64,000 nucleotides of DNA from Leishmania mexicana MHOM/GT/2001/U1103. Its lineage: Eukaryota; Euglenozoa; Kinetoplastea; Trypanosomatida; Trypanosomatidae. Location of the stretch: NCBI RefSeq assembly GCF_000234665.1, contig NC_018312.1:1598108-1662107 (forward strand), given 5' to 3'. Shown piece after piece: positions 1 to 64,000 of the stretch; the first letter of the stretch is position 1; the number at the start of each line of letters is the position of its first letter. Below the pieces are notes generated by a model. It saw only the letters and a program-made list of their open reading frames with translations. It was not told the DNA's origin and made no database searches. The position numbers and the translations under genes are program-made.

Positions 1-3000
1 GGAAACCCCCCGAGGCCCGAAAAGCGCAGGCGCACAGCAAGAAAACAAACCACCGCGACTTTCCAGGCGCCACCAAAAGCCCCAGCGTCACGCAGGCGCC
101 GCCTCCTTAGGTCCCCACCCCGTTCGCCCCGGGAACGGTATTGTTTGGATGGGCGGTCTACCGAAACCGGCCAGCCCCGCATAGTTTAGGTTCCCGTGAA
201 AAAGTTGCCCTTAGCAAAGTCATCCACCATGGCGTGGCGCCACGGCCAACCACCGGCGGTGGGGGGGGGGGGGGGGGCGGCGTGCCTGGGCGTTCCTTCG
301 GGCGTGGGTGGGTGTGGCCTTTGTCGAAGGCGGGGGCGCAACCCCGGCCCCGGCCCACCCCACCACAACACGCGGCGATAGGCGGCGCCCTAACCCACCC
401 ACGCGCCCAGCGCCCCGACGGTCCTTTTGCGGCGAGGCGGTGCGGAGAGTAATCCGGAACTTATTTTTTCTTACAACACAACATGGTATGCCCTGCCGCT
501 TTGGCATCCCCATACCTTACCCACCCATTCGCACGAAACACCGTTTCGGCGCCTCACCCGCGCGCCCCCGACGGCGAAGTTGGACAGGGCCGGATCGCAC
601 ACCGCGTGACAGAGACAGATGCGCGCGATGCCTGCACCCACCCGACCCTCCCCTACCAAAGCAAAAGCGCACCCAGAGCGCACCAGGCGAGGAACCACAC
701 CCGCGCACCCCCGGGGCAAACCCCAGCGCCGGACCCAGAGCCCCCACCCCACTTTCCGCCGATCCAAACCACCCATCGCCCGAAACCCGCCGCGCTATCC
801 AATGCATGAAAACACCACCCCCAACACCGCACAGGCATCTTCATAGAGAACGGTGTCCCAAGGACCCCGACCACCCCACCAAAAACGCGACAGCGCACAA
901 TATTCCCAAACACCCCGCGAGACCAACCTCACTTCCGCCCCCACCAAACCACACCCGGCGCGGCCGGAGATCTTTCAAACCACCCCCCCCCCCGTTGGCG
1001 ACCGCCGCCGCGAAGGGTCCCCCAAGCGGCGGCGACGCCCCAACGGGCCAAAAAAAAAGAACACCACGTTTCCGGCATTCCCGACGCCAGGGCCAAAGGA
1101 ACCCCCACCACACCCCGGGCCTCGGCCAACCTTCGACCCGCCGGAGCTTCCCGGAACATTTTTTTTACTCGGCGAAGGGGTCGCTCGACTTGTCTGCGCC
1201 GCTAGAAAAACCGCCGCGGACAACCCCCATCGTTTCTTTATTGCGCGTTTCCCCGGCCCTCCCCCCGGTCGCGAAGACGGGGGCGGCCCCCGGCGGGAAA
1301 AAAAACCCGGGCCGTTGGGGGGGCCCTGCGCCCGCGGGGGCCCGCGCCGCCGGCAAGGCCCTGGCCCCCGGGCCGCGTTTCCGCCAACCCGGGGCGCGGC
1401 GGGCCCATTAACAGGGCGCGGGGCGGCCCCGGCCGGCGCCCCACGACGGCACCCCAAAGGCACCCGCCCCAGCGGAAACGGCCGGGATGGGGGCCGAAGC
1501 CAACGGGGGTGGCCCGCGCCGAAACGCCCCACCTCGCCCTTCGCGCAAGGCCCCAGGCCCCGGGGGTTGGTCCCGATTGGGTTTTCCCACCCCCGTTGCG
1601 GCCGCGGTGGGGGTTTGGATGGCGGGGGATGGGCGCCCCCCCCCCATTTTTTGGGAACGGGCCCCTATGATTTTTCTTTCTGCTCGAAGACACGGCGGCT
1701 TTCCAAACCGGGGGGCCATATTTCCGCCACGCGCGCGATGGCCAGGCGCACATCCAGGGAAAAGCGCGGGCCGCGACCCAGCCAGCGGGAATCCCGGTTT
1801 GGCGCGGTGGTGTGGCGCCGTCCTGGTGTTTTTCGCCGGTTTGTCGTGCTGTTTTTCTGCGGCGCCTGCACGTTGGCGGCTTGGTGTGAAAAGGCGGCGC
1901 GGGGCGGCTAGGGGAAAAAGGCCCGGCGGTTTTGCCGAGGGCGGTGTGCGCGAACGCCGGCCCCGTTACGGATGACCTTTCAGGGTTTCTCTGGCGGAAA
2001 TTTTCCCATGCCAGGAGCAGGCGGATTTTAAGAGTTTGCCGCCCCCAATGCGGATAGGCAGGAAAAAGTTTGGGCATCGGGCGCCGCCGTGGGTGGTTGG
2101 CCGGGGGGTGCGCCACAGAACCTTTAGGGGTTTCCAAGAACAGCAAACATATCCCGAAAACATATCCGGACCAGCGAAAAAAACGCGCCGCGGCTTCCAA
2201 AACCTTTGGCGTTGGCCGCAGCCAGCCTGTTTTGGCAGGGGCGTGGCTGGCGGAAAGGCCGCCTTCTTTGGGTTGTTTCGTCGCGCAAAGCGGCGCCAAA
2301 TAAGACCAGGGGTCTCTGGGGCCGCGGCTGGCGCTTGCTGCTGCCGGTCGTCTTGTTTTCCGGGGTGCGTGGTCGCGCTTTGGGCCGCGCCGGGTGTCTA
2401 AAGGGGGGGGGGCGCCAAACAAAGGCCCAAAGCCGGCCCCGCACAGGAACCCGCCCGCCAACCAGGCCCGCGCACATTTTTTTACATAGGCGCGCCCCGT
2501 GCCCCCACCGCACGCCCCCCGCGGCTGCCTTGCAGGGGTCCAACCCACCAGAAAAAGCGCGCCGGAAAAGAAGGGGTGCGGGGGGGCTTGGCGAAACCCG
2601 AAAAGACGAGCTGGCGGGCGTTTGTGTTTGTGGCGGTTGGCGGCGGGTTTGTCCTCGATGGTGGGGGCTGGGAAGGGGGCCCCCCGCCTTTCCCCCGCAA
2701 AGGAACCCCCAATGACCGACCCCGCCGCCCCCCGGCAAATTTTTGTGTTTGTCCTTCGGCGTAGCTCTTCCAGATCTCTTAAAAAGGAACCCAACCCCAC
2801 AGGTGGTTCTTTCGTGCGTGGTGGGTGGCGCCGGTATGCCGCCGGCCGGCCACGTTGTGACGACTTTTGCTTTTTGGGGCCGAGGGAACGCCTAGGCCGG
2901 GCCACCCCCGCGCAAAAGAAAACGGGGCCCGTCACGCCCTCGGGGCGGGGGCACAGGCCCGGCCACCACCACCGCCCACGCCGACGCCCCCGGTTTGGCC

Positions 3001-3600
3001 CCAGGCGGCACGGCCAGGGGTTTGCCGGGGGGGGGGCGTTTTTTTCTTTCGGCGGGGTGGCGGCGGCGCCCGTTGGGGGCCCCGGGGGCGGGGGGGGGGT
3101 ATGCCGCCGCGCGCCCCCCGGCCGTTGGGGCAAAAAAAAGGCGACCCCGTTCGGCAGCCGCCTCCGAGGCGTGTTTTCGGGGCGCCTGGGGCAGGCCACA
3201 CAAGGTTTCAGTCGCGCAACCAAAAATGGCCCCGCCGGTGGTTTGCCGCGGGGTGTTTTTCCGACTGGGTGGGGGCGCCGGCGATGGCAGCGCCCAGCCC
3301 TTTTGCCGTCGCGAAACAGGTGCTCCCCCCGCCGCCCGTTGGGCTCCTATTTTTTTTGCGTTGGATCCACGCAAAAGTTCCAACCCTCATCCCTTTTCTT
3401 CCAAGCCCCGAAAAATCTCCTGGTAAAACCGTTGCGTCCGGTGGGTGTGCTTCACCAAAGGGGCCGCCATTGCGGTTATGCGCCCGCCCGGGAACGCCGG
3501 GGTCACGGGTGAAAGGCGCACGAATCGCCCACACATGCTTCCACCTTGGGTGCGAAGCAGTGGCTGGCGGGGAAAACAGCGACACCCCGTTTAAATAAAG
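1..3600. other. Anomalous GC-rich, homopolymer-rich stretch without credible genes
   Basis: This stretch is unlike the rest of the window. It has long runs of G, C, A and T (for example a run of about 17 G near 250, and C, A and T runs throughout). It lacks the CA/TG-rich spacers, clean pyrimidine tracts and codon bias seen from 8.6 kb onward. Long open frames exist on both strands, but they are Pro/Arg/Gly/Ala-rich, overlap one another and show no recognisable domain, as expected by chance in very GC-rich DNA. I see no telomere repeat, tRNA or rRNA. The simplest reading is low-quality or mis-assembled sequence at a contig end or assembly join. A genuine unusual repeat cannot be excluded. Confidence 0.6.
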
Positions 3601-4279
3601 AGTCTTTTTTCGTGATCCACAGGTGTGTTTTTTTCCCCTGAATAAATGGGGTGTTTCCTTAGCGGCCGGTGTCGCATTTCATCCCCCATGCTTTCTTATA
3701 AGAATTGAAAAAAAAGGTCAACGCTGCTTTTTTGCTTTCACCCCTGCATAATTCAGGCTCTGAAAGTCCAAAAGTAGCAGACAAAAAGCGAGACCAACCA
3801 AAAACTAGTTTGCAAAGGAAGGTGAGCCTGGTGTCTGCGCGGCCCCGTGGTGGCTCGAAGATCCGCGCGCCACGCCGCAACTTGGTTGTACGCTGTTCTC
3901 CTGCTTTGCTGCGGCAGGTGCATTGGGCTATGGTGAAGACCCCCGCTTTCTCACATTACGTGCCTCCTTTGTTTGGAAAAGAAAAGGCTCGTTTTCCGTT
4001 GGTCGCTTGATGGCGGCCGGCTGCCCTATTCAATCGGCGCGCATGGGGTGTATGTAAGGGGGCCCCGTCTGACATTCAAAGTTCGGTGCGAACTGGGGGT
4101 AGGCTCGTCTTCTGAAGCTTCTTCCAGACCTGGTGCTGAAGAGGTTTTGAAAAAGGGGGTTGGGGTGGTGGGATGCTTCCCGTGATGGGGGGTTTGTTCT
4201 GAAAAGTTGTCTTGGGCAGCGCAGCGTTGCCCCCGATGCGCCACCACACAAAAAGTATTGGTTATTTTTTCAAATGCGT
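3601..4279. other. Gene-free flank of the left inverted repeat
   Basis: This is a transition zone between the anomalous first 3.6 kb and the left SIDER-like repeat. Base composition is more ordinary and homopolymers are shorter. No frame with recognisable coding content was found on either strand, and I see no clear pyrimidine tract plus AG leading to a start codon. Confidence 0.5.
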
Positions 4280-4821
4280 TCATTCTCTGCCAGGGGGCGT
4301 GTGTCCAGCGCGGCGCCGCCCCAGGCCGGTCGCACGCCCACCGGCTGGCGCAAAGCACCGCTAGACACACGTTGCGGCAGTCCGCCGACTCAGGCGCCGG
4401 TGCGCGCCCTCGGCCCCAAACTCCGCCCAACACCCGCTGAGCAGGGCGCGCCGCAGCCGCCCACCCATCATGCCGGCCGCCCCCTGCTGCATTCCCCCTC
4501 GGGGTGACGCGGACCCCCTTTCCAGTCGGCAGTGGGGGTCGGGCGGGGCACGTTCGGGTCATGTGGGCACCCTGCCCGTCACACAGGTGGCGCAAACGTC
4601 TGGACAGTTGCAGCTCTCTCCGACGCAGCGCCATCAAGGAGGCCACCGCCGGCATCCGCAGCGACACATCGCTGGCATCACCGCGTCGCGGGTGCTTTGG
4701 CCTGTCAGTCCCAGAAGAGGGTTGGCACTCGGAGGGGATAGGGGGGACCTGGTTGCCTTCTCCAGAGGGAGTGGGTACTGGACCGCTACGCCACGCTGAG
4801 ATGCCCATGTGTTATGACGGG
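4280..4821 (-). repeat. SIDER-like degenerate retroposon, left copy of an inverted pair
   Basis: This 542-bp element is the reverse complement of 7785-8326. I noticed only about three mismatches by eye, near the element end next to 4290, near 4470 and near 4660. In element orientation it shares patches with the three elements at 42.4, 47.7 and 59.8 kb: a GTCCAGTA.CCAC block, a CCCCCCTAT..CCCCT block and a GATGGCGCTGC block. It therefore belongs to the same family but a different subfamily. Length and spacing fit the SIDER retroposons of Leishmania (about 0.55 kb, usually in 3' UTRs), which are relics of ingi/DIRE-type elements. The open frames through it have no coding meaning. The family assignment is from memory of the literature; the inverted-repeat relationship is directly visible. 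Confidence 0.8.
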
Positions 4822-5271
4822 AAACGGATCGCGATGATGAAGCTAAAATGGAAAGTTTCATTGTCCTTGGCGCCTGCTTGGGTTGGTTGTGTGAAAATCT
4901 TGGCGTGTTGGATCGGTGGGCCTCTTGTGTGATGTGGCAGCATGTAAGCACCAGCGAAAGCGAGCGGACAACAAATAAGACCCGAATAATCGGTGCGCCT
5001 CTGGACTCCACCACGCCGAGGTGTCCGTCGTTGAATCAAATTCCATCTGGCGACAAACAGACAGGTCTGACAACGGTGGTTGTCGTGTTTGCAGGGAAAT
5101 GAACCTACTTCGCGTTGAAGTACGACCGAAACTGATTTCATCATACATGCAACAATGAATGCAACTTTTTCAACACCGTCTTTTCCTGACCGCAACAAAT
5201 AATCAAAGATTCCTAGTCGTTTTATTTCTGAAAGGTTCTGTCGAGTTGCAGCTTCCGCGTGAGAGTAAAGA

Positions 5272-5751
5272 ATGTCCGGAGGATCGCCGCGTGCGCTCTG
5301 CTGCACTCTGCTTCCGGTGCAGAAAGTAATTTCCGTGTCGGTTCTGCAGGAAACAAAGGATGCTATTTTGGAGGCTCTCTCTAAGGAAACAGATCGCTCT
5401 CCAGAAACCTTTGAACTCTATGTGAAAGAGAATAGCAAGCTCGTTGCGTTTCGAGAGAATATAGACAGGTATGGGTCTCTTTTCGCTCTTGTGAGGTGTC
5501 GCGGGGGTGGCAAAGGCGGCTTTCGCAAGCAGCTTGAGAAGAAAGGTCGTGGATTTGCACGTGCAAAGATGAAGGCAAAGCGCAAAAGCGCGAAAGGGAT
5601 GGCTCAAGATGGGAAAACTCAGCACGAGAAACGCGACACAGCGGCAGTGAAGACAAGACTTGCGAAGGCTGAGCCAAGCGCGACGAGAGCGATTATAAAG
5701 CAAGGTCTTGCTTTTGTCATAGATTCCTTTCAAAAAGGGAGCCATTCTTAA
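5272..5751 (+). CDS. SDE2-type N-terminal ubiquitin-fold protein
   Basis: This 159-residue protein starts at an ATG. Residues about 12-77 fit a ubiquitin-like fold and end in VRCRGGGKGGF (residues 74-84). That recalls the processing site of the Sde2 family, where a deubiquitinase cuts after a Gly-Gly pair and leaves a Lys-Gly-Gly N-terminus. Residues about 85-140 are very basic (Lys/Arg-rich), as after the site in Sde2. In fission yeast and animals Sde2 acts in splicing of selected introns and in genome maintenance. Here there is one extra Gly before the Lys, and the protein is much shorter than animal SDE2. Codons are A/T-richer than in genes from 8.6 kb onward. It lies 319 bp upstream of a SWIM/RING/ZZ gene on the same strand. 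The family call is from motif recognition and the function is inferred. Confidence 0.6.
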   Translation: MSGGSPRALCCTLLPVQKVISVSVLQETKDAILEALSKETDRSPETFELYVKENSKLVAFRENIDRYGSLFALVRCRGGGKGGFRKQLEKKGRGFARAKMKAKRKSAKGMAQDGKTQHEKRDTAAVKTRLAKAEPSATRAIIKQGLAFVIDSFQKGSHS

Positions 5752-6070
5752 TCTGGTTGGCCTCTGTGCATTACAAGTATCTCTGCAGAAGAGAAAAAGA
5801 ACATGAAAAGTAGATATCATAACTTACATGTATATTCTTATACTGATTTGCTCGTCGACCGCCCGACAGGCTCATCTGAGGCGATTCATACGATGTCGTG
5901 TCGGTGTGACACAGAAAGCGGACGCAAGGGAGGTCGCAACACTTCCCTCCCCTCATAGCTGACTCTTTCATTTTCTCCTCAATCAACCCCCGCCCTTTTT
6001 TCTCTACTTCAAACAATCGAAAAAAACAAACAAACTTTTGTGTGGCTTGCATGGGATGGCACAGAGGTAG
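5752..6070 (+). promoter_or_regulatory. Spacer with trans-splice signals before the ZSWIM2-like gene
   Basis: This short spacer holds a pyrimidine-rich stretch at about 5961-6008 (TTTCATTTTCTCC and CGCCCTTTTTTCTC), followed by AG dinucleotides in the last ten bases before the ATG. This is the arrangement expected for spliced-leader addition in kinetoplastids, so the island gene appears to be wired for normal trypanosomatid expression. Confidence 0.5.
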
Positions 6071-7162
6071 ATGTGGATCAGAGAGTGCCCCGATAGGATT
6101 AGGAAGCGAATAACTGCTGTTACAAAGTCCCGCACGACCATAAAGAAACTAAATGACCCGACAAGGTTTTCTGTTTGTGATATCCAAGGAAAGAATCATA
6201 ATTGCACAATTGGGAATCCGCATATGTGTTCATGCGGCGCTACACAGCCGTGCGCTCATACTCTTTCCGTTCTGCTCTTGTTCTTCAAAGTAAGGGAGGA
6301 AAATCCGATTGTATGGCAAAGATACATCAATGAAGTGGAGTTAAGTGTCCTCATCGACAAGAGAGCTGATGAAGAAAAATGCGTTTTTTGCCGTGAGAGC
6401 ACGGGTGGCGTCGGGTCATGCGAAAAATGCGGCGCTCACTTTCATCAGCTGTGCTTGGAACTGGCATCAAGAAGCGGAAAAGGCAACTGCAACACCTGTC
6501 CAAAGTGTCGTGAAATGGTGTCAAGGCCTGAAAGTAAAAGCGATACTTGGTGCAGCAATTGCAATGTGCCTTGCAAAACGGAGAACTACACATGCCTCCT
6601 TTGCCCTGACTACTTTTTGTGCAGGTGCTGCTACGCATTGTGCAAGGCTCATCCTTCACACCCTTTTAGCTGCAGCAAGATGGGCGACCCTGCACCGTCA
6701 AAATGCAGTGTGGCGTTTCAAAGTATGGAGGATTTACAATACCGTGAGATCAACCCAGAAGACTATGACGCACTTATTGCTCTAGACAACGACAAGAGGA
6801 CACCTCTAGTAGAAGAAGAGCTCAGCAACCTGTCAGTCGAATATTTTAGCGCTCGTGTAAGAAAAAATGATAGTTGCCCGGTGTGTCTCCGTAGATTCGT
6901 GGGAGCCAGCAGGTGCATTGCACTTCCTTGTGCTCACATAATGCACCACAGGTGCGGATTCAAATGGCTCTCTGAATTTAGCGACGTGTGTCCTATTGAC
7001 AATCGGAAAGTATGCGAGTGGAGCAACATACAGGACGCAAGGAGTGTTGGTGAGGTTAAAGCTTCCTTGCAGGCGTCTACGCGCGATGGAACGACTTTAC
7101 GAATTCCTTCGAAGATAACATCCGTCAAGCTTCCCGCAATCAATCCACGGGAATGGAAATGA
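6071..7162 (+). CDS. ZSWIM2-like SWIM/RING/ZZ/RING zinc-finger protein (probable E3 ubiquitin ligase)
   Basis: This 363-residue protein has four zinc modules in order. A SWIM motif has C53, C55, C61 and H63. A RING/PHD-like module has C104, C107, C117, C120, H125, C128, C143 and C146. A ZZ finger has C161, C164, C175, C178, C184, C187, H194 and H197. A C-terminal RING has C269, C272, C287, H289, H292, C295 and C307, with Asp310 in the last ligand position. This order is the hallmark of ZSWIM2/MEX, a testis E3 ligase in mammals that has relatives in other eukaryotes. No substrate can be named. The gene is A/T-richer than its distal neighbours and lies beside an SDE2-like ubiquitin-fold gene, which makes a ubiquitin-related role for the island plausible. 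The family assignment is strong on ligand order; E3 activity is inferred. Confidence 0.75.
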   Translation: MWIRECPDRIRKRITAVTKSRTTIKKLNDPTRFSVCDIQGKNHNCTIGNPHMCSCGATQPCAHTLSVLLLFFKVREENPIVWQRYINEVELSVLIDKRADEEKCVFCRESTGGVGSCEKCGAHFHQLCLELASRSGKGNCNTCPKCREMVSRPESKSDTWCSNCNVPCKTENYTCLLCPDYFLCRCCYALCKAHPSHPFSCSKMGDPAPSKCSVAFQSMEDLQYREINPEDYDALIALDNDKRTPLVEEELSNLSVEYFSARVRKNDSCPVCLRRFVGASRCIALPCAHIMHHRCGFKWLSEFSDVCPIDNRKVCEWSNIQDARSVGEVKASLQASTRDGTTLRIPSKITSVKLPAINPREWK

Positions 7163-7784
7163 CGATTTGGTGGGGAGTACAAGCAACTTTCTGCTCCCCT
7201 TTCACAGGTTGGGACAATTGTCAGTCCGCCTTCTCTAAATTTCCAGAAAGAGTTTTTTTTATTCACCCTCTGAGCTCTACTCTTTTTTTTTTTGACCAGC
7301 AGCAGAGCCGCGCCTTTACCAAGAGGATATGCACACTGGGAATGTTCACAGGATGCTTGCGAGTATACTTTGACCGTTTTTTCGATTTGTCGTGATGGGA
7401 GCTCAATATTTTCCCTCCAGTTAGTTGTGAGCACTAGCTGTAAAAGTGAACGAACTTTTCTTTCGCGCTTGCCAGTTTCAGTATCCGAAATGATTGCAAC
7501 AGAAAGCATTTGGTTTGTCTTTTTGTTTTACTCTTGAAGTATACCTTCCACACTTGCTCGTCCAGTCATTATTTTCGAGCATTCGCGATGTAAATCTTTT
7601 TTAGACTATCAAGTTTGTTTTTCTCATATTCTCACGGATTGAATTGGAACTCCGCTGGCTTTACTGCGGTTGAAAGACGCTGATTACGGAGATCGAATTC
7701 TGAACCCTCTTTTCCCATCGAGTTTTTCGTTACACCTTTGATGTTTCTGCTTCCCTCTCTTTCTCCCTGCTGGTGTTTTTAAAG
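7163..7784 (+). other. Downstream flank of the ZSWIM2-like gene
   Basis: This is a gene-free, AT-rich stretch with several T runs (for example 7251-7260 and 7283-7292). It is probably the 3' UTR and polyadenylation zone of the ZSWIM2-like transcript. It ends at the outer border of the right SIDER-like repeat. No coding content was recognised on either strand. Confidence 0.5.
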
Positions 7785-8326
7785 CCCGTCATAACACATG
7801 GGCATCTCAGCGTGGCGTAGCGGTCCAGTACCCACTCCCTCTGGAGAAGGCAACCAGGTCCCCCCTATCCCCTCCGAGTGCCAACCCTCTTCTGGGACTG
7901 ACAGGCCAAAGCACCCGCGACGCGGTGATGCCAGCGATGTGTCGCTGCTGATGCCGGCGGTGGCCTCCTTGATGGCGCTGCGTCGGAGAGAGCTGCAACT
8001 GTCCAGACGTTTGCGCCACCTGTGTGACGGGCAGGGTGCCCACATGACCCGAACGTGCCCCGCCCGACCCCCACTGCCGACTGGAAAGGGGGTCCGCGTC
8101 ACCCCGAGGGGGAATGCAGCAGGGGGCGACCGGCATGATGGGTGGGCGGCTGCGGCGCGCCCTGCTCAGCGGGTGTTGGGCGGAGTTTGGGGCCGAGGGC
8201 GCGCACCGGCGCCTGAGTCGGCGGACTGCCGCAACGTGTGTCTAGCGGTGCTTTGCGCCAGCCGGTGGGCGTGCGACCGGCCTGGGGCGGCGCCGCGCTG
8301 GACACACGCCCCCTGGGAGAGAATGA
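7785..8326 (+). repeat. SIDER-like degenerate retroposon, right copy of an inverted pair
   Basis: This is the right-hand 542-bp copy, inverted relative to 4280-4821 and almost identical to it. Its end near 8317-8335 (GAGAGAATGAGCAGAAAG) resembles the ends of the second-subfamily elements at 42.86 and 48.12 kb (GAGAGTGGCCGC.CTGCAGAAAG), which suggests the true 3' border is a few bases beyond the inverted match. It lies between the ZSWIM2-like gene and the ATP synthase subunit gene, a typical SIDER position. SIDERs are known in Leishmania to influence mRNA stability or translation when in 3' UTRs; any effect here is inference. Confidence 0.8.
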
Positions 8327-8670
8327 GCAGAAAGACTGCAGCAGTCACAAGACGATGTGAATACAGTATTCAAGAAGAACGACAAGAAGAAAGGGCGCGC
8401 GTACTGTTTCGCAGAGGATGTTGTGTGCGTCGTATCTTCCGCATCGCAGCTTCCCTCTTACTGTTTGTGGCGATTGCAGGTTACTGCCGATGTGTACATC
8501 AGGACTGCGAGTGTCTTACAGGCTTGGTCGAGTCTCCTCCAAGGTTTTTCTACTACTGCCCTGTCTTTTCTCTATCACTGGTTTCCTGTCGTTTATTAAA
8601 TGGCCTGGCACACAATGCCATGAGTATGCGTACTTCGGGATAGTAGACCGTAAGCTGTAAAGTTTTGACC
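8327..8670 (+). promoter_or_regulatory. Spacer with pyrimidine tract upstream of the ATP synthase subunit gene
   Basis: This short intergenic segment has pyrimidine-rich stretches at about 8531-8592 (TTTTTCTACTACTGCC, CTGTCTTTTCTC), followed by several AG dinucleotides before the ATG at 8671. It probably contains the spliced-leader acceptor. No coding content was found. Confidence 0.45.
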
Positions 8671-9768
8671 ATGCGCCGTCTCACCGCCCCAGCTCTGAGC
8701 ACTCAGTGCGTTCGCTCCATCTGCGGGGCAGCGCCTATGATGTACTTTCCCCCCGTGCCGTTTGCGTCCGTCTCCGAAGAGGAGCAAATCAAGAAGAACA
8801 CTAAGATCGCGATCGAGATGATCAGGCGCTACAAGGGTGAGGCGCCTGCGTCGTATACGCGGAAGCACACCGCCACCATAGAGGAACTTGAGAAGGAGAT
8901 TGAGGCGCTTCTGGGCGGCGCACAGAAGATGCGCAAGGCCACCACGGATGATCAGCCAATGGACAAGCTGGCACTGATGGAGCGCTGCCTCCGCCATGCT
9001 CTCTGGTCGTACCACAAAGACGAGGGCAAGTATGATTTTGATGAGATTGCGAGGTGGGTCGTTTACACCCCCGAGGACGAGGTGAAGCTCGCGCAGATGA
9101 AGCGCCAGGTGGAGGCCAAGTCGAAGCTGGCGGCGTACCGTGCCAAGCGTGCGGAGCAGGGTCTGCCCGAAGCCCCAGTTCCGCGGATCAACTGGGGGGA
9201 AGAGTACAACAACGTGACGGACCGCGAGCTGGTGAACGAGAAGCGGATTCGCTACGATACGATTGCCGCCAACACTATGGAGCGCGACGAGGCCCAGATT
9301 GAGGCCGTGCTGCAGCAATACCGCAAGCCGGTGCAGGATAAGCGCCTTGACGATCTTGTTGATCTTCTCGAGCGCTTCAAGCCGGTACTCGCTCGCGAGG
9401 CCATTATGCAGCGCCTCACCATCAAGCACTTGGAGGGTCAGCTGGGGGTGTGGCGCTACATGGACTGGTGCCCTGAGGTGCGTGATCGCGCCGAGCTCGA
9501 GGTGGATGTCTCCGGCTTCCAGTGGTGGTCTCCGCTGGAGGAGCGCCGCCTGTTGCCGGTGCGGCTGCGGTCTGTGAACGAGGTGCGTGAAATTATGGCA
9601 CAGACCCAGTCCTCCAAGGCCGCTGAGGCGTCGCCTCACAGCCAACAGGCGTCTCAGTCTGCCGGTGACGGTGACCGCGAGCGGCTTCTGAAGGAGGTGT
9701 TGGCGTTGCAGGCCCGCATTCACCAGCGCGATGATGCTCCGGTAGAGGAGAATAAGGCTGCTCACTAA
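8671..9768 (+). CDS. Mitochondrial F1Fo ATP synthase subunit d-like protein (ATPTB2-type)
   Basis: This 365-residue protein has an N-terminus typical of a mitochondrial presequence (MRRLTAPALSTQ). The body is mostly helical and charged, with a W-rich segment around residues 270-290 and an acidic tail. I identify it by position and length. In T. brucei the gene just upstream of STI1 is, from memory, Tb927.5.2930, a kinetoplastid ATP synthase peripheral subunit (ATPTB2, called subunit d in structural work). There is no catalytic motif. It would act in the peripheral part of the inner-membrane ATP synthase. I placed the start at the first ATG (8671) after the pyrimidine tract. If the synteny memory is wrong, it remains a conserved mitochondrial protein of unknown role. 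Confidence 0.55.
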   Translation: MRRLTAPALSTQCVRSICGAAPMMYFPPVPFASVSEEEQIKKNTKIAIEMIRRYKGEAPASYTRKHTATIEELEKEIEALLGGAQKMRKATTDDQPMDKLALMERCLRHALWSYHKDEGKYDFDEIARWVVYTPEDEVKLAQMKRQVEAKSKLAAYRAKRAEQGLPEAPVPRINWGEEYNNVTDRELVNEKRIRYDTIAANTMERDEAQIEAVLQQYRKPVQDKRLDDLVDLLERFKPVLAREAIMQRLTIKHLEGQLGVWRYMDWCPEVRDRAELEVDVSGFQWWSPLEERRLLPVRLRSVNEVREIMAQTQSSKAAEASPHSQQASQSAGDGDRERLLKEVLALQARIHQRDDAPVEENKAAH

Positions 9769-10750
9769 GAGGGGTGTCACGCTGTTTCCCGCTGCTGCAG
9801 TACGCAAAGCGTGTGATGAGCCGACACGTGACTTCTCACGTTCATCGTTGTCGCTCATCTCTGTCATTGCCGGTTCACCAGTTCTTCGCGTTTACTGATA
9901 GCAGCGGTGTCTCTCTCATTCCCTTCTTTCTTTCGGTTCTCGAGATTCTCCTCGCGTAGCGTCTTTACAAAGCTTAGGAAGTGCCGGGGAAGGGGGCACG
10001 TGTGTGTGTACGTGTGGAGGTGAGTGGAGTGGTGCCACGTATATATATATATATATATACATGCCCGCACCATCTAAGGCACAGCGAACAGAAGAAGGGT
10101 GACTTCCCTCGCTTTTCTTCTCTGATTCGGTCCTTCTCTCTTTTTTTTCGAGTTAGTACAAAGGCATTACTTTTCATATGAAGTTCATTAACACGCGTAG
10201 CACCGGCAAAAAAGAACAGCAACAACAAACGGCTAGACGCGTGCAACACACGCGCGGGCACGCAATACTTTTGTGGCAATCCAAAAGCGATTGTATTAGT
10301 GCCGGAGGCACCACGGGTGCGATACTGGATGAAGTGTAGCGAAACAACAGTGTACACCGTGTGAGATCACCGACTGTGCGTGCGAAGGCGGTGCCTTCGG
10401 ATAAGCAGCACCGGTGGAGTCGCAGGAAACCACCTTTCTCCGCAGGTGTCTTTTTGTTTTCGTATGAGAATGCGCAAAGGCCTGCTGGCGCTCTTCTCAA
10501 ATATCATGTCTTTCATTGCGCGCTCGCTTTCCCTTTCCTCTCCTTTCCCTCTCTTCCGTGGCGCCGTGTATGTTCCTGACACCCGCTACGTCACTTTGCT
10601 GGTTTGAACAGAACCACTGTGAACACCCACGAGCAATCACACCCATACGCATTCCTCACACACACACACACAGCAACATCTATCCAACATACAGCTGAAA
10701 AAAGTCTACGAACAAAATTTTTACAGTGCGTTGCCGCACATTTCTCCGTA
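9769..10750 (+). other. Intergenic region between the ATP synthase subunit gene and STI1
   Basis: This 1-kb spacer has no gene. It holds a TA microsatellite (10040-10060) in the probable 3' UTR half and a strong pyrimidine tract at about 10527-10557. AG dinucleotides follow (for example 10610-10611), then a CA repeat (10656-10672) shortly before the STI1 start. The tract plus AG is the likely spliced-leader acceptor for STI1. Confidence 0.55.
10040..10060. repeat. TA microsatellite
   Basis: This is a run of about ten TA dinucleotides in the spacer after the ATP synthase subunit gene, probably in its 3' UTR. Confidence 0.9.
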
Positions 10751-12388
10751 ATGGACGCAACTGAGCTGAAGAACAAGGGGAACGAAGAGTTCTCCGCCGG
10801 CCGCTATGTGGAGGCGGTGAACTACTTCTCAAAGGCGATCCAGCTGGATGAGCAGAACAGTGTCCTCTACAGCAACCGCTCCGCCTGCTTCGCAGCCATG
10901 CAAAAGTACAAGGACGCGCTAGACGACGCCGACAAGTGCATCTCGATCAAGCCGAATTGGGCCAAAGGCTACGTGCGCCGAGGCGCAGCTCTCCATGGCA
11001 TGCGGCGCTACGACGATGCCATTGCCGCCTACGAAAAGGGGCTCAAGGTGGACCCTTCCAACAGCGGCTGCGCGCAGGGCGTGAAGGACGTCCAGGTAGC
11101 CAAGGCCCGCGAAGCACGTGACCCCATCGCTCGCGTCTTCACCCCGGAAGCGTTCCGCAAGATCCAAGAGAATCCCAAGCTGTCTCTGCTTATGCTGCAG
11201 CCTGACTACGTGAAGATGGTGGACGCCGTCATACGCGACCCTTCCCAGGGCCGGCTGTACATGGAAGACCAGCGCTTTGCCCTGACGCTCATGTACCTGA
11301 GCGGGATGAAGATTCCCAACGATGATGATGATGAGGAGGAACGTCCGTCTGCAAAGGCGGGAGAGACAGCGAAGCGAAGGGAGGAGAGGGCTCTCACCGA
11401 CAACGAGAGGGAGGCCCTGGCGCTCAAGGAGGAGGGGAACAAGCTGTACCTCTCGAAGAAGTTTGAGGAGGCGCTGACTAAGTACCAAGAGGCGCAGGGG
11501 AAAGACCCCAAGAACACTTTGTACATTCTGAACGTCTCGGCCGTGTACTTCGAGCAGGGGGACTACGACAAGTGCATCGCCGAATGCGAGCACGGTATCG
11601 AGCACGGTCGCGAGAACCACTGCGACTACACAATTATTGCGAAGCTCATGACCCGGAACGCCTTGTGCCTCCAGAAGCAGAAGAAGTACGAGGTCGCCAT
11701 CGACCTTTACAAGCGCGCCCTTGTCGAGTGGCGTAACCCCGACACCCTCAAGAAGCTGACGGAGTGCGAGAAGGAGCACCAAAAGGCGGTAGAGGAGGCC
11801 TACATCGATCCTGAGATCGCGAAGCAGAAGAAAGACGAAGGTAACCAGTACTTCAAGGAGGATAAGTTCCCCGAGGCCGTGGCAGCGTATACGGAGGCCA
11901 TCAAGCGCAACCCTGCCGAGCACACCTCCTACAGCAATCGTGCCGCCGCGTACATCAAGCTTGGAGCCTTCAACGACGCCCTCAAGGACGCGGAGAAGTG
12001 CATTGAGCTGAAGCCCGACTTTGTTAAGGGCTACGCGCGCAAGGGTCATGCTTACTTTTGGACAAAGCAGTACAACCGCGCGCTGCAGGCGTACGATGAG
12101 GGCCTCAAGGTGGATCCGAGCAACGCGGACTGCAAGGATGGACGGTATCGCACAATCATGAAGATTCAGGAGATGGCCTCTGGCCAATCCGCGGATGGCG
12201 ACGAGGCGGCGCGCCGCGCCATGGACGATCCTGAAATTGCGGCAATCATGCAAGATAGCTACATGCAACTAGTGCTGAAGGAGATGCAGAACGATCCCAC
12301 GCGCATTCAGGAGTATATGAAGGACTCCGGCATCTCAGCGAAGATCAACAAGCTGATTTCGGCGGGCATCATTCGTTTTGGCCAGTAG
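10751..12388 (+). CDS. STI1: Stress-induced protein STI1 (HOP co-chaperone)
   Basis: This 545-residue protein has the HOP layout. TPR1 is at about 1-110. DP1/STI1 motif 1 is at about 125-185 and contains the Pro/Leu-rich run NPKLSLLMLQPDYVKMV. An acidic linker with DDDDEEE lies near residue 195. TPR2A is at about 215-345 and TPR2B at about 355-475. A C-terminal DP2 motif has MDDPEIAAIM and LKEMQNDPTRIQEYM. It bridges Hsp70 and Hsp90 in the cytosol, and in Leishmania it belongs to the Hsp90 foldosome and is reported as essential and heat-responsive. The start is the ATG giving MDATELKNKGNEEF, the family's usual N-terminus. Length is normal for Leishmania STI1. No oddities were seen. Confidence 0.97.
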   Translation: MDATELKNKGNEEFSAGRYVEAVNYFSKAIQLDEQNSVLYSNRSACFAAMQKYKDALDDADKCISIKPNWAKGYVRRGAALHGMRRYDDAIAAYEKGLKVDPSNSGCAQGVKDVQVAKAREARDPIARVFTPEAFRKIQENPKLSLLMLQPDYVKMVDAVIRDPSQGRLYMEDQRFALTLMYLSGMKIPNDDDDEEERPSAKAGETAKRREERALTDNEREALALKEEGNKLYLSKKFEEALTKYQEAQGKDPKNTLYILNVSAVYFEQGDYDKCIAECEHGIEHGRENHCDYTIIAKLMTRNALCLQKQKKYEVAIDLYKRALVEWRNPDTLKKLTECEKEHQKAVEEAYIDPEIAKQKKDEGNQYFKEDKFPEAVAAYTEAIKRNPAEHTSYSNRAAAYIKLGAFNDALKDAEKCIELKPDFVKGYARKGHAYFWTKQYNRALQAYDEGLKVDPSNADCKDGRYRTIMKIQEMASGQSADGDEAARRAMDDPEIAAIMQDSYMQLVLKEMQNDPTRIQEYMKDSGISAKINKLISAGIIRFGQ

Positions 12389-14057
12389 ACTTCTACGCTG
12401 CCTCATCTTTTCCGTGTCTTTGCGTCGGCGGGGATCGCAAAGAACAATAAAGCAGCGATTCGCATGTGCGAGTAAAGTGCTGCGCCGCTCAAACAAGATG
12501 TCGAGACTGTGGTGCAGATGCGCGTCCTGCGTGAAGGCAATGCAGAGGACGTAAGGGATGTCGTTTGTGAGCCTTTGTGGTTGCGCACACACCCCTTATC
12601 TCCTTCGCTTTGTACCTTTTCCCTTTCTCTTCTTCGCCCCCCTCTCTTCTCCTCACGCTCTCCCTGGCGCGGTGGTGCAACGATTTCGTTTCATTTCCGT
12701 TTGTGGTTCCTCTATTCAACGGTACGATGACGCTAAAGAAGCTGGGCTGCATTCGGGTAGGGCGAAGGTAAAAGACTAGAGGGAGGGAGGGTAGGAGGGG
12801 GGGGGCAGGGGGGGGAGATGCCGTGACCATCACCGCAAAGAATCAAGCAGAAGAAAAGGCCTCCAACAACTGCATTTCCGCGCGTGCTCACCCTCTTCCT
12901 TATCTCTCGCTATCTTGTCAACAGAGACATGAGGGACGTTTGGTAGGAAAAGAGGGGGGACGACGCGCTGCGTCTTTCAGGCACTGGTCACGTGCGTCAC
13001 CCTCTTTCTTCTCTATTGGCACTGTCTGGTTTCTTTTCCCTTTCCCAACATATGGGTCTCGCAAACGACTCCGCACTGAGCAGCCATGTGCTGCGGCGTG
13101 GAGGAAGTACATAGGCGTCACTGATGTGTATGTGCGCGTCAGTGTACGGGCCTGTATGAAGCTTCTAACAGTGTCTGTGTATTTCGAGCGTCTGTATGCG
13201 ATTCTATTAAGCACCGAAGAAGAGACACAAGCGACAGCGAAGAGGGTGGTGTCGGCTTTTCGGGTAATCACTCCCTTCGATAGCTTCTCTGAAGGAGGCT
13301 CTTCCCCAGAGGAATAGACTGCAGATGGGGTGAACGTATATCTGAGGAGTCAACGGAAGACAGTGAAAAGAAGGGTGACACAGAACCATGTTGTTTTCTT
13401 TGTGCCCAGGTGTCACATCGGCGGCGGCGAGCCCGGGCGGGTGGCGATGGAGGCGCACGGGGTGGCACAGAAGCTCACGGGTTGACCGCGCAGCTTCTGG
13501 TTTTATAAGCTGATCATCTTGCTGCGATGCCGCGGTGCACCGTGACGCCCGCAAATACCAAAGAAAACGACCAGAACAAAGCAGGATTAGTAACGAAGGA
13601 GCAGCACAAACGGACAATCGGTAGGGGACGCGTCTGGTGGTGTAGTTGACAGCGATCACTCTCGCGGTCACGACAGCGTGCTGCAGGAATACATCCCAGG
13701 TGTCTACTGAGGTAGATAGAGGCGCACTCACCCATAGTCAGGCAACCACTTTGGTGTCCCCTCCCTCTCAACTTCCTCTGCTTGCCCACGCTCGCCATGC
13801 CTCGTGCGCACCATACACTCGCCCATCGATACATGGACGCTGTTACTGTTTTGCTCCTTTTCCATGGTGCCTCTCTCGTAGCTTAAACATACAGCAACAA
13901 CACTAGATCTTGTGGCTTCCTCACTAGAGGAACTCCATCGTCCACAGTTAGTCCCCTGGTTGCTATCGTCCGGGACCCTCGCACGCGAAACGTGCATAGC
14001 TACACCTCTCTTCCAATAACATAACACCACAACGGTGTGTGCGTGTCTGTGCCCTTC
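12389..14057 (+). other. Intergenic region between STI1 and the EFHC1-like gene
   Basis: This 1.7-kb spacer has no gene. It contains a pyrimidine block at about 12598-12665, a strongly G-rich tract at 12779-12818, and a second pyrimidine block at about 13757-13787. AG follows at 13879-13880 and at further positions before the downstream ATG. The first block probably drives polyadenylation of STI1 mRNA or is an alternative acceptor. The second is the likelier acceptor region for the EFHC1-like gene. Confidence 0.5.
12779..12818 (+). repeat. G-rich tract, potential G-quadruplex
   Basis: At least six separated G runs of three to nine bases lie within 40 bp (pattern GGGAGGGAGGGTAGG followed by longer G runs). 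The tract sits in the STI1 downstream spacer on the coding strand, so it would be in the STI1 3' UTR or intergenic RNA. Confidence 0.7.
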
Positions 14058-16643
14058 ATGTCCTCCGATCCGCAGCTCCGCCTCTCCATGGCGAACCAGA
14101 GCAACGTGCCAAAGGAGTACGTTCGCGCTGTGGATCCGCAGCTCCTTCCCCCGCGCGTGGGGCACAACTGGAATGACCAGGCGTTTCGCTTTAAGCAAGG
14201 CAAGCCGCAGCAGCTGGAGGCGGAGTTCCGCGGCACGCGCGTGTTTCCTGCCACGCGAAACAGCACGTTCCCAGCACCGGCCCCAGACATGTGCCGCACT
14301 GCGCAGCAGCTGGTCGATGCCTTGATGTCTTCTTCCCTCAACCGAAACTCTGCCACGCGCAAAGCTCGCGCTGCTGCGAATTTGCGCCACGTGACACTGG
14401 AGGACAAGGTGCTGCGCTTCTACGCTTTCTTCAACGAGCCGGCTCCCGAGGCGGGGGCGGCCTCGTTTTGGCACCGCAAGGTGGTGATTAGCTTCTTCCC
14501 CGTCGACGACACAATCCTCATCGAGGAGCCGCGCATCATCAACAGCGGGCTTGACGGCGGCGTGTTTCTGAAGCGGCAGAAGGTGGTCGCTAATCCGCGG
14601 CAGCGAGAGCAGTTCCCTGGTGAGGAGTACGTGTCCCTCAACTTCTTCAACGTGGGGAGCTCGGTGCGGCTCAACGCCACTGACTTCTTTTTGTACGACT
14701 GCGACGACTTCACACGGGACTTCCTCACAGCCCTCGGCATCGAGGTAGGGGCGCCAGTGGAGTGCCCGGACGACCTGTTTATGTCCGAGTACGGGCGATA
14801 TCAGGAGCGACTCAAGTCTGGCAAGTTCGGCTTGCTGTCTCAGGACTATAGCGCCGATGAGGTGGAGCATTCCGTCCGCTTCATCCGTGACGGTGGAAAG
14901 ATGCTCCGCTTCTACGCTATCCTCGACGAGCGCGACAGCGTTCCTGGTGGGATGGTGCGAAACCTGGAGGTGATGTTGTTTGTTGAGGACAACTCCATTG
15001 CTATTCTGCAGCGGCAGAGCTCTTCAGAGAGCTGCCAGGGCCTGTACCTGTCGCGATGCTGGCTTCCTAAGAGTGGGTCGGTGGCCAAAGCGAACGAGCT
15101 GACGTTTGCACATCGCGTGAACGGACAGCGCGAGCCAGAGATGGGCATCCCAGACGCCTACTACCGCGAGGTGGATCTGGACGTCGGCTTGACGCTGAAC
15201 GTCTTCGGCCGCTCAGTCCTTCTGTACGACTGCGATGACTACACACGCGAATTTTTCATGGAGCGCTACGGCGTTTCTTTGCGGCCGCCTGTCGATGTGT
15301 CGAGTTACTTTCAGGGAGACGCGCGCCGCACGGTACTCGGGACAGAGGCACCAACGAAGAGCCTCCTTGGAGACAGTGTGAGAAGTGTGGTGGGGAAACC
15401 AGCTACCGCCGCGGAAGGCGGGGACGCCGACGGAGGCGTCACCGTTTCCTCGGCCAATGCCGCCGTAGGGGCGCAAGGCACGCCGACCGACACGCTCCGT
15501 TTCCGTGCTGTGCTCGCCCGCCCCGCCAATCATGACGACGAGCAGCGCCGCTTCACCATCACCTACTACACCAACTCGGAGGAGTTCATGGTGTATGAGA
15601 GTGCGTACCCGAAGGCCGGGATCAACGGTGGCTGCATGTGGAAGCGAAGGAAGGTGATGAAGATTCCGCCGAAGCCTGTCCCACGCAACGCGCTGAAACC
15701 GCCGGCCGTCCCGGGGGAGGTGCCGCACTACACCCTCTCCGATCTGGGTGAGGGCAAGGAGGTCGTCATCAACGGTCTACCGCTGCGGCTTTACAGGATG
15801 GACGCGCACACCGCCACCTTTTACGCCCGCTGCGCCGGTACGCTGCCGGAGGACACTGCTGGCGGGTCAGGGATGGTGACAGATGCGACGGGGGCGATGG
15901 TGACGGTAGACCATCTCGTCTCGGAGCTTCGCAGCTACCTTCACTCCCGCTATGGAACTGGGGTAGCCTCGTTTCTGGCCCTCGATCGCGACCGCGACGG
16001 TATTGTCAGTTTGCCCGAGTTCACGATGGCAATGAAGGCGTTCCAGATCACGGAAGACAGGGGCGCCGCGGCTGCCATCTTCGCGCATATCGCCCCCGCG
16101 CGTGATACAGGGTACTTCACTTCTGTAGATCTGATGAAGTGGATGGACGCCGTCGGCGATGAGCATAGGACAGGCTCTGTACGGATTGCCAGCATGCCAA
16201 GCGGCGGCAGGGAGGCTGAGCTGAAGGAGATCGAGCGGCGTGCGTTGCGCTCAAAGGTGCTGCGGGAGCTCAAGTCTCGCCTGGACGCGCGGTGCTGGAA
16301 AGGGGCGGACATGTTTCGCCTGGCGTCCACCATGCCGCGTGCCTACTGTGGCCGTCGGGGTGACCTGTACTCTTTCACGAACCCAGACCGCGACACAGTC
16401 ATCACCCCAGTGCAGCTGCGCCGCTGCATCGAGGAGATACTCACCGGTGCCCCCACCACCGCGGAGATGGCGTGTCTATTAGAATTCTTCTTTCCTAGTC
16501 TGCCAACGGAGGCCTACACTCAAACCCGCGACAACGGCACAACGTACGCCGTTGACTTGAATGAGTTCCAGAAACGCTACTACGTGATGACGAAGGAGAC
16601 GATGCTGCCGGACGACGATCCCGCTGGCGCCTCAAGCTCGTAG
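14058..16643 (+). CDS. EFHC1/Rib72-like axonemal protein with three DM10 domains and EF-hand
   Basis: This 861-residue protein has three DM10 domains, at about 110-225, 275-400 and 475-585. Each shows the LRFYA-type opening (VLRFYAFF, MLRFYAIL, TLRFRAVL), and the first two close with a DCDDFTRDF/DCDDYTREF motif. An EF-hand-like region follows, with a clear loop DRDRDGIVSLPEF near 642-654 and weaker pairs further on. This is the architecture of EFHC1, EFHC2 and Chlamydomonas Rib72, microtubule inner proteins of doublet A-tubules. It therefore very likely acts in the flagellar axoneme. I chose the ATG at 14058. The frame extends upstream only through non-ATG codons. Confidence 0.9.
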   Translation: MSSDPQLRLSMANQSNVPKEYVRAVDPQLLPPRVGHNWNDQAFRFKQGKPQQLEAEFRGTRVFPATRNSTFPAPAPDMCRTAQQLVDALMSSSLNRNSATRKARAAANLRHVTLEDKVLRFYAFFNEPAPEAGAASFWHRKVVISFFPVDDTILIEEPRIINSGLDGGVFLKRQKVVANPRQREQFPGEEYVSLNFFNVGSSVRLNATDFFLYDCDDFTRDFLTALGIEVGAPVECPDDLFMSEYGRYQERLKSGKFGLLSQDYSADEVEHSVRFIRDGGKMLRFYAILDERDSVPGGMVRNLEVMLFVEDNSIAILQRQSSSESCQGLYLSRCWLPKSGSVAKANELTFAHRVNGQREPEMGIPDAYYREVDLDVGLTLNVFGRSVLLYDCDDYTREFFMERYGVSLRPPVDVSSYFQGDARRTVLGTEAPTKSLLGDSVRSVVGKPATAAEGGDADGGVTVSSANAAVGAQGTPTDTLRFRAVLARPANHDDEQRRFTITYYTNSEEFMVYESAYPKAGINGGCMWKRRKVMKIPPKPVPRNALKPPAVPGEVPHYTLSDLGEGKEVVINGLPLRLYRMDAHTATFYARCAGTLPEDTAGGSGMVTDATGAMVTVDHLVSELRSYLHSRYGTGVASFLALDRDRDGIVSLPEFTMAMKAFQITEDRGAAAAIFAHIAPARDTGYFTSVDLMKWMDAVGDEHRTGSVRIASMPSGGREAELKEIERRALRSKVLRELKSRLDARCWKGADMFRLASTMPRAYCGRRGDLYSFTNPDRDTVITPVQLRRCIEEILTGAPTTAEMACLLEFFFPSLPTEAYTQTRDNGTTYAVDLNEFQKRYYVMTKETMLPDDDPAGASSS

Positions 16644-18439
16644 CAAAAGGGGGACAAGAGAGAGGGAGAGAGAGGAGTGGGCTTGTCTGTCTCTTTGCCT
16701 CCCTTCTCTTCCCGAGCATGGTTTGGTTTGGCTTGCTCTTTCTCCTCCTCCTCCTCCCTCTCTCTCCTGCTGCTTGAATGGATGGTTTGCAATGGAGGCG
16801 CGAGTAACGCCGTTGATGCAGGCCACACCCTCCGTCGTTTTCGTCTCCTCTCCGTCCGACCGCATCCCCTCCTCTTTTTTTTCAGTGGCGGCTGCTGGTT
16901 GTCGTTGCGAATCTTGCCGAACCGCATGTTGATATGGGAGCGTTGGGATGTCTCCGTCTCTTTCTCCCCCCTCTGTGGATCTGTTCACCCCCTTTTTTTC
17001 TCCCTTGAATGTAAACTACAAAACGGGATCGCGCTGTGGTCCCCCTTCTCTCTTCCCTTCAGCAGCTTTCCTTTACCCGGGTGCCTTTTTCTGTTCTCTC
17101 TCTGTGCCGTGTTTCCATCTTCTCTGCCACCCGGAGGACGGGAAGGACAAATTTGAATCGTCAAATCAAAAGAGGCGTGACCTCCCCCCTCACGCCACCC
17201 TCCTTACCACCCCCAGCTCCCGCTCCCCTTACTGGGCCTCCTTCGTGCAGGGATATACAGCAGGCATACGACAGCGACATAGTGCTGAGTTCGCGTTTGC
17301 AAGCGCAGCGAAGGTGCTTTAAAAGCGCTGTTTTTTTTTGTGCTATACCCGTCCGGTAGTCTGCGGTGGTGGTGCCTGCACAGGTTGTGCATGAGCGTGT
17401 GTAGCCATGTATGGATAACCCCACTCTAAGCACGTCTGTGGGTGCGTGTGGCGCACTCTCTCAGGTGCACCGACACCTCGCTTTCTGAAATGGGTTCCAT
17501 GGCCCCCGTGCCCTCTCCCGTACCACCCTTCCCTCTGTCTCTCTTTCTTCCTCTGACCTTGACATTCGACCGCAGCGTACGTGCGTGTGCTTCTACCCCG
17601 TCTAACAGAGGGACAGCAACGTTGGCGACAACAGCAAAAGTGAGAGAACAGGAAGGACAATAACGCTTTCACCGTTTTCTCCGTTGCGCTGTCTGCTGTT
17701 TGTGTGGCTCATGAGCATCCATTATAACCTCCAGAGTCACACCGAGTGGGGATCTGGGAGCTTTTGTTCGAGGTCGAGCGATCCAAAACAACAACGAAGA
17801 CACTCCTGCAACACAGGTGACAGGCTCACAGAGTTTTTCTCGGCGATACGCAGGGCACGCCACGGACGCGGCCACCCTCCTCTTCGGCTCTTCTTTCACA
17901 CCCGCTGTCTTTCAGTGGGTGCGAGGGGATACGGGGTTTTGGTTTGTGTCCTCTGATCTGTTTTTCTTGCTTTCCCCTCCTCCCCCTCCTCTTCCCCCTT
18001 TGACCTTTATCATATCGAAGAACAGGCGTTTCACCTACACAAACAAAAAAACGCGTGTCGCTTATCGGGTCGTATTTTGGTGATTGGAGGTAGCTCTTCT
18101 CTCCCACCTCCTGAAAACAAAGACACATATATATATATTTAGACTATACATGCAAGGAAAAAAACCAAAGTGGGAAACGGAAGAATCACCGCTGTAAAGT
18201 GGGAGGCGAACGAGACACAGGGAAGCAAAAAAAAAGGAGGCGGTGGTGGCGGGGACGGCAGGCGATATACACCCACTCGCACTGTGCCGCCCCGTTTTTT
18301 TTTCTTTCTTCTTCTGCTTCCTCCTGCGCGCCCTTTTCCCTCCTCCTTTCATGTGTGGGCCGATCGCGGCGCTCGAATCTTTTCCCCTGTCCTGTTCCAT
18401 TTTTACCCCTTTCCCAGTGCCCACGGATTGTCCTCGAAA
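16644..18439 (+). other. Intergenic region between the EFHC1-like and PRPP synthetase genes
   Basis: This 1.8-kb spacer is very rich in pyrimidine blocks (16681-16777, 16940-17125, 17480-17560, 17965-18005 and 18292-18417). It has a short TA run near 18128 and no coding content. The last block ends in CAG just before the PRPP synthetase ATG. Confidence 0.55.
18292..18417 (+). promoter_or_regulatory. Strong trans-splice acceptor for PRPP synthetase
   Basis: A pyrimidine-dominated stretch of more than 100 bases (long T runs, TTCTTTCTTCTTC, CCCTTTTCCCTCC, ACCCCTTTCCCAG) ends at AG 18416-18417, 22 bases before the ATG at 18440. The tract and first downstream AG fit the kinetoplastid spliced-leader acceptor rule well, giving a predicted short 5' UTR. 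Confidence 0.65.
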
Positions 18440-19555
18440 ATGCCCGTTTCTCCTCTCTGCGATCAGCTGAAGCGCATAGAGAAGGCGTACTTCTACCAGC
18501 CGGGGAAGATGACGGAGGTGCATGCGATAAGTGGCACCGTGAGTCCGCACATGGAGAGGCGCGACTACTCGCGCCCGTTCTGCCTAGTCTCCGGTAACGG
18601 GAATCGTCCGCTGGCAGAGGCGGTGGCGCTCCTGATGGGCACCCACACCCACCACACGTCTGTGACGCAGTACTCTAACGGCGAGGTGAACGTGCGCATC
18701 AACGAGTGCGTGCTCGGCGCTGATGTCTACATCATTCAGAGCACGACCGGAAACGAGATCATCGACATTAATACGGCGCTCATGGAGCTGCTCCTGCTGA
18801 TCCGCAAGATGCGTCTGAGCAATGCAAAGAGTGTGACTGTCATCGCCCCCTTTTTCGGGTACGCTCGCCAGGACCGAAAGACGAGCCTGCGCGGACCCAT
18901 CTCCGCCTCCGTGGTCGCGGGCATGATCGTGAAGATGGGCGTAAACCGTCTGGCTTCTCTGGACCTGCATTCGAACCAGATTCAAGGTTTTTTTGACAAC
19001 ATTTCGGTGGACAACCTGCTCATGGCGCACGAGTTTGCGCGGTACCTGCACGACCAGCCGTGGTTCAACGTCGATCAAATGGTGGTTGTCTCGCCTGATG
19101 CGGGGGGTGTGGAGCGGGCAAAGCAGCTGGCCGATATTCTGCAGGTGGGCCGCATCGTCACCATCGTGAAGCGGCGGATTGCGGCTGGAAAGGTGGATAC
19201 GATGCAGAGCGTGGGTGAGGTGGCTGGCTTCACCTGCATCATCGTAGACGACATGATCGACACCGGCGGCACACTGGTGAAGGCATGTGAGCTTCTGAAG
19301 GAACTCGGTGCGGTGCGCGTGATGGCGTGTTGCACGCACGGCATCCTCACGAGCCCCTGCCCGGAGCGCATCAACAACTGCAGCGCCCTTGAGCAGCTTG
19401 TGGTGTCTGACTCCATCCCGCAAGAGGAGCACCAAAAGGTGATCCCCAAGTTGACGGTGCTCACCATTGCGCCTCTTATCGCAGCCGTCATTCACCAGTA
19501 CTTGAACGAGGAAAGCGTCAGTTCCCTCTTCCCCCCATCACTGCGGGACAGCTAA
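18440..19555 (+). CDS. Ribose-phosphate pyrophosphokinase (PRPP synthetase)
   Basis: This 371-residue enzyme makes 5-phosphoribosyl-1-pyrophosphate from ribose 5-phosphate and ATP for nucleotide salvage and pyrimidine synthesis. Visible signatures include SGNGNRPLAEAVA and YSNGEVNVRI near the N-terminus, and the flexible-loop region FFGYARQDRK near residue 140. The metal/ribose segment LASLDLHSNQIQGFF, the VVSPDAGGVERAKQLAD motif, and the PRPP-binding loop VDDMIDTGGTLVKA near 269-282 follow. It is longer than the usual 310-330 residues because of an N-terminal extension (about 40) and a C-terminal tail. I see no clear PTS1 at the C-terminus (ends RDS). The start lies directly after a strong acceptor; a second ATG at 18509 is possible. 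Confidence 0.95.
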   Translation: MPVSPLCDQLKRIEKAYFYQPGKMTEVHAISGTVSPHMERRDYSRPFCLVSGNGNRPLAEAVALLMGTHTHHTSVTQYSNGEVNVRINECVLGADVYIIQSTTGNEIIDINTALMELLLLIRKMRLSNAKSVTVIAPFFGYARQDRKTSLRGPISASVVAGMIVKMGVNRLASLDLHSNQIQGFFDNISVDNLLMAHEFARYLHDQPWFNVDQMVVVSPDAGGVERAKQLADILQVGRIVTIVKRRIAAGKVDTMQSVGEVAGFTCIIVDDMIDTGGTLVKACELLKELGAVRVMACCTHGILTSPCPERINNCSALEQLVVSDSIPQEEHQKVIPKLTVLTIAPLIAAVIHQYLNEESVSSLFPPSLRDS

Positions 19556-21081
19556 GGAATGCGTGAGCGTGAAGTCACACGCGCACTTTTCCGGGTCACA
19601 GCATACAGGAGACAAGACGAAAAAAATAAGAAATGAGTTAACGAGTGCGTTCAGCCCCTCACATCTCCAGCGGCGCCTTTGCATGCCTGTGCCCGCCTCT
19701 CGCTCGCCTTTCTTCCATCATCGCTGCTGCTGCCGCCTCCTTTCGCCTGCCGCAAGCACCGACACACACACACGCACACAACCGAAGAAGTGGGCAAGAA
19801 AGGGTGAGGGTGGCCTCCCTCTTCCTCCCTCCTCACCGACCGCAGCGCCGACGATGGCACGAGAAACCAACGTGTTGATGGTCAAGGACTTAAAACTATG
19901 TTTATGTGTGCGTGCACGTGTGTGTGATAATCTTCTCGTGGACGTCTTCCCTGTGCTTGGCTGGCTTGGCGTCCCGTGTCTTCTCTCCTTCCACTATTTT
20001 GGGTTTTTGGTGGTTTTGTGTCAACCCGTCTAAACGCATTCACGTGTTTCGGTCCTCTACAAAACAGAGCAGAGGAGGGAAAAGGGAGGTCGTTGTGTTT
20101 CCCCCCTCCTCCCTCCTCTACCTACACGCACACAGACACAGACAGCGGCAGACCTGCCTCTGATCCAACTGGGAACGTGGCAGCGCAGGCGACGTGATCC
20201 ATGACTGAGAGTCGCACATCCTTGGAGGCCTTGCGAGGGTAGTGGCGGAGAGGGGGAGGGGAACAAGGGAGGAGGCGTGGGTCACGTCAAGTGTGAACTC
20301 TGTCTCGCCTCTCTTTCTCTCTCGAGGATCCCGTGGAATATCTTTGTTTAGTGCGGAAATCTGCGTTGCCGAGGGATTGCTGGTTCTTTCGCCGTTCTCT
20401 CGTTCTTTGTCCAAGGGCAGCCTGGGATACGGGGCCACTCGCTGGAGATGCTCGTGCGACCCTTTTCTGCGTGGGCTTGTGGGAAGAACAGCCGAGGAAA
20501 GTATACCACCGCCACAACTCCTCCTCTGCCGTCTTCTCCCCTTTTGCACGCTTCTCTCTTTCTTGCACCTCTACCCGCCTCCTCCTCTGTTGCACACACA
20601 CCCACGCCTTCGCATCGGAAGAGGACGCCTTAGAAGACGGAGCGGCCAAGAGGTAAAGAGGCCATCTCGTTTTCGCTGCGTGCGTGCGTGTGTGTGTGTG
20701 AGCAGTAGCGCACTCGTGCGCCGGCGCAGCTCTCGGAACGCTCTCGAGCGACTCGTCTCCCCCCTTTCCCTAAAAAAGAGATTCATCTTGCTTTTCTTTC
20801 TTTGTGTTGCGCGTGCAACTGACGGACATAGAAGCACGCACCCGCACCCACACGCACACAGTGGCATCTTACTCTTCTGCTTCCACGTGCGTGCACGCAT
20901 TCGGTACGTGATACAACTCATAGATACACACACGCACACGCACACCCTGCTGTGTGTCCCTCCTCCCTCTTTCTTGCGTTTCTCTCATACACGTACGCAT
21001 TCCGTCTCTCCTTTGTGCGTCTCCCGCTTAGTACTCCCCCCCTTCCCCCATCAACCTACTTTGCCACACTTTTGTTCACAG
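19556..21081 (+). other. Intergenic region upstream of the propeller-like protein gene
   Basis: This 1.5-kb spacer has CA/TG tracts and several pyrimidine blocks (for example 19697-19745, 20101-20122, 20518-20590, 20960-21060). It lacks internal genes. The last block contains CCCGCTTAG (AG 21030-21031) and then TTTTGTTCACAG ending at 21081, immediately before the next ATG. Confidence 0.5.
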
Positions 21082-23922
21082 ATGACGTCGCTGACTCTCA
21101 GAGAGATCGGGGTCACCAACAACGTAGGAGATGATCACGACGTCCTAGAGCTCTTTGCAGCGTGCCGCGAGAGCGTGGTCCAGGTGGCGGTGTCGCACCT
21201 GCTGCCAGATCATGTCGCAGTGACCACGAGAAATGGTTTTGTCGAGCTCATCGACACCGCCACTGGTGAATTTCGTCTTTTCCTGACGTATCTCGACCGA
21301 ATTCCTCTCGATGCCTCGCTGCGGTGCTTCTCGCTTGTGCCTAGCCTCTACGCGGCCTCGCAGCAGCATCACCATCGCCCTCGTCAGCACAACCTCCTCT
21401 ACTCCCTCTCCTACTCCAACGAGCTCCTGTTGGGAAACGTGGAGACGGGCGCGGTGCGTGTCTTCGCAACGTGTGAGAGCCGACCCAGTGTGGTGGAGTG
21501 CGACGGGGACTACATCATCTGTGGCGAGGGGACCGGACAGGTGACGGTGTGGCGCACGAGTGTGGAGGAGGAATGGGACGCGCGATATGCCTCCAGCTCT
21601 GGCGCATCCACTTTCCTATTGCCGCCTCTGTGGAAGGCTTGTCTCTTTGATAGCACCGTCGTCTGTGCGAATCTCTATCGAGATCAGCTCGTGTGCTGCT
21701 CGGCAGACTACCGCTGCGTCGTGACGTGCGTGGAGGACGGGGTTGTGCGCGCCATCCTGCCCCTCGATCTGAACCAGGCGGTGGCTGTGTTCGCTCTGAC
21801 GATGCCATCGACGGCATCGTTGCTGCACAAAAGCCTAGTCGTGTGCCTCACCTCGCGTGTTTCCGTCTTCACATCGAGGCCAACCCGCGACACGGCTGGT
21901 TCAGCGCAGCTCTCCCCGTCTTCTGTACCGACGGCAGAGCACTTGGAGTGGTGGACGCGCCAAGGGGACTGCGTTGTCGGACGAGAGGAGGTGGCGTGTG
22001 CTTCATGTCTCGGGGGCTATCTGGCAGCTGGCACCATCTCTGGGCTGGTGCTACTGTACTCCTGTGACGCTGCCGAGTCGCTGGTGAAGGAGTTGGTGCG
22101 CTTCAACGTCGGCTACGGCGTCACGGGCATGCAGCTTTTCCCCAACGACACACTCCTTGTCGTCACATCGGTTGGGGATGTCTGGCGATGGCCACTGTGC
22201 GATTTGCTGTGCGACGCGAACGCGAGCGGCGCAGAAGGCGAGAAGGATGAGGTGACGGAGGCGGAGCCGACGGCCGCTGCACACCAGCCTCCGCTGCCGT
22301 TGGCCGCACCACGGGTGCCAGCGGCTCCGCCTCCGCAGGGTAAAGCTCTGCATACTGAGCCGCGTGTGCCTACCACCCCGCACGAGGTGAGCTACACTCA
22401 GGAGGGTGACACAGAGGACCGCAGCTTTTCAGCCCACAACACCTCGACTCTGGCACACACACCGCAGAGAGAGCGCGAGGGAACCGCAAAGGTAGAGGAA
22501 CTCGTCACGGCAGTATGTGTCGGCGCTGACGTCTCTTTAGTTGGTGCCCGCAGTGACGCTGAAGAGCAGGGCACCCCATCGGTACATCTCTCTACTGCAT
22601 CTGGGTCTCTTCGGGCCTTGAGCGCTTCCTCCGAGGACGACGGTGACGAGGACCACCCGGACGAGCGCGGCAACGACAACACAGACATGGACGCGCGCCG
22701 CGCCGAGCCAGCGACAGTTTCGTGTCTTCCGCCGCCGCCTCCGCTGGCGTCGCCGGCGGTTTCAGATAAGTCTGAGGAGAAGAGAGGCGTCGGTGGTGTG
22801 GCTCGATGCGCCACTGAGTCTCAGCGGCGGACCCTCTACGACCCGGAGCACAGCACTGAAGAGGTGGAGGTGATGGACGTGGACGTGCCGTCCAGTGCTG
22901 CTGGAAATTCGGCCGACCTAAGTCACGATGGCCTGCGCATCGCTGTCTCACCGCCTTCCACTGCAAACACCACCGCCCACCACGACGCAGCGTTGGAGAA
23001 CAGTGGCGCAGACGTACCAGAGGTGGCAGCGAGGGGGTCAGCTGCAGGCGCAGCAGCAGTAGCAGCCAAGGAGGGAACGATCAGTGCCAAGCACATGCAG
23101 TCCTTCCAGAGCAACCACGGCGACCTCCGCGACACCGTCAGTGTGACGCAAGGTACTGTCCACACCAGCCCAGGTATTGCAAGCAGACAGGGAACGGGCA
23201 TGAAGGCTGCCGTGGACGACCTGGAGCTCGAGTTCGCGCACGCAATGAAGCGACTGCTAGGGCCATCTGTGGGCGTTGAAGGCCTCCGCAAGGACCGTCG
23301 TATGAATCCTCGAAAGGTGGCTGGCGTTCTCGCCAACCTCACGAACCAGCAGGCAGCCGCAGCGAGTGGCAAAGGGCTCTCCCATGAGGCACCATCGCAG
23401 CCACGTGCACTCGAGGGGCCGAACAGTACCAAGTTGCTGGAGGAGAAACGTGCAACGCTAGAGGCAGCCGCATTCGACTTTGACGCGTACCGGCATGCTC
23501 ACCGCCTGGAGGTGGATGCTCTGCAGTACCACCACCCTGTGCGGGCTCCTACCTACACCCTGCAGGATCGTGTCTTTGATGCCGTTGAGTCCACGGGACG
23601 TCTTTGCGACAAGGAGGCCGGGAGAGCCACTGGAGCCGCAGGGAATGCCGCTGTCACTCTCCCCGCAGCGCCAGAGGATGAGCTACGCGACGTGACGTAC
23701 GGCAAGGTGAAGTGGACTCTCGACCCTCACATCGCTGAGGAGCGTCGGCGTGGCGGGCCAGAGATGGCGCAGCACCACTGCGATGACTTGATCTTGTCAA
23801 CTCTGTACCCCGCGAAGACCGCGGTGCTGTTTGCCGAGGAGGCAGCTCTCATGCCCAGCACAGTGTGGGAGGAGGTTCTCTTACTGCCGCTTCCGCTTCC
23901 CCCCGCTCCCTCCGTCTTCTAG
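21082..23922 (+). CDS. Conserved hypothetical protein with N-terminal beta-propeller-like region
   Basis: I do not recognise this 946-residue protein's family. Residues about 1-370 consist of repeating short hydrophobic strands with hairpin motifs such as HVAVTTRNGFVELIDTATG, YIICGEGTGQVTVWR and GYLAAGTISGLVLLYS, which look like degenerate WD40/beta-propeller blades. Residues about 380-690 are low-complexity and rich in Pro, Ala, Ser, Glu, with an acidic run SEDDGDEDHPDE. A better-ordered C-terminal region (about 710-946) has LELEFAHAMKRLLG and FDFDAYRHAHRLEVDALQ. A scaffold role in a membrane-trafficking or flagellar complex would fit such a layout, but nothing in the sequence fixes it. The upstream AG abuts the ATG, so either the 5' UTR is nearly absent or an earlier acceptor is used. 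Confidence 0.8.
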   Translation: MTSLTLREIGVTNNVGDDHDVLELFAACRESVVQVAVSHLLPDHVAVTTRNGFVELIDTATGEFRLFLTYLDRIPLDASLRCFSLVPSLYAASQQHHHRPRQHNLLYSLSYSNELLLGNVETGAVRVFATCESRPSVVECDGDYIICGEGTGQVTVWRTSVEEEWDARYASSSGASTFLLPPLWKACLFDSTVVCANLYRDQLVCCSADYRCVVTCVEDGVVRAILPLDLNQAVAVFALTMPSTASLLHKSLVVCLTSRVSVFTSRPTRDTAGSAQLSPSSVPTAEHLEWWTRQGDCVVGREEVACASCLGGYLAAGTISGLVLLYSCDAAESLVKELVRFNVGYGVTGMQLFPNDTLLVVTSVGDVWRWPLCDLLCDANASGAEGEKDEVTEAEPTAAAHQPPLPLAAPRVPAAPPPQGKALHTEPRVPTTPHEVSYTQEGDTEDRSFSAHNTSTLAHTPQREREGTAKVEELVTAVCVGADVSLVGARSDAEEQGTPSVHLSTASGSLRALSASSEDDGDEDHPDERGNDNTDMDARRAEPATVSCLPPPPPLASPAVSDKSEEKRGVGGVARCATESQRRTLYDPEHSTEEVEVMDVDVPSSAAGNSADLSHDGLRIAVSPPSTANTTAHHDAALENSGADVPEVAARGSAAGAAAVAAKEGTISAKHMQSFQSNHGDLRDTVSVTQGTVHTSPGIASRQGTGMKAAVDDLELEFAHAMKRLLGPSVGVEGLRKDRRMNPRKVAGVLANLTNQQAAAASGKGLSHEAPSQPRALEGPNSTKLLEEKRATLEAAAFDFDAYRHAHRLEVDALQYHHPVRAPTYTLQDRVFDAVESTGRLCDKEAGRATGAAGNAAVTLPAAPEDELRDVTYGKVKWTLDPHIAEERRRGGPEMAQHHCDDLILSTLYPAKTAVLFAEEAALMPSTVWEEVLLLPLPLPPAPSVF

Positions 23923-24851
23923 GGCAGTTCACTTGGAGGGCCTTCCGTGCTTTCACGCATTTGTGTGCGTCTCGTTTCGCTCTTTCTCAGGCATTCGACC
24001 AGCCCCACTGCCACAAACACTCCATGCCACACTGCCACCGCCGCGGCCAACGCGGTCGCGCACGCACTCTAAGGGCAGAGAGGGGGGGGGGACAGAGGGA
24101 GGTTCCCCTCTTCAACAACGGATTCTTCTGATGCTTGTGCTCTTTGGGATTCGTGAAGGGTGCGCTTATTGTGTCCTTGTCATGGAGAGAGCGAGTGAGG
24201 TTGGGCAGGGGACGAGAGAGGGAGAGAGGAGCAGTTCCGCTTACGTGCTATGTCTCCCCCGACTTCTCTCCGGCGCGCATGTGGCTACGCACTTCGCATC
24301 AAGCTTGCGGCAGACGTAGGTGTTGCCTGTGTCCTCGCCGCCGCGTCGTCTGTTTGTCGTCCGTCTTTGCGTCGTGAGTGGATGCGGCTGCAGGCGATGC
24401 TTGGCCGCTGTCTGTCTGTCATTCGACGCGCTGTGCTGTGCCACCCCTCCTTTCATCGTCTCGTCGCTCCTCCTCTCCTCCCAACGTGAAGGGCAGCAAC
24501 ACCACGCACCGATGGGATACTTTCGCGTCACTAGTAAACAAACAGAAGGAGAAAAGAGGGTAAGCCGTTCACGGACTTTGCTCATGTCCAGCGTCTACAC
24601 ACACGTGTGTGTGTGTGCACCAAGCCTGCACCGTCTCCCTCCATCACCACCCACCCTTTCTCTCTTCCCCCCTGAAGGCTGCAGATTGCGCTTGAGGTCC
24701 GTGAGGGTGGCCTTGATGCTAAGGCCTAGCGCCTCCGCCCAATCACGCTTAGGTGGAATGCACACGTACACATAGACACGCACATACATACGTCTATCCA
24801 CCTAGACTCTGATCCAGTTGCGTGGCATCGCCAAGTATCAGTGTTAGCATA
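23923..24851 (+). other. Intergenic region upstream of the Sec3-like gene
   Basis: This 0.9-kb spacer has no gene. It includes a run of about ten G near 24081 and a CA/TG stretch at about 24599-24616. A pyrimidine tract at about 24645-24672 is followed by GAAG (AG 24676-24677), the likely trans-splice region for the gene at 24852. Confidence 0.5.
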
Positions 24852-27800
24852 ATGAGCCGATACAAGGAGCTCCAACCCGCCATTGGCGGCGTCTTTCACC
24901 AGCGTGGCGAGGAGGTGGTGGCCCACGAGACGGTGTCAGAGATCAGCAGCAAGAAAAAGGCATCGACGCCGCGACTGCTCATCCTGTCGCACATTCTCGG
25001 CAGAAGCGGTAGCGCCACGCTCAGCATCGTCACGGTTGACCCAAGCGGACAGCGGGTGAAGATCAAGTCCGCCTTCGCCGTGGATCGGCTGGTCAACATC
25101 TCGAACGAGGGCAGCTTCGATGCAACCTTCAACTTTGGTGCCAGCGGCGTGCTGTCTGTCAGCTTCGAGTCACACATCCAACGGGAGATGTTTGTCGCTG
25201 CAGCCCGCCGCATCCGCGCGACGCCGTCGTCGTCCTCTGGGGTCCGTGAGGGCTATGCGGACCACCGACTGAGCACCATTCGCGGTGTGCTCACAGAGGC
25301 GGTGGGCGCTCAGGTAGAAGCTGACGCTGCGGCGCGCGTCCGGAAGCTGCGGCAGGACAAGCGGCGGATCTTCTCGACGGAGGAGGAGAAGCACCTGCTG
25401 CGCCACATTGGTAATAACGGGGCCGGGTTCGACGACATCAAGCAGTTCCAGGAGATTCTCCTTCGCCAGCAGAAGAGCTCCGAGCTCAGATCGCTTAACC
25501 TGCTGACCACCTCCGAGACTGCATGGCAGAAGGCGCAGCAGCAGGTGCAGGACCTCGTCCAGGACGTGGAGGAGGTGGGGCAGCGCATTGAGGAGTACTC
25601 GACTCACCTTCTATCCAATAAGAGCGTCCTTCAGCAGGTGGAACACGACAACAACACACTGCAGCGACGGCAGCAAAACCTGGAGGCCCTCTATGTTATG
25701 ATGTCCGACCTGCGCGACCAACTACGGCTCGCGCCGACGACGATGGCGCTGCTGAGTCGACTGCGCACCGTACCAGAGGATGGCCTCGTGGCCTTCTTCT
25801 CCGAAGGCAGCAACGCGGTGACACTGTCGGTGGCGATGAAGCACATGCAGTGTGTGCTGCACAACCCGAAGCTGGACAATGACTTTCCTATCACCGCTGT
25901 CGCGGAGCGGAAGGCGTTTTTCCTGGAGCAGCGGAAGATGATCACGCAGCGGTCGAAGTCGTATATTATGGCCATCATCGGGTCCTTCGAGACAACCTAC
26001 CTCGCGGACAAGTCGCGATACAGTCGCGAGGCGTCGCTTGTGTGGCGGCTGCACGTCGAGCTGGCGGACAAACTGCTGAACATCAGCGATGTTATCCGTG
26101 CACTGGACCGCATCGACGTGGAAGGCTTCAATAACGCACTGCGCAAGTATCGGACGAGCATGCAGAGAGTGTACGCACTCGAGATCACGCACTTCTTCAA
26201 GTGCCTCAAGAAGCAGGTGAAGAAGGTGAACACCTGGCGCGGCCCTTTTCTGCTTGGCACCTCCGAGTCGCGCAAGGAGGCCATGTCGATGCGGATGGAG
26301 ACGGCCCAGTGTGGTGAGACACCGCACATGTATTCCCGTGGCAGCCAGTTAACCCCGGCGCTCACCCCTCGCATGATGCGGTTTGGTGACGACTCCGACT
26401 ACGGGGTCGGCGCCGGTGGCCGGGCAGCCTCTGGACTTGGCGGCAACGAAGACCGCACACACCTCTCCGTGCAGTTCCCGTCCGTGGCAGACCTGAGCAT
26501 GGAGGGCCGCATGCCTGATGGCGCAATCGAGCTGTACCAGAGCGCGAACACACTGCGCCGGCTGGACGCACGGGCCGAAACGTCGTCGGTGGTGAGCGGG
26601 ATGAAGTCCCTCAACCCCGCCAGCACCAGCGGTGGGGGGTACGTGCGACCTGATCTCGCCTTCGCCATTGCGCTAGAATCGTCCGTGCTAGCGGTGATTC
26701 ACGAAGAGGTGGTCCTTAGCCGCTGCTTCAACCTCTTTAGCGATACGGCAGAGAAGAACGGCAACGACGAAGACGCTGTAGCTTCCGCAAATGCCGGCGC
26801 CACCCCGCAGGCAGAAGACTCGTGGAGGACGGGGGCTGTCACTCCCAGAGGAGCCCCTGGGGCGGACCGCGCGCTGATGAAGCAGGAGTCCTTGCTCGAG
26901 CTCTTTGGCGGTGCCGATGCGGACCACCTCGTGCGCACTCTGCAAGGGACATCACGTAGCGCCAGCGCGCAGAACTCTCGCTCGAGCAGCCAGGACATCG
27001 GCCTGCCACCTCGCCCTCCTCCGGCAGGGTACGGCGGCGGCAGCCGGGGTCATGGCGGGTTTTCCTTTCCGCACCGTCGGACATTTAGCGCGGCGTCTTC
27101 GTCGGGGTACGGCCGCGAGGGCAACTCCAGCGACGGCGACAACGTGGACAGCGGTGGCCCTGTAGACGAGTCCAGCCGCGCCTCTCGCATCGCGCTGCAT
27201 CGCAACTTCCTCATTCGCACCATGCGTGACCTGGCCCTTTTCTTTGTCGAGAAGTGCGACCGCATCTACTGTGTTCCCATCCTGTGCATGATACGCGCCT
27301 ACCGTTCCACCGCGGCTGACAAGGCCATGCTGCCATCGAAGAGTGCCTTCTGTCAGGCAATGCTGGCAGAGGTGGAGACGGTGATGGTGGGCGGCATGAT
27401 GCGGTTTGTGGCGGAGCAGACCGACTCTATTCACCGGTGCCGCAAACGGTACGTGGTGCGTCCCACGGCGCTGTTGCATTGCTTCTCTAAGATGCCGGCC
27501 CTCTTTATGCGGTTTGAGGCGGTTCACAACGCCCTAGCACGCAACGTGTGCGACCGCACCGAGTACGCCTCCATCGCGCTGAGTCTCGTCGATCAGTCCT
27601 TCGATGCCTTGGACCAGATTACAAGGGTGAAGGCCACCGGCGAGGACCAGAATGCGGAGCAGCTGAAGCTGAGCAAACTCATTGCGCAGAAGGTGCACTC
27701 CGTTCTGGATGGCGTGGAGGCGGACGTCCACTCACTCAAGTGGGTCTTTATTCAGCAGTATCGACATCAGTCGTTCTTCTGTGCCTTCTACTCGACCATG

Positions 27801-28286
27801 CCAAGCGACAGCTTTGCCGTGGAGTTGCTGCAAGACCACTACACATCGGCGAAGGAGAAGCGGGACCGCTACGAGGAACTGTACCTAACGCGTGTGCTCC
27901 TCGTGCGCAGCTTCCCGGTTTTCGGCGTCTTTGCGCTCTCCGCCGAGGACCTCTCAGTGATCTACTCAAAGGAGGAGCTGCGACATCACAAGGCCCTCTC
28001 CGCGGATGCGGTCAAGAAGGTGGTTGGTGGACTCGAAAAGGAGATGGGCTCCGGTGTGCGGGCAAGCGCGGCGCGGATGAAGAAGCACTTTTTGCACGAT
28101 GTAGACCTCAACGGCAACGAGGCCTCTTTCCACACGACGCTGCTGCAGCGGACCTGGCAGCACTTCTCGGCACTGCTGCTGCACAAGTTCGACTTTCTGG
28201 CTGAGATGCTCACATGGCCGGTGTATCACGGCATTTCCATGCCCGTGACCCGCTCCGACGTTGTGGAGATGCTCGCGGCGTACTAG
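24852..28286 (+). CDS. Exocyst complex component Sec3-like protein
   Basis: This protein has 1144 residues. Residues about 25-125 resemble the Sec3 N-terminal lipid-binding PH-like domain (strand pattern LLILSHIL, LSIVTVD, VKIKSAFAVDRLVNI, FESHIQREMFVAAARRI). A long coiled-coil region at about 165-300 (QQQVQDLVQDVEEVGQRIEEY) follows. An extended helical C-terminal domain of the type in exocyst subunits is interrupted by a low-complexity insert rich in Gly/Ser (about 680-775). Sec3 marks exocytic sites and tethers secretory vesicles at the plasma membrane; in trypanosomatids that site is the flagellar pocket. I assign it from domain order and the N-terminal pattern, not alignment. The start is the ATG at 24852, as the upstream in-frame extension lacks an ATG. 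Confidence 0.6.
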   Translation: MSRYKELQPAIGGVFHQRGEEVVAHETVSEISSKKKASTPRLLILSHILGRSGSATLSIVTVDPSGQRVKIKSAFAVDRLVNISNEGSFDATFNFGASGVLSVSFESHIQREMFVAAARRIRATPSSSSGVREGYADHRLSTIRGVLTEAVGAQVEADAAARVRKLRQDKRRIFSTEEEKHLLRHIGNNGAGFDDIKQFQEILLRQQKSSELRSLNLLTTSETAWQKAQQQVQDLVQDVEEVGQRIEEYSTHLLSNKSVLQQVEHDNNTLQRRQQNLEALYVMMSDLRDQLRLAPTTMALLSRLRTVPEDGLVAFFSEGSNAVTLSVAMKHMQCVLHNPKLDNDFPITAVAERKAFFLEQRKMITQRSKSYIMAIIGSFETTYLADKSRYSREASLVWRLHVELADKLLNISDVIRALDRIDVEGFNNALRKYRTSMQRVYALEITHFFKCLKKQVKKVNTWRGPFLLGTSESRKEAMSMRMETAQCGETPHMYSRGSQLTPALTPRMMRFGDDSDYGVGAGGRAASGLGGNEDRTHLSVQFPSVADLSMEGRMPDGAIELYQSANTLRRLDARAETSSVVSGMKSLNPASTSGGGYVRPDLAFAIALESSVLAVIHEEVVLSRCFNLFSDTAEKNGNDEDAVASANAGATPQAEDSWRTGAVTPRGAPGADRALMKQESLLELFGGADADHLVRTLQGTSRSASAQNSRSSSQDIGLPPRPPPAGYGGGSRGHGGFSFPHRRTFSAASSSGYGREGNSSDGDNVDSGGPVDESSRASRIALHRNFLIRTMRDLALFFVEKCDRIYCVPILCMIRAYRSTAADKAMLPSKSAFCQAMLAEVETVMVGGMMRFVAEQTDSIHRCRKRYVVRPTALLHCFSKMPALFMRFEAVHNALARNVCDRTEYASIALSLVDQSFDALDQITRVKATGEDQNAEQLKLSKLIAQKVHSVLDGVEADVHSLKWVFIQQYRHQSFFCAFYSTMPSDSFAVELLQDHYTSAKEKRDRYEELYLTRVLLVRSFPVFGVFALSAEDLSVIYSKEELRHHKALSADAVKKVVGGLEKEMGSGVRASAARMKKHFLHDVDLNGNEASFHTTLLQRTWQHFSALLLHKFDFLAEMLTWPVYHGISMPVTRSDVVEMLAAY

Positions 28287-28582
28287 CGTGTGGGAGCCGT
28301 CCAGTAGCAGCAGCCCATGGTGTTGGCACGTAAGGCAGCTTCACCGCCGCCAACCTTGTGGAGTAGATGGGAGAAGCACTGTAGCGTAAGAGAGAGACGG
28401 CGCAGGACTTGCACTCCCTCGTCCCCATAAACACCTCTCACAGTCGGCCTGCTCTGCATGTCCCCGCGCTGCTCTACTGTTTGGTTTCGCTCTCTTTTCG
28501 CCATCCGGCTCTGCTCATGGTGCTCTTTCCCCTTCGACTCCATTTCGTCTGCCTGTGTACGCGTGCAGACGTATGCGGGCTC

Positions 28583-28605
28583 GTGTGTGTGTGTGTGTGT
28601 GTGTG
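28583..28605. repeat. TG microsatellite downstream of the Sec3-like gene
   Basis: About eleven TG units lie in the probable 3' UTR of the Sec3-like gene. Confidence 0.9.
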
Positions 28606-29050
28606 CTTGCTTGCTTCTCTTGGCCTGCTCTCCGTCTCCATCTGCATGTGTCCATGCTTCTCCCTTCACTCTCTCTGTTGTGTATGGTACTCTTCCTTTT
28701 GTGTCGTGCGTGTATGTGGACGGGGGAGAGAGATGGAGATGAGTGGGTGGGGTGGCATGTATGCGAGCTTTCGACCCTCCGATGAAGGGCACACGCCAAC
28801 GTGCACACACCCATCCACCCACCCACACGCAGAGGGAAAGGCTCATCTCTACGTTGCACCTGCTCGTCCTTGCCTGGTCTTGCCAGCGGTTGCGGGCACA
28901 GGTGCCGGAGAGGTTGCGAAGCGAAGACCCACAAAACGGGGCATCGAACAAAGAAGACCTAGCCGAGTGCAGGACGGCTTTCCTTGCCGTGATAGAGCCC
29001 GTGGGTGTCTCCACGAGCGACGACGACCGCCGTTTCATGTGCCCGCCGTC

Positions 29051-29089
29051 GCCTTCGTTTTTCTTTTTTCTTTTTCGTTTCGTCTGTAG
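29051..29089 (+). promoter_or_regulatory. Candidate trans-splice acceptor for the methyltransferase gene
   Basis: A nearly pure pyrimidine run (TTTTTCTTTTTTCTTTTTCG and flanks) is followed by CTGTAG. It fits a spliced-leader acceptor about 350 bases upstream of the ATG. A nearer acceptor after the 29262-29310 block is also possible. Confidence 0.45.
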
Positions 29090-29439
29090 CGTTTTCGATA
29101 AAAGGAAAAGCTTTGCGAGACGCACACGCACACACAGGTGCAACAGACGAAAGTGGAACGTGCGCTACGGCGGGCATATGCGTGTGTGTGTGCGCGCTTT
29201 GTTTTCTGAACGGTCGCGGGGCTCTTCGACACCCCCCTCCACTGCCCCTCCACGCCACCCTGCTGTCCCTCGCCTCTTTCCTCTTTTATGTTCTTTCACT
29301 CTCATCTACGGGTGCGTGGCAGGAGCGTCAAGGCGCGCCCCCAACGGCCCCCCGTACACACACGCACAACAACAGAAAGGAAAAGAGGTGAGACACCCAG
29401 GAAGCAAAAGGAGAGGGTGTGGTGAGGGGACACGCAACA

Positions 29440-30720
29440 ATGCTGTGCACGACGCGGATGCGGCGTATCGGGATGCACATTCCCAGCGCCAAGGAGCTAG
29501 ATGATCAGGTGCTGATGAACCGGCTACGCAAGTCTCGACCGAAAAGCGTCTTTTCCCTCAAGGCCCTCACGACAGGCCGCGTGCAAAGCTTCGTCGCCGC
29601 TGGCGGTATCGTTCTTGGCGCGGCCATGTTTCTCGGCCCGTGGCTGTGGGAGGAGGTGCAGGAGCTGATGGGCAGCAGATACGTGCCACTGGCGCCGTCG
29701 CAGATGCCCCACACCTCGCCGGAGTGGTGGGAGAACGAGTGGCGCAAGATGAACCCGCTCTGGCGGGCTGGCGAGTCGATGAGCGACTTCTTCGTCGGCC
29801 CCTATCGTTTTGTGAAGGAGCAGACGGGGCGCGACATGTCTTCTGCAGGAGATTTTGTACGCACCTCACCATCATCTTCGCTGTCATCGTTTGGCGCGGC
29901 TGGGGAGCAGCAGCGTGGCTTGTTGCTTCGACTCAAGAAAGTGCTTTACCGATCAGCGTCTTCCACTACTTCTACTTGTGTCACTACTGGCTCTAGTGGT
30001 GTAGAAGCTGCCAGTAAGGGTGGCGACTCTCGCCGCGCCACCGCTTCGGCCGTGATGGTGCCCAACCCACCGCTGATCCTGGTGCCTCTCTGCGGCGACT
30101 CCCCGATCATGCGCACCGCGGCACTGCAGGGGTTCGAGGTGGATGCGGTGGACTCCTCGCAGACCGCCATCCAGACAGCCGTCGGCCGCACCGAGGAGGG
30201 CCTGCCGCAGGAGCTCTACTCGAAGATTCACCTGCATTGGAAGAACTTCTTTTCCCCAGAGCTGTGGGAGGGACCGCTGAAGGGGAAGAAGTACGACGTC
30301 ATCTACGAGCGTCAGGGCATGACGTCGCTAAACCGGGAGCAGCGGGCCGACTACGCTTATCTGCTGAAGCGCGCCATGAAGGACGATGGCCTGATCTACG
30401 TTGAGGGTATCTTCCGCACGGGACGGGTGAAGGGTAACAAGTTGATGGGCCCGCCCTACTCCCTGTCGAAGCGGGAGCTGCAGCAGCTCTTCCCCCTCAG
30501 CGAGGGCTATTATGTGCGGTGTGAGGAGAAAACGGATGTGATGCAGCAACTAAGCCGTGAGAACCGCATCCTCAAGCGCGTGCCCAAGGAGCTCTATGTG
30601 ACTCCGTTCAGCTGCGTCGTGTTTCGTGAGGCCACCGTGAATCTGAGAACACGGACGGAGCCACTGCAGCACCCCGAGCCTCCGACACTGACTCCCCCAC
30701 AAGAGGTCTTTGTGTGGTAG
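29440..30720 (+). CDS. Membrane-anchored thiopurine S-methyltransferase (TPMT)-family protein
   Basis: This 426-residue protein is basic at the N-terminus (residues 1-45, mitochondrial-like). One predicted membrane span lies at residues 50-70 (FVAAGGIVLGAAMFLGPWLW). A TPMT-family SAM-dependent methyltransferase domain follows. The WENEWRKMNPLWRAGE segment corresponds to the family's substrate-side W motif. LILVPLCGDSPIMRTAALQG is the characteristic PLCG SAM-binding motif, followed by VDAVDSSQTAI. A Ser/Thr-rich insert of about 60 residues separates the two. The methyl acceptor is unknown. The combination of membrane anchor and TPMT fold suggests action at a mitochondrial or other internal membrane; that is inference. 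The start is the first ATG in frame. Confidence 0.8.
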   Translation: MLCTTRMRRIGMHIPSAKELDDQVLMNRLRKSRPKSVFSLKALTTGRVQSFVAAGGIVLGAAMFLGPWLWEEVQELMGSRYVPLAPSQMPHTSPEWWENEWRKMNPLWRAGESMSDFFVGPYRFVKEQTGRDMSSAGDFVRTSPSSSLSSFGAAGEQQRGLLLRLKKVLYRSASSTTSTCVTTGSSGVEAASKGGDSRRATASAVMVPNPPLILVPLCGDSPIMRTAALQGFEVDAVDSSQTAIQTAVGRTEEGLPQELYSKIHLHWKNFFSPELWEGPLKGKKYDVIYERQGMTSLNREQRADYAYLLKRAMKDDGLIYVEGIFRTGRVKGNKLMGPPYSLSKRELQQLFPLSEGYYVRCEEKTDVMQQLSRENRILKRVPKELYVTPFSCVVFREATVNLRTRTEPLQHPEPPTLTPPQEVFVW

Positions 30721-31767
30721 TCGCACTGCAGCCTTATCTTTTCTTTCGCTACGTTGACCTTCGTGCTCCCTGTGTTTACGAGTGCTGTCGCAGCTGCTTT
30801 TCCAGGCTTGGGTGTGACGCAGCGGGCCAACCTCCGCGCACGCGTCTCTCTCTACCCCACACAAGCACATGTGCAGGGGATGAAAAGAAGCGCAGGTGGT
30901 TGACAGAGGCACGTGTGCACACACGCACCGGTGCTCCCGCCCGCGCAGCTCTTTCCGGCATCCCTCTCTCTCCTTACCACTCAGGTCTTTTCGTCTGTGT
31001 GTCGTCGACGGCGCTGTTGACGACTTGGCTGGTTGCGTGTATGTATCACACTCGTGTGTGCCTGTGGAGTGGGAGGTAGACAGAGTAGTGGCGAAGCGCT
31101 TTCTTTTTCACAGCGTCTTGCCCTTCTCTCTTTCTCCCTCCTCACCAATGTTCGACGTGGTGCCCACAGGGTACCGTCAAGAGAATGCACGCACGCGTAT
31201 CCCGACTGGGACATCAGGGGCGAGAGGGCACACCCACACGCATTCACGCATCTGCACTGTGCGTGTTGTGTGTGTGTCTGTGCGTGTGCCTGACGGATGG
31301 AGGGGAGGTCTACAGCGTGTAGCAAGACGTCGGTGCCATTCATATTCTTGTACTATATTGCCGGCATCCTCGTCTCCCCCACCCACCTCTCCACCTTGCT
31401 CCTTCTCGTCGCGGTATCTTGGCGCCCCCCACCCCCATGTCCTCACACCTCCACAGTCCTGCAGAAACAGAAAAAAGCCGTTTGGGTGCTCTCGAGTAAG
31501 TGCCCCTGCGTGTGTGCGTGTGCGATCGTCTTTCCGCCGACTCTCTCTCCTCGGTTTGGCCCCCTTCCCCCTTCCCCCTTCATCTTTCTCCGTCGCCTGT
31601 GGTGCACGTGCGTGTTTGGGATGCTCGCACACCTGCTGACCAACACACGCGCACACACATCTATCTATCTATCTATCTACATGTGTGTAGATCGATCGAT
31701 ACGCCCCACTTTACCACTCGCACAAAGTTTCCCACACCCTTCGACCTCCTCTCCGGACGACATCAGC
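30721..31767 (+). other. Intergenic region upstream of the RESC/MRB3010-like gene
   Basis: This 1-kb spacer carries pyrimidine blocks at about 31123-31146, 31368-31410 and 31541-31590, and a TCTA microsatellite (31660-31680) next to a GATC-rich patch. No genes were found. The block at 31541-31590 is the best candidate acceptor region for the gene at 31768. Confidence 0.5.
31660..31680. repeat. TCTA tetranucleotide microsatellite
   Basis: About five CTAT units lie in the predicted 5' UTR or spacer of the downstream mitochondrial RNA-editing gene. They are directly visible. Confidence 0.9.
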
Positions 31768-33435
31768 ATGCGTGGCTTAGGGGTGTTGGGACTGCGAGGT
31801 GTGCCGACGCGACGGCCGTGGCTCTGCGACGTGACGCGACGAAGCGGTGATATTTCGATGTGCTCGGCGGCCTCCACGTTGTACCGGTCTCAGGCGACGA
31901 GTCCGGGGGGTACGCCTCCTCTACCACCCTCCACCTCCTCTCCGGTGCCGGCGCCGGCGGGCGGCAACACCCTCTTCCACAACAGCGCTGCGGGGCACGG
32001 CACCATCCCGTTTGGCCGGCACTTGTCCCCCGGGGAGCTGGCTCTGCCCCAGCACCCGCGCGGGTCACATTTGTCGGCGCGCAACATCGCCACAGAGGCT
32101 TTGCAGATGAAGAAGCTCCATCAGGAGCGGGGCGGCAACCCGATGCTGGCTCAGCAGGCTCGCCGCGTGCTGTTTGCCACCTCGATCACCGGGCAGAACA
32201 TCGACGCCCGCTCCGTCGCCCTTCTGCTGAACACGGCGGTGTACTTCGGCATGGAAAGCGACGCCCGCGTGGTGCGGGAGTGCATCGACTTCTGCCTGAA
32301 GAACGACAAGTTCATCTCGCTGGACATTATGCCAATCGTGGTGACGGCGTGCGCGACGCTCAAGTCGCGCGACGCGCGCGAGGTGATCGAGCTGCAGGCG
32401 ATCAAGGCAACCAAGAATGCGCGCTTCCTCGATGCGAAAGGGGTCACCAACATCATCAGCGCCTTTTCCAAGACGGGCATCAACCATGAGAAGCTGTTTG
32501 GGCTGCTCTCGATGCGTGTTCAGACCCTCGCGCGGGTCGGCGAGTTTGAAGCGGCACACCTTGTCATTCTAGCGAACGCCTTTGCGAGGCTGCGCTTTAG
32601 AGAACAACACGTGTTCGGCGCCATCGCCCGGCGTGCCATGTCACTGCGGGAGCGCGTCACCGTGAATGAGCTGGTGCCCCTCATCAATGCCTTTTCAAAG
32701 GCGGGGCTCAAGGACCCGAAGTTGAGCAAGCGCTTCGCGGGAAAGGCGATGGAGTACGTGGACCAGATGAACGCCGAACAGGTGGCGATGATGTTTCAGG
32801 CTTTTGCCTACTTTGGCATCCGCTACGATCAGCTCTTCGGCGTGCTGACCAATCGTGCTGTGGAGCTAATCGACGAGTTCAACGCGCAGTACATCAGCAC
32901 CACGCTCGCCTCCTTTCAACGCATTGGCATCAACAACCCCGAGCTGTTTGACAACCTGGCCGAGCGTGCGCTTGCGGTGGTTCAGGATCACGACGCGAAG
33001 GATATTGCCTTGACTGTAACAGCTCTGGCGCACTTTGGACTCAAGGATGAGGAGCTGTTCAAGCGTCTGGCCTCGCACGCCGCGTCCATTGCAGACCAGT
33101 TCGATCCAGTGGGGCTGGTGAACACGATTCATGCGTTTGCTCGCACCTTCTTCCTGCAAGAGGACATGGTGGTCGCCCTGTCGGAGCGCTGCGTGTACGT
33201 GTGCCGCCACCTCGATGCGAATCAGGTGCGTCGCCTGCTCTGGTCGCTCGCCAAGTTCCAGGTGAAGGACCCCCGTATCCTTACCCCGGTCTTCAACCGC
33301 TGCCTCACGCTGCATCAGGACTTCTTCTCCGACCCGATGGGTGGGGAAGAGATTGAGGAGATCTTCGACGTCTTTGGGCCCAACTTTTGCCCCCCGCTCT
33401 ACCAGCTCTACATGTCGCGAGGCAACGGCGTGTAG
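31768..33435 (+). CDS. Mitochondrial RNA-editing substrate-binding complex protein, MRB3010/RESC6-like
   Basis: This 555-residue protein has an Arg-rich, acid-poor N-terminus of mitochondrial presequence type (MRGLGVLGLRGVPTRRPW). From about residue 150 it is built from about ten helical repeats of about 36 residues, with recurrent blocks such as LVPLINAFSKAGLKDPKLS, IALTVTALAHFGLKDEELF and VRRLLWSLAKFQVKDPRIL. These pair a helix ending in A.F..G/F with a following helix. Such ARM/HPR-like repeats occur in kinetoplastid mitochondrial RNA-editing factors. Position supports MRB3010 (RESC6/GRBC6): in T. brucei it lies, from memory, a few genes downstream of STI1 and PRPP synthetase. It would act in U-insertion/deletion editing in the kinetoplast. 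If synteny is misremembered, it is still a mitochondrial helical-repeat RNA-metabolism protein. Confidence 0.65.
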   Translation: MRGLGVLGLRGVPTRRPWLCDVTRRSGDISMCSAASTLYRSQATSPGGTPPLPPSTSSPVPAPAGGNTLFHNSAAGHGTIPFGRHLSPGELALPQHPRGSHLSARNIATEALQMKKLHQERGGNPMLAQQARRVLFATSITGQNIDARSVALLLNTAVYFGMESDARVVRECIDFCLKNDKFISLDIMPIVVTACATLKSRDAREVIELQAIKATKNARFLDAKGVTNIISAFSKTGINHEKLFGLLSMRVQTLARVGEFEAAHLVILANAFARLRFREQHVFGAIARRAMSLRERVTVNELVPLINAFSKAGLKDPKLSKRFAGKAMEYVDQMNAEQVAMMFQAFAYFGIRYDQLFGVLTNRAVELIDEFNAQYISTTLASFQRIGINNPELFDNLAERALAVVQDHDAKDIALTVTALAHFGLKDEELFKRLASHAASIADQFDPVGLVNTIHAFARTFFLQEDMVVALSERCVYVCRHLDANQVRRLLWSLAKFQVKDPRILTPVFNRCLTLHQDFFSDPMGGEEIEEIFDVFGPNFCPPLYQLYMSRGNGV

Positions 33436-34543
33436 AGCGGCCTTTGGCTGCTCTTGTGTGCGCTCTTGTGCCCCCCCTCTGTGCACGTTGTGGGGAGGGG
33501 CTCGAGGTCGGCCGGTGGGCTTTTGGATGCCATTCACTGATTCTTTCACTTGTTGGTCGTTGTTGTCTTCACACATACTTCCTTTCCTTGTGCTTGGTGC
33601 ACATGCGCCGCGCTCGTGTGCATGGCAAGTGGGGCTGTCACGCTCTTCTCTCTTGCATGCGCATTTTGGCCCTTCTCCTGTTGCCCACACGCCCCCCTCC
33701 TCTCCCCGGCTGCACCAGCGGGGCAGTGAAGCTGCTTGTACGGTGTCCATGGGGGGTGACTCGACTTGGACGCCGGTGGGAGGGGAGGAGGCAATACGAA
33801 GGGAGGGCAAGAGAGAGCGAGGGGAACGAAATGAAGTGAGGTGCCGACGCGGATTGGCTCACGGTTTTCCCATGTGTGCGAGTGTGACTGTTGTCTACGT
33901 GTGTGCGGGTGTTCGTCGGTTGAGATCTGCCCACGGCTGTCTCTCTCTCTCTGGGTGTTTCTGTGGTCTCACTGCGTGCGTTGCGAGAAGCCTCGTGGGT
34001 TGCGGATAACGCCGTCGAAACGAAAGGAGAAGGCGCTCCTTTGGGTCAGTCGACGTTGCCGATGCCATACTCCTGCATGCGCACGGTTTCACGTCAGCAC
34101 ACATACATGCACACACACTCACACACACACACACACATACGGTGTACGTATGTCTGCTGCATAGGACGCCCGCGTCACTGCAACTCTTGGAAGCAGCGGG
34201 TCCGCCGCAATTCAGGACCCCTCAGCTTCTCGTTCCAAGACACTGTGTGACGCCGCCTGCCATCATGCCATCATCTAACGCCTCTCCCCCCGCCCTTGCG
34301 GCGTCGACAACGGTTTTACATTCCCCCTTTCTGTTCCTTACCCTCTCTCTAACCGCCTCAGATGCCGAGAGTGTCCATCCCCCACCTCTCTCGCCCCCTC
34401 CCCTGTCTCCCGTCACCTCCTCGCGCCGGTGATCTGTCACGCTGGTCAGCCGGAGGGACAGCAGAAGGCACGGACGAGAAAAAGAAGGAGAGAGGTCGTG
34501 TACTGACACACGGACACACCCCTCAGAGTATTCGGTCGACATT
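33436..34543 (+). other. Intergenic region between the RESC-like gene and SLU7
   Basis: This 1.1-kb gene-free spacer has a CT-rich stretch at about 33939-33962 and a CA microsatellite (34121-34138). A strong pyrimidine tract at about 34376-34425 (CCCCCACCTCTCTCGCC and following) precedes several AGs upstream of the SLU7 start. Confidence 0.5.
34121..34138. repeat. CA microsatellite upstream of SLU7
   Basis: About nine CA units lie in the SLU7 upstream spacer, preceded by interrupted CA units from about 34100. Confidence 0.9.
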
Positions 34544-35800
34544 ATGGAGCCAAACCCCGACGAGCCAAAGAAGACGTCGTCGGTGCGGCAGCTGCTGCGC
34601 CAGCAGCGCGAGCTGCAGGAGATGCGCAAGTTCGGTTTAGCACCGCTCGCCGTGGACACGGAGACGCACCAGGAGATCAGTCCCAACATCCCGGAGTTTA
34701 TCTCGCGTGCACCGTGGTACTACGGGGCAACTGGCCCCACGCTCGTCCACCAGCGAAAGCATGGCGACAGCGCCACTGAGGTGTCGGACGAGGTGCTGGA
34801 TGAGAAGGTTGATCGCATTGTGGTCAAAGGGCAAGCATCTCGCTTCACTGCTGGCGCATGCAAGAACTGCGGCTCCCGCACCCACAAGACGAGCGAGTGC
34901 TTCCAGGCGAAGAAGAAGGTGGGCAGCGTCTACACGAATCGCGTCACCGGGAGCGACATCGAGATGCACCAGGAGGCCAAGACGTACTCGCAGAAGCGAG
35001 ACCGATTTGTGGGCGAGGTCGGTATCGATCTAATGCGTGGAGTGCGTCAGGACCAAGAAGACGACAGCGTCGATGTCGCGGCACCGGCAACGGCGCGCCA
35101 CCGTCCCGAGGACGTCTTTGGGAGCCGCACCGCGCAGCACGGTGGAGTGGAAGTAAAGGAGCTGCCCAAGTACCTGCACAACTTGGATCAGCAGGACGGC
35201 CTCTTCTTCGACCCGAAGACCGGCTCGATGCGCGCGAACCCGAACGCGGGCGACTCGACCAAGGCTTTTCGCGGAGACCTGGAGCGCTACCGCACTGGTG
35301 ACTACTACAACTACGTGGAGTCGCAGTACCGTTTCTTGACGGGACAGTCGAGGTCGTTTGTGGACTTCGAGTTTGATGATGCGATGCGCAGGGCACGCGA
35401 GCAGCAGCAGGAGCAGCAACAGCAAGAGCAGGACAGCACTAGAGGGCCAGTGACGAAGGTGCTGACAGAAACGCCGCAAGATGTACTCTTGCGCTCCTTG
35501 TACGGCACAAGTCAGCCGAAATTCGACTTGGATGTGCTACCGTCATCCACCACCGAGAGCAAGACAGCTGCGCCATCCTCATCTCCTGCACCACCGATCG
35601 ACGCACTCACCACGACGGCAACTGGGACAGCGACAGCGCACTCCAGTGTCCAGGCAGCCTCCCTCTCATGGGTGACCACGCGCAACGGCCACGCCGCCGT
35701 GTACGGAAGCTACTTCGATCCCATACACTTTCGCTGGGGCTACGCGTGCTGCAAGAGAATGGGCAAGGACGCAACCGACTGCAGCGCGACGCACGCGTGA
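34544..35800 (+). CDS. SLU7: Pre-mRNA splicing factor SLU7 homologue
   Basis: This 418-residue protein has the SLU7 signatures. The N-terminal RAPWYYGATGPTLVHQR segment is the family's PWYY region. It is followed by a CCHC zinc knuckle CKNCGSRTHKTSECF with C106, C109, H114 and C119. The mid-protein DQQDGLFFDPKTGSMR and the C-terminal AVYGSYFDPIHFRWGYACCK match the YGSY...WGY.CC motif of the family. A Gln-rich insert lies near residue 287. SLU7 acts in the second catalytic step of splicing. In trypanosomatids it could serve trans-splicing as well as the very few cis-introns. Length is shorter than human SLU7, as in other unicellular eukaryotes. Confidence 0.9.
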   Translation: MEPNPDEPKKTSSVRQLLRQQRELQEMRKFGLAPLAVDTETHQEISPNIPEFISRAPWYYGATGPTLVHQRKHGDSATEVSDEVLDEKVDRIVVKGQASRFTAGACKNCGSRTHKTSECFQAKKKVGSVYTNRVTGSDIEMHQEAKTYSQKRDRFVGEVGIDLMRGVRQDQEDDSVDVAAPATARHRPEDVFGSRTAQHGGVEVKELPKYLHNLDQQDGLFFDPKTGSMRANPNAGDSTKAFRGDLERYRTGDYYNYVESQYRFLTGQSRSFVDFEFDDAMRRAREQQQEQQQQEQDSTRGPVTKVLTETPQDVLLRSLYGTSQPKFDLDVLPSSTTESKTAAPSSSPAPPIDALTTTATGTATAHSSVQAASLSWVTTRNGHAAVYGSYFDPIHFRWGYACCKRMGKDATDCSATHA

Positions 35801-36591
35801 CATGGGCTGTAGAGTGCCTTGCTTTTCTTTTACGTGCTATCCTCGCGCAGGCGTGCGCCTCTCTCTCTTGCCCTTCTCACGCACACGTTTCGCATCGACT
35901 TGCTCAAAGCACGACATCAACAGCTGAGGAGAGAAAAAGAGCGCACAGAAGGCGCCACACCTTTGGCGCCTGTGTATATGTGTGCTTGCGTGCATGTGCG
36001 CGTGTACGCATCCGTGCCCGCCCTCCTCCTCATATTTTCTCTCGTTCTTCACGTCTCCGGCTGCCTCGTTGTCCATTTCCCTGTCTGTCTGTCGTTCGTC
36101 TTGTTCCTCTCTCTGCGCAGGAGCATCTCTTGACTGCGCGCGCCACACCCATTCCCTTCCCTTCCCTCCTCCCTCTCTGCCCACCAGGTTCTGGCTAGCC
36201 TTCCTTTTCTCTGGCTGTGCAGGCAACGAACATTTAGCTGTCATCCGCGCGTCATTCGCTCGACCTTGTCAGGGGGGGGGGCAGCTGTTGCCGTGTGTGT
36301 GTGTGTGAGGAGAGGCAGTCGAACCGTAGACGACCGGCCGCTTCTTTTCTACCTCCCACGTGCTCTGTCTCTCTCTGAGTGCATGCGTGCGCGTTGGTCG
36401 AGCACTCCCACACACATCACACACACACGCACACCGTTGTGGACGGGATTATCCTCCTCTTGCGTTCATCACTGTATTTCAGCTCAGCAGCAGCAGGAAG
36501 ACGGCAAAAGGGCAGCGGCATCAGGACCGCCTTCCCCTTACCCTCTGTTTATCCACACAGAGGCACATGGACAGTGTGTGTGCAGCTCGCC
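35801..36591 (+). promoter_or_regulatory. Intergenic region with trans-splice signals upstream of IFT121
   Basis: This 0.8-kb spacer has three successive pyrimidine tracts each ending in AG: about 36070-36120 (ends GCGCAG), 36151-36187 (ends CCACCAG), and about 36340-36379 (ends CTCTGAG). A run of eight to nine G lies near 36272. No gene was found. Any of the three could be the IFT121 acceptor. Confidence 0.5.
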
Positions 36592-39500
36592 ATGCTCGTG
36601 TATCTCAGCAAGCGCATCGCCATGCCGAATGGCGTGAAGGTGACGTCCATTGCATGGAGTGAGGGGCAGGGGTGGCTTGCGTGCGGTGGGGAGAAGGGCC
36701 TGCTGAAGGTGCTGAAGGTGGATGGCGGCCCACAGGGCCAGAGGTCTGGGGGTCTCTCGTCGAGCCAGACGCTGGAGGGGCACGACACCACCGTCGACCT
36801 GGTCACGTGGAACCAGCAGTACTGCAAGCTCACAAGCAGCGACGTCAGTGGCCGCATTATTGTGTGGATGCTGCACAAAGGGATGTGGTTCGAGGAGATG
36901 GTGAACAACCGCAACACCAGCCGCGTCGTCGACTTTGCCTGGAGCCCAACCGGCACGAAGATTTGCATTGCGTACGAGGACGGCGCCGTGATTGTCGGCG
37001 GCGTGGAGGGCAACCGCTACTGGGGTCGTGAGCTGCCCTACAAGCTGGCGAAGGTGTGCTGGAGCGCCGACGGCCACTCCATCCTCTTCGGTACCGCGAC
37101 GGGTGACGTCTATGTGCACGACGCGTCCAGCGGCGCACAGCTTAGCCAGGTCGAAGTCCAGTGCAACGATGACAAGGCCTCGTCCACGCTGTCCGGATTG
37201 TCATGGCACCCGGCGTGGGTGGAGCGACCGGAGCCGCTGGCGACGCTTGCGATCTGTTACCGGTCCGGCAAGATGCAGCTGATGACCAGCATCGGCGACG
37301 AGACGCCGCGCCTCATGGACAGCGACTTTCCCGTTCACTTTGTTTCGTGGAATCCTTCCGGCACGGTTCTCGCGGTGGCCGCGCTCACGCCAGCCACCGT
37401 GGAGGACGCGCCCACTGTTGTCACGCAGTTTTTCAGCAACGAGGGCGTTCACCTGCGCACACTGCGGGTGGCTGGTATGCAGTGCGGCGGGATCACGTGG
37501 GAGGGTGGCGGCCTGCGCGTTGCCATTGCCGTGGACTCCTCCGTTTACTTTGCGAATGTCCGGCCCAGCTACAAGTACTGCTACTTCAAGAAGACGGTTG
37601 TCTTCGCCTTCACGGTGGCAGACAAAGTCGAGGAGAGCGTCATGTTTTGGAATGTCAACACAAACGAACGCAGGACGAAGAGCGTGCGCGGCTTGCAGTA
37701 CCTGAACGCGTGCAAGGACGCCTGCGTGCTGGTCAGTCGCCCCGACGCGGCGCAGCAGCAGCGGATGATTCAGCTGGTGAACGCCATTGGCAGTCCGTTG
37801 GAGACGCGCTTCATTGACATGGAGCTGTACACGTACGACATGAATTCATCTGTCGTCGTGTGCGGCGGTGATGAGTCTATCTACATCTGGCAGTTCCGCG
37901 ACCCCGGCACGGCGGTGGACGCGCTCGACCCCGTCTCGATGCAGGCAAGCCGCGCTGAGAGCCAGGAGCGCGTCATCCACATTGGCGACATCGTCCGCAG
38001 CGACACGGCACCGACGATGAAGGTGCGCTCGGCTCTCACGAATGATCTCATCTGCGCCATGTGTGTCAGCGAGACGCACATGTTCGTTGCTCTCGAGTCA
38101 GGGACCCTGCACGTCTATCAGCTCAGCCCGCTGCAGCTCGTCTCCAAGTACATCCTGCCCGCCCGTGCGCAGTCCATGGCAGTGAACTGTAACTCAACGC
38201 AGCTGGCCGTCATCGACCTCGGCTGCATCACGAGCGTGTATTCCGTGGAGCGGGACAAGTTCTCACTCGTGCCATGCAAGGCTGAGGCGATCGACGGCGT
38301 GGAGCTGAAAGACGTGTGGAACTTGCGTTGGGCCGTCGACGACCCGCACCGTTTTGCCGTGATGGAGAAGACGCGCATGCTCGTGTACAACTGCGGCGTT
38401 GCGGAGGAGCCGGTGCAGTCGTGCGCGAACCTGTGCAAGTTCAAGTCACTCAAGATCCGAACTCTGCAGCTGGACGAGCTCCTGCTCGACCCGGAGCGGC
38501 CCCGCAAGGACTACGTTGTCGACTTTGAGGCGCAGCTGCTGCGCGAGATGCGCGCTGTGCTGCGCGACGGCACTGCCAAGGAGGCGTACGAGTTTGCCGA
38601 GTCGCACAACACCAAGAAGCTATGGGAGCTGCTGGCGGAGCACACGCTTTTCCAGCTGGACTTCACGTACGCCGAGGTGGCATTCATCCACTGCAAGGAC
38701 TACCCAGCCATTCAGTTTGTGAAGCGTGTCCGCAGTCTTGACGACCCGAAGAAGCAGCTGGCCGAGGTGAACGCCTACTACCGCCGCTTCGACGAGGCGG
38801 AGCGGCTGTACAAGGACGTGGACCGCAAGGACCTGGCACTGGACCTGCGCTACCGTCTCGGTGACTGGTTCGGCGTCGTGCGGCTTGTGCAGGAGGGCGG
38901 CGGTGACGAGGCGCTGCTGCTGCAGGCGTGGGAGAACATCGGCGATCACTACGCGAGCCGGCAGAAGTGGTCCAAAGCGGCGCAGTACTACACGCAATGC
39001 CGGCACTACCGCAAGCTGGCACATGTCTTCTACATCATCGAGGACTACGAGATGCTCACCCAGCTCATCTCCATGGCGGAGCACGACAAGGAGCTGATGG
39101 TGACCCTGGGCAACATGCTGCTGACCGTTGGGCTCGCGGAAGAGGCGGCGAAGGCCTTCGTTGCGGCCGGTGAGCCGCGCATGGCGGTAAACGGCTGTGT
39201 GCAGGTGAACATGTGGGACCGGGCCATCGCTCTTGCGGAGGAGCACCGACTGGAGGATGTCGGCCAGCTGCTCGAGAAGTACGCCAAGTACCTCATCCAC
39301 CGCGAGCGCCTCACCGAGGCGATCGAGCTGTACCGCAAGGCAGGCAAGCACGATGAAGCGGCGACGCTTCTGGCGCAGCTCGGCAAGCGCGCAGCCCTTA
39401 GCGACCCGCTCAAGGCGAAGAAGTTCTACGTGCTCTCGGCGCTAGAGGTGCAGAGGTACCGCACCACCGCGATCGCCCTCAATCGCGACGGTGCCGAGGT

Positions 39501-40335
39501 CGTCTCGGAGATGCTCAACAAGGACCGAAGCACCGTGTCGGAGCGCACGCTCGACGCGGCCTGGCGCGGTGCGGAGGCGTACCACTTTCTGCTCATGTGC
39601 CAGCAGCAGATTGCGGACAAGAACTTCAAGGCTGCCCTTGTGCTGGCGATGCGCCTCATGGAGTACGACGACTTGGTGGCGCCAGTGGACAGCTACAGCC
39701 TGATCGCCTTGACAGCGTACCTTGTGAAGAACTACGGTCTCTGTAGCAAGGCATTTGCGCGGCTCGAGCAGGCGGAGCGCAACGACGAAGCTGGCGGGGC
39801 GACGGCAGCGGCAACGGCACAGTTGGAGAACTTCTCTCTAGACCTCGATGTGACGCAGCGTACGATGGCGAGCACGTGCGGCGGGTCCACCGGCGGTGGC
39901 ACCAGCATGTTTAGCGGTGGCGGTGGCTCTGCGCTGTCGGGCACCACGACCTCTCTTCAGCTCACAAACCCAGGCAAGGGCGTGACGCGCATGGCGCCCT
40001 TGACGTATCCGACCGTGAGTCTGCGCGACCCGCCGCGCCCCTTTGCCGACCTTGCGAGGCAGATTTTCATGACTCACTCGCCGGTGGATACGTCTGTGGA
40101 CTCAGTGCCATGTCCCACTTGCGGCAGTTTCAACAAGGAGTGGGCGCAGCGCTGCATCAAGTGTCAGCAGCCCTTCAACACGTGCATGGTGAGCGGCTGC
40201 GCCATCGCAAGCGAGGACGGGGCGTGGCAATGCTCCGTGTGCCACCGCAAAGCTCTGGAGGCAGTCGTGGACAAGTACCGCAACTGCCCGCTCTGTCACA
40301 CAGCCAAGAAGGGCCGCGCGCGCCGCGGAATTTGA
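36592..40335 (+). CDS. IFT121: Intraflagellar transport protein IFT121 (WDR35 homologue), IFT-A
   Basis: This 1247-residue protein opens with MLVYLSKRIAMPNGVKV, the conserved start of WDR35. N-terminal WD40 propellers span about residues 1-620 (for example LACGGEKGLLKVLKV, SVVVCGGDESIYIWQF). A TPR-like alpha-solenoid runs from about 660 to 1110 (YAEVAFIHCKDYPAIQFV, WSKAAQYYTQCRHYRKL, LTEAIELYRKAGKHDEAAT). A Gly/Ser/Thr-rich linker is at about 1100-1135, then a C-terminal zinc-binding end with CPTCGSFNKEWAQRCIKC, CSVC and CPLC pairs. IFT-A drives retrograde transport and membrane-protein entry into the flagellum. Length is close to animal WDR35. The start is the first ATG in frame after the last acceptor. 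Confidence 0.93.
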   Translation: MLVYLSKRIAMPNGVKVTSIAWSEGQGWLACGGEKGLLKVLKVDGGPQGQRSGGLSSSQTLEGHDTTVDLVTWNQQYCKLTSSDVSGRIIVWMLHKGMWFEEMVNNRNTSRVVDFAWSPTGTKICIAYEDGAVIVGGVEGNRYWGRELPYKLAKVCWSADGHSILFGTATGDVYVHDASSGAQLSQVEVQCNDDKASSTLSGLSWHPAWVERPEPLATLAICYRSGKMQLMTSIGDETPRLMDSDFPVHFVSWNPSGTVLAVAALTPATVEDAPTVVTQFFSNEGVHLRTLRVAGMQCGGITWEGGGLRVAIAVDSSVYFANVRPSYKYCYFKKTVVFAFTVADKVEESVMFWNVNTNERRTKSVRGLQYLNACKDACVLVSRPDAAQQQRMIQLVNAIGSPLETRFIDMELYTYDMNSSVVVCGGDESIYIWQFRDPGTAVDALDPVSMQASRAESQERVIHIGDIVRSDTAPTMKVRSALTNDLICAMCVSETHMFVALESGTLHVYQLSPLQLVSKYILPARAQSMAVNCNSTQLAVIDLGCITSVYSVERDKFSLVPCKAEAIDGVELKDVWNLRWAVDDPHRFAVMEKTRMLVYNCGVAEEPVQSCANLCKFKSLKIRTLQLDELLLDPERPRKDYVVDFEAQLLREMRAVLRDGTAKEAYEFAESHNTKKLWELLAEHTLFQLDFTYAEVAFIHCKDYPAIQFVKRVRSLDDPKKQLAEVNAYYRRFDEAERLYKDVDRKDLALDLRYRLGDWFGVVRLVQEGGGDEALLLQAWENIGDHYASRQKWSKAAQYYTQCRHYRKLAHVFYIIEDYEMLTQLISMAEHDKELMVTLGNMLLTVGLAEEAAKAFVAAGEPRMAVNGCVQVNMWDRAIALAEEHRLEDVGQLLEKYAKYLIHRERLTEAIELYRKAGKHDEAATLLAQLGKRAALSDPLKAKKFYVLSALEVQRYRTTAIALNRDGAEVVSEMLNKDRSTVSERTLDAAWRGAEAYHFLLMCQQQIADKNFKAALVLAMRLMEYDDLVAPVDSYSLIALTAYLVKNYGLCSKAFARLEQAERNDEAGGATAAATAQLENFSLDLDVTQRTMASTCGGSTGGGTSMFSGGGGSALSGTTTSLQLTNPGKGVTRMAPLTYPTVSLRDPPRPFADLARQIFMTHSPVDTSVDSVPCPTCGSFNKEWAQRCIKCQQPFNTCMVSGCAIASEDGAWQCSVCHRKALEAVVDKYRNCPLCHTAKKGRARRGI

Positions 40336-41367
40336 TCGGAGGCGTGTGTGCGTGCGCGCGTTTGTCTTGGCGATGTAGAATGGAGAGCCCCATTCGTGAT
40401 GGGAGACGGAGAGGGTGAATCAACGACTTTATAGTGGGCGGGGGAGGGCATGGGCAGCACCAGCCGATGCGTGCCTGCGCGTCTTCTCTTTGCCTTCTAC
40501 TCTCGCTTCTCTTCCTTTCTTCGCTTCCGTTTCGCGTACGCGTGTGTGTGTGATGTCAGCGCGACGGCGGTGATGGCGACGGTGTTGATAGTGATGATGA
40601 TGTACTTAGGGCCAAGCATGACTACACAGCCGCACATGCACGGACAAGAGTGCGCGTGTGCGTCTCTCTCTCCCGACCACCGAACAAGCGATCCAGCCAA
40701 GTCGACGACGACAAACATGACCGTGCGCTAACGCCCAAGCAGATGTATTCGGCCTTCAAGGTGTACGCTTGTGTGTGTATGTGTGCCCGGTCTGGAAGTG
40801 CTCCCCCTTCTCTCTTCTCCAGGTCACCCACCACGGACCTCGAGTGACGGACTTGGGCTAGCCCGATGTCCCACCGTGCGCGCATCTATGTGCCTGTACT
40901 TGAGCTTGGCATGTGCAGTTTCGATGCAACCCACAGGAGTACCTTCTCCCTGCCTTTGCGTCATCCCCTTTTCCTCCACCATCACGCGCGCACTCACGCA
41001 CATACACACAAGCACCACAAGCACTGTCACCCTTTCTAGGTTGAATTAGAGGCAGATGTCTCCGCCGGGAGACTACACGAAGCAACACTGACACAGAGTT
41101 CAACATCTTGCGATACGCACAGCGACACCAGCGGCGGCGACAGCGAGCACGCGCGTGGGTGCACACAAATTCGATCCCCCCAAAGAAGAGGGCGACCGTC
41201 TCCGTGTGTGTCGCCTATCTTCCTCCCTTTGCTGTCTCTCCACACCTCGTCACCGTTCCGCTTCCACTTATCTGCCTCGCCCTCGTCTGCGAGTGCTCTG
41301 CTGAAGCCTCTTGGGTAGTACAGCCCCCCCCCCCTCCTACCGTCGCTAGTACCCCTTGCCGCACGCC
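40336..41367 (+). other. Intergenic region upstream of the small mitochondrial membrane protein gene
   Basis: This 1-kb gene-free spacer has CA/TG stretches and a long pyrimidine-rich zone at about 41217-41345 that ends in CTAG (AG 41348-41349), 18 bases before the ATG. It is probably the acceptor with a very short 5' UTR. Confidence 0.55.
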
Positions 41368-41955
41368 ATGCTCCGCCACACCGCGCGTCGCATGTCGAGC
41401 CTATCGAGTTTCACCGGGATCGAGGTCGACCCTTACACGGCGAAGTCGATGTTCTTGTTTGGGTTCATCGCGTCTGTTGGATTCTTGTCAGTCTACTCCG
41501 TAAAGGAGACGAAGAAGGCGGGGCCGATTGAGTTGCCGGAGGAGCTGGAAGCGCAGCGGCGGCGACACAATGATCCGCGGCGACCGCCGTGGCCGCTGCT
41601 GCACCAGCGCGTCGTGTTGCTCCGAGAGGGCAAAGGCGCGCCGGAGGATATCGCGCTTATGTGGGAGCAGACGAAACATTACTACCCGGCGGACTGGCTG
41701 ATTCCCCTGGAGCTCACGCAGGTGCTCAAGTACTCGAGCGGGAAGTACCTGCAGACGTATGTGGCAGATCCGGACGAGATGCGCAAGGAGGTGCTGATGC
41801 AGCTGCTAAACGTCAAGTACGGCCGTGTCAGTGATCCCAACGGCGGGCGGGTGAACAAGGACGTCGAGGAGATCATCTCTATGGCGGTCGACGACCTGGA
41901 AAACATGGACCTGAACCCGTCCGCGGACGCGGTGCTCATCCCGACCCACACGTGA
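41368..41955 (+). CDS. Conserved small mitochondrial single-pass membrane protein, function unknown
   Basis: This 195-residue protein has a presequence-like N-terminus (MLRHTARRMSSLSSF) and one membrane span at residues about 27-44 (SMFLFGFIASVGFLSVYS). A hydrophilic domain of about 150 residues has a Pro/Arg-rich start (PRRPPWPLLHQRV) and helical acidic segments. I do not recognise a named family. The pattern resembles an accessory subunit of a mitochondrial inner-membrane complex or a respiratory assembly factor, but this is only inferred. It lies between IFT121 and the PARP relic; in T. brucei the equivalent slot is, from memory, just before the PARP gene. Confidence 0.75.
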   Translation: MLRHTARRMSSLSSFTGIEVDPYTAKSMFLFGFIASVGFLSVYSVKETKKAGPIELPEELEAQRRRHNDPRRPPWPLLHQRVVLLREGKGAPEDIALMWEQTKHYYPADWLIPLELTQVLKYSSGKYLQTYVADPDEMRKEVLMQLLNVKYGRVSDPNGGRVNKDVEEIISMAVDDLENMDLNPSADAVLIPTHT

Positions 41956-42438
41956 CACTGGGGCGTACGAGTGCAGAGAGAAAACACAGAAAAGAGGCAG
42001 GGAAGACACGGTGTGGTCTGCGCTGCTGTTGTCGACAGCTTTCATGTAGGCCGCACACATGCGTGTTTCGTGCGCGCATGTGCATGTGTTCTGTGCATGC
42101 ATCTCTCCTCCTCTCCTGTGCTGCTCTCACTGCTGTCTGTTCTGTCGAGCTCACTGCTCACCGAGGGTTAATCTGAGCTTTTACGCGGAGCCTCATACTG
42201 CCACCCAACCACGGCTACAGACTCCGACTGAAGACACCGGCATTGCTACGCGTGAGCACTGCAAGTTCATGCATGCGTGTGTGCTTTTTAGCGTCTCTCC
42301 TCTTGTCCCTCCTACTACTCCTGCACATCCACTCCTCTCCCACCTCTGCCACATGCCCCGTGCGCTGCTGCTGCTGCTGCTGTCCCTCTTTGCTCACACT
42401 CGTATTCTGGCTCCTTCCCCACGCGTTAGCCCCCTTCA
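41956..42438 (+). other. 3' flank of the small membrane protein gene
   Basis: This gene-free segment, probably 3' UTR, has a CTG hexamer run (about 42365-42382) and CA/TG stretches. It ends where the SIDER-like element begins. Confidence 0.45.
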
Positions 42439-42879
42439 TGACGAGGGCACACCTCAGGGCGACATCACACGGTCCAGTATCCACGCTCTGTGTGTGGGGA
42501 GCCGCCAAGCAGCCCCCCTATATCCCCTGCCAGTGCCGAGCCGCTTCTGATGGTGACAGGGCCAAGCACCTACGGCGTGGTGAGGTGGGAGCGGTTTGCC
42601 GCGACTGATGTCGGCGGCGGGGTCCTGGATGGCGCTGCCTCGGAGCGACCTGCGGCTGTGAGCGCGCCTGTGCCGCCCATATGATGGGGAGGGTGTCCAC
42701 GCGACTCGAGCGTATCCGACCTGGCCCTCACACTGCCTACTGGTGGCGGGGGGCCGAGCCACCCCGAGGGAGGGATGCGCCAGGCGACGGGGCGCGTGGC
42801 CGGCCGGTGGGCGGGGTGGCGTCGGGCTCGTGCTCCCTGGCGGAGAGTGGCCGCGCTGCAGAAAGCGCTCGCACGTACG
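42439..42879 (+). repeat. SIDER-like retroposon, second subfamily, copy A
   Basis: This element of about 441 bp is almost identical to 47694-48134 and to the first 390 bp of the copy at 59831. I noticed only two differences from copy B (near 42458 and near 42855). It shares discontinuous homology with the inverted pair at 4.3 and 7.8 kb. It lies in the spacer downstream of a mitochondrial protein gene and directly upstream of the PARP relic, with the same orientation as the genes. Assignment to the SIDER family is from position, size and family resemblance. Confidence 0.8.
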
Positions 42880-43034
42880 GCTCCCGAGAAGGCGGCAGAT
42901 ACCCTCGAGGGTGCCCCAGAGGAGAGGACACCGTAGAGAGCTGCCTCCAACAAGCCCGCGGCGCCAGTCCCTGCGCCGGCCCCCTACCAACACACCGACC
43001 GTGAGACTCGAAGAGCGTACACGACAAGCTGATC
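42880..43034 (+). other. Possible N-terminal remnant of the PARP relic
   Basis: Immediately after the SIDER-like copy an Ala/Pro/Glu-rich reading (APEKAADTLEGAPEERTP, then NKPAAPVPAPAP after a stop) runs toward the PARP relic. It may be a decayed low-complexity N-terminus, but composition alone is weak evidence. Confidence 0.25.
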
Positions 43035-44518
43035 ATGAAGGTCAAGGGCATCGTTGAGCCCTACCTCGCCAAGGCAAGCAGCTTTCGCGTGCTGGACGAC
43101 AGCGGGGTGGTGTGTCAGTGAACTCTGAAGCAGTCATAAACCGGGCAGAACAGCAAACTCTACGTCATGCAGCTGCTCGAGGAAGAGACAAGCCTGAGGC
43201 TCTAAGCCTTTGCCGAGCGGGGCCGCGTCGGGGTTCCCGGGCAGCAGGGCACGGGTACTTACCTCAACATTGCCCAGGCTAAGAATGTCTTCCAAAACGA
43301 GCTCTACCACCTGACACACAATCAGCTCAACCTGCCCGACTTTGTGAAGGTGCCTTACAGGCACCAGCTCATGGACATTGACCACGGCGCTGACAAGGAC
43401 GAGGCCGACAAGGATGGTGATGCCTTCGCGAAAAGAAGAGGCGAAGACGACGTCAGCAGCGCCGTCCAAGTCGAAGCTGCCGGTCGAGGCTCATGACCTT
43501 GGGGATATGCTGAGCAGTGAGGCAGGCATTTTGAACACACTACGTGAGCTGTCCATCGGGCACAATGCGCATGCCCCTGCGTACAATCACGAAGGGACCG
43601 ATCAGGAACGCGTACAGCTCTCTCAGGATGATGGAGGCGGAGCTGACGAAGAAGATGCCTGGCTTGCAGCAAGCCATGAGTGTATTCTACTCGCTCATCC
43701 CTCATGACTGCGGCTTCCACCGCCCTCCGCTGATCGACAGCATCATAATGCTCAGGGAGAAGGTGAAGGTCCTTAACGCCCTTGCACAGTTGGAAGGGAG
43801 CTCGACGCTGATGAGCCGCGAGGTGGCGCCGGAGGAGAACGTGCTGTACAAGGCGTTCGTGGCGTTCGACTGCCAGCTGACACTGCTGAAGCGGTCGGTG
43901 GCGAGGTTCAAACCTGCCGAGGAGTAAGCCTGCAAGACGGTCGGCTCGACGCGCAAGTGCTACATGCTGCGCGTGGAGTAGGTCTTCAAGGTGAAAATCG
44001 AGAGGGCGAGTCGGAGCGGTACAAGGCAGCGTTCAAATCCATCGGGAACAGCCAGATGCTATGGTGCGTCGGCCGTACGACGAACTTTGTTCGGTATTCT
44101 GTCGCAAGGTGTGCGCATCGTGCCATAGGCGGCTACCAGGTGACGGCGTGCGTTTTCAGCAAAGGCTTGGTACCTCGCCGAGACGTGCACCAACTCCGCC
44201 AGATACTGCTGCAGTTCCCACACCAACAGAGGTGGCGTAACGCTGGTCTTACAGGCGACGCTGCGAAAGCAGGAGGAGTACGTGGACTCGCGCTACGTGG
44301 AGAGTGCGTTGTCTGTCCTCCACTGGACGAAGGGCCTAGGGCTTGCGCACCCCGATCCGAAGAGGTCGACCCAGTTCAGCGGAGTGATGTGGCCCAAGTG
44401 AAAGGTGATGGCGGACACTGCACCGCCGACGCTGCTGTGCCCCGGGCACATTGTGTACGATTTAGCCCAGTGTCGCATGTAAGACCTGATGAAGATGCGC
44501 TTCGGTTGCAAGCGGTAG
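43035..44518 (+). pseudogene. Decayed poly(ADP-ribose) polymerase (PARP) gene
   Basis: Three PARP domains can be read in order but in changing frames. The WGR domain (about 43090-43330) has YVMQLLEEETSLRL and then RGRVGVPGQQGTGTYLN. The helical regulatory domain (about 43500-43860) has MPLRTITKGPI and FYSLIPHDCGFHRPPLID. The ADP-ribosyltransferase domain (about 43960-44518) has LWCVGRTTNF, ILSQGVRIVP, GYQVTACVFSKG and IVYDLAQ. Stops interrupt it at 43119, 43137, 43203, 43494 and 44480, and the domains need at least four frame changes. The catalytic His before the RTTNF motif is read as Cys, and the catalytic Glu three residues before IVYD is read as Gly. It is therefore dead. Trypanosoma species have a functional PARP, from memory at this syntenic place (Tb927.5.3050). 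The upstream border meets a SIDER-like copy. Confidence 0.9.
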
Positions 44519-45892
44519 CGAGTCTCTTCAGCCAACGCGCGCACATGCACACGAGGGCAGACGGACGTTGTTGTCGCTTCGTGCCCGTCTACTCCTGCAC
44601 GAGCGTGTGTGACGGCCTACGCCAGCGATCCTACTCGTTTTCCGCTCTTTGCATCTCTTCACTGCATACCATTCGTTGTTTCTCTCTCTGCGTGTGTGCA
44701 TGCAGGCGTGCGGGTCTGTCTCACCTCGCATGAGGGTCTGTGCTCTCCCCACCCCACCCCATCATCCTCTCCCTCCTCCCTCTCCTGTGACCCTCTTCGC
44801 TCTCTCAACTGCCTTGCTGCTCTGCATGAATAGACGCACACACCCACACACATATGTGCATGGGACTCGCACTCGGGACTGGATGCGATGCAGCCGCAGT
44901 GAAAGGGAGTGGGATGGCGAGAGAGCGCCTGGCGCGTGTGCGTGTGGGCGTGGACGGGCGCACTGGACGTCATTGTCGGGCTCTTGCGTAGGGTTTCTCC
45001 ATGTTGCTCATCCTATTTGTGTTTTGCGTTCGGTGTCGAAGCGTCCGTGGATTGGGTGCGCGCATGTCCGCTAGCTGGGGTCTGTGTAGCCCCCTTTGTT
45101 GGTGCTCTTGTCCGCCTCCATCCACTGTAGAGCCGTCTTTCGCTCGCCGCTGCGGCGAGCAGCAGCAGCAGCAGCAGCACACACACACACGCAGGTGCAC
45201 AAGTATGCAGTCGCAGAAGAATATAACGTAAAACTGTCTACCTTGCACTATCACTACTGCAAAGTGCTTGGTCACTCGTGTTTAGAGGCAGGGGAGGAGG
45301 ACGGGTTCTGCTCTCTGCTCTGTGCTCGCACAGACTCACAGGTCGAGACCACGCAACTCTGTTTGAGAAGCTGCACGGCGTCTCGCTAGGTACACACCGT
45401 ATGTCTCTCTGCCTGCGTGTGCGCACATCCACGGCTCGTGTTCTGGTAGCGCGACATCCCCGCGATGATTATCGGCGTACGTGCTCTCCCTCGCTGCTGC
45501 TGCTCCTGCCTCCCTTTGCCTGCGCAGGTCCGTTTTTTTTTCTGTTACGCGAAGCGCACTCACGGCTTCTCCCCCAAGCACCCCATGCGCCTCTTCCATC
45601 CTCTCCTCTGAGGCTCCCCTCTTCTCCCCCTCACCCTTACACTTCTTCATGCGCGGTCTCATACTTCTGCTCCCGAACTCCGCTTTCTGTGGGTGTCTGC
45701 CCTGCGTCTCCCACGTCCTCTCACGCGCTCGCCGAGAGGTCCACACAAGCACACGCGCACAGACACGCTCACACAACTGCATAGGAGAGGACAGTGGCAT
45801 GCTTGTTGGTGTGTGTGTGTGTGCTGTTCTGTGCTACATAGGCGGGCGTCACTCTCTGCCTCTCTCTTCTCGGTCGATCGATAGAGCCGCAC
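44519..45892 (+). other. Intergenic region after the PARP relic
   Basis: This 1.4-kb gene-free spacer has pyrimidine blocks at about 44741-44815 and 45482-45660, with long CT stretches. A CAG-then-CA microsatellite lies at 45158-45191. AGs before the ATG at 45893 (for example TCGATAG at 45880-45886) are candidate acceptors. Confidence 0.5.
45158..45191. repeat. CAG repeat merging into CA repeat
   Basis: About seven AGC/CAG units run directly into about six CA dinucleotides, in the spacer upstream of 45893. They are directly visible and non-coding. Confidence 0.9.
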
Positions 45893-47065
45893 ATGGCGTC
45901 TCTCGTGTTGCGCCGCGACCTCTCCCTGGAGGTACCGAAGCTGTTGATTGGTGCGGTGCAGCCGTACCAGACACTCGCCGGCCCCGCGCTCACCACGTCC
46001 TTCTTGCATCAGCCAAGCCTCCTTCCGTTCCAGGGGATGGCCTTCTCGCACGCCGCCGTCGCACCGCTGTACTTCCACACGCTGCTGCACACCCTCGCTG
46101 AGTTTGCCGAGGCGCCGCGCGGGGTCCAGTACAGTACAGTGAAGCTGCGCCACGCCCCCAAGGCCGACTTCTGGGACTCGGTCGGCACACTGAACTGCTT
46201 CTACTACTCTGCCCACACACCGTATGGGGCACCGGCAGAGGCCTCCGTTTTGGAGCAGCATCCGGCTATGGGGGCCGTGGAGCTTGTGCGCCCGGGGCAC
46301 CGCATGGAGAGCGACGTTAAGCTGACGCTCTTCAACAACTCTCACCAGCCCATCGCGTCTATGCTGATGACCGGCCCGAAGGGCGAAGCGCGCGAGACCG
46401 ACGATGACGCAGTAGAGAGTAGTCAGGGCACCTCCTCCACCTCCCCTCATGCAAGGACTGCCTTTCCGTATGAGGCGCCGCCCACCAAGGAGACCACGTC
46501 CGCTGGCGACTGCCTCTCTGCCGTCATGATCGGCGGCACACGAGTATACGGCGGCCTGTACGGTGATCTGATGCCCATGGAGGGCAGTGGCGGCTTTGGG
46601 CAGCGCGCCTGTTATAGGGTAGAAGATGCCGCCGCGTCCTCGCCGTCCCCGGATGCCAGAAGCCGGGTCAGCGGGACGGAGGGAGCGGGTGAAGGACCCA
46701 CCGCCTCTTCGTCAACGCCCACCGTCATGCCGCCGTGGGTGCTCTATGACTGTGTTCAGCAATTTTTTCTTCGGCTGCACCGCAGCGGCGTCTTCGGCGG
46801 TGATGCGGCTATTGCACCGACGGAGGGGTGGCGTGTCTCGGCTCACCACGTCGTACAAACCGAGGATGCGGTCTTTGACGTTCCGGTGGAGGTGGTCTGC
46901 GCTGTGCCGCGTGTGTACCCGAGCTACAGATTGCCGCCGTGGAGGCATCGACTGGGACTTCCCGCCATCCCCAACGGCGCCGCACCATGTGTGTGTCTGC
47001 GCTGCGAGATGCGGCAGGGTGGCCGGCTTATTTCCACCGGTGTTTACTTCTTCACTCGGTGGTAA
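45893..47065 (+). CDS. Conserved hypothetical protein, possible double hotdog-like fold
   Basis: This 390-residue protein has no family I can name. Two halves have a similar order of elements. The first has a helix (LYFHTLLHTLAEFAEA) followed by strands (VQYSTVKLRHAP, GAVELVRPGHRMESDVKLTL). The second has a helix (LYDCVQQFFLRLHRSG) followed by strands (DVPVEVVCAVPRVYP, VCLRCEMRQGGRLISTGVYF). An acidic, Ser/Gly-rich linker separates them. This helix-then-strands repeat recalls double-hotdog thioesterase-like proteins, but no catalytic signature is evident, so it is a structural guess. The gene lies between the PARP relic and a SIDER-like copy. A first ATG directly follows candidate acceptors. 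Confidence 0.75.
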   Translation: MASLVLRRDLSLEVPKLLIGAVQPYQTLAGPALTTSFLHQPSLLPFQGMAFSHAAVAPLYFHTLLHTLAEFAEAPRGVQYSTVKLRHAPKADFWDSVGTLNCFYYSAHTPYGAPAEASVLEQHPAMGAVELVRPGHRMESDVKLTLFNNSHQPIASMLMTGPKGEARETDDDAVESSQGTSSTSPHARTAFPYEAPPTKETTSAGDCLSAVMIGGTRVYGGLYGDLMPMEGSGGFGQRACYRVEDAAASSPSPDARSRVSGTEGAGEGPTASSSTPTVMPPWVLYDCVQQFFLRLHRSGVFGGDAAIAPTEGWRVSAHHVVQTEDAVFDVPVEVVCAVPRVYPSYRLPPWRHRLGLPAIPNGAAPCVCLRCEMRQGGRLISTGVYFFTRW

Positions 47066-47690
47066 CCACGACTCGGATTCATCGATCGTGTGGGACCTGG
47101 GCTGCCGTCGAGGTGGTACGGTATGGCCACTTTCTCTCCTCCCTGGTTACTCTCGCCTCTGCCGCAGTCGAAGTCGCAAGCGCCTCCTTCGCGCCTCTTT
47201 GTTTGGTTTTCGTCTTCACAGTCTGCACTGCGCTCTCCTGCGCTTGGCATCACGTGCGCGCAAGTGTGGGGGTGTACACGCACACGGCGGCGTACGACGT
47301 TCGTGCGCGAGTTCTTCAATGACCACAACAGCAACTCGCGGCACCTCCGCGATTAGTGAGCAGACGTCGCCTTCTCTAGTCACCTGCGGCATATCACGCT
47401 TGCCGCTTCTCATCACCTTCATGACCCTCTCTGTCCTGATCGGGCACGGCATGCGTTGTTGTGTACGTTGCTGCGCATGTTTGTGCAACGAGTAAGCTCT
47501 TCCGCGGCATTCAGCGAGGACGGGACGCTTCTCTGCCGGAGTGCCGCACACCGTCTCTTCCTCTCTCGCCGCCATCGGCCACGAGTCAGCGGCCGCGAAG
47601 GGCTGAGCACGAGGACCTCTTCCCTGAGCCTCATACTCCCATTCAACATCCGCTGCCTCACCTTGTTCTCCTCTCCTCTGCGCATCTCTG
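47066..47690 (+). other. 3' flank of the 45.9-kb gene
   Basis: This 0.6-kb gene-free segment is probably the 3' UTR of the preceding transcript. It has pyrimidine patches and no recognisable coding content, and it leads into SIDER-like copy B. Confidence 0.45.
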
Positions 47691-48134
47691 TGGTGACGAG
47701 GGCACACCTCAGCGCGACATCACACGGTCCAGTATCCACGCTCTGTGTGTGGGGAGCCGCCAAGCAGCCCCCCTATATCCCCTGCCAGTGCCGAGCCGCT
47801 TCTGATGGTGACAGGGCCAAGCACCTACGGCGTGGTGAGGTGGGAGCGGTTTGCCGCGACTGATGTCGGCGGCGGGGTCCTGGATGGCGCTGCCTCGGAG
47901 CGACCTGCGGCTGTGAGCGCGCCTGTGCCGCCCATATGATGGGGAGGGTGTCCACGCGACTCGAGCGTATCCGACCTGGCCCTCACACTGCCTACTGGTG
48001 GCGGGGGGCCGAGCCACCCCGAGGGAGGGATGCGCCAGGCGACGGGGCGCGTGGCCGGCCGGTGGGCGGGGTGGCGTCGGGCTCGTGCTCCCTGGCGGAG
48101 AGTGGCCGCACTGCAGAAAGCGCTCGCACGTACG
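47691..48134 (+). repeat. SIDER-like retroposon, second subfamily, copy B
   Basis: This copy of about 444 bp is in direct orientation, nearly identical to the copy at 42439-42879 and, over 392 bp, to 59831-60222. Its start TGGTGACGAGGGCACACC is shared with the copy at 59831. It lies in the spacer before the RNF10-like gene and therefore probably in the 3' UTR of the gene ending at 47065. Confidence 0.82.
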
Positions 48135-48652
48135 CCTCTTCCGCTGCGCTCCCTGGCGTACTCTCTGTGCCCCATTTTCCTCGACCCTTTCCCATCTCTC
48201 ACGGACTCTCTCCCACGGCATGCACACGAACACGCCCACAGGCATACACGGGCTTACGCAGCTGCTCGCTTGTTTGGTTGGCCCGCATGCCGCTTCTCGT
48301 GCACTCCTCCCCCTTTTAGCCCATCTCTCTCACTCGCTGTGGACGTCTGCTCACGTGCTCTCTCTCCCCTCTGCCGTGTGCATGTGTGTGTGTGTGTGCC
48401 CGCGTCTGCGTCCCTACACGCGTACGTCCGTCCACACGTGCACCGCCGCCTCCACAGGCGCACTCCTGTAGCGGCGTGCTCAGCTTGAGTGCTAGCGAAG
48501 ATTCTTTTTACTCTTTAGTCGTTGCCTCACACACACTCGCGCAGACGGTGCGTGTGTGTGGCCGCGCCGTTGGTGTGGGCGTGCATCGAGCAACGGGTAC
48601 ACGTAGACGGCGAGGGTTCAGTTGTTTGGCTAGACAACGTGCAGTGGCACCA
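48135..48652 (+). promoter_or_regulatory. Spacer with acceptor signals upstream of RNF10
   Basis: This half-kilobase segment has pyrimidine stretches at about 48170-48215, 48302-48340 and 48358-48375. AGs follow (for example CCACAG near 48457) before the ATG at 48653. No gene was found. Confidence 0.45.
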
Positions 48653-50374
48653 ATGCCGCGGCCGAAGAAGGGCAGCAGGCGAGGGACGGTCGTGAGGAAT
48701 ATCTGGGACATCGCCGACTTGCAGGCGACGGGCCTGGGAAGCAGCAGCAACGGCGGGACTCGTGAGCGTCTGTCCACCGCTACCACCGCGGCGACCTATC
48801 GCCGCCCACGGCCGGTGCGGCATGTCGACCCCGCCGTGCTGAAGCGCGCCTTCATGCTGCAGAACTTCCAGTTCATCCTTCGCGCCGAGCTGCTGGCGGT
48901 CACGTCCACGCAGGGGCTGCCGCAGGGCCAGCGCCGGCTGATGGAGTGCATCCAGCTCAGCGACAGCCTCGTGCCGTGGGAGGTGGTGCACTCGGTCGTC
49001 ATGCGGGCCACTCCTGAGGAGTTCCAGTGCCCCATCTGCATGGAGATGCCGACAGCACCGCGCATCACGGAGTGCGGCCACGTCTACTGCCTCCCGTGCA
49101 TCCTACAGTACATGAGCCGCCAGAAGGCGGCCGGCGCGCAGCGCAAGTGCCCGATGTGCCACGACCTTCTCACGCCCTACACGCTGCGCCCCTGCGTGCT
49201 GCAGCCGGTGCAGCCGCGGAAGGTCGGCGTGCAGGCCCGCTTTGACCTCTTCAAGCGGCACCGCGACTCGTGCGTGCTGCGCCGCACCGACGACCCCTTT
49301 CTGGCGGCACCGCCGCCGCCGTCCTCGGCGAAGGCCGTGGCGATCCAGCTCCCAGCCTACATGGAGCCGATGTCGTGCCAGAGTCGGTACGTGATGACCA
49401 CCCCGCAGTACGAGGCGAGGCAGCGCTGCGCTGACTGCGCCGGTATTTCGGAGCAGATGCGCGAGCTGGCGCAGCTGACGCAGCCGCTGAGCGAGTCCGA
49501 CGCGGAGGTGGAGCGATTCTTGCTAGAGGCGCTGAACGAGGTGACCAAGGAACCGAAGGGGCTGCCGCCGTCGATGCTGCGCAACTCGCCGCCCATGGCC
49601 CCGCGCCCCGTCACGACTCCGGAGGGCGAGGGCGACTACCTCGAGCTGTACGCCGACGGAGAAGGGCAGGCGTACTACCTGCACATGTTGACCGTGAAGA
49701 TGCTGAAGCACGATGCGAAGCTGCGCAACGCCGCACTGCCCGACACGGTCACCGGCGTGATTGAGGAGGTTGTCACGATGGAGCAGACGGAGGAGACGCG
49801 CCGCATCTACAAGGTCTTCTCGCACGTCCCGCTGCACGGCATGATCAAGCTGTGCGTCGTCAACGTGGATCATCTCGTCCTGCCGGAGACCCGCACCGCT
49901 TTTGCCGCCGCACTGCAGAGGATGGCGAGCGACAGGGCGCAGCGCCGACACCGCGACGACCGCGCCGCCAGCGAGGATGCGTCGTGGAAGCAGTACTTGA
50001 TGAGGTACAGCAACCGCAGTGGTGACTACTTGGGCCTCTCGCCGGACACGGCGCCGTCGGACTTCTCCATCGACACGGAGAGCCTGCCGTACCTGAAGCT
50101 CCCCTCGACGGGTTCCGCGGGCAGCGACCACGGGCTGCCGCCCAACACGCTTGACACGCGCCAGCGTGCCACCAAGCGACAGGACATGCAGTCGCTGCTC
50201 GTCGACTCGGTCGCGGAGCCTCCGTCACGCGGCGACGCAGCAACAGCGACGACCTCCAGTGCCATGGCGGCCGGCTGCTGGGCTCAGGGGAGTGCGGCCA
50301 AGCTCTTCGCCAAGGCGGAGAGGAAGGAGGCGACGACATCGACGTGGGGCGGACACGTCTTCAACCCCAAGTAG
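48653..50374 (+). CDS. RING finger protein, RNF10/Mag2 family E3 ubiquitin ligase
   Basis: This 573-residue protein has a basic N-terminus (MPRPKKGSRRG). A C3HC4 RING lies at about residues 126-170 (CPICMEMPTAPRITECGHVYC, CILQYM, CPMCHD). A downstream region matches the RNF10/Mag2 layout, with the ELYADGEGQAYYLHMLTVKM segment near 330 and the YKVFSHVPLHGMIKLC segment near 385. The C-terminal third is disordered. RNF10 (yeast Mag2) ubiquitinates 40S ribosomal proteins uS3/uS5 in ribosome quality control. The same job in this parasite is inferred from family membership. The start is the first ATG after candidate acceptors. Confidence 0.88.
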   Translation: MPRPKKGSRRGTVVRNIWDIADLQATGLGSSSNGGTRERLSTATTAATYRRPRPVRHVDPAVLKRAFMLQNFQFILRAELLAVTSTQGLPQGQRRLMECIQLSDSLVPWEVVHSVVMRATPEEFQCPICMEMPTAPRITECGHVYCLPCILQYMSRQKAAGAQRKCPMCHDLLTPYTLRPCVLQPVQPRKVGVQARFDLFKRHRDSCVLRRTDDPFLAAPPPPSSAKAVAIQLPAYMEPMSCQSRYVMTTPQYEARQRCADCAGISEQMRELAQLTQPLSESDAEVERFLLEALNEVTKEPKGLPPSMLRNSPPMAPRPVTTPEGEGDYLELYADGEGQAYYLHMLTVKMLKHDAKLRNAALPDTVTGVIEEVVTMEQTEETRRIYKVFSHVPLHGMIKLCVVNVDHLVLPETRTAFAAALQRMASDRAQRRHRDDRAASEDASWKQYLMRYSNRSGDYLGLSPDTAPSDFSIDTESLPYLKLPSTGSAGSDHGLPPNTLDTRQRATKRQDMQSLLVDSVAEPPSRGDAATATTSSAMAAGCWAQGSAAKLFAKAERKEATTSTWGGHVFNPK

Positions 50375-51684
50375 TCCTCGTCCCTCAGGCGGGAGGGTGA
50401 CGACTCTTTCTGCCGGCTTCTCTGTGAGTCTCTCCGCCTGGACTTGCGTGCATCGCTGCCGCACCCCGCCGTGCGTACGCGCACACAGGCGCGTAGGCGC
50501 ATGCGAATGTGTGTGCTGGGATGCAGGTGCCTCGTTCCGCGTGAGGTGCCGCGTCCACTGCTGTGTGAGGGCGTGTGTGGGGAGCCGTGCAGGGCGGGAG
50601 TGGAGCGAGTGGGAGACGGCTCGGTGGCGCAACGACGTTTCTGTCGTCAGCGATGCTGCGCTCCTTTCATTCCCTTGCCCCGCTCTTCATGCGTGTGCTC
50701 TGTGTGCCAACGGCGCCTTGCATTGTCCGTCTCTCTGCGCGCGCACACGCAGAGATACAAGCACAGGGGTGCTCCACCCCTCTGCCCCCTCCGAGTTGTC
50801 CCACATCAGGGTGTCGCTGTTCTTCTCTGTTCTGCACCCCTTGCTTCCCTTTCCTTTCCATTTTCGGACCCGGGCTGACGGCCGCCCCGCACTGTGTGAT
50901 GGGTGGCGCACGTGCGCGTGCGTGTGTGCTGGCGGAGTTGATTCGAAGCTCAAGCAACGCAGGTCAAGAGGGAATGACGCAGCGCTCACCGCGCTTGACT
51001 CCCCCTGTGTGTGTCTCTGTCTGCATCAGTGAGATGCTCGCTCTTGCTCTGTCTCACCGCCAAGATGTGCGCACGCTGCTGAGTGTGTGAGTCCCTTCGC
51101 GCCCCTCCTTGCCGCTCGACTGCGGCGGTTGCTCTCACGAGTAGGCACTGCTCTGGGGAAGAGCGTACGTGTGCTTGTGTGCGTGAGGGCACCGACGTGA
51201 TGGCACGAGTCACGTGGCCCTCTCTGTGCAGAGGCCCCCCCCCCCGCCGCCTTCACGTGCGAGGGCGCATGTGTGGGGGTGCGCTGCTGCGTCTGTGCCG
51301 CTTCCTCCGTCCCCCCTCATCTTCCCCACCCTCTCCGTCCCTCCGTCTCTGCGTTGCTCTGCGAGGGACCTGCTGCGCCGCTGAAGGCCGTCGCAGTGCC
51401 GCGGCACACCCCTTCCCTTCCCCACATACACATGCGCGCATACCCCCACAGGCGCCACGGCGTACACCCCTGGAAGAGAACCACACGCCCATACGTAGAG
51501 GAGACCCGCACACGCGCGCGTTGTGCGTCACCCCGCTGCCCGACTTACCGATCTGCGTGTGCTGCGGGTTCTTCGTCTTTTCCTCGTTGCATGCCCTGCG
51601 CAGCCCACTGGCGGCTCCCCCGCGTCACCACCGCTGCTGCTCCCTATCCTTCTGCCGCGTCTTGCCTTTGCGGCGCTGGACCGC
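50375..51684 (+). other. Intergenic region upstream of the coiled-coil protein gene
   Basis: This 1.3-kb gene-free spacer has pyrimidine blocks at about 50810-50865 and 51299-51350 (CTTCCTCCGTCCCCCC) and a run of about ten C at 51235-51245. CA-rich patches and several AGs precede the ATG at 51685. Confidence 0.5.
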
Positions 51685-53217
51685 ATGTGGCGAGCGGAGG
51701 AGAACATCTTTGCCCGCGCGAGGCCCGCGCGGCTCGACACGCAGTACAGCAGCACCGGGGCCTGTACGACGGCGCCGCCTGCGCGCACGTTGGTGCCGCC
51801 GCGGTGGTTTCACGTCCCTGGGAGCGGCGCGCGGGACGCGCAGGAGCCGCCGGAGGGTCTCGTCACATCCACTAATCTGTCCTCCTCGCTGCTGCTGCAG
51901 CGGAGCTCGTTGCTGGACCACCGCGGTACTGCGGACGCTTCTGCACGTGAGCTGGAGTGTGGGGGCCGAGACGCTGACGGGAGCTGCTGGGGCATCGCTG
52001 GGCCCTCCCCTGCGACGCAGCAGCAGCTGCCTTCCGCCCCACACGGTGGCGCGGACACTCGCTCGCTGGGGAGCCTCCTCCGCCACGCCGACCTGCGTCC
52101 CACGCGCGACACGAGCGCATGCGACACGTCGCCAAGAGAGGTGGGTCGCCTGCTTCGTCATTACCGCGACGAGAACGCGCGGCTGCGCGAGCAGCTCAAG
52201 GCGAAAGAGCTGCACGAGGCGCACATCATGGCGAGGCTCGAGGAGACAAGCCACAAGTGCGCGCACCTGCAGCTGGCATGGCAGCGTGCCAGCGGTGGCA
52301 CACCAACCTCATTGTTGCAGAGCGCAGGCGACAAGGCGGATGCTGTGCCGAGTGTGGGCAGTCACGGTGGGGAGGCCGAAGAGACGGTGCAGTCGCACCT
52401 CGCGCAGAAGGAGGCCGAGGTGCGCGAGTTGCAGGGACGCGTGGAGGCGTACCGGGAGGCGTTGCAGCGCTCTCGCGCCCACGCGGCGCTCTCGGCGGAG
52501 GAGCGGCGGGAAGCTCCTGCACCCGCCACCTGCTCCGCAGGCAGCAGCACCGCTGTCAGCGTCTCGCCCACATCGCTCCACGTGCTCCTCTTGCAGTCCC
52601 TCAACACCGCCGACTACCTCGTGAAGGTGTTCAACGCGCTGCAACACTGCCACTGCACGCGGCACGGAGATGCCCACGGGAGCGCTAGCGACTGCTGTCG
52701 CCGCAGCCTCCACGACTGCAAGCTGCGCTGCCTCCAGGCAGCCATGAAGGGCGCACCCATCAGTTCCGAGCTGCTGGAGCTGGAGGATGGACCGGAGAAC
52801 GACACGGCCGCCGCAAACATGGAAACGGCTGTCGCGGTTCGAGAGGAGCTGCTTTACTGCGAGGCCGTGGCCGTGCGCCTCGCGGCCTCCCTGCTGAGCC
52901 GCGAGAAGTCTGCCGGCGACGACGCTGCCCCGCCGGTCACCACCGCAGCCGCCGCCGCACGATCAGAGAGAGCAGCGTCACCGCCGCCCCTCTCCGCACT
53001 TGGCTCACTGACAGCGGTTGAGGTCGCCGAACCCGTCGCTGCAGCGAAGGCGGCGGCGGCTGAAACACACGACGACGACGATGAGGGCGCGGGGGATGGC
53101 GAGAGGAGGACGGAGGAGAACGGGCACGCCACGGTGTCGTACGTGGCTGCCGCACGAGAGCCTCGAGGCCGCCCTTCGCGATGCCGTCCCGATGTTGGCG
53201 ACTGCGAGGTGCAGTAG
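51685..53217 (+). CDS. Coiled-coil protein, function unknown
   Basis: This 510-residue protein has no recognised family. Two clear heptad regions are visible: residues about 150-200 (VGRLLRHYRDENARLREQL, AHIMARLEETSHKCAHLQ) and about 230-275 (HLAQKEAEVRELQGRVEAY). A Cys/His-containing stretch near 315-350 (ALQHCHCTRHGDAHGSASD, CCRRSLHDCKLRC) could bind metal, but its spacing fits no standard finger. The C-terminal 90 residues are Ala-rich with an acidic run HDDDDEGAGDGE. The layout would suit a cytoskeletal or basal-body protein; this is speculation. I start at the first in-frame ATG (MWRAEEN); the open frame upstream lacks an ATG. Confidence 0.75.
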   Translation: MWRAEENIFARARPARLDTQYSSTGACTTAPPARTLVPPRWFHVPGSGARDAQEPPEGLVTSTNLSSSLLLQRSSLLDHRGTADASARELECGGRDADGSCWGIAGPSPATQQQLPSAPHGGADTRSLGSLLRHADLRPTRDTSACDTSPREVGRLLRHYRDENARLREQLKAKELHEAHIMARLEETSHKCAHLQLAWQRASGGTPTSLLQSAGDKADAVPSVGSHGGEAEETVQSHLAQKEAEVRELQGRVEAYREALQRSRAHAALSAEERREAPAPATCSAGSSTAVSVSPTSLHVLLLQSLNTADYLVKVFNALQHCHCTRHGDAHGSASDCCRRSLHDCKLRCLQAAMKGAPISSELLELEDGPENDTAAANMETAVAVREELLYCEAVAVRLAASLLSREKSAGDDAAPPVTTAAAAARSERAASPPPLSALGSLTAVEVAEPVAAAKAAAAETHDDDDEGAGDGERRTEENGHATVSYVAAAREPRGRPSRCRPDVGDCEVQ

Positions 53218-54482
53218 CCTAGCGACGAGAACGGCTCTGGCGACAGCGGTGGCGGGTGGTGGGGGCTGTTTGCGCGTTTGTGCGTGCGTCGCGCACTACT
53301 GTCGAACGCCCCACTCATGTCTGCCGCACCCGTCGCACATCCCCCTTCTCCTACCTCATCTCACCAGATAGAGCACCGCACGAGATGTGTGCCGAGCGGA
53401 CACATCGTAGGGGCGCCCGTTTGCCAGTTCATGCAACACGAGCGGGCGACTCCTCATAGAGAGCGTCCGCACTGCAGCATGAGCCACCCCACGCACGCGC
53501 TCTCTTTTCTCTTTCCCGCCCCTGTGCGGGTATCCATACATGTGCGCGTGTGTCTCTCACGCAGTCCTCCCCTGGGTTTCTGTCCTCTTGTGCTCTTGAT
53601 CTCTCCTCCTCTATGCGCCCCTCGCACATGGCGTGCATCTCTTGCCACCGTTGTCCTTGCTTTCAGGAGCGCCACAGAGGGGGCTGAAAAATGAAGAAAG
53701 AGGGGGTGGTGCGCCTTCCACCATCCGAAAACTGCCACAGCTTCCCCGCTCGCGATCCCGCCGCACACTGACTCGCATACAGAGACGCTACGCCGTAAGG
53801 AGGCGCTCGCAAGCTGGAGGCAGCCTTGCCAGTGCGACAGACGGCGGCAGGTGAGGGAGGCGAGTGAGAAAGCGGGATGGCGAAAAAGGAAGGTGGCGGG
53901 AGAGACTGAAGCAGTGGTATGATAGGGGCGTGCATGTACGTGTATTGTATCCTCTGCGAAATGCTCCCCCCTCTCTCCTCCCCCTGACTCCCTGCCGTCT
54001 CTGCAGTGCTTTGTGCTGGTGCGCTCTGCTGACGTCCTCACGTGTCGCGTGACTGCGGCGGGACCGACTGCCATAAAGGTGGGCGACGTGCGTATGAGTG
54101 TGTATGCATGTGTTCGCGTGGCGCGGTGCCAGGCCTCTCCCGTTTAACTTCTCACCACATGTGATGCGCAGGTTGTGGGCTTGTCTCTCACTCTCCGTGT
54201 CGGCGCATGCTGCTCCGCGTTGCCGCCCCCTCGCTCCTCTCCATCATCCCCGTCCCTCCTGTCATTGGACTCTCTCCCCTTGATATCACGCCGACACCCA
54301 TCCACACGCACACTCGTGTGCTGCTCCCGTGCGCAGTCTCGCCGGTGTAGTGAAGGACCCTCTTTCCCTCACACATATCTACGAGCTGGCCACTTACGCA
54401 GCGCCCTGGCCTTGCGTAGTGTTTCCGTGTGCGCGTGTGTGCCCCTGCACTTTGCATATTCCACTGCCCCTTTTCGTCCATC
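53218..54482 (+). other. Intergenic region upstream of the 99-residue protein gene
   Basis: This 1.3-kb gene-free spacer has pyrimidine patches (for example 53571-53625, 53960-54003, 54220-54285). A moderately pyrimidine-rich stretch (54435-54482) lies just before the ATG. No coding content was recognised on either strand. Confidence 0.5.
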
Positions 54483-54782
54483 ATGTCTCAGCAGCTCGCC
54501 TTCCACGACGTGTCGAACGACGCGATTCAGCACATGCAGGCCAGTGAGGCGCTGCAGAAGCACCTCGAGAATGCCCAGCTGGCGCACCGCGTGTGTGTCG
54601 CCAAGGCGCTGAAGGCGAATGAGCCGCCGGTGGAGAAGTGCGCACTGACCTGGGGCGAGGTGGTGATGCGCTACAATCAGTGGTCCGAGTACCGCCCTGC
54701 TTTTCATGATAGCGACGCGCAGAAGAGGTACTCGAAGTACTGGACCAAGAAGCGCCAGGCTGCCGACGACAGCCACCCGTAA
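54483..54782 (+). CDS. Small conserved protein (99 residues), possibly an ATP synthase accessory subunit
   Basis: This soluble, helical 99-residue protein has no signal peptide or membrane span and ends in a basic stretch (YWTKKRQAADDSHP). A Trp/Tyr-containing segment (WGEVVMRYNQWSEYRP) is its most distinctive part. By position and size it may correspond to a small kinetoplastid ATP synthase subunit (ATPTB12, Tb927.5.3090 from memory); I rate that only as a possibility. Codon choice matches the neighbouring genes, with G/C-ending codons throughout, which supports it being real despite its length. Confidence 0.7.
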   Translation: MSQQLAFHDVSNDAIQHMQASEALQKHLENAQLAHRVCVAKALKANEPPVEKCALTWGEVVMRYNQWSEYRPAFHDSDAQKRYSKYWTKKRQAADDSHP

Positions 54783-56347
54783 CGTAAGCTGATCTGCGCT
54801 TGAGCATGTGTGCCCACGCGCGCATGACTGTGTGGGTGGGAGATGCGGCGCATTCCTGCCCCTCTCGCTGCGGCATGTCCGAAGGCCGTGCACCCGCACA
54901 CATACGCGTTCCCCTCTGTCTGCACACCGCTCTGCATGTGCGTGTGTGCACGTCTCTCTGTGCGCGGGTCTTCACAGAGAGCGATGAGCTCTGCCCCTCG
55001 CGGGGAGGCGAGGCTGAGGGACCACGCGTAGGAGAGAGAGCGAGGGCCACACCGGCATCTTCTGCGGAGAACTGGGAGGAGGTGGTGAGGTTTGTACCGC
55101 CCCACTGGCGCGGAGGATGCAGGTGTGTGTGTGTGTGCTGTGCACCTTGTCGCTCCGTACATGTTTGCACCTCTGCGTGTGTGCGCGTGCTGCAGTGGCC
55201 TCCCCCCTCCATTGCATGCGCATCGCTCTGTGGTACGCTCCTTCGGCATTCATCATCTGCATGTGTGCCTGTCTTTTAGGAATCGGACGTTTGGCTATGG
55301 GGGGCGCTGTCTCGTCTTCTCTCGTCTTCTCCTCCGCCTTCCACCGTGCCTGCACACACGCGCACGCGCACACGCATACGTGAGTGACGCACGTTTATGT
55401 CTCTGTCTGTCCGCGTGTGTCTGTGTGCTGGTGTGCAGGAGTGGAGAGGGGGGGTGATGGGCAACGCGAGAGAAGGCGGAGGAGAGGGGGAGGGAAGCGA
55501 CTCCGTTAGGTATAGGGAGGTGGTTGTTGCACAGCGTGTCCCCCCACCTGCCGCGCAGGCACCCAATGCCTGTGTGTGTGTGAGGCGCGTTGCTCGAGTA
55601 TGTTGGCCGCTCTCTGTGCATTGGAGCGAGCGTGCGTGTGTGTCGGGTTTCTTGGTGATGGCGTCTCTCTACACCCCTCCCTTTCTCTTGTTAGTGAAGG
55701 CAACGCGAAGCAAAACCACAGCGGAGAAGGCAAAGTCGCGTCGCTCAGCACTCCTGCACTCCACCGCGCAGGTCTACCGTCCGCGCCCCTGCCTGTCTCT
55801 AGGTCTTGTAGGGTAGTCCGTGCCCAGCGCGCACGAGTGCCTCGCCCCTCCCTTTCTTCCCTCCCACGCATACGCGCGCCCGCACCCACACCCACCCACA
55901 TGCCGGGGTACGTGATGTGTGAATGCCTGGGGTGTTGCCCTTGCGTGGGATTCACCTTAGAGTGTGTGTGAGGGGTGGGGAGAAGTGGTCGCCGCTTCTC
56001 TCTGCCTGCGCATGCTCGCACACGTGCGTTGCACGTGTCTGTGTGTGCGCCAATTTCCTTCGCTTGAGGCCACCCCAACGTTCTCCCCCCGTGACTCTCT
56101 CCCCCCTCCGCGTGTCCCTATCTGGTTTCGCACAGACACAACTGACGGGCGTGCAAAGGACGCGACCATCCATGACCTCCAGTCTCTCCCTTCCACATCA
56201 TCACTGACAGCTCTCCCCCTTTGCCGATCACGAGAGAGGAGCGAGACAGAGAGCAGCAGCACTGCACAGCAGCTGCGGGAGACTTTCCTTCCCCTCTCTT
56301 TATGTTTGCGCCGCTGCCGCTGGCGGGTGTGTGCATGCGCATGTGAT
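54783..56347 (+). other. Intergenic region upstream of the 56.3-kb gene
   Basis: This 1.6-kb gene-free spacer is dominated by TG/CA-rich DNA, with pyrimidine stretches at about 55309-55345, 55840-55865, 56085-56112 and 56284-56305. A purine-rich GA block lies at about 55440-55500. AGs shortly before the ATG at 56348 are limited, so an acceptor further upstream (after 56085-56112) is likelier. Confidence 0.45.
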
Positions 56348-57652
56348 ATGCCGCTCCCTCTTACGTCTTTGGCAGGAGCCATCGCCTCCCCTTGTGCGGT
56401 CGCAGGCAGCACCACCACCGGCACCGCTGTCGCCACGGGTAGCAGCAGCGGCACCGACTGCTACGTCATTGTATGGGTCGAGGCCCGAGAACGGCCGGTG
56501 TACGCGTGCACTGCGCCTCTTCCCTCCAGTGGGCCCTCGGCGTCGTCGGCCTCGGCCGCTTCTGCCGGCGTCGCCGCCGTTCCAGCGGTGAACGTGGTGA
56601 CGCTGCGGCGCTTCTTTGCCGCCCTCGTCCTTCTCTCGTCCCCGCGGGCGACGGCGAGGGCGCGGGCAGGCGGGCCTTGTGCGTCGCTGTCTTGCGCCGC
56701 CACCTTTACTCGGGAGACCACCCCCGTGCTGCACGCAACCCTTCCGCTGGGCTTGGTGGGCGCCTTCGGCGCGTCGCCGCCGTACTACTACGTCGCTGTG
56801 TTGGCCCCAGGCACTGCTGCCGCAGTGGGCAGTCAGCTGCTGGCCTGGCTGGCCTCCAGTGTGCTGGCAGCGCTCCACCCCGACTCGTGGGCAACGGCTG
56901 GGTTGCCGACTGGGCGGGCGCGCGGCACGGCGCTTCTGTCGCTTGCCGCTGATGCACCGGACTTGTGCTCACAGCTTGCTCTGTACGGTGCTGCCGAGGT
57001 CGGCAGAGCGCGCGCCGGCGCCGCCGCGATGGAGGGCTACGGCGTTCGAGAGGTGTTGGCGGACAGTGCCGGTTCGTCTTCCCTAGCTGCGGTGCTCCAG
57101 GAGTTCGAGCCATGCCGTGACTCACCCGTGGCTGTTGCGATCAGCACCCTCCTCCGAAGGTGTTGGGTGCCCTTCACCATCTCGCCCGCCACAACCGCAG
57201 CCTCCCTGCACATCTCGCTCGCCGGCTACTTCACACTTCCGCTCCCGTCGTGTCTCCGTGCAAGCAGCTCTGCCGCTTCACCTCTGGCGCCAACCCTCTA
57301 CGCGTGCTCGGCCGACTGTCGAGAGGCGCTGCGTCTCCTCGCCTCCTTCTGCAGTCGTCGCGCACCGGATCCCCAGCAAACCAGCAGCGCGGACGCCGCG
57401 GCCCTGGCGGTTCTCCCCCTCGGTGGCAGCAGCAGCGGCGGCGGCGGTGCGGTGGCCCTGATCGCGGCGAGCGTCGGATGTGTGCACCCAGACACGGTCC
57501 TGTACCAGGCGGTGCTTGTCCACGGCGAGCGTCCCTCCCGCGGCGGCGCTGCCAACTGCGCTGCTCCATATGTTCACTACTTGACCACCAGGGAGGTCGC
57601 GGCCTGCGGAACTCCCTGGCATCCCGACGCGCTACGCAGCGTGTGGTCATGA
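56348..57652 (+). CDS. Hypothetical protein, Ala/Ser-rich, possibly longin-like
   Basis: This 434-residue protein has no recognised family. An opening strand (CYVIVWVEARERPVYACTAP) after a low-complexity leader, followed by helix/strand alternation (VVTLRRFFAALVLLSS and YYVAVLAPGTAAAVG), recalls longin/roadblock-type modules of trafficking adaptors such as Fuzzy or Mon1. The resemblance is by eye only. Ala, Ser and Gly are abundant, and a poly-Ser/Gly stretch (GGSSSGGGGAVAL) lies near residue 360. There is no membrane span I would defend. The start is the first in-frame ATG (MPLPLTSLAG). The G/C-rich codon bias matches neighbouring genes, which argues for true coding. The long in-frame extension upstream is non-coding by composition. 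Confidence 0.65.
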   Translation: MPLPLTSLAGAIASPCAVAGSTTTGTAVATGSSSGTDCYVIVWVEARERPVYACTAPLPSSGPSASSASAASAGVAAVPAVNVVTLRRFFAALVLLSSPRATARARAGGPCASLSCAATFTRETTPVLHATLPLGLVGAFGASPPYYYVAVLAPGTAAAVGSQLLAWLASSVLAALHPDSWATAGLPTGRARGTALLSLAADAPDLCSQLALYGAAEVGRARAGAAAMEGYGVREVLADSAGSSSLAAVLQEFEPCRDSPVAVAISTLLRRCWVPFTISPATTAASLHISLAGYFTLPLPSCLRASSSAASPLAPTLYACSADCREALRLLASFCSRRAPDPQQTSSADAAALAVLPLGGSSSGGGGAVALIAASVGCVHPDTVLYQAVLVHGERPSRGGAANCAAPYVHYLTTREVAACGTPWHPDALRSVWS

Positions 57653-58049
57653 CGTGCTTTCTGTGGCGTATGGTGCTCGTGCGTGCGTGTCTGCGCATAC
57701 TTCGGATCAAATGTTCTTGCAAACCTGCATGTGTTCATGTATGCGCGATGAGCGATGCTCCGCGCACGCCTTCCCCTCCCTCTCTCGCGGGGTGTGCGCA
57801 ACCCACTTGCTCCCCGTGTCCCCGCGCATCCGTCTGCGGATGTCTCCTTGGCCTCTCTCTTCCGCCCGCCGCGTTTCACCTGGCTGTCTACCCTCCTTCC
57901 CCATCCTCCCTGCTTCCTCCGCTCCGCCTGAGACATACACGCGCACACGAACACACGCGCATATCGCCATCTACGTTACCCCCGCTCTCTTGCACTCTCT
58001 CACTTGCTTTCCCTTTCCCTCTAACACCCCCACTCCCTGCCCAGCCACC
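57653..58049 (+). promoter_or_regulatory. Spacer with strong trans-splice acceptor before the dimethylargininase-like gene
   Basis: The spacer ends with a long pyrimidine stretch at about 57980-58042 (CTCTCTTGCACTCTCTCAC, TTTCCCTTTCCCTC, CCACTCCCTGCCCAG). AG is at 58043-58044, five bases before the ATG. The expression signals thus look intact although the gene carries an in-frame stop. Confidence 0.6.
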
Positions 58050-58910
58050 ATGACGAAGCTGACTGTTGTGTGCCGCGCCGTGTCGAGTGCGCTAGAAAAG
58101 CAGACGTGCGAGCTGACGTGCATCGAGCGCCAGACGATCTCGCTCGAGGCCGTGCGGAAGCAGCACAAGGCGTACGTGTAGGTGTTCAAGGAGATGATCG
58201 AGGACGGCTATGACATCGAGCTTATCGAGCTGCCGGCGCTGAACGAGCTGCCCGACTCGATGTTTGTGGAGGACGTGTCGATGATATACAACACGTGCGC
58301 TGTGATCACGCGCCCCGGTGCGCCGTCGCGCCGCCCGGAGGTGGACCCGATTTTGGACACGGTGACGGCTCTGCGCCAGGAGCACTACCGCATCTGTGAG
58401 CCGGGCACCGTTGACGGCGGCGACGTGATGCACGTTGCGAACTCGAAGTACGTGTTTGTGGGCAAGTCGACGCGCTCGAACGACTCAGGGTACGAGCAGC
58501 TGAGGGACTACCTTGGCAAGCACGGGCTGGAGTGCGTGCAGTGCGTTGTGAAGAATTGCCTGCACCTGAAGTGTGCGGTGACTTTTCTGTCGGAGAACAC
58601 GCTGCTGGTGAGCCCCAAGTGGGTCGACCCGGGGATCTTCACCTCGCGCGGGTTCAAAGTGGTGGAGGTCGATTCTAATGAGCCGGCCAGCGCGAACGTG
58701 CTGAGCTTCTCCGCGGAGAAGAATGGCAAACCGTTGCGCACGATAGTAACGGCTGCGGAGTTCCCCGGGACTGCGTCGCGCGTCGAGGCGTTCGCGGAAG
58801 AGGAGACGGCGCAGGGCCGCCCGACGCGCCAGGTGGTGCTGAAGGCGGACGAGATCGCGAAGGCGGAGGGCTCGTTGACGTGCTGCTCGCTTCTGAGCTA
58901 CAGCGCGTAG
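58050..58910 (+). pseudogene. Dimethylarginine dimethylaminohydrolase (DDAH)-like gene with one in-frame TAG
   Basis: Read through, this is a 286-codon gene of normal DDAH length. A TAG at 58179-58181 replaces codon 44, and the same frame resumes at once. Family motifs are intact. LPDSMFVEDVSMIY (67-80) contains the acidic active-site residues, and ITRPGAPSRRPEVD (86-99) follows. TVDGGDVMH (120-128), the catalytic-His motif HLKCAVTFL with His172, and the C-terminal LTCCSLLSY with the nucleophile Cys278/279 complete the set. DDAH hydrolyses asymmetric methylarginines to citrulline. A protein from Met49 would lack the first strand and helix of the propeller fold. Acceptor signals are in place. 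The stop may be a recent knock-out, a sequencing error, or (less likely) a readthrough site. It resembles arginine deiminase too, but the short length and TCCS end favour DDAH. Confidence 0.85.
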
Positions 58911-59830
58911 GTGCCTGACCTGCGCGAGCACGTGCCTGGTGCCACCCCCTGTCCTTACGGCGGCGCGCCGGGGGAGGGCGTTGGCCCGTTACTTTCGCCC
59001 CTCCTCTGCCCGCCGCCATGTGCGTGCATCCTGTATGCTGCGCCTGTGCGTCCACACACGTCGTGCGCTTTCACAAAAAGTCGCACGGTGCCTGCGTGGT
59101 GTCGTCCTGCCTGTACAGCGTAAAAGCATTCGCTGTGTGCCATGCGATCTTGCCCGTCTCTCTCCACACACACGCGCACCCCGCGCTTTCTGACGCGCAT
59201 GGAAAGCGAGAGGCGGAGAGGAGACGCGCGTCTCACCGTCTTCCCCCTCGGACCGCCGCCCTCTCCGCCCCTCCCCCGTTCGTCTGTTGTTTTGCGCCTC
59301 GTTCTTATTATTATCCGCACTAGTGTCCGTGTGTCTGTGCGTGTATGGCGGCGGGGGAGGGGAATCGAGAGACAGAGAGCTTTCATATCTACATCAGAGA
59401 CGCACCCGGAGATGCTCTGCCACCGCCTACCCGCCGTCGCTTCTTCAGGGGGGATGCTAGCTCACCCGGCTTTGTCTCCGCCTCTCCGTGCTCCGCCCCT
59501 CTCCCTCTCCCTCTCCCCCTCCTCCATCACACGCGCATACGCAGGTGTACACGCACATGGGCACACGTCCGTTTCAGTTTACACTGCACTGTCTGTGTAC
59601 GCGCGTGCGGTACTCTCTATTGCTCCTTTCTCCTCCCTCAATTTCGTGCCTCTTTGCTTGAGGCCTCGACTGCTTTGTGCTTATACCTCCCTTCGTTCCC
59701 GCAATATACACCGCCCTTTTCCCTCCGACTTCTTCCCCTCTCCCCCACCTTCACACGTGCACACGGACGGCGTTGCGCTCAGCGCACTTCTTTGCCCGGG
59801 CTTATCGTGCCTGCAGGTTGCCGATGACCC
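58911..59830 (+). other. 3' flank of the dimethylargininase-like gene
   Basis: This 0.9-kb gene-free segment has pyrimidine blocks at about 59494-59525 and 59625-59755, with CA-rich patches. It is probably 3' UTR and polyadenylation zone. No coding content was recognised on either strand. Confidence 0.5.
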
Positions 59831-60222
59831 TGGTGACGAGGGCACACCTCAGCGCGACATCACACGGTCCAGTATCCACGCTCTGTGTGTGGGGAGCCGC
59901 CAAGCAGCCCCCCTATATCCCCTGCCAGTGCCGAGCCGCTTCTGGTGGTGACAGGGCCAAGCACCTACGGCGTGGTGAGGTGGGAGCGGTTTGCCGCGAC
60001 TGATGTCGGCGGCGGGGTCCTGGATGGCGCTGCCTCGGAGCGACCTGCGGCTGTGAGCGCGCCTGTGCCGCCCATATGATGGGGAGGGTGTCCACGCGAC
60101 TCGAGCGTATCCGACCTGGCCCTCACACTGCCTACTGGTGGCGGGGGGCCGAGCCACCCCGAGGGAGGGATGCGCCAGGCGACGGGGCGCGTGGCCGGCC
60201 GGTGGGCGGGGTGGCGTCGGGC
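59831..60222 (+). repeat. SIDER-like retroposon, second subfamily, copy C (shorter)
   Basis: This 392-bp direct copy is nearly identical to 47691-48082 (one difference noticed, G for A near 59946). It stops matching after GTGGCGTCGGGC, about 50 bp before the end of copies A and B, so its 3' part is missing or replaced. It lies in the long spacer between the broken dimethylargininase-like gene and the kinase gene. Confidence 0.8.
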
Positions 60223-62133
60223 GCGTGTGCTTGTGGGTCGGGGTACCAACTTCTGCGGCTGAAGTCTTTATTTCAATTTGTGGTGAAAGTGATACGGATT
60301 TACTCCCTGCCCTCTCCTCTGTTATCATAAGAGCGAGTGAGTGCAGCACAGTGGGAAAGCGAAACAAGAGAGCGAGGGCCGCAGCGACAGCAGCGACCGT
60401 GACGCAGGGCGAAGGCTACAGAGCTGTGCCAGCGCAAGGGGAGGGGGTGGTGTGGGGAGGGCGCATACAACGTTCTCCCCGCTCTTCTTCTGCTTCCTTT
60501 CTGCGCGCATTTTCCTCACAGGCACACCAAGTGCGGAGCTCGCGGATGGAAGGCCGATTGCAGTGCGCGTGCACCACCCTCGTTTACCTTCCCACGCAAG
60601 CACGCACACACACAGAACACAGGCGCAGACGCATGGGGGGGGCGCACGTAGCGCTGGTGTTTCACCCACTGACCCATTACTCACCCGGGGAAGGTGTGAA
60701 AGCTGCCGTCCTCTGCATCCTCTCTCTTGCGTGTTTCTTTTTTTTTCGATGCGCAAAGCTCATCTCTTGGGCGTCACTTTGTCTCTCCCTCTGCCCCCCT
60801 CCCTTGCATCTCGCAAACCCCTGCGCACATTCGCCACGCGCAGAGTTTCGACCCGTCTTCTGTCTCCCCCATTACGCACTGACACACGCACCCTCACACA
60901 CCTACGCTTGCTCCTCTTGGACACTTCGCTTTTTCCTCTGATACGGCTGGCCATTTGTGCTACTGCCTTTGTTTTTCTCTGTAGTGAAGAGGCAGCCGGC
61001 GCGTGTGTGTGTGTGTCTGCCTGCGGGTGTCGCCACGTGCAGCGTCTACACGCGTGTGAGATGCAGCCCCCCCTCCTCGCCTCTTGCGCAGTACCACCAC
61101 ATCGCCGCATATTTCTCTTTGTGCCGGTGCGAGACTCACCCTCGCGTGCGCCTACGCATTTGCAACCACCCACGCACACGCAAACAGGCGCATAGGTCAG
61201 TTGTGTGGTGCATCCTCCCTCCTCGGCTGTGCCTCCTCCACCCCATTGATCGGGGCCTCTACTTACGGAGCGAGACATAACGGCGAGGGTCGCTTAACGT
61301 GTGCTTTGTGTCTTCTCCCCCTCTCTGCGTGCATGTGTCTCTGAGTGTGTGCCCACACCACGCCCTCCCTTCCATCTCCCTCCTCCCCCTTCCCGCCATC
61401 CGTCCATATTTCTCCATCTCCTTTATTGCGTGTTGCGCATTGTGTGTGTTGCTTCTCCCTTTTCCGTTTTCGCTCTGTTCCCCCACCGCCATACTTATCT
61501 GCTCTTGTTCCTCGTCTCCTTCCCTCGCTGCTCTCGCCCCCCTCCCATTTTGTGTCTCACACTTCTTCGCTTGGGCCGCATATACATGTACACGTAGACA
61601 TATCTATCTGTATCTATATACGTACACACACACACACACACACCCCTCTCTATACATATACATGCATATACATGCGTGCACCTGTATGTGTAACTTCTTT
61701 TCCTTTTCGCTGTTCGCATGTGCTTTGCGCGTGTGTGTGGTCTTCGCTGTCCCTCCCCCCCTCTCCGCGTTTCTCTGTTCGTTTAGGCTCGATGCGTTTG
61801 CATTTGACGCCTCTGCTGATCTCTCTTTACTTTCCGCATTATCCTCTCTCTCTCGCCCTCACGCCGCAACTGCGTTGCGCGGGTGTGTCTATCTGCACGT
61901 TTGCCAGGCCCCTCCCCCACCCACACACGGACGCACCGAGACGCCGACGCCGAGGCAGCGGGGGAGCGAAAGGTGGAGCGCCTCCGCCGCGTGCCCACCC
62001 CTTAAAGGCTTGACTGCAAAGGAAGGAGAGCACACCGGCACACGCACACAAGTACACATCAGCGCCGCTCTGTTTCCGCCAATTTTGTCCCTTTTCGTTT
62101 CTGTCGGTCATCAGCGTCTCCCTTTTGGTCGGC
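60223..62133 (+). other. Long intergenic region upstream of the kinase gene
   Basis: This 1.9-kb gene-free stretch has many pyrimidine blocks (60470-60515, 60721-60750, 61361-61425, 61441-61560, 61755-61860) and CA-rich DNA, including a microsatellite at 61624-61643. The last pyrimidine-rich stretch (about 62072-62112) ends in CATCAG (AG 62113-62114), 19 bases before the kinase ATG, and is the likely acceptor. Confidence 0.5.
61624..61643. repeat. CA microsatellite
   Basis: About ten CA units lie in the spacer upstream of the kinase gene. They are directly visible. Confidence 0.9.
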
Positions 62134-64000
62134 ATGCGGGACACGGCAGCAGCGGAACGCGAGCGGCTGCCGAGTCCGGCAGACGGCGACGTGGACAGCC
62201 TGTACGAGGATGGCACTGAGGCGGGGACGGCGAAGCAGAGAAGCACCGTCAGCACCACAGCGTTGTTTCTGGCCCTCCCGTGGCTCGGCTGCACACTGTT
62301 CCTGATCGCCGTTCTCCTCTACGTGAACGTCCACACCTTCTCCATGTGGAGCAGATTGGTGTCGATGCCCGGCGGGGTCGTTGCAGACGTCTCTGTGCAA
62401 CACCGCGACATGGCCCGCTACACTGTCCTGTTCGTGAGCCTTGTCCTCCTGGCGGTGCACTTGACCATTTCGTTCTGTCTCTTCCGCCGCGCCTATCACG
62501 TCTTGTGGGACGTGCAGATGTCCCTCGTGGAGCTGTCCTTCATGGTGGACGTGATCCGGACGCACCAGCACAGTACCTTCTTCTTTGTGGACTGTGTGGA
62601 GCGCGCGCAGTGCGTACGGGAATCGATGCGGTACTGGGTGAAGGAGTTTTCCGGTTTCAAGGAGATCTGCGCTGCGGAGATGGCTGTGAACCAAGTGACA
62701 CTGCGGCTGATGACCCGCCCCACGGAGAGCGCACAGCGACCGGAGTCGCCCGGGGCCACGCAGTTGCCGTGCACCGGCTCGGGGACGTCTTCGCCGGTGC
62801 AGCTGGCTTGCGGTGGCCGCTTGCCGCCCGAAACCACTGCTGCAGCCTTCCGGCTTCCTCAGGATGCGGCATGGTCGCCACATGCGCAGTCGGTGCGCAC
62901 GGACAGCGCCCATGCCGATCCTGGCCCCGGCCGGCAGCTGGCCGGCCACCAAAGCGGCTCCCGTCACTCCCTGTCGTTTACAACGGAGATGGGCATCGCG
63001 CAGGTGCCTTTCGAGGTAACGCTCAAGCGGCGCCACGTGGCGCTTCTTCTCCTCAGCTTTCTCACCTATCGGGAGCTTGTGCGTGCGGAGCCGGTGGAGG
63101 CACGGCAGATCTCCCGCGACTTCATCGCCGCCGTCAACATGTGCGCTCAGAGGTACAAGGGGTGCGTCGTCGAGCTGTACAGTGACCGCGCCATTCTGTC
63201 ATGGAACGCCTTCTTCGAGTCTGCCGGCAACTACGCCCAGACATGCGCGCAGTGCGGGGAGTGCTTCCACGATAGGTTTGTGCGCAGATTTTCCCCCGAG
63301 AGCGGCGCGTACTTCAGCACTGCCGGCTACACGGGCCACATTGTGTGCGGCACCACGACGGAGAAGTCGCTCCTGCTTCATGGTCAGCCCGTCTCGATGC
63401 TGCGCGGGCTCCCGACGCTGCTCGAGATGCGGTACTGCGCATATGTGTGGCTCGGCACCCCACCACCGGCGTGCACGAGTTCGCCGCTGTCGTGGACGCG
63501 GATTGGTGCCGTACAGGCCGGAGTCGGCTTCTCTGTTGATCTGCATGCCATGCGGCGCACACCGGCGGAGCCGCTGCCGGCGGCCATGGTGTGGCACATG
63601 CCCCAGTGGACGACATTCGGTGAGGAGCGCGCCGTCAGCGCAGAGGTGCTGACAAATGACGGCGCCGCGCGGCTGCAGCAGGGCGGGGGTACGGCGCCGG
63701 TGATGCCCGCAAGCACCGCTGCTGCCCTCCCAAGTTCTCCATTCCTTTCGTCTCCGCTGTCCCCCCGCGGCGTTGGCACGCCGTACGAGACGTTCTACGA
63801 TCGAAGCCACAATTGCTACCAGCTGTCCAACACAGTGCTCGGGGAGTCCAAGTCGTGCGTTGTGCGCCTCGCCATCTCGGAGACCGGGAACTTTGTGGCC
63901 GTGAAAGAGATCAAGATAGAACGCGGAGACGTCAAGCCCATTCGCCGGCGCCGCTATCAGCGCGAGAATCGGATTATCGTGACACGAGGCGAGAAGCCGC
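62134..64000 (+). CDS. Membrane-anchored protein kinase with degenerate nucleotide-cyclase-like domain (5' part; runs off window)
   Basis: Open from the ATG to the window end, this gives 622 codons with no stop. Two membrane spans lie at residues about 43-64 (ALFLALPWLGCTLFLIAVLL) and 96-117 (YTVLFVSLVLLAVHLTISFC). A cytosolic part follows. Residues about 305-425 follow the class III nucleotide cyclase strand pattern (HVALLLLSFLTYREL, YKGCVVELYSDRAILSWNAF, TGHIVCGTTTEKSLLLHGQP), but the first metal-binding Asp position reads as Leu, so it looks inactive. From about 562 a protein-kinase N-lobe begins, with a variant glycine loop (VLGESKSCVVRLAIS) and the ATP-anchoring Lys in FVAVKEIKI. The rest of the kinase lies beyond the window. 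The layout suggests a receptor-like kinase with a regulatory pseudo-cyclase. Ligand and substrate are unknown; a STE-type kinase is likely. Confidence 0.8.
   Translation, partial: MRDTAAAERERLPSPADGDVDSLYEDGTEAGTAKQRSTVSTTALFLALPWLGCTLFLIAVLLYVNVHTFSMWSRLVSMPGGVVADVSVQHRDMARYTVLFVSLVLLAVHLTISFCLFRRAYHVLWDVQMSLVELSFMVDVIRTHQHSTFFFVDCVERAQCVRESMRYWVKEFSGFKEICAAEMAVNQVTLRLMTRPTESAQRPESPGATQLPCTGSGTSSPVQLACGGRLPPETTAAAFRLPQDAAWSPHAQSVRTDSAHADPGPGRQLAGHQSGSRHSLSFTTEMGIAQVPFEVTLKRRHVALLLLSFLTYRELVRAEPVEARQISRDFIAAVNMCAQRYKGCVVELYSDRAILSWNAFFESAGNYAQTCAQCGECFHDRFVRRFSPESGAYFSTAGYTGHIVCGTTTEKSLLLHGQPVSMLRGLPTLLEMRYCAYVWLGTPPPACTSSPLSWTRIGAVQAGVGFSVDLHAMRRTPAEPLPAAMVWHMPQWTTFGEERAVSAEVLTNDGAARLQQGGGTAPVMPASTAAALPSSPFLSSPLSPRGVGTPYETFYDRSHNCYQLSNTVLGESKSCVVRLAISETGNFVAVKEIKIERGDVKPIRRRRYQRENRIIVTRGEKP

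What the first reader, a model, noticed from the sequence alone, without database searches (positions are those of the whole stretch)
43035..44518. Relic of a PARP gene, multiply broken, at the probable syntenic PARP locus
WGR, helical regulatory and ADP-ribosyltransferase domains are readable in order, but with five visible in-frame stops and at least four frame changes. The catalytic His is read as Cys and the catalytic Glu as Gly. Trypanosoma has a functional PARP, and from memory Leishmania is described as lacking one. This relic would show the gene was lost by decay in place rather than never acquired. A SIDER-like copy abuts its 5' side.
Basis: partly seen in the sequence, partly recalled or inferred. 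Interest (0 to 1): 0.85.

Follow-up and report, generated by a model that had tools for sequence, protein, structure and literature searches.

The report
Decayed PARP gene in Leishmania
This Leishmania-type genome still carries the broken remains of its gene for making poly(ADP-ribose), at the same place where trypanosomes keep a working copy, and a likely remnant of the gene for removing the polymer sits at its own ancestral place too, which suggests that the whole DNA-damage signalling cycle was lost by slow decay.

Summary
Confirmed and extended. Window 43005-44517 (+) is a pseudogene of a PARP1/2-type poly(ADP-ribose) polymerase: WGR, regulatory and catalytic domains in order, 7-9 in-frame stops and 4-7 frame changes depending on penalties, catalytic His read as Cys and Glu as Gly. 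It is the only PARP-domain match in the 32-Mb assembly. The locus is ancestral: IFT121, MIX, relic here; Tb927.5.3030, 3040, 3050 in T. brucei. Novymonas and Leptomonas seymouri have intact orthologues. Loss is uniform: 141 of 217 invariant and 181 of 276 variable columns keep a known residue. Beyond the finding, the eraser, PARG, looks decayed in place too: the only matches to its two domains lie within 1 kb, in different frames, catalytic QEE read as RRD, near the dynein light chain that neighbours PARG in T. brucei; single scores are weak. Absence of both genes from L. major is published (PMC3680488); my searches showed no description of relics. Other Leishmania species could not be examined.

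The parts
36592..40335 (+). intact IFT121/WDR35 gene, upstream syntenic anchor (T. brucei Tb927.5.3030)
   Evidence: Pfam WDR35/IFT121 domains, best 422.8 bits; T. brucei ID from PMC8141408
41368..41955 (+). intact MIX gene (195 aa), upstream neighbour (T. brucei Tb927.5.3040)
   Evidence: PDB 3ha4 MIX1, E 4.5e-99; T. brucei ID from PMC4445814 and PMC3957582
42439..42883 (.). dispersed SIDER-like repeat at the 5' side of the relic, ending 121 bases before the first readable PARP codons
   Evidence: 99.3% copy at 47694-48138 and 99.2% copy at 59834-60227; 40 genomic places scored including itself, the limit
43005..44517 (+). PARP unitary pseudogene; aligned codons 43011-44512
   Evidence: frame-aware alignment, 273 of 497 aligned residues identical to Novymonas PARP
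43026..43406 (+). WGR region of the relic, with stops at 43119, 43137 and 43203
   Evidence: PDB PARP2 E 1.1e-8; Pfam WGR 20.9 bits at 43122-43310; stops
43532..43852 (+). helical regulatory domain of the relic; lies in the longest open piece of a PARP-matching frame (43535-43924, 130 codons)
   Evidence: PARP_reg, only match in the genome, 59.8 bits
43922..44503 (+). ADP-ribosyltransferase catalytic domain of the relic, six in-frame stops in the single-frame reading
   Evidence: PF00644, only match in the genome, 54.1 bits
44065..44067 (+). catalytic His position, reads Cys
   Evidence: His in 8 of 8 intact relatives
44444..44446 (+). catalytic Glu position, reads Gly
   Evidence: Glu in 8 of 8 intact relatives

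Best explanation
An ancestral, vertically inherited PARP1/2-type gene stood after MIX, as in T. brucei. In the lineage of this genome, after its split from Novymonas, selection on it ceased and it decayed in place through point mutations and small insertions or deletions, without a large deletion inside the aligned part. No other PARP-domain gene was found, so the organism should make no poly(ADP-ribose) by this route. Shown: homology, lesions, loss of two catalytic residues, uniqueness in the assembly, upstream synteny, intact relatives, loss of constraint. Inferred: absence of activity; timing; that the PARG relic on contig C34 decayed in the same release, with PARP lost first or together, because an eraser has no use without a writer while PARG depletion harms a cell that still writes.
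For: Domains in order; 7-9 stops and 4-7 frame changes over five penalty settings; catalytic His and Glu replaced; single PARP and PARP_reg matches genome-wide, and 4 of 4 matches to Novymonas PARP at E <= 0.1 fall in this locus; IFT121 and MIX upstream as in T. brucei; intact Novymonas (52%) and Leptomonas seymouri (48%) orthologues; relic in one clade with Novymonas and unnamed P0004, support 98/97, branch 1.0 against 0.17 and 0.23; columns invariant in 8 intact relatives kept in 141 of 217, wider-invariant columns in 56 of 91, variable columns match some relative in 181 of 276, while intact sequences left out one at a time keep 85-99.5%. PARG: PARG_cat_C (E <= 0.001) and PARG_cat_N (E <= 10) each have one match in the genome, within 1 kb, right order, same strand, different frames, 2.2 kb upstream of a Tctex light chain; in T. 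brucei PARG is Tb927.9.12810 and LC2 12820. Harm of PARG depletion: PMC10223955 passage.
Against: The catalytic part is still mostly in one reading frame and a 130-codon stretch is open, so decay is not extreme. No second species' DNA was examined. Synteny was shown on the upstream side only (named no downstream gene). A passage in PMC5542689 mentions a second, uncharacterised PARP-like gene in T. brucei; a counterpart too divergent for Pfam would have been missed here. The PARG relic rests on weak single scores (24.5 and 18.9 bits, both under Pfam's cut-offs); a protein search with its pieces found nothing at E <= 0.001; its PDB matches are at E 0.24 and 0.66, although PARG is the top hit both times.
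Confidence: 0.94

Rival explanations
1. A spare or retro-inserted PARP copy decayed here while a functional PARP exists elsewhere in the genome.
For: The assembly has 545 contigs and may be incomplete.
Against: No other match to PARP or PARP_reg, none to WGR at E <= 0.001, none outside this locus to Novymonas PARP; the locus is the ancestral syntenic one; L. major is reported to lack PARP (PMC3680488).
Confidence: 0.02
2. Sequencing or assembly errors break an intact PARP gene.
For: A draft assembly can hold false indels (general knowledge; no call).
Against: 76 of 217 columns invariant in eight intact relatives differ (3 of them stops), including catalytic His and Glu; the upstream neighbours are intact; P0062 from another assembly ends before the same stop.
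Confidence: 0.01
3. The remnant has a new role, as an RNA or as a short protein from the 130-codon open stretch.
For: 43535-43924 is open; P0062 is a 90-aa protein called from the same stretch elsewhere, four residues different.
Against: Invariant columns are kept no better than variable ones; P0062 begins at a later Met than the window's frame offers, which hints at a break upstream there.
Confidence: 0.03

Closest known systems
Trypanosoma brucei PARP (Tb927.5.3050) and T. cruzi PARP
   Same: PARP1/2-type enzyme; in T. brucei the same slot after IFT121 and MIX
   Different: those are working enzymes; this one is broken and lacks catalytic His and Glu
Novymonas esmeraldas and Leptomonas seymouri PARP (P0001, P0005)
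   Same: closest named intact orthologues, 52% and 48% identity
   Different: open frames of 566 and 611 aa with His and Glu in place
Published absence of PARP and PARG genes in Leishmania major (PMC3680488, passage)
   Same: same pair of functions missing
   Different: the passage reports absence from database searches; here remains of both are seen at the ancestral sites
Unitary pseudogenes
   Same: single-copy ancestral gene inactivated in place with no functional copy found
   Different: nothing in kind; here both the writer and probably the eraser of one modification decayed

Membership tests
PARP1/2-type (DNA-dependent ARTD) gene, by descent | WGR, helical regulatory and ART catalytic domains in order | tested here: met
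   WGR just under the Pfam cut-off
PARP1/2-type (DNA-dependent ARTD), as a working enzyme | catalytic His-Tyr-Glu | tested here: not met
   His to Cys and Glu to Gly, Tyr kept
PARP1/2-type (DNA-dependent ARTD), as a working enzyme | open reading frame | tested here: not met
   7-9 stops, 4-7 frame changes
Unitary pseudogene | located at the ancestral locus | tested here: met
   IFT121-MIX-relic against T. brucei IDs in papers; upstream side only
Unitary pseudogene | no functional copy elsewhere in the genome | tested here: met
   limited by assembly completeness and Pfam sensitivity
Unitary pseudogene | functional orthologue in related species | tested here: met
   intact frames in Novymonas and Leptomonas seymouri, tree; their activity not tested
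Unitary pseudogene | neutral evolution (dN/dS near 1) | tested here: inconclusive
   uniform loss at invariant and variable columns; dN/dS needs relic DNA of a second species, which I did not have
PARG (relic on contig C34) | helical domain followed by macro-fold catalytic domain | tested here: inconclusive
   both found in order, both under the Pfam cut-offs
PARG (relic on contig C34), as a working enzyme | GGG-X6-8-QEE signature | tested here: not met
   aligned residues read DCG and RRD; motif from PMC3680488
SIDER retroposon | dispersed degenerate repeat with the family's signature | tested here: inconclusive
   dispersed repeat shown; family signature not tested

The most novel reading that the evidence does not exclude
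The whole nuclear poly(ADP-ribose) cycle, its writer and its eraser, was dismantled in the Leishmania lineage after the split from Novymonas, and both genes still stand as readable wrecks in their ancestral slots, so that the order and date of the two losses can be measured.
Probability: 0.8. Interest if true: 0.68.

Novelty: new member of a known kind. Interest (0 to 1): 0.58.

Why it matters
PARP marks DNA breaks in many eukaryotes (recalled), and T. brucei is described as having one PARP and one PARG (PMC4806436, abstract start in listing). In what I saw, their lack in Leishmania was stated only as absence. Relics at the ancestral sites turn 'absent' into 'lost by decay', place the loss after the split from Novymonas, and allow dating by comparing lesions among Leishmania species. 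They imply that Leishmania repairs breaks, by recombination and microhomology joining as stated in a PMC6635534 passage, without this signal, and that effects of PARP inhibitors on infected cells should be sought in the host enzyme (inference).

Tried and rejected
A second PARP in the genome: none found. Macrodomain hydrolase: no match at E <= 0.001; at E <= 10 one weak match in an open 276-aa frame on C20, not followed. ADP-ribosylhydrolase: one match of 27.4 bits in an open 465-aa frame on C28, not followed. Protein search with PARG pieces: 1383 candidates, none at E <= 0.001. Naming downstream genes: 3 of 3 tried had no PDB match and no Pfam match; one more, 48653-50374, is only a RING protein. 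dN/dS: impossible without relic DNA of a second species. Dating: the kept fractions give roughly 0.19-0.21 neutral changes per site by a crude formula without calibration, so no date is claimed. Column counts: 498 Novymonas residues were mapped; 4 with a gap in one of the eight relatives and 1 invariant column with a gap in the relic were dropped, and the partial P0013 was left out of the eight. Species: chromosome-8 genes on a 1.67-Mb contig fit the 8+29 fusion of L. mexicana; this is recalled and was not tested, and 'Leishmania' itself rests on the finding, the MIX1 match (source organism of that entry recalled) and karyotype. Literature: 10 answered searches, of which 8, 10, 22, 67, 68 and 86 bear on PARP in Leishmania; no listing or passage that I saw describes a PARP or PARG relic there, but most listed papers were not opened.

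Full report
Observation. Three-frame translations of 43000-44560, with X at stops, match the three domains of a PARP1/2-type enzyme in order: WGR (20.9 bits, just under Pfam's cut-off), PARP_reg (56.3 bits) and PARP (52.9 bits). PDB matches are PARP1 at E 7e-30 for the regulatory and catalytic part and PARP2 at E 1e-8 for the WGR part. A frame-aware alignment to a profile of seven intact relatives (P0001-P0007) covers 497 residues with 273 identical to Novymonas. Over five frame-change penalties it gives 7-9 stops and 4-7 frame changes; the reverse complement and 5 of 5 shuffles score below zero. His and Glu at the catalytic positions are replaced (Cys, Gly), while Tyr is kept.

Uniqueness and locus. 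In the assembly (32.0 Mb, 545 contigs) PF00644 and PF02877 each match once, here, WGR does not reach E 0.001, and 4 of 4 matches to the Novymonas protein lie in this locus. Upstream stand IFT121 at 36592-40335 and MIX at 41368-41955 (PDB 3ha4). In T. brucei these are Tb927.5.3030 (PMC8141408, passage) and Tb927.5.3040 (PMC4445814 and PMC3957582, passages), and PARP is Tb927.5.3050 (PMC4806436 and PMC12547018, passages). That consecutive numbers mean neighbouring genes is inference from the naming scheme. Downstream neighbours could not be named. A passage of PMC5542689 speaks of a second, uncharacterised PARP-like gene in T. brucei; a counterpart outside Pfam's reach is not excluded here.

Relatives and decay. 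A protein search returned 61 homologues; the best that carry a name are Novymonas esmeraldas (52%) and Leptomonas seymouri (48%), both with all three domains; no hit that carries a name is from Leishmania, but many carry none. In a tree of 15 rows the relic joins Novymonas and the unnamed P0004 (98/97, order inside open) within a clade with Leptomonas (97/97), with a branch of 1.0 against 0.17 and 0.23. So the gene was inherited vertically. At 217 columns invariant in eight intact relatives the relic keeps 141 (65%); at 91 columns invariant also in more distant eukaryotes 56 (62%); at 276 variable columns its residue occurs in at least one relative in 181 (66%); intact sequences left out one at a time keep 85-99.5% of columns invariant in the rest. 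Equal loss at conserved and variable sites is what neutral decay predicts. GC at codon positions of the relic is 0.549, 0.408, 0.792, still coding-like, so the decay has not erased composition. One further copy was seen as a protein: P0062, 90 aa, from an unnamed assembly, four residues different and ending at the same stop. The relic is thus shared with at least one other isolate or species.

The 5' side. A dispersed repeat occupies 42439-42883, with 99% copies at 47694-48138 and 59834-60227 and many weaker relatives in the genome (40 places scored including itself, the limit). In 7 of 8 intact relatives 76-173 residues precede the KKGKGVVDP-like motif, in P0006 only 6; here about 50 codons lie between the repeat and that motif. 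So the original start codon may well have lain where the repeat now is. Whether the insertion caused the loss or followed it cannot be told; near-identity to two local copies suggests a recent arrival or conversion.

The eraser. PARG_cat_C matches the genome once at E <= 0.001, at C34:1103087-1103359 (-), 24.5 bits, and PARG_cat_N once at E <= 10, at C34:1103610-1103825 (-), 18.9 bits. They lie 250 bases apart, in the right order, out of frame with each other, with a stop in each of the three frames between them. In the alignment to a solved PARG, QEE reads RRD and GGG reads DCG; the signature GGG-X6-8-QEE and its role were read in PMC3680488 (passages). About 2.2 kb downstream is the best of five Tctex light-chain matches of the genome, C34:1100653-1100934 (-); a 228-aa open frame without a Pfam match lies between. 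In T. brucei PARG is Tb927.9.12810 and the Tctex light chain LC2 is Tb927.9.12820 (PMC9536576, passages). Each score alone is weak, both are under Pfam's cut-offs, the PDB matches are at E 0.24 and 0.66, and a protein search with the pieces found nothing. The conjunction of two domains and synteny carries the claim, at about 0.88.

Known and new. PMC3680488 states that searches of L. major found no PARG, in agreement with the lack of a PARP gene (passage). A 2023 review of ADP-ribosylation in trypanosomatids (PMC10223955, passages) does not contain the word pseudogene. Searches listed no paper that announces a PARP relic in Leishmania; most listed papers were not opened, and genome-database annotation could not be consulted. 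The relic is a new member of a known kind (unitary pseudogene); the interest lies in the paired loss and in making its date and order testable.

Limits. I had no DNA of another trypanosomatid, so nothing is claimed about which Leishmania share the lesions. The species name is inferred from recalled karyotype facts.

Noticed in passing
G000 contig C34:1103087-1103825 (-), loci L006, L012, L024: Likely PARG relic near the Tctex dynein light-chain gene, syntenic with T. brucei PARG; catalytic QEE reads RRD.
   Followed up: yes
window 42439-42883, 47694-48138, 59834-60227: Three copies of one dispersed repeat, about 99% alike, inside 18 kb, closer to each other than to the other scored places (next 83%): recent local spread or conversion.
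   Followed up: partly
window 58194-58910 (+): 238-aa open frame with a weak arginine deiminase match (24.7 bits, cut-off 22.8).
   Followed up: no
G000 C28:997404-997526 (+), locus L007: Open 465-aa frame with a partial ADP-ribosylhydrolase match (27.4 bits), an ADP-ribose-related frame kept open although PARP is gone.
   Followed up: no
G000 C20:1289414-1289605 (-), locus L023: Open 276-aa frame with a weak macrodomain match (20.3 bits, under cut-off).
   Followed up: no
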